From Betaproteobacteria bacterium (GTDB lineage Bacteria > Pseudomonadota > Gammaproteobacteria > Burkholderiales > SG8-39): 12,261 nt of DNA. Made by a program: the position numbers and the translations under genes. The stretch covers positions 1-12,261 of the forward strand of contig JAABQT010000022.1 in assembly GCA_011391295.1 (NCBI GenBank), read 5' to 3'. Positions 1-12,261 of this stretch are shown here, piece after piece. The first letter of the stretch is position 1; every line of letters begins with the position of its first letter. A model generated the notes under the pieces. The model ran no database searches. It saw only the letters and a program-made list of their open reading frames with translations, and was not told the origin of the DNA.

Positions 1-18
1 AGAGCCAAGTGCGCAAGA

Positions 19-49
19 AGGGGCGCTAGCCCCTGCGATCTCTGTTTTT
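19..49 (+). terminator. Terminator-like hairpin at left edge
   Basis: A perfect 6-bp stem (AGGGGC at 19-24, GCCCCT at 29-34) encloses a GCTA loop and is followed, after a 10-base gap, by five T residues (45-49). It could end transcription of a + strand gene lying left of the window. The gap before the T-run is longer than in a standard intrinsic terminator, so the call is tentative. I see no supportable gene in bases 1-212. Confidence 0.3.
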
Positions 50-212
50 GCTGGCTGCGCGCCAGTATCGGGCCGTTTATACCTCGTTCTACGGCTGGCA
101 TAAACTCTTCAGGTATGGGGTTGCCTCGGAAAGGCACTCAACAAAAGACTTGTGCGACGTCGAGCGTCTGGTTTGCCTTGATGCAAATGAAGTGCATGTT
201 TTAGGGGGAACT

Positions 213-1013
213 ATGGTCAGCGCTTCGGCAAGTTTTACGGGTCCTGAGTACTACGACAATTGCATTGGTCCTATCTGGTTCGATCCTTTCGCAGCCGATC
301 TTGTACAGCGTCTCCCGGAACTCCCGCCGGGTGATGTTCTGGAAATCGCCTGCGGCACAGGTCTTGTCACGAGGAGACTTCGCGAGCGTCTCGACCCCTC
401 CCTGAGGCTCGTGGCCACGGACTTGAGCAAGGTGATGCTCGAATACGCGCGGGCCAAGCTGGTCGGTCGCGACGGCATCGAATGGCGCGAATCCGATGCG
501 CTGAAGCTGCCATTCGAGGACCAAAAGTTTGGTGCGGTAGTTTGCGGGTTCGGCATCATGTTCGTGCCGGATCGGCAGGGCGCGCTCAGAGAGGCGCGGC
601 GCGTGCTCACCGAAGGCGGCATTCTCCTGTTCAATGTTTGGGATGGTATCGAGAATAACCCACACGCCCTGGCGAACGCAGAGGTCGTCGAAGCCATGTT
701 TCCGGATGATCCTGAGATGAAGTTCAGGATGCCGTACGACATGAATGATCCAGACCTTTTACGCCGGCTTCTTGAAGGCGCGCGCTTCCGCGAAACGCGC
801 ATCGAAACCAAGCGCATCCCAATTGAGGGAGCCGATCCGCGCAGCATAGCTATCGGGCAGATCCGCGGCACGCCGAGATCGGCGCTTATTGAGAAGCGCG
901 GCGTCTCGCTTGATCTCGTTATCGAAAAGGTCACCGACGCTCTGACGAGCACTGGCGGCGCTCCATATCGGGGCCACGCGCAAGCCGTCATCGTGCAGGC
1001 TTTGGCGATCTGA
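213..1013 (+). CDS. Class I SAM-dependent methyltransferase (UbiE/Methyltransf_11-like)
   Basis: A soluble 266-residue enzyme predicted to transfer a methyl group from S-adenosylmethionine; the substrate cannot be read from the sequence. The Rossmann signature is clear: motif I VLEIACGTG at residues 42-50 binds SAM, an acidic ATDLS (68-72) ends strand 2, SDALKLPFED (94-103) is motif II/III, and a post-motif RRVLTEGGILLFNVW segment lies near 129-143. The open frame extends back to base 48, but ATG 213 is chosen because AGGGGGA lies 3-9 bases before it and the SAM domain then begins at a normal distance from the N terminus. It stands alone, 142 bases before the next gene. Its codon use is less GC-biased than in the right half of the window (ATA, GTA and TTA codons occur), consistent with an accessory gene. 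Family assignment is firm; specific function is unknown. Confidence 0.9.
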   Translation: MVSASASFTGPEYYDNCIGPIWFDPFAADLVQRLPELPPGDVLEIACGTGLVTRRLRERLDPSLRLVATDLSKVMLEYARAKLVGRDGIEWRESDALKLPFEDQKFGAVVCGFGIMFVPDRQGALREARRVLTEGGILLFNVWDGIENNPHALANAEVVEAMFPDDPEMKFRMPYDMNDPDLLRRLLEGARFRETRIETKRIPIEGADPRSIAIGQIRGTPRSALIEKRGVSLDLVIEKVTDALTSTGGAPYRGHAQAVIVQALAI

Positions 1014-1032
1014 CGATGGCAACTAACCATCG
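1014..1032 (+). terminator. Hairpin after methyltransferase gene
   Basis: CGATGG (1014-1019) and CCATCG (1027-1032) form a perfect 6-bp stem with a 7-base loop, beginning directly after the methyltransferase stop codon. No T-run follows, so this may be an RNA-stabilising hairpin or a weak terminator. The rest of the gap up to 1140 is GC-rich with no recognisable feature. Confidence 0.3.
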
Positions 1033-1155
1033 GTTCGAGGGCGATGCTATTGTTCCGCCGCTGCGCGCCTCCGCCCGCGCGCCTCAACCGGAACCTCGGG
1101 CGGCAGTGGGCCGCTAGATATTCGTTCGCCAGATTTTGGTAAAAGGAGTAGAAAA

Positions 1156-1302
1156 ATGCTCGAGACCATTGCGATTGTCCTGGTTGTCCTCTGGCTACTG
1201 GGTTTTGTCAGCTCCTACACCATGGGCGGATTCATTCATATCCTCTTGGTGATCGCGGTCGTGGTGATACTGGTTCGTGTCATTGGAGGTCGACGCTCGT
1301 AA
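1156..1302 (+). CDS. lmo0937/DUF5670-family membrane miniprotein
   Basis: A 48-residue hydrophobic protein beginning MLETIAIVLVVLWLLGFVS. Two membrane segments can be seen, about residues 4-18 and 27-43, separated by a short S-S-Y-T-M-G-G turn and ending in a basic GGRRS tail. The pattern (MLxTI start, LW.LG, a Gly-Gly before the second helix, positively charged C terminus) matches the lmo0937 family of tiny membrane proteins, whose function is not known. Translation is well supported: AAAAGGAGT lies 6-14 bases upstream of the ATG. The gene sits alone between a methyltransferase and a GFA-type protein, with more than 130 bases on either side. It is easily missed because of its size. The family assignment is from memory of its motif pattern and should be tested by a profile search. 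Confidence 0.82.
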   Translation: MLETIAIVLVVLWLLGFVSSYTMGGFIHILLVIAVVVILVRVIGGRRS

Positions 1303-1434
1303 CGATGCCGGTGTTGTTCCAGGCTGGTGGCGGCCCCGGATTTGATTGTCTATCCGTGCTGCGCCACTCTGCGCTCCAGTCGACGTCAGCGCGCACGCGC
1401 TTTCGCGGCTGACCTTGGCCGTTGCGGAGCTACG

Positions 1435-1842
1435 ATGTTGCGAGGAAGCTGCCTCTGCGGTGCTGTGCGATACGAGATTGATGGCCCACTGTCCGGCGCG
1501 CTTCACTGCCACTGCTCCATGTGTCGAAAGGCGCACGGGGCGGCTTTTCGCAGTCGCGCGCGCGTTGGCGCCAAGGATTTCCGCTGGGTCCAGGGTGAAG
1601 AACTCGTTGCCTATTACGAGTCCTCTCCAGGTAACCATCGAGGTTTCTGCCGCGTCTGCGGGACGCCACTGCTCAGCCGCTTTGACCGGGATCCGTCTTC
1701 TTTCGGCCTTCCCCTCGGGCCGCTCGACGATGATCCGGGCGTAAAACCGAAGTTTCATGTATTCGTCGCATCCAAAGCGCCGTGGTTCGACATTGCCGAT
1801 GAGCTGCCGCAATTCCCGGGGCTGCCGAAGAAAGCTCCCTAG
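1435..1842 (+). CDS. GFA / CENP-V domain zinc-binding protein
   Basis: A 135-residue protein of the family named after glutathione-dependent formaldehyde-activating enzyme (GFA). The domain's cysteines are all visible: C6-x-C8 near the N terminus, C25-x-C27-x2-C30 in HCHCSMCRKAHG, and C72-x2-C75 in FCRVCGTPL. These are the residues that bind structural and catalytic zinc in the family. Most members have no proven substrate; a role in thiol-adduct or formaldehyde chemistry is only a family-level possibility. The frame is open from 1327, but ATG 1435 is chosen because the GFA domain starts at once (GSCLCGAVRYE) and GGAG lies 1426-1429. There is no formaldehyde or glutathione gene nearby. Codon use resembles the methyltransferase upstream more than the right half of the window. 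Confidence 0.9.
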   Translation: MLRGSCLCGAVRYEIDGPLSGALHCHCSMCRKAHGAAFRSRARVGAKDFRWVQGEELVAYYESSPGNHRGFCRVCGTPLLSRFDRDPSSFGLPLGPLDDDPGVKPKFHVFVASKAPWFDIADELPQFPGLPKKAP

Positions 1843-1843
1843 C

Positions 1844-1864
1844 GCCTCGGCAAATTGAGGCTTT
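1844..1864 (+). terminator. Weak terminator-like hairpin after GFA gene
   Basis: GCCTC (1844-1848) pairs with GAGGC (1857-1861) around an 8-base AT-rich loop, followed directly by TTT. It begins two bases after the GFA stop codon. The stem is short, so it is only a weak terminator candidate. It would separate the GFA gene from hflX. Confidence 0.35.
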
Positions 1865-1894
1865 GACGGGTTTGCCTGATAGGCTGCGTGCCCG

Positions 1895-3178
1895 ATGATG
1901 CAAGAAGTCAACCAGAAGCCGCCGCGCGCCGTCGTCGTGGCGGTGCAGTTGCCCAGCGTAAGTGACATTGAATTCGATGCCTCGCTGACCGAACTGCGCC
2001 AGCTCGCGAAGACGCTGGGATTCGAAGTCGTCGCCACCTTCACGCAGAAGCGTCCGAAATTCGACCCGACCGCCTACCTCGGCCTCGGCAAGCGCCAGGA
2101 GCTGCACGACTTCGTGCAGGACGGCGCCGACCTCATCCTCGTCGACCACGAGATCTCCCCCTCGCAGGCGCACAATCTCGAAAAGGAGGCCGGCTGCGAG
2201 GTGATGGACCGCACCATGGTGATCCTCGAGATCTTTCACCGGCACGCAAGCTCCCGCGCAGCGCGTGCGCAGGTCGAGATCGCGCGCCTGGGCTACATGG
2301 GGCCGCGAATGCGCGAAGCTGCCAAGCAGGCCGGGCCGAAAGACCGGGCGCGCAGCGGCACCGGCGGGCGCAGCGGCGGCGAGTCGCACGGCGAGCTGGA
2401 CCGGCGCAAGATCCGCGATCGCATCGCCGAGCTGCAGAAAGAGCTCGACGCCATGCACCTCGAACGCAAGACGCAGCGCGCCCGGCGCCAGGAGCGCCAG
2501 GGGCTAGCGCGCGTGGCGCTGGTCGGCTACACGAACGCGGGCAAGTCCACCCTGATGCGCGCGCTCACGGGAAACGAGGCGCTGGTCGCGGACAAGCTGT
2601 TCGCGACGCTCGATACCACCGTGCGCGCCCTGCACCCCGAGAGCGTCCCGCTGGTGCTGGTCAGCGACACGGTCGGCTTCATCAAGAACCTGCCGCACGG
2701 GCTGGTCGCCTCGTTCAAGTCGACGCTCGACGAGGCGCTCGAGGCGTCGCTGCTCGCCCACGTCGTCGATGCGAGCGATCCCGGGTACGAGCGGCAGCTG
2801 CTGGTGACCGAGGAAGTGCTCGACGAGATCGGCGCCAAGGCCGTGCCGCGCCTCCTGGTGTTCAACAAGATCGACCGCGGCGGCGACGAAGCGGCGCTGC
2901 GCGAAAAATACCCCGGGTGCATCGTGATGAGTGCGCGCCGCGAGGGTGACAGCGCGATGCTGCGCGAGGCGATCCGCGCGTTTTTTCAGCGGCGCCTGGT
3001 CGAGGCCGAACTGTTCCTGCCCTGGTCGGCGCAGAAACTGCGCGGGGAGATCTTCGCCACCTGTGAGGTGCTGGAGGAGCGCGCCGATGGCGAGGGCGCG
3101 TTCCTGCGCGTGCGCGGTGAGCCCGAGGCCGTGCGGCGCCTGCGCGAGCAATTCGGCCAGGCGACGCTGAAACGCTAG
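1895..3178 (+). CDS. hflX: GTPase HflX
   Basis: A 427-residue cytoplasmic GTPase, about the usual length for HflX, which in studied bacteria binds the 50S ribosomal subunit and splits stalled or heat-stressed ribosomes. Domain order is typical: an N-terminal HflX-specific domain (about 10-165, with YLGLGKRQEL at 61-70, the FDPTAYLG context and a Gly/Ser-rich linker near 154-163), a basic charged helix (about 168-203), then the G domain. G-motifs are intact: G1 GYTNAGKST (211-219), G2 ATLDTT (237-242), G3 DTVGF (258-262), G4 NKID (324-327) and G5 SAR (346-348). A C-terminal domain follows. There are two adjacent ATGs (1895, 1898) and only a weak ribosome site, so the start may move by one codon. 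The common proteobacterial neighbours hfq and hflK/hflC are absent; the next gene is convergent, so hflX is probably a single-gene unit here. Confidence 0.96.
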   Translation: MMQEVNQKPPRAVVVAVQLPSVSDIEFDASLTELRQLAKTLGFEVVATFTQKRPKFDPTAYLGLGKRQELHDFVQDGADLILVDHEISPSQAHNLEKEAGCEVMDRTMVILEIFHRHASSRAARAQVEIARLGYMGPRMREAAKQAGPKDRARSGTGGRSGGESHGELDRRKIRDRIAELQKELDAMHLERKTQRARRQERQGLARVALVGYTNAGKSTLMRALTGNEALVADKLFATLDTTVRALHPESVPLVLVSDTVGFIKNLPHGLVASFKSTLDEALEASLLAHVVDASDPGYERQLLVTEEVLDEIGAKAVPRLLVFNKIDRGGDEAALREKYPGCIVMSARREGDSAMLREAIRAFFQRRLVEAELFLPWSAQKLRGEIFATCEVLEERADGEGAFLRVRGEPEAVRRLREQFGQATLKR

Positions 3179-3188
3179 CTTGCAGGCG

Positions 3189-3223
3189 GCCCTGGTCTGG
3201 CCGTCCCGGCGCCCGACCAGGGC
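3189..3223. terminator. Bidirectional terminator-like inverted repeat between convergent genes
   Basis: GCCCTGGTC (3189-3197) and GACCAGGGC (3215-3223) are perfect 9-bp inverted arms with a 17-base GC-rich loop. The repeat lies in the 66-base gap where hflX (+) and the ACT gene (−) converge, so it could stop transcription from both sides. Neither strand has a T-run, so factor-independent function is uncertain. The symmetry and position are seen directly; the role is inferred. Confidence 0.55.
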
Positions 3224-3244
3224 ATCCCGTAAGTTCCGCGACGC

Positions 3245-3652
3245 CTAGCGCGCCTTCAACACCCGCGACGCCTTGCCCACGTCCTTGCGCTTCACCCAGA
3301 ACATGGCGCCGTAGCGGCCCTTGCCCGCGATCACCGCCTGCAGCGAGACGACGTTGATCTTCGCCTTGGCGAGCTTGCCGAGGATCTGCGTGAGCGCGCC
3401 CGGGCGGTCCTCGCCTTGGGCGAGGAACACCGTCTTTCTCGCCGAGAGCTTGATCTTCGCCTTGCGCGCCGTCTGCGTGAATTTCGCATTGTCCTTCGGG
3501 ATGAAGTCGACCTGCGCGCCTCCGCTTGCGGGGAAACCCGTGAACGCGAGCAGGTTCACCTTGGAAGCCTTCAGCGCGGCGAGCAACTGCGCGCCGGCAC
3601 CGGGACGCTGCGGGACTTTCGTGGAGTAGTAGGAAGCTCTACGCACGGCCAT
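3245..3652 (-). CDS. Tandem ACT-domain protein
   Basis: A 135-residue soluble protein made of two ACT-like units and no catalytic domain. Each unit carries the loop typical of ACT ligand sites: QRPGAGAQLLAAL (about 15-27), then a VNLLAFTGF strand; and DRPGALTQILGKL (about 82-94), then a VVSLQAVIAG strand and a GAMFWV strand (115-120). ACT domains usually bind amino acids or other small ligands and act as allosteric sensors, so this is probably a free-standing sensor or regulator; its partner is not visible. There are two candidate ATGs (3655 and 3652). The strong ribosome site AAGGAGG (3664-3658) leaves 2 bases to the first and 5 to the second, so the second is preferred. The gene is divergent from the corrinoid adenosyltransferase with about 48 bases between them, so the two may share regulation. 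Confidence 0.85.
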   Translation of the reverse strand: MAVRRASYYSTKVPQRPGAGAQLLAALKASKVNLLAFTGFPASGGAQVDFIPKDNAKFTQTARKAKIKLSARKTVFLAQGEDRPGALTQILGKLAKAKINVVSLQAVIAGKGRYGAMFWVKRKDVGKASRVLKAR

Positions 3653-3682
3653 CATGTCCTCCTTCGATGTGGTTTACGACCC

Positions 3683-3688
3683 TATAAT
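3683..3688 (+). promoter_or_regulatory. Consensus -10 hexamer 12 bases before adenosyltransferase start
   Basis: A perfect TATAAT stands in an otherwise GC-rich gap, 12 bases before the ATG at 3701. No good -35 box is seen 16-18 bases upstream; that position falls on the neighbour's ribosome site. If used, transcription would start near 3694-3696, giving a leader of only about 5-7 bases. Confidence 0.55.
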
Positions 3689-3700
3689 TCTGCGCTTCCC

Positions 3701-4255
3701 ATGGGCCACCGGCTATCTAAAATCACCACCCGCACCGGCGACGCCGGCGACACCGGCCTGGGCGACGGTGCGCGCGTGGGCAAGGACAGCCGGCGCATCC
3801 AGGCGCTGGGCGACATCGACGAGCTGAACTCCTGCCTCGGCCTTCTGCTCGCGGAGAAACTTCCCGCGCCGGTGCGTGCGGCGCTGCTGCAGGTGCAGCA
3901 CGACCTGTTCGACCTCGGCGGCGAGGTGTGCATCCCCGGCCACACGATGATCGCGCAAGCCCATGTCGCGCGCCTCGAAGAACTGACGCAGGCGCACAAC
4001 GCGAAACTCAAGCCCCTGGGGGAGTTCATCCTCCCGGGCGGCACGCGCGCCGCGGCGCTGGCGCACCTCGCGCGCACCGTGACCCGGCGCACCGAAAGGA
4101 GCCTGGTGGCGCTGGGGCGCGAGGAGCCGGTCGGCGCGCCTGCCCGCCAGTACATCAACCGCCTGTCCGACCTGCTGTTCGTGCTCGGCCGCGCCTTGAA
4201 CCGCGCCGGCCGGCGTGGCGACGTGCTGTGGAAGCACGAACGTAAGAAAAGGTAA
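3701..4255 (+). CDS. PduO-type cob(I)alamin adenosyltransferase
   Basis: A 184-residue cytoplasmic enzyme that transfers the adenosyl group of ATP to cob(I)alamin or cobinamide, making coenzyme B12. The PduO-type fold is indicated by TRTGDAGDTGLGDG (10-23, ATP-binding loop), GDIDELNS (37-44), FILPGGT (109-115), RRTERSLVAL (129-138) and QYINRLSDLLFVLGR (150-164). Length is normal for the family. The frame is open from 3416, but ATG 3701 is chosen because the conserved KITTRTGD motif then begins at residue 7 and because of the -10 hexamer just upstream. There is no Shine-Dalgarno sequence before it (CTGCGCTTCCC precedes the ATG). No other cobalamin gene or B12-dependent enzyme lies in the window, and no cobalamin riboswitch was seen. 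The HAD gene follows after 28 bases. Confidence 0.95.
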   Translation: MGHRLSKITTRTGDAGDTGLGDGARVGKDSRRIQALGDIDELNSCLGLLLAEKLPAPVRAALLQVQHDLFDLGGEVCIPGHTMIAQAHVARLEELTQAHNAKLKPLGEFILPGGTRAAALAHLARTVTRRTERSLVALGREEPVGAPARQYINRLSDLLFVLGRALNRAGRRGDVLWKHERKKR

Positions 4256-4270
4256 ACCCGCTCGGGCGAT

Positions 4271-4276
4271 TAGAAT
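4271..4276 (+). promoter_or_regulatory. -10-like hexamer immediately before HAD start
   Basis: TAGAAT (one mismatch to TATAAT) ends 7 bases before the ATG at 4284, so a transcript from it would begin at or next to the start codon. No clear -35 box is seen. It lies in the 28-base gap after the adenosyltransferase gene and could serve HAD–receiver–RidA as a separate unit. Confidence 0.4.
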
Positions 4277-4283
4277 TCACTCC

Positions 4284-5003
4284 ATGCCTGCCCGCGCCCT
4301 TGCCGTAAAAGCCCTCGCGTTCGACGTGTTCGGCACGGTCGTGGACTGGCGCGGCTCCCTGATCCGCGAGGGCGCGCTGCTCGGGCGCCGGAAAAAGCTC
4401 AAGGTGGACTGGGCCGCCTTCGCCGACGCGTGGCGCGCAGGCTACCGGCCGGCGATGGCGCGCGTGCGCTCGGGCGAGCTGCCCTGGACCAGGATCGACG
4501 ACCTGCACCGCATGATCCTCGACGGGCTGCTGGTGAAGTTCGCCATCCGCGGGCTGTCCGAGGACGAGATCGACCACCTGAACCGCGCCTGGCACCGCCT
4601 GCGTCCCTGGCCGGACGCGAAGGCGGGCCTGGTCAAGCTCAAGCGCAAGCGCATCATCGCCACGCTCTCCAACGGCAACGTATCGCTGCTCACCAACATG
4701 GCCAGGCACGCCGGCCTGCCCTGGGACTGCATCCTCTCGGCCGAATTGGTGCGCCACTACAAGCCCGACCCGGAGACCTACCTCGGCGCCGCGGACCTGC
4801 TGGGCGTCAAACCGCAGGAACTGATGCTGGTGGCGGCGCACAAGGACGACCTGCACGCGGCGCGTGCCTGCGGCCTGAAAACCGCCTTCGTGCCCCGCCC
4901 GCGCGAGTACGGCCCGGCAGCCAAGGCCGACATTACGCGCGACCCGGCCTTCGATCTGCACGCGCGGGATTTCAACCACCTCGCCCGGCAACTGGCGCGC
5001 TGA
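4284..5003 (+). CDS. HAD-superfamily hydrolase, haloacid dehalogenase type II-like
   Basis: A 239-residue cytoplasmic HAD hydrolase. Motif I is AFDVFGTVVDW (12-22) with nucleophile D14, motif II is TLSNGN (127-132) with S129, motif III is HYKPDPETY (158-166) with K160, and motif IV is VAAHKDD (183-189). The type II haloacid dehalogenase layout (DxFGT, LSNG, YKPDPxxY) is clear. However, the Ser and Asn that help bind substrate in characterised L-2-haloacid dehalogenases appear to be Ala and His here, so dehalogenation should not be assumed. A start at 4215 would add 23 residues and overlap the previous gene; ATG 4284 fits the family N terminus better. No Shine-Dalgarno is visible. Its stop overlaps the receiver gene's start (TGATG), implying translational coupling. 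Confidence 0.9.
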   Translation: MPARALAVKALAFDVFGTVVDWRGSLIREGALLGRRKKLKVDWAAFADAWRAGYRPAMARVRSGELPWTRIDDLHRMILDGLLVKFAIRGLSEDEIDHLNRAWHRLRPWPDAKAGLVKLKRKRIIATLSNGNVSLLTNMARHAGLPWDCILSAELVRHYKPDPETYLGAADLLGVKPQELMLVAAHKDDLHAARACGLKTAFVPRPREYGPAAKADITRDPAFDLHARDFNHLARQLAR

Positions 5004-5419
5004 TGCCCGCGAAGAAGACCGCCGCGCCGCGCCATCGCTTCCTGATCGTCGACGACGAGGAATCCACACGCCTGCTGATCGCACGCCTGCTCAGCGCGGG
5101 CACCAAGGTCGAAACCCAGCTCGCGGGGACCTGCGAGGAGGCGCTGCACCTCGCCGGCAACTACGCCTACGACGCCATCCTGCTCGACCTGATGATGCCG
5201 GGGATCGGCGGCTACGAGGTGCTGAAGGAAATCCGGCGCGCTTCGGCCAATACGACCACGCCAGTGATGATCATTTCGGCGCTGTCGGACCAGCAAACCA
5301 ACGACCGCTGCGTGGCGGCGGGCGCCGACGGCTTCCTGGTGAAGCCGGTCGAGCGGCGCGCGCTGGAGTTCGCGATGAAATCGCTGCTTGCCGCGCGCGG
5401 CAAGCCCAGGCACGCATAA
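5003..5419 (+). CDS. Stand-alone response regulator receiver (CheY-like)
   Basis: A 138-residue protein consisting of one receiver domain with no output domain. It has the acidic pair D17-D18 (IVDDEES), phospho-acceptor D62 (LLDLMMPG), switch Ser S92 (MIISALSD) and the conserved K114 in FLVKPVE, so phosphorylation chemistry should be intact. An N-terminal basic tail (MPAKKTAAPRHR) precedes the domain. Such proteins act by binding a partner or passing phosphate along a relay. No histidine kinase or chemotaxis gene is in the window, so the partner is unknown. The ATG overlaps the HAD stop by one base. The RidA-family gene follows after 11 bases, so HAD, receiver and RidA are probably co-transcribed. 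Confidence 0.93.
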   Translation: MPAKKTAAPRHRFLIVDDEESTRLLIARLLSAGTKVETQLAGTCEEALHLAGNYAYDAILLDLMMPGIGGYEVLKEIRRASANTTTPVMIISALSDQQTNDRCVAAGADGFLVKPVERRALEFAMKSLLAARGKPRHA

Positions 5420-5430
5420 GGAGGGCAGGC

Positions 5431-5817
5431 ATGGCGCAAATCTGGATCGGCAACGTGGACGCGCTGGGCAAGCCGCTCGGGCAGTACTCGCACATCACGC
5501 GCGTCAAGAACGCGGCGGAAACGCTCTATATCGCCGGCATGCTGGCGCCGGGCGACGATTTCGACACGCAGTGCACCGGGGTGTTCAGGCAGATCGAGAG
5601 CGCGCTCAAGTCCGCGGGTGCCGGCTGGGGCAGCGTGGCGCAGTTCACCACCTACATGGTGCACTCGCAGGACATCGCGAAATTCATGGCCTGGCGCCTG
5701 CGCGAATTCCCGAAGATGTTCCCGAACGGCAAGTACCCGCCGAACACCCTGCTGGTCGTCGACCGGCTGGTCGGCGAGCAGTTCCTGGTCGAGGTTCAGA
5801 CCATCGCGGCGCTGTAG
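5431..5817 (+). CDS. RidA/YjgF/UK114-family protein lacking the key arginine
   Basis: A 128-residue cytoplasmic protein of the Rid family, which forms trimers. The best-known members hydrolyse reactive enamine/imine intermediates released by PLP enzymes. Family features are SHITRVKNAAETLYIAGMLA (20-39), the central QFTTYMVHSQDIAKF (71-85) and the C-terminal strand FLVEVQTIAAL. In active RidA an Arg (R105 in E. coli) binds the substrate carboxylate; here the aligned place in YPPNTLLVV reads Asn (N105), so canonical iminohydrolase activity is doubtful and another Rid subgroup is likely. Translation is strongly supported by AAGGAGGG 7-14 bases before the ATG. It is probably the last gene of the HAD–receiver–RidA unit and converges on tctA. 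Confidence 0.92.
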   Translation: MAQIWIGNVDALGKPLGQYSHITRVKNAAETLYIAGMLAPGDDFDTQCTGVFRQIESALKSAGAGWGSVAQFTTYMVHSQDIAKFMAWRLREFPKMFPNGKYPPNTLLVVDRLVGEQFLVEVQTIAAL

Positions 5818-5819
5818 TC

Positions 5820-5840
5820 GGCCCGGCAGCGCGCCGGGCC
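5820..5840. terminator. Hairpin between convergent RidA-family gene and tctA
   Basis: GGCCCGGC (5820-5827) and GCCGGGCC (5833-5840) are perfect 8-bp arms with a 5-base loop AGCGC. It lies in the 22-base gap between the two stop codons and reaches the last base of the tctA stop. Its symmetry suits termination from both directions, although no T-run follows on either strand. Confidence 0.65.
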
Positions 5841-7339
5841 TATTCCTGGAAGGCTTCTTCCCTCGTCTTGCGGATATTGGGGAACGCGATGATCGCCAGC
5901 AGGATGATCGATACCACGAGGAACGAGGCACTGATCGGTTTCTGGAAGAACACCAGCGCATCGCCGCGCGACAGCAGCATCGCGCGGCGCAGGTTCTCCT
6001 CCATCAGCGGCCCGAGGATGAAACCGAGGATCATCGGTGCCGGCTCGCACTCCAGCTTCACGCACACGTAGCCGAGCAGGCCGAACATCGCCATCAGCAG
6101 CGTGTCGAAGGGGTTGTTCGACAGGCTGTACACGCCGATGCACATGAACACCAGGATCGACGGGTACAGCCAGCGGTAGGGCACGGTGAGCAGCTTGATC
6201 CAGATGCCGATCAGCGGCAGGTTGAGCACCACCAGCATCAGGTTGCCGATCCACATCGACACGATCATTCCCCAGAACAGTTGCGGCCGCTCGGTCATCA
6301 CCTGCGGCCCGGGCGCGATGCCCTGGATCATCATCGCGCCGATCATCAGCGCCATCACCGCGTTCGAGGGAATGCCGAGCGTGAGCAGCGGAATGAACGA
6401 GGTCTGCGCGCCCGCGTTGTTGGCCGATTCGGGCGCGGCGACGCCTTCGATCGCTCCCTTGCCGAATTCGTGCGAGTACTTCGACACCTTCTTTTCCAGC
6501 GTGTAAGCGCCGAACGAGGACAGCAGCGCGCCGCCGCCGGGCAGGATGCCGAGCGCCGAACCGAGGAAGGTGCCGCGCAGGATCGGCTTCCAGATGCGCT
6601 TGAAGTCCTCGCGCGTCGGCCACAGGTGCGTCACCTTGCTGGTGAACACCTCGCGCGCGCCCTTCTGCTCCAGGTTGCCGATGATCTCCGCCAGCCCGAA
6701 CATGCCCATCGCCACGGTGACGAAACCGATGCCGTCGGCGATTTCCGGCACGCCAAAGGCAAAGCGCAGCACGCCCGAATTCACGTCGGTGCCCACCAGG
6801 CCGAGCATCAGCCCGAGCAGCACCATGCAGATCGCCTTGATGAGCGAGCCGTGCGCCAGCACCACCGCAGCCACCAGGCCGAGCACCATCAGCGAGAAGT
6901 ACTCCGAGGGACCGAATTTCAGCGCCACCTCCGCGAGCGGCGGCGCGAACATCGCCACTACCAGCGTCGCCACACAGCCGGCGAAAAAGGAACCGAGCGC
7001 CGCGGTGGCGAGCGCCGGCCCGGCGCGCCCCTGGCGCGCCATCTGGTAGCCGTCGAGGCAGGTCACCACGGAAGAAGATTCCCCGGGCAGGTTGACCAGG
7101 ATCGCCGTGGTCGAGCCGCCGTACTGCGCGCCGTAGTAGATGCCGGCGAGCATGATCAGCGCCGCGACCGGGTCCAGGTTGAAAGTGATCGGCAGCAGCA
7201 TGGCGATGGTGGCCACCGGGCCCACGCCGGGCAGCACGCCGATCAACGTGCCGAGGACCACGCCGATCAGGCACATCAGCAGGTTGAACGGCGACAGGGC
7301 CACGCCGAAGCCGAGCGCGAGATTGGCGATGATTTCCAT
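5840..7339 (-). CDS. tctA: Tripartite tricarboxylate transporter large permease TctA
   Basis: A 499-residue polytopic inner-membrane protein, the normal length for TctA, which forms the ion-driven channel of a TTT transporter for tri- or dicarboxylates delivered by a periplasmic binding protein. Family signatures include LIGVLPGVGP (32-41), YYGAQYGGSTTAILVNLPGE (68-87), GILPGGGALLSSF in the second half, and PESANNAGAQTSFIPLLTLG, showing the two-fold repeat of the family. About a dozen hydrophobic segments are seen. ATG 7339 is preceded by GAGGG with 4 bases of spacing, and only 10 bases separate it from the tctB stop, so the two are one operon. Neither tctC nor a TctD/E two-component system lies in the window; the substrate cannot be inferred. 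Confidence 0.97.
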   Translation of the reverse strand: MEIIANLALGFGVALSPFNLLMCLIGVVLGTLIGVLPGVGPVATIAMLLPITFNLDPVAALIMLAGIYYGAQYGGSTTAILVNLPGESSSVVTCLDGYQMARQGRAGPALATAALGSFFAGCVATLVVAMFAPPLAEVALKFGPSEYFSLMVLGLVAAVVLAHGSLIKAICMVLLGLMLGLVGTDVNSGVLRFAFGVPEIADGIGFVTVAMGMFGLAEIIGNLEQKGAREVFTSKVTHLWPTREDFKRIWKPILRGTFLGSALGILPGGGALLSSFGAYTLEKKVSKYSHEFGKGAIEGVAAPESANNAGAQTSFIPLLTLGIPSNAVMALMIGAMMIQGIAPGPQVMTERPQLFWGMIVSMWIGNLMLVVLNLPLIGIWIKLLTVPYRWLYPSILVFMCIGVYSLSNNPFDTLLMAMFGLLGYVCVKLECEPAPMILGFILGPLMEENLRRAMLLSRGDALVFFQKPISASFLVVSIILLAIIAFPNIRKTREEAFQE

Positions 7340-7349
7340 CGTGCCCTCG

Positions 7350-7820
7350 CTAGAACCGGCAGTATTCTTCGAGCGCCTCCGGGCAGATCGGGAAAGGCAG
7401 CGTCAGCCCTTTCACGAACACCAGCACCGAGAAGACGAACAGCACGGCATACAGGATCAGCACTTCCTTCCGCTTGAACTCGTGCCCGCCGTAGGCGCTG
7501 ACGAACACCAGCACCAGCAAAGCACCAAGCAGGCCGAGCGGCTTGAGCAGGTAGCCGAAGGCCACGCAGGCGGCGAGGATCAGCAGCAGGGGACGAAAAT
7601 GAAACCGCCCGATCTTCTCGCCCTTGAGCGCCAGCGCGCGCAGCAGCAGCACCAGCCCGAGAATGGCGAGCAATCCGCCGAGCACGGTCGGGAAATACGC
7701 CGGGCCCATGCGCACGGCGTTGCCCATCTGGTAATCCTTGATTGCGATCGCCGCCATGCCGGCGCCGAACGCGATGAACATCGCGCCCGCCCAGAAATCC
7801 TTCGGGCTCTTGATCTGCAT
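7350..7820 (-). CDS. tctB: Tripartite tricarboxylate transporter small subunit TctB
   Basis: A 156-residue inner-membrane protein, the small partner of TctA. Hydrophobic segments are seen at about 9-27, 44-63, 76-92, 94-110 and 118-137. The TctB signature follows the first helix: DYQMGNAVRMGPAYFPTVLG (29-48). It is thought to stabilise or assist TctA in the membrane. The frame is open back to 7970, but ATG 7820 is chosen because GGGGAGA lies 4-10 bases before it and the N terminus (MQIKSPKDFWAGAMF) matches the family. It is the first gene of the tctBA operon. The 103 bases between it and the divergent esterase contain a small palindrome (7897-7909) that could serve as a control site. Confidence 0.95.
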   Translation of the reverse strand: MQIKSPKDFWAGAMFIAFGAGMAAIAIKDYQMGNAVRMGPAYFPTVLGGLLAILGLVLLLRALALKGEKIGRFHFRPLLLILAACVAFGYLLKPLGLLGALLVLVFVSAYGGHEFKRKEVLILYAVLFVFSVLVFVKGLTLPFPICPEALEEYCRF

Positions 7821-7896
7821 CGGTCTCCCCCGGCGCTTGTCCCGGCGCGCGCTGAAAAATCGCGCCGCGCTGGCCACCTGCGGGCTAGTGTAGCAT

Positions 7897-7909
7897 GTGG
7901 AAATTCCAC
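7897..7909. promoter_or_regulatory. 13-base palindrome in divergent tctB / esterase gap
   Basis: GTGGAA and TTCCAC form perfect 6-base arms around one central A. The site lies 77 bases upstream of tctB and 14 bases before the esterase ATG. A short AT-rich palindrome between divergent genes is a reasonable operator candidate, but no regulator gene is adjacent and no motif family is recognised. Confidence 0.3.
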
Positions 7910-7923
7910 GCTTGAACGCAACA

Positions 7924-8529
7924 ATGGCAGGTTGGCGTCTCGTTCTGCTGAGCATCGCGCTGCTCGCCACCGCCTGCGGCGATGCGCCGAAACTGGCGCC
8001 GCTCGCGCCCGACGCGCTGGTGCTCGCCTTCGGCGACAGCCTGACTTACGGCACCGGCGCGCGCGAACAGGACAGTTACCCGGCACAGCTCGAGAAACTC
8101 ATTGGGCGCCGCGTGGTGCGCGCCGGCGTGCCTGGAGAAACCAGCGCCGCCGCGCTCGCACGCCTGCCCGCCGCGCTGGACGAGCACCAGCCCGCGCTGC
8201 TCCTGCTGTGCATCGGCGGCAACGATTTCCTGCGCAACCTGGGCCAGGCGCAGGTCGCCGAGAATGTGCGCCGCATGGTGGCGCTGGCGCAGGCGCACGG
8301 CACCGGTGTACTGCTGATCGGCACGCCCGAGAAGGGCTTCACGCTGACGCCGCCCGCGTTCTACCCCGAGCTGGCCGGGCAACTGCGCATTCCGTATGAA
8401 GGCAAGGTGATCGGCGAGATCCTGCGCAATTCCGAGCTGAAGTCCGACGCCATTCACCCCAACGCGCGCGGCTACCGCCTGATCGCGGAGCGCGTCGCGG
8501 CGCTATTGAAGAAGTCTCGCGCGCTGTAA
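7924..8529 (+). CDS. SGNH/GDSL-type esterase lipoprotein (TesA-like)
   Basis: A 201-residue hydrolase that probably acts on ester or thioester bonds in the periplasm. The N terminus (MAGWRLVLLSIALLATAC) is a lipoprotein signal ending at Cys18. All SGNH blocks are present: block I FGDSLTYG with nucleophile S39, block II Gly71 (GVPGETS), block III IGGND with N100, and block V DAIHP with D175 and H178. The arrangement resembles TesA/arylesterase (acyl-CoA thioesterase I / lysophospholipase L1), but the lipid anchor is an addition to the usual soluble form. The frame runs back to a GTG at 7897; ATG 7924 gives a proper signal peptide start, though it has no strong ribosome site. The last 27 bases overlap the end of the opposite-strand transferase gene. 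Confidence 0.92.
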   Translation: MAGWRLVLLSIALLATACGDAPKLAPLAPDALVLAFGDSLTYGTGAREQDSYPAQLEKLIGRRVVRAGVPGETSAAALARLPAALDEHQPALLLLCIGGNDFLRNLGQAQVAENVRRMVALAQAHGTGVLLIGTPEKGFTLTPPAFYPELAGQLRIPYEGKVIGEILRNSELKSDAIHPNARGYRLIAERVAALLKKSRAL

Positions 8530-9072
8530 ACGCCGGTAGTCCGCGGGCCGGTCGACATCCCACACCGTGCGCAGCTCGCGCCAGCGCCAGCCCAGCGCGA
8601 GGAGCCGCTCGCGTGTCTGCGCCATCACCCGCGGGCCGCCCCATTCGATGCCCGTGAACAATCGCGGCGAGACGCGGCGCAGCGCGACCAGCGCGTAGCC
8701 GCCGTCCTCTGCCGGGGCGAACACCGCGTCGGCGCCGCCCGCCAGCCAGCGCGCGGCGCGGCGCAGGTCGCGCGCCTGCAGCACCGGGCAGTCCGAGCCG
8801 ATGAGGATCATGCGCGCCGCGCGGCGCAGGCCGTGCTGGAACGCGTGGTGCATGCGCTCGCCCAGATCGGCGCCGCGTTGCCGGCGCGTGGCCCACAGTT
8901 CCACTGTGCCCAGCCGCGCCGCGCACGCGGTGTGCAGCGCGTGGCGCACCAGGCGCGCGTGCAGTCGCGCCGCGCCCTGCTCGCCAAGGAGCGGGATCAG
9001 GCGCGTCTTCACGCGCCCGGCGCACGCTTCGCGCGCGAACACCACCACGCTAGTTCGAATATCGGCGCGCAA
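8503..9072 (-). CDS. TIGR04282-family transferase (DUF2064, nucleotidyltransferase-like fold)
   Basis: A 189-residue soluble protein of the family called arsenosugar biosynthesis or rSAM/selenodomain-associated transferase 1. Motifs: VVVFAREACAGRVKTRL (9-25, nucleotide-binding-like loop with GRVKTRL), GSDCP (92-96, metal/nucleotide aspartate), APAEDGGYALVAL (119-131) and WDVDRPADYRRL (171-182). The fold is that of GT-A/nucleotidyl transferases; the true reaction is not established. The start is uncertain: TTG 9072 overlaps the previous gene by 23 bases, while in-frame GTG 9048, one base after that gene's stop, would give a more typical short N terminus. Either way translation is probably coupled. 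It is the last gene of the right-hand operon. Its end overlaps the convergent esterase gene by 27 bases. Confidence 0.9.
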   Translation of the reverse strand: MRADIRTSVVVFAREACAGRVKTRLIPLLGEQGAARLHARLVRHALHTACAARLGTVELWATRRQRGADLGERMHHAFQHGLRRAARMILIGSDCPVLQARDLRRAARWLAGGADAVFAPAEDGGYALVALRRVSPRLFTGIEWGGPRVMAQTRERLLALGWRWRELRTVWDVDRPADYRRLQRARLLQ

Positions 9073-9721
9073 GTTCGCCCGGGTCCGCGCCCAGCCAGTA
9101 CAGGAATCGCAGCCGCCACATCAGCAGCACGGTGCGCAGCAATCCACGGCGCTCCCAGCGCCGCGCCGAGGTCGTCACCTTGAGGCGCAAGCAGGCGGGC
9201 GGCGAAATGCGCTTCATGCGCGCGCTGAAGGCGATGTCCTCCATCAGCGCAATCTCCGGGAACTGCGCAAAGGCATTCCGGCGCACGAAGATGGCCTGGT
9301 CGCCGGTGGCGATGCCGGTGAGTCGCGAGCGCCAGTTCATGCAGAAGCCGACGATGCCGAGCCTGGCGTCGCGCGAATCGATGCACACGTCGAAGCGGCC
9401 CCAGGCGCGCGAGCGCAGCGCCTCGAGCACCGCGTCCGCCGCCAGCGGCGGCAGTTCGGTGTCGGCGTGCAGGAACAGCAACGCGTCTGCGCTCGCGGCG
9501 CGCGCGCCGGCGTTCATTTGCACGGCGCGCCCGCGCGGCGCCGCCAGCACGCGGTCAGCGAGGGGTTGCGCCAGCCGCAGGGTGTCATCGGTGCTGCCGC
9601 CATCCACCACGATCACTTCATGGCCGCGCGCGCGCAGCGGCGCAAGCCGGCGCAGGCAAGCGACGATCCCCGCCGCCTCGTTCAGCGCGGGGACGACGAG
9701 CGAAAGTCGTTGAGCGTCCAA
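9050..9721 (-). CDS. TIGR04283-family GT2 glycosyltransferase
   Basis: A 223-residue glycosyltransferase of the GT2 type, family name arsenosugar biosynthesis or rSAM/selenodomain-associated transferase 2. Motifs in order: LVVPALNEAAGI (8-19), IVVDGGSTDDT (37-47, nucleotide-sugar site), RGRAVQMNAGA (63-73), LFLHADTELP (82-91, metal-binding HADT in place of DxD), TGDQAIFV (139-146), LMEDIAFSARM (159-169, catalytic acidic pair) and a basic RRWERRGLLRT segment (187-197). A hydrophobic stretch near 197-210 may contact the membrane. The only suitable start is TTG 9721, inside the end of the DUF547 gene (40-base overlap); a GGTGGAG lies about 14 bases before it. The length fits the family. Pairing with TIGR04282 is the usual arrangement. 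Acceptor and donor sugars are unknown. Confidence 0.9.
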   Translation of the reverse strand: MDAQRLSLVVPALNEAAGIVACLRRLAPLRARGHEVIVVDGGSTDDTLRLAQPLADRVLAAPRGRAVQMNAGARAASADALLFLHADTELPPLAADAVLEALRSRAWGRFDVCIDSRDARLGIVGFCMNWRSRLTGIATGDQAIFVRRNAFAQFPEIALMEDIAFSARMKRISPPACLRLKVTTSARRWERRGLLRTVLLMWRLRFLYWLGADPGELARRYSN

Positions 9722-10452
9722 TCGTAGTCGAGGAACTCCACCGGCACCGCGCCGCCCGGGTACCCCAGCGCCCCGGCATGGCGCGCGAAATAGGCCTGCC
9801 GCGGCTCGAAATCCTCCTTGAACCAGTCGAAGATCTTCGACACCTCGAGTTTGCCGTCGCGATAGCGGTTGCGCGTGCGGTCGGAGAGGAAGCGCTGCGC
9901 CTGCTCGTCCAGCTGCTGCTCCAGGCGCCCCGCCACGTAGGCTTCCTCGCGCAGCATGGGGCAGCCGATCGAAGCGCAGTTCACCGCGTAGTGCACGCGC
10001 GCATCGTCGTAGGCGCCGGGCTGCCTCAGGATTTCGTGCTCGATGCCATCCAGGCTCATGCGCCGCCCGAGCAGGGTGAAGAAATGGTCCTTGAACGGAT
10101 TGCCGAAGATCTTGCCGAAATCCCAGATCGAGCGGATGTCCGGGTAGCGCGTGAGGATCTTCTCGACAGTGAAGGCGTTGTAGGCGTTGATGAGGAATGC
10201 CTTGCGCTCGTTTTTCGGCCAGCCGCCGAACTCCGCCTTCGGCACCTTCGAGAGCGCGTCGAAGTAGCCCTTGAGCGCGGCGCGCTCCTTCGCCATCTCG
10301 GCGTAGCGCACCTGGGAGGCATGGTTCCCGGGCAGCAGCACCACGTGCCTGCGCACCAGCGCGTCCCAGGCCTGGTGCGACTGGTCGAAGCCCTGCGCCA
10401 GCGCTGGCGCCGCCCACAGGCAGCCGAGCGTCAGGATCAGCCGCGCATCCAC
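9682..10452 (-). CDS. Secreted DUF547-domain protein
   Basis: A 256-residue protein with a Sec signal peptide (DARLILTLGCLWAAPALA, likely cut before Gln20), so it acts in the periplasm or beyond. The DUF547 domain is recognised by KAFLINAYNAFTVEKIL (84-100), the SIWDFGKIFG segment (108-117) and HYAVNCASIGCPMLREEAY (154-172), whose two cysteines C159 and C164 and the His154/Asn158 look like a conserved active or metal site. The biochemical role of DUF547 is not established. The start is GTG 10452, with GAGAGG 9-14 bases upstream. It overlaps the end of the oxidoreductase gene by 16 bases, while its own 3' end contains the start of the GT2 gene, so it is the link in a coupled operon. Confidence 0.92.
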   Translation of the reverse strand: MDARLILTLGCLWAAPALAQGFDQSHQAWDALVRRHVVLLPGNHASQVRYAEMAKERAALKGYFDALSKVPKAEFGGWPKNERKAFLINAYNAFTVEKILTRYPDIRSIWDFGKIFGNPFKDHFFTLLGRRMSLDGIEHEILRQPGAYDDARVHYAVNCASIGCPMLREEAYVAGRLEQQLDEQAQRFLSDRTRNRYRDGKLEVSKIFDWFKEDFEPRQAYFARHAGALGYPGGAVPVEFLDYDWTLNDFRSSSPR

Positions 10453-12261
10453 GCGTGAAACCTCTCCACGATGCGCAGCAGTCCCTGCGGCGCGTGCGCT
10501 TTCTTCCACACCCCCGCGGCGAACTTGTTGGCCTCCGCAAGCGTGGGGTAGATGTGGATGGTGCCGAGGATCTTGTTCAGCCCGAGGCCGTGGCGCATGG
10601 CGGCGACGAACTCCGCGATCAGGTCCCCGGCATGGTCGCCCGCGATGGTGACCCCCAGGATGCGATCCTTGCCCGGCACGGTCAGCACCTTGACCACGCC
10701 GTGGGCTTCCTCGTCCGCGATGGCACGGTCCAGGTCGTCGATGCCGTAGGTCGAGACCTCGTAGGCGATGCCCTTTTCCTTCGCCTCGATCTCGTTCAGC
10801 CCCACGCGCGCCACCTCGGGGTCGGTAAACGTTGCCCACGGGATCACCGAGTAGTCGGCGCGGGTTTTCTTGAACGCGCCGAACAGGCTGTTCACCGCCG
10901 CGTAGTAGGCCTGGTGCGAGGCGGTGTGCGTGAACTGGTAGGGCCCGGCGACATCGCCACAGGCATAGATGTTGGGATAGATCGTCTGCAGGAATTCGTC
11001 GGTCTGCACGGTGCGCGTCCTGGTCAGCGGGATGCCCAGTTCCTCCAGTCCGTAGCCGCTGGTGTTGGCCACGCGCCCCACGGCCACCAGCAGCGCGTCG
11101 AAGCCGATCGCCAGCTCGCGTCCCTGGTGCTCGCAGATCAGCACCTTGCGCCCGTCCTCGACGCGGAACTCCTTCGCCTTGTGCCCGACGCGCACGTCCA
11201 CGCCCTCCTCGCGAAAGCGCTTGGCCACCATCTCCGCGATTTCGGGATCCTCGCGCATCAGCAGCCGCGGCAGCATCTCCACCTGCGTCACCCGGGCGCC
11301 GAGGCGCGCGAAGGCCTGTGCCAGCTCGCAACCGATCGGCCCGCCGCCCAGCACCACCAGGCGCTGCGGCAGATCGCGCAGCTCCCACAGCGTGTCGGAG
11401 GTGTAGTAACCCGTCTGCTCGATGCCGGGGATCGGCGGCACGAAGGGCCGCGCGCCGGCCGCGATGACGATTGAGCGCGTGCTCAGGACCTTCGTCGAGC
11501 CGTCATTGCATTTGATTTCCACGATCCAGGGAGAAGCGATCTTTGCTTCCCCCTGGACACACTCGACCCCGAGCCCTTCGAAGCGCTCAATGGAATCATG
11601 CGGCTCGATGGTCTTGATCACCCGCTGCACCCGCTCCATCACCTCGGCGAAGTCGAATTCCGCGCCGGCACTCTTCAGCCCGTATTCCTTGGCGCGCCGG
11701 ATGGTCGAGAGCACGCGCGCGGTCTTGATCAGCGCTTTGGAGGGCACGCAGCCCGTGTTGAGGCAGTCCCCGCCCATGCGGTGCTTTTCCACCAGCGTCA
11801 CCTTGGCCTTGACCGCCGCGGCGATGAGCGCGCTCACCAGTCCCGCCGACCCGGCCCCGATCACCACCATGTTGCGGTCGAACTGCGCCGGTCGGTCCCA
11901 CTTCGCATAGACGCGGCGGGCCTTGAGCACCTCGAGGACCTTTTTCGCCGCCAGGGGAAACAGCCCGAGCAGCGTGAATGCAGCGACCAGCCCGCCGGAG
12001 AGCCTGAACTCGCTGAGTTGCGCGCCGGCGTAGACATAGACCAGCGTGCCGGCCAGCATCCCGGCCTGGCTCACCCAGTAGAAGGTCCAGGTGCGCATCG
12101 GCGTCAGTCCCATCACCAGGTTGATGACGAAGAACGGGAACACCGGCACCAGGCGCAGCGCGAACAGGTAGAACTCGCCCTCGCGCGCCACGCCGTCGTT
12201 GATCAACCTGAGCCGGTCGCCGAAACGTGCCTGCACCAAGTCGCGCAGCACGAACCTCGAG
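10437..12261 (-). CDS. TVP38/TMEM64–FAD disulfide oxidoreductase fusion, 5' end outside window
   Basis: A fusion of a membrane TVP38/TMEM64 (SNARE-assoc/DedA-like) domain and a MerA/lipoamide dehydrogenase-type flavoenzyme. Residues are numbered from an in-frame GTG at 12251, but the frame stays open to the edge and the TVP38 N terminus is missing. Membrane part: about 1-110, with RLVPVFPFFVINLVMGLTP (33-51) and further helices near 62-75 and 86-102. Flavoenzyme part: FAD site VVIGAGSAG (129-137), redox disulfide GGDCLNTGCVPSK with C163 and C168, NAD(P)H site VVLGGGPIGCELA (299-311), second FAD motif YACGDVAG (429-436), and a C-terminal dimerisation domain with HIYPTLAEA (566-574). The HPT catalytic histidine of lipoamide dehydrogenase is Tyr568. 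No vicinal C-terminal cysteines of MerA are seen, so mercury reduction is unlikely. It leads the four-gene overlapping operon. Confidence 0.95.
   Translation of the reverse strand, partial: SRFVLRDLVQARFGDRLRLINDGVAREGEFYLFALRLVPVFPFFVINLVMGLTPMRTWTFYWVSQAGMLAGTLVYVYAGAQLSEFRLSGGLVAAFTLLGLFPLAAKKVLEVLKARRVYAKWDRPAQFDRNMVVIGAGSAGLVSALIAAAVKAKVTLVEKHRMGGDCLNTGCVPSKALIKTARVLSTIRRAKEYGLKSAGAEFDFAEVMERVQRVIKTIEPHDSIERFEGLGVECVQGEAKIASPWIVEIKCNDGSTKVLSTRSIVIAAGARPFVPPIPGIEQTGYYTSDTLWELRDLPQRLVVLGGGPIGCELAQAFARLGARVTQVEMLPRLLMREDPEIAEMVAKRFREEGVDVRVGHKAKEFRVEDGRKVLICEHQGRELAIGFDALLVAVGRVANTSGYGLEELGIPLTRTRTVQTDEFLQTIYPNIYACGDVAGPYQFTHTASHQAYYAAVNSLFGAFKKTRADYSVIPWATFTDPEVARVGLNEIEAKEKGIAYEVSTYGIDDLDRAIADEEAHGVVKVLTVPGKDRILGVTIAGDHAGDLIAEFVAAMRHGLGLNKILGTIHIYPTLAEANKFAAGVWKKAHAPQGLLRIVERFHAWMRG

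Follow-up and report, generated by a model that had tools for sequence, protein, structure and literature searches.

Four overlapping genes with a VTT–flavoenzyme fusion as a probable operon and back half of a split ArsS-type set

The window analyzed here, an entire contig of exactly 12261 bases from a betaproteobacterial assembly of 62% completeness, ends inside a set of four overlapping genes that encode a membrane flavoenzyme fusion, a DUF547 protein and two transferase-like proteins. Do these genes work together, and in which pathway? We conclude that the four genes are probably one operon and supply the "back half" of a gene set of the ArsS (arsenosugar-like) type, unlinked from ArsS itself, and we put the probability of this reading at roughly 0.7. 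It is based on the presence of ArsS and TIGR04169 in the same genome, the position of ArsS before the operon in relatives, and the enrichment of the same neighbors across the class.

Four overlapping genes on the minus strand

The initial annotation had described four same-strand genes, for a TVP38–flavoenzyme fusion, a DUF547 protein, TIGR04283 and TIGR04282, with overlaps of 16, 40 and 23 bases. These coordinates and overlaps are confirmed, and the families and domains named all score above their cut-offs. The genes are on the minus strand, as are all features of the window given below. The fusion and DUF547 genes share 16 bases (10437..10452), the DUF547 and TIGR04283 genes share 40 (9682..9721; the TTG start of the latter gene is conserved in three same-genus relatives, L035, L193 and L194), and the TIGR04283 and TIGR04282 genes share 23 (9050..9072), an overlap that hinges on a TTG start because an alternative GTG at 9048 would abolish it. 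No promoter- or terminator-like sites were reported on the minus strand between 8300 and 12261, an absence that weakly suggests a single transcript.

The first gene (10437..12260) is truncated by the contig end and encodes a TVP38/VTT–pyridine nucleotide-disulfide oxidoreductase fusion with 607 aa visible and the N-terminus lost; full-length relatives have 711 aa (the ORF at L035) and 716 aa (L067). Residues 3-81 (12018..12254) are a partial VTT (DedA/TVP38) membrane domain (PF09335; 55.1 bits, gathering cut-off 33.9) that spans just profile positions 45-123, as the contig breaks off there. The same domain reaches 78.6 bits in L035. Residues 130-579 (10524..11873) hold the flavin/NAD(P) disulfide oxidoreductase domains (PF07992 and PF02852), with Pyr_redox_2 at 223.4 bits (cut-off 26.1). 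The fusion sequence contains the redox-active disulfide motif GGDCLNTGCVPSK (11736..11774) and, in the dimerization domain, HIYPTLAE (10533..10556), which we take to be the second half of the flavoenzyme active site. An ORF with a Cys-x4-Cys-type disulfide motif and HxxPTxxE is found at 40 of the 41 fusion loci examined. In other genomes the VTT and flavoenzyme parts are separate neighboring genes with gaps of 140-300 bases (e.g., G002, G020, G036, G043 and G136).

Two established names for the flavoenzyme were rejected. As a dihydrolipoyl dehydrogenase it scores 396.1 bits on TIGR01350, below the cut-off of 408.8, and as a mercuric reductase 385.4 bits on TIGR02053, below the cut-off of 454.45. 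MerA carries a C-terminal vicinal Cys pair, and no CC was found in the last 40 residues of any of the 40 fusions checked (41 loci examined), nor in the window's fusion.

The DUF547 protein (9682..10452) has 256 aa, a GTG start and a PF04784 score of 89.3 bits (gathering score 27). Among the 120 matches listed, its relatives are mostly 252-258 aa long (range 224-268). Read by eye, its first codons encode a probable Sec signal peptide (10396..10452). An alignment of 33 sequences gives the motif HxxxxCxxxxCP (9958..9993), with H154, C159, C164 and P165 invariant, as are E138 and R152. A PDB sequence search with this protein returned nothing significant (best E 0.18). The remaining two genes encode a TIGR04283 family 2 glycosyltransferase (9050..9721; 223 aa, TTG start; 253.7 bits, cut-off 182) and a TIGR04282 CofC/DUF2064-type nucleotidyltransferase-like protein (8503..9072; 189 aa, TTG start; 177 bits, cut-off 134).

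ArsS in the same genome and in relatives

The genome also encodes ArsS (TIGR04167), on a different contig (C399:14806-15711; 408 bits, cut-off 300), where it adjoins a gene for a TIGR04169 peroxidase-like, ArsS-associated protein (178 bits, cut-off 120). No ArsS gene adjoins the operon in the window, whose contig ends inside the fusion. The initial annotation had suggested that a radical-SAM or ArsM-like gene could lie past the right edge and had called for extending the contig, which this assembly does not permit since the window is the full contig. An ArsS gene immediately past the edge is not supported and was rejected: the genome's own ArsS is on C399, and the fusion is preceded by a cNMP-binding gene both in L035/L192, the relative with 96% identity, and in G142 (L067/L193), the one with 82%. 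The ArsS of the window's genus is divergent and shares about 44% identity with the L036 type. ArsS and the fusion are on different contigs in three of the four genomes of this genus, and G140 showed no ArsS.

The suggested link to an ArsS radical-SAM set is nevertheless supported, as ArsS is in the genome, co-occurs with TIGR04283 and is upstream of the fusion in relatives. Upstream ArsS genes were found in 8 of 13 fusion-bearing relatives, a proportion biased upward because the fusion was searched in 15 of 20 relatives and the five left out (G152, G155 and G157-G159) have no ArsS. ArsS is directly upstream in G144, G145, G150, G151 and G156, and one gene of ORF family F69 intervenes in G143, G149 and G153. 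L035/L192 and L067/L193 are apparently the same records and were each counted once among the 13. The ArsS of G143 consists of two partial pieces at contig ends.

DUF547 is the variable member of the cluster. It is missing in G143, G145, G148 and G149, and in L035, whose fusion is 96% identical to that of the window, it is reduced to a 46-codon remnant. The full order fusion-DUF547-TIGR04283-TIGR04282 is found in 5 of the 13 fusion-bearing relatives (G141, G142, G144, G150 and G156). Compact GC-rich genomes often have short gene overlaps, and the four genes could be unrelated neighbors brought together by chance in a gene-dense genome. However, their identical order is kept across genera, their neighbors are enriched class-wide (see below), and all four genes have dN of 0.13-0.23 against dS of 0.41-0.66 in two same-genus genomes. 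Chance adjacency is thus extremely improbable, and we reject it on the shared gene order and the enrichment.

Neighborhoods across the class

We counted neighbors in 140 class genomes, each representing a different listed family. Neither the Fisher tests nor the expectations are adjusted for phylogeny, random positions are assumed to be uniform, and adjacency counts are lower bounds owing to broken contigs. TIGR04283 and ArsS are both present in 76 genomes, TIGR04283 only in 5, ArsS only in 4 and neither in 55. Of the 80 genomes counted as ArsS-positive, two (G076 and G086) have partial, sub-cut-off matches only. The two genes are within 5 kb of each other in 48 of the 140 genomes. At least 22 of 78 genomes have a VTT gene within 5 kb of ArsS (four of these are fusions), with about 1.2 expected if each genome has 4 VTT genes; this count draws on the 150 VTT entries listed. 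Flavoenzyme-only matches are near ArsS or TIGR04283 in 13 of 23 genomes (0.17 expected). DUF547 genes, counted by tblastn and PF04784 (ORF cluster F4 was left out of the counts, as it puts DUF547 and VTT genes together, at L042, L043 and L047), are near ArsS or TIGR04283 in 5 of 39 cases outside the window (0.25 expected), and near ArsS, TIGR04283 or the flavoenzyme in 12 of 39 (10 genomes; 0.39 expected).

The initial annotation had called for a neighborhood survey of the four families, and the outcome is mixed. TIGR04283, TIGR04282 and ArsS are often adjacent, but the four-gene order is seen in the five relatives named above, and most fusions in the rest of the class lie apart from ArsS and TIGR04283. 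The fusion gene is present in 43 of the 140 genomes. Outside the window, it is within 5 kb of ArsS or TIGR04283 at 5 of 42 loci (0.25 expected) and not at the other 37. Thus, the fusion is not specific to the ArsS pathway, and in other lineages it has SelD-fusion- or bufferin-type neighbors.

These distributions could mean that the fusion acts with DUF547 as a general thiol-redox or stress pair at the membrane, incidentally co-transcribed with two arsenosugar-type transferases, and that the operon is not one pathway. The breadth of the fusion's distribution is consistent with this, as are its other neighbors within 5 kb: ORF families F7 (9 of 42 loci; of five members tested, three score over the TIGR03169 cut-off and two have a SelD domain), F8 (6 of 42; the single member tested is a bufferin maturase) and F5 (7 of 42; the single member tested is an ECF sigma factor). 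At 19 of 42 loci a DUF547 match is found within 5 kb of the fusion (at L044 it is weak and partial, where the contig ends), and 16 of these 19 have no ArsS in the stretch examined. However, 5 of 42 fusions near ArsS or TIGR04283 far exceeds expectation, the flavoenzyme-only matches share this neighborhood, and the order ArsS-fusion-(DUF547)-TIGR04283-TIGR04282 is repeated in several genera that belong to the same family and order as the window. We therefore consider a general redox pair unlikely.

A second alternative keeps the ArsS-type pathway and changes its element: the pathway might act on selenium or another thiol-reactive element, and "arsenosugar" would be a misnomer in genomes without ArsM. 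To our knowledge, the names of TIGR04282 and TIGR04283 are based on co-occurrence and not on assay. The fusion family is also found near SelD-fusion proteins (L037 and L042). No ArsM was found in this 62%-complete genome, either over the cut-off for NF038099 or at E<=1e-35 for NF040538; the former search is uninformative on absence, because NF038099 at E<=1e-60 matches nowhere in the 140 class genomes or 14 controls. NF038099 does match L040, and an NF008823-type ArsM occurs in L127. Among the 80 ArsS-positive genomes, 59 have no NF040538-type ArsM, which raises the question of what ArsS modifies in such bacteria. However, this count covers NF040538-like genes, and other ArsM types, such as NF008823, exist. 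Where NF040538-like ArsM genes do occur (23 of 140 genomes), they are tied to ArsS, which 21 of the 23 also carry, 16 of them within 5 kb. In addition, the characterized ArsS acts on arsenic (PMC12159101, PMC8552651). We regard an element other than arsenic as quite improbable, somewhat more so than the general redox pair.

A possible pathway and its known counterparts

In the passages drawn on here, only the first steps of arsenosugar biosynthesis have assigned enzymes, ArsM and ArsS. The enriched neighbors, VTT, flavoenzyme and DUF547, are candidates for later steps, as is the recurring TIGR04282/TIGR04283 pair. In an ArsS-type gene set, ArsS would transfer a 5'-deoxyadenosyl group to a trivalent metalloid (arsenic in the characterized enzyme), TIGR04282 would activate a small group with a nucleotide, and TIGR04283 would add a sugar or similar group to the adenosyl or ribosyl product. 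With NAD(P)H and its Cys-x4-Cys disulfide, the membrane-anchored flavoenzyme might maintain a thiol partner, or the metalloid itself, in the reduced state at the membrane, the VTT domain might handle a lipid or lipid-linked intermediate, and the exported DUF547 protein might act on the product in the periplasm. The envelope chemistry suggested in the initial annotation, with its redox supply, nucleotide-activated sugar or glycolipid and secreted DUF547 step, is likewise hypothetical.

We speculate, tentatively and at rather low odds, that the ArsS pathway has further, unrecognized parts: a TVP38-type membrane protein, a MerA-like flavoenzyme that is fused to it or paired with it, and an exported DUF547 protein. 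They would reduce and move a membrane-linked metalloid-nucleoside glycoconjugate and carry out its finishing steps, also in bacteria that lack ArsM. Among the open-licence PubMed Central matches listed, no paper joins DUF547 or TVP38 to ArsS.

The closest known system is the ArsM-ArsS arsenosugar pathway of Synechocystis. TIGR04283, TIGR04282, ArsS and TIGR04169 all score over their cut-offs in this genome, and NCBIfam describes TIGR04282, TIGR04283 and TIGR04169 as arsenosugar-associated, alongside ArsS TIGR04167. In contrast to that pathway, the genes here are on two contigs, ArsS is divergent, no ArsM was found, and the operon includes a VTT–flavoenzyme fusion and DUF547. The arsinothricin cluster arsQML similarly combines ArsM with a radical SAM enzyme that forms C-As bonds (PMC8552651), but ArsL moves a different SAM fragment, and no counterpart of TIGR04282/TIGR04283, VTT or DUF547 is named in the passages used. 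The TIGR04282 protein resembles CofC/DUF2064 proteins, as it scores over the DUF2064 cut-off and aligns to PDB 3cgx, but it reaches only 26.9 bits on the CofC model TIGR03552 (cut-off 105). The fusion shares its domains, Cys-x4-Cys and HIYPTLAE with MerA and dihydrolipoyl dehydrogenase, and mercuric reductase 5x1y is the top PDB sequence match of its flavoenzyme, whereas it scores under both cut-offs, has no C-terminal CC and adds an N-terminal VTT domain. This domain, over its own cut-off, likens the fusion to DedA/TVP38/TMEM64 proteins, but in the window it is joined to a flavoenzyme.

The operon and its flanks

The window is one entire contig (G000:C140, 12261 bases) of a source genome, G000, that is 62% complete. 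The initial annotation had described four overlapping genes on one strand, and this was borne out when coordinates, overlaps and family scores were checked. All four are on the minus strand, in the order VTT-flavoenzyme fusion (12260-10437, truncated by the end of the contig), DUF547 (10452-9682), TIGR04283 (9721-9050) and TIGR04282 (9072-8503), with overlaps of 16, 40 and 23 bases. The last overlap hinges on a TTG start for TIGR04282; a GTG at 9048 is an alternative. In the window proteins, TIGR04283, TIGR04282, DUF547, VTT and the Pfam flavoenzyme domains all scored above their curated thresholds, and the flavoenzyme fell under those for MerA (385 vs 454) and dihydrolipoyl dehydrogenase (396 vs 409). 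In comparisons with two same-genus relatives, G142 and G141, dN was lower than dS in all four genes. We conclude that the operon is real and conserved. It probably represents one half of an ArsS-type gene set, unlinked from the rest, with two uncharacterised additions.

Convergent to the operon is a GDSL lipase/esterase gene (7897-8529, plus strand) that overlaps the end of TIGR04282 by 27 bases. A gene for TctA, of the tripartite tricarboxylate transporter, is also downstream (5840-7339, minus strand), and a TctA match is kept on the same side of the operon in relatives G142, G143, G145 and G148. Upstream of the fusion in a related locus (L035:3494-5071) is a PMT_2 (dolichyl-phosphate-mannose mannosyltransferase-like) membrane protein that could use a lipid-linked sugar; G148 and G149 also have a PMT_2 match in the vicinity of the fusion.

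Association with the radical SAM enzyme ArsS

We surveyed 140 genomes of the class, with counts and expectations uncorrected for phylogeny. TIGR04283 was over its cut-off in 81 genomes and ArsS (TIGR04167) in 78, or 80 counting partial matches. With partial ArsS matches included, 76 genomes had both, 5 only TIGR04283, 4 only ArsS and 55 neither. The initial annotation had proposed that the four families are neighbours, perhaps with a radical SAM gene nearby. This held for TIGR04283 and ArsS, which were at most 5 kb apart in 48 of the 140 genomes, but not for most fusions: 37 of 42 in the class, excluding that of the window, had neither ArsS nor TIGR04283 inside 5 kb. By tblastn, the order ArsS-(ArsM)-TIGR04283-TIGR04282 was frequent among 80 stretches of up to 16.7 kb around the best TIGR04283 match of each other genome over the cut-off, and in part of these stretches VTT and flavoenzyme were separate genes. 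NF040538-like ArsM, under that model's own cut-off, occurred in 23 of the 140 genomes, 21 of them with ArsS, and was within 5 kb of ArsS in 16.

Among G000 and 20 relatives, ArsS was over the cut-off in 12 of 21 genomes. The fusion protein was searched in 15 of the relatives, all five left out having no ArsS, and was found at 880 bits or more in 13 (not in G146 or G147). In 8 of these 13, ArsS lies on the fusion's strand and upstream of it, a proportion that leans upward given the choice of relatives. It directly precedes the fusion in G144, G145, G150, G151 and G156, and is separated from it by one gene of family F69 in G143, G149 and G153 (for example, L077:8748-9692). F69, a candidate unnamed cluster gene, had no NCBIfam match in three members tested (L077, L196, L204); that of L077 had one Metallophos_2 match, below cut-off. 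The order fusion-DUF547-TIGR04283-TIGR04282 is found in G141, G142, G144, G150 and G156, and in G153 TIGR04282 was not detected after fusion-DUF547-TIGR04283. Fusion-TIGR04283-TIGR04282 without a full DUF547 occurs in G140, G143, G145, G148 and G149. The G151 contig stops after the fusion, and G154 has two fusions with the remaining operon genes not nearby.

In G140, G142 and G148 a cNMP-binding gene, not ArsS, precedes the fusion; G141 is cut at this position, and G145 has the order cNMP-ArsS-fusion. In the ArsS tree, the copies from G000, G141 and G142 group in a clade of their own (100/100) with the G148 copy next to it, on long branches whose joining the tree program flags as unsafe. All four copies lie beside a TIGR04169-like gene, on contigs other than the fusion's; in G140 (88% complete) the search for ArsS gave no match. 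Judging from synteny and the tree, the window's lineage appears to have lost the ArsS of the operon and to rely on a divergent copy at another site.

In G000 this ArsS is at C399:14806-15711 (408 bits vs a cut-off of 300). It is immediately preceded by the gene for a 110-aa AhpD-like protein (L083:14284-14616, a locus on C399) of TIGR04169, the arsenosugar biosynthesis-associated peroxidase-like family (178 bits vs 120). The pair spans 14284-15720, and similar pairs are present in G141 (L205) and G142 (L206), with a more distant form in G148 (L207). Of three ArsM models (NF038099, NF040538 and NF008823), the first two were applied to this 62% complete genome; no match reached the NF038099 cut-off, or E<=1e-35 with NF040538.

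The two additions

DUF547 is rare in the class (40 genes in 31 of 140 genomes). Of the 39 genes not in the window, 5 had ArsS or TIGR04283 no more than 5 kb away (0.25 expected); with flavoenzyme matches also counted as neighbours, the figure was 12 of 39, in 10 genomes (0.39 expected). The cluster can be without DUF547. A 46-codon in-frame remnant is all that is left of DUF547 in L035 (8673-8813; L035 and L192 are apparently one contig) despite a fusion 96% identical to the window's, possibly through recent loss or misassembly. Judged by eye, the DUF547 protein probably carries a signal peptide. Its residues E138, R152, H154, C159 and C164, invariant in 33 sequences, would fit either a site for thiols or metalloids or a catalytic site of the Cys-His type.

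At least 22 of 78 genomes had VTT no more than 5 kb from ArsS, in four cases as a fusion, against about 1.2 expected if each genome has 4 VTT genes. Of 23 genomes with flavoenzyme-only matches (300-538 bits), 13 had them near ArsS or TIGR04283, where 0.17 would be expected. For the fusion in the class survey, the figure was 5 of 42 outside the window with ArsS or TIGR04283 inside 5 kb (0.25 expected). A separate scan of genome contigs gave 46 loci, 42 with a whole or partial fusion. In these 42 loci, other families occurred within 5 kb of the fusion: F7 at 9, F5 at 7 and F8 at 6. With most fusions in the class lying away from ArsS and TIGR04283, and such families near some fusions, we see the VTT-flavoenzyme pair as a broader module that the ArsS set has recruited, perhaps serving thiol-reactive elements in general. 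Among five F7 members tested, TIGR03169 was over cut-off in L037, L042 and L050 and under it in L062 and L065, and only L037 and L042 had a SelD domain. These two TIGR03169-SelD fusion proteins (L037:12848-15124; L042:6054-8342) hint at a selenium link. The F5 member tested is an ECF sigma factor, and the F8 member tested is the bufferin maturase BufB. This bufferin-type MNIO maturase (L041:623-2292) has an HvfC-like gene also near the fusion, and F8 and/or F12 clusters are near the fusion in L037, L048, L049, L050 and L066. Of 41 fusion loci inspected, 40 had an ORF with the Cys-x4-Cys and HxxPTxxE motifs; none of the 40 had a C-terminal CC.

Relation to characterised arsenosugar biosynthesis

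In the PDB, TIGR04282 matched a single entry at E<=0.1: 3cgx, a putative nucleotide-diphospho-sugar transferase. PDB matches of TIGR04283 were weak and were led by dolichol monophosphate mannose synthase (E 1.2e-5). We infer that the gene set may provide steps of activation, transfer, reduction and export. Among the open-licence papers covered by our literature searches, including PMC12159101, PMC8801600, PMC13077682 and PMC8552651, we saw none that linked the VTT-flavoenzyme or DUF547 to ArsS. As described in two of these, the part of characterised ArsS in making arsenosugars is to adenosylate arsenic (PMC12159101, section 8, citing Cheng 2021), and SsArsS acts together with SsArsM at the start of the pathway (PMC8552651, citing Xue 2019).
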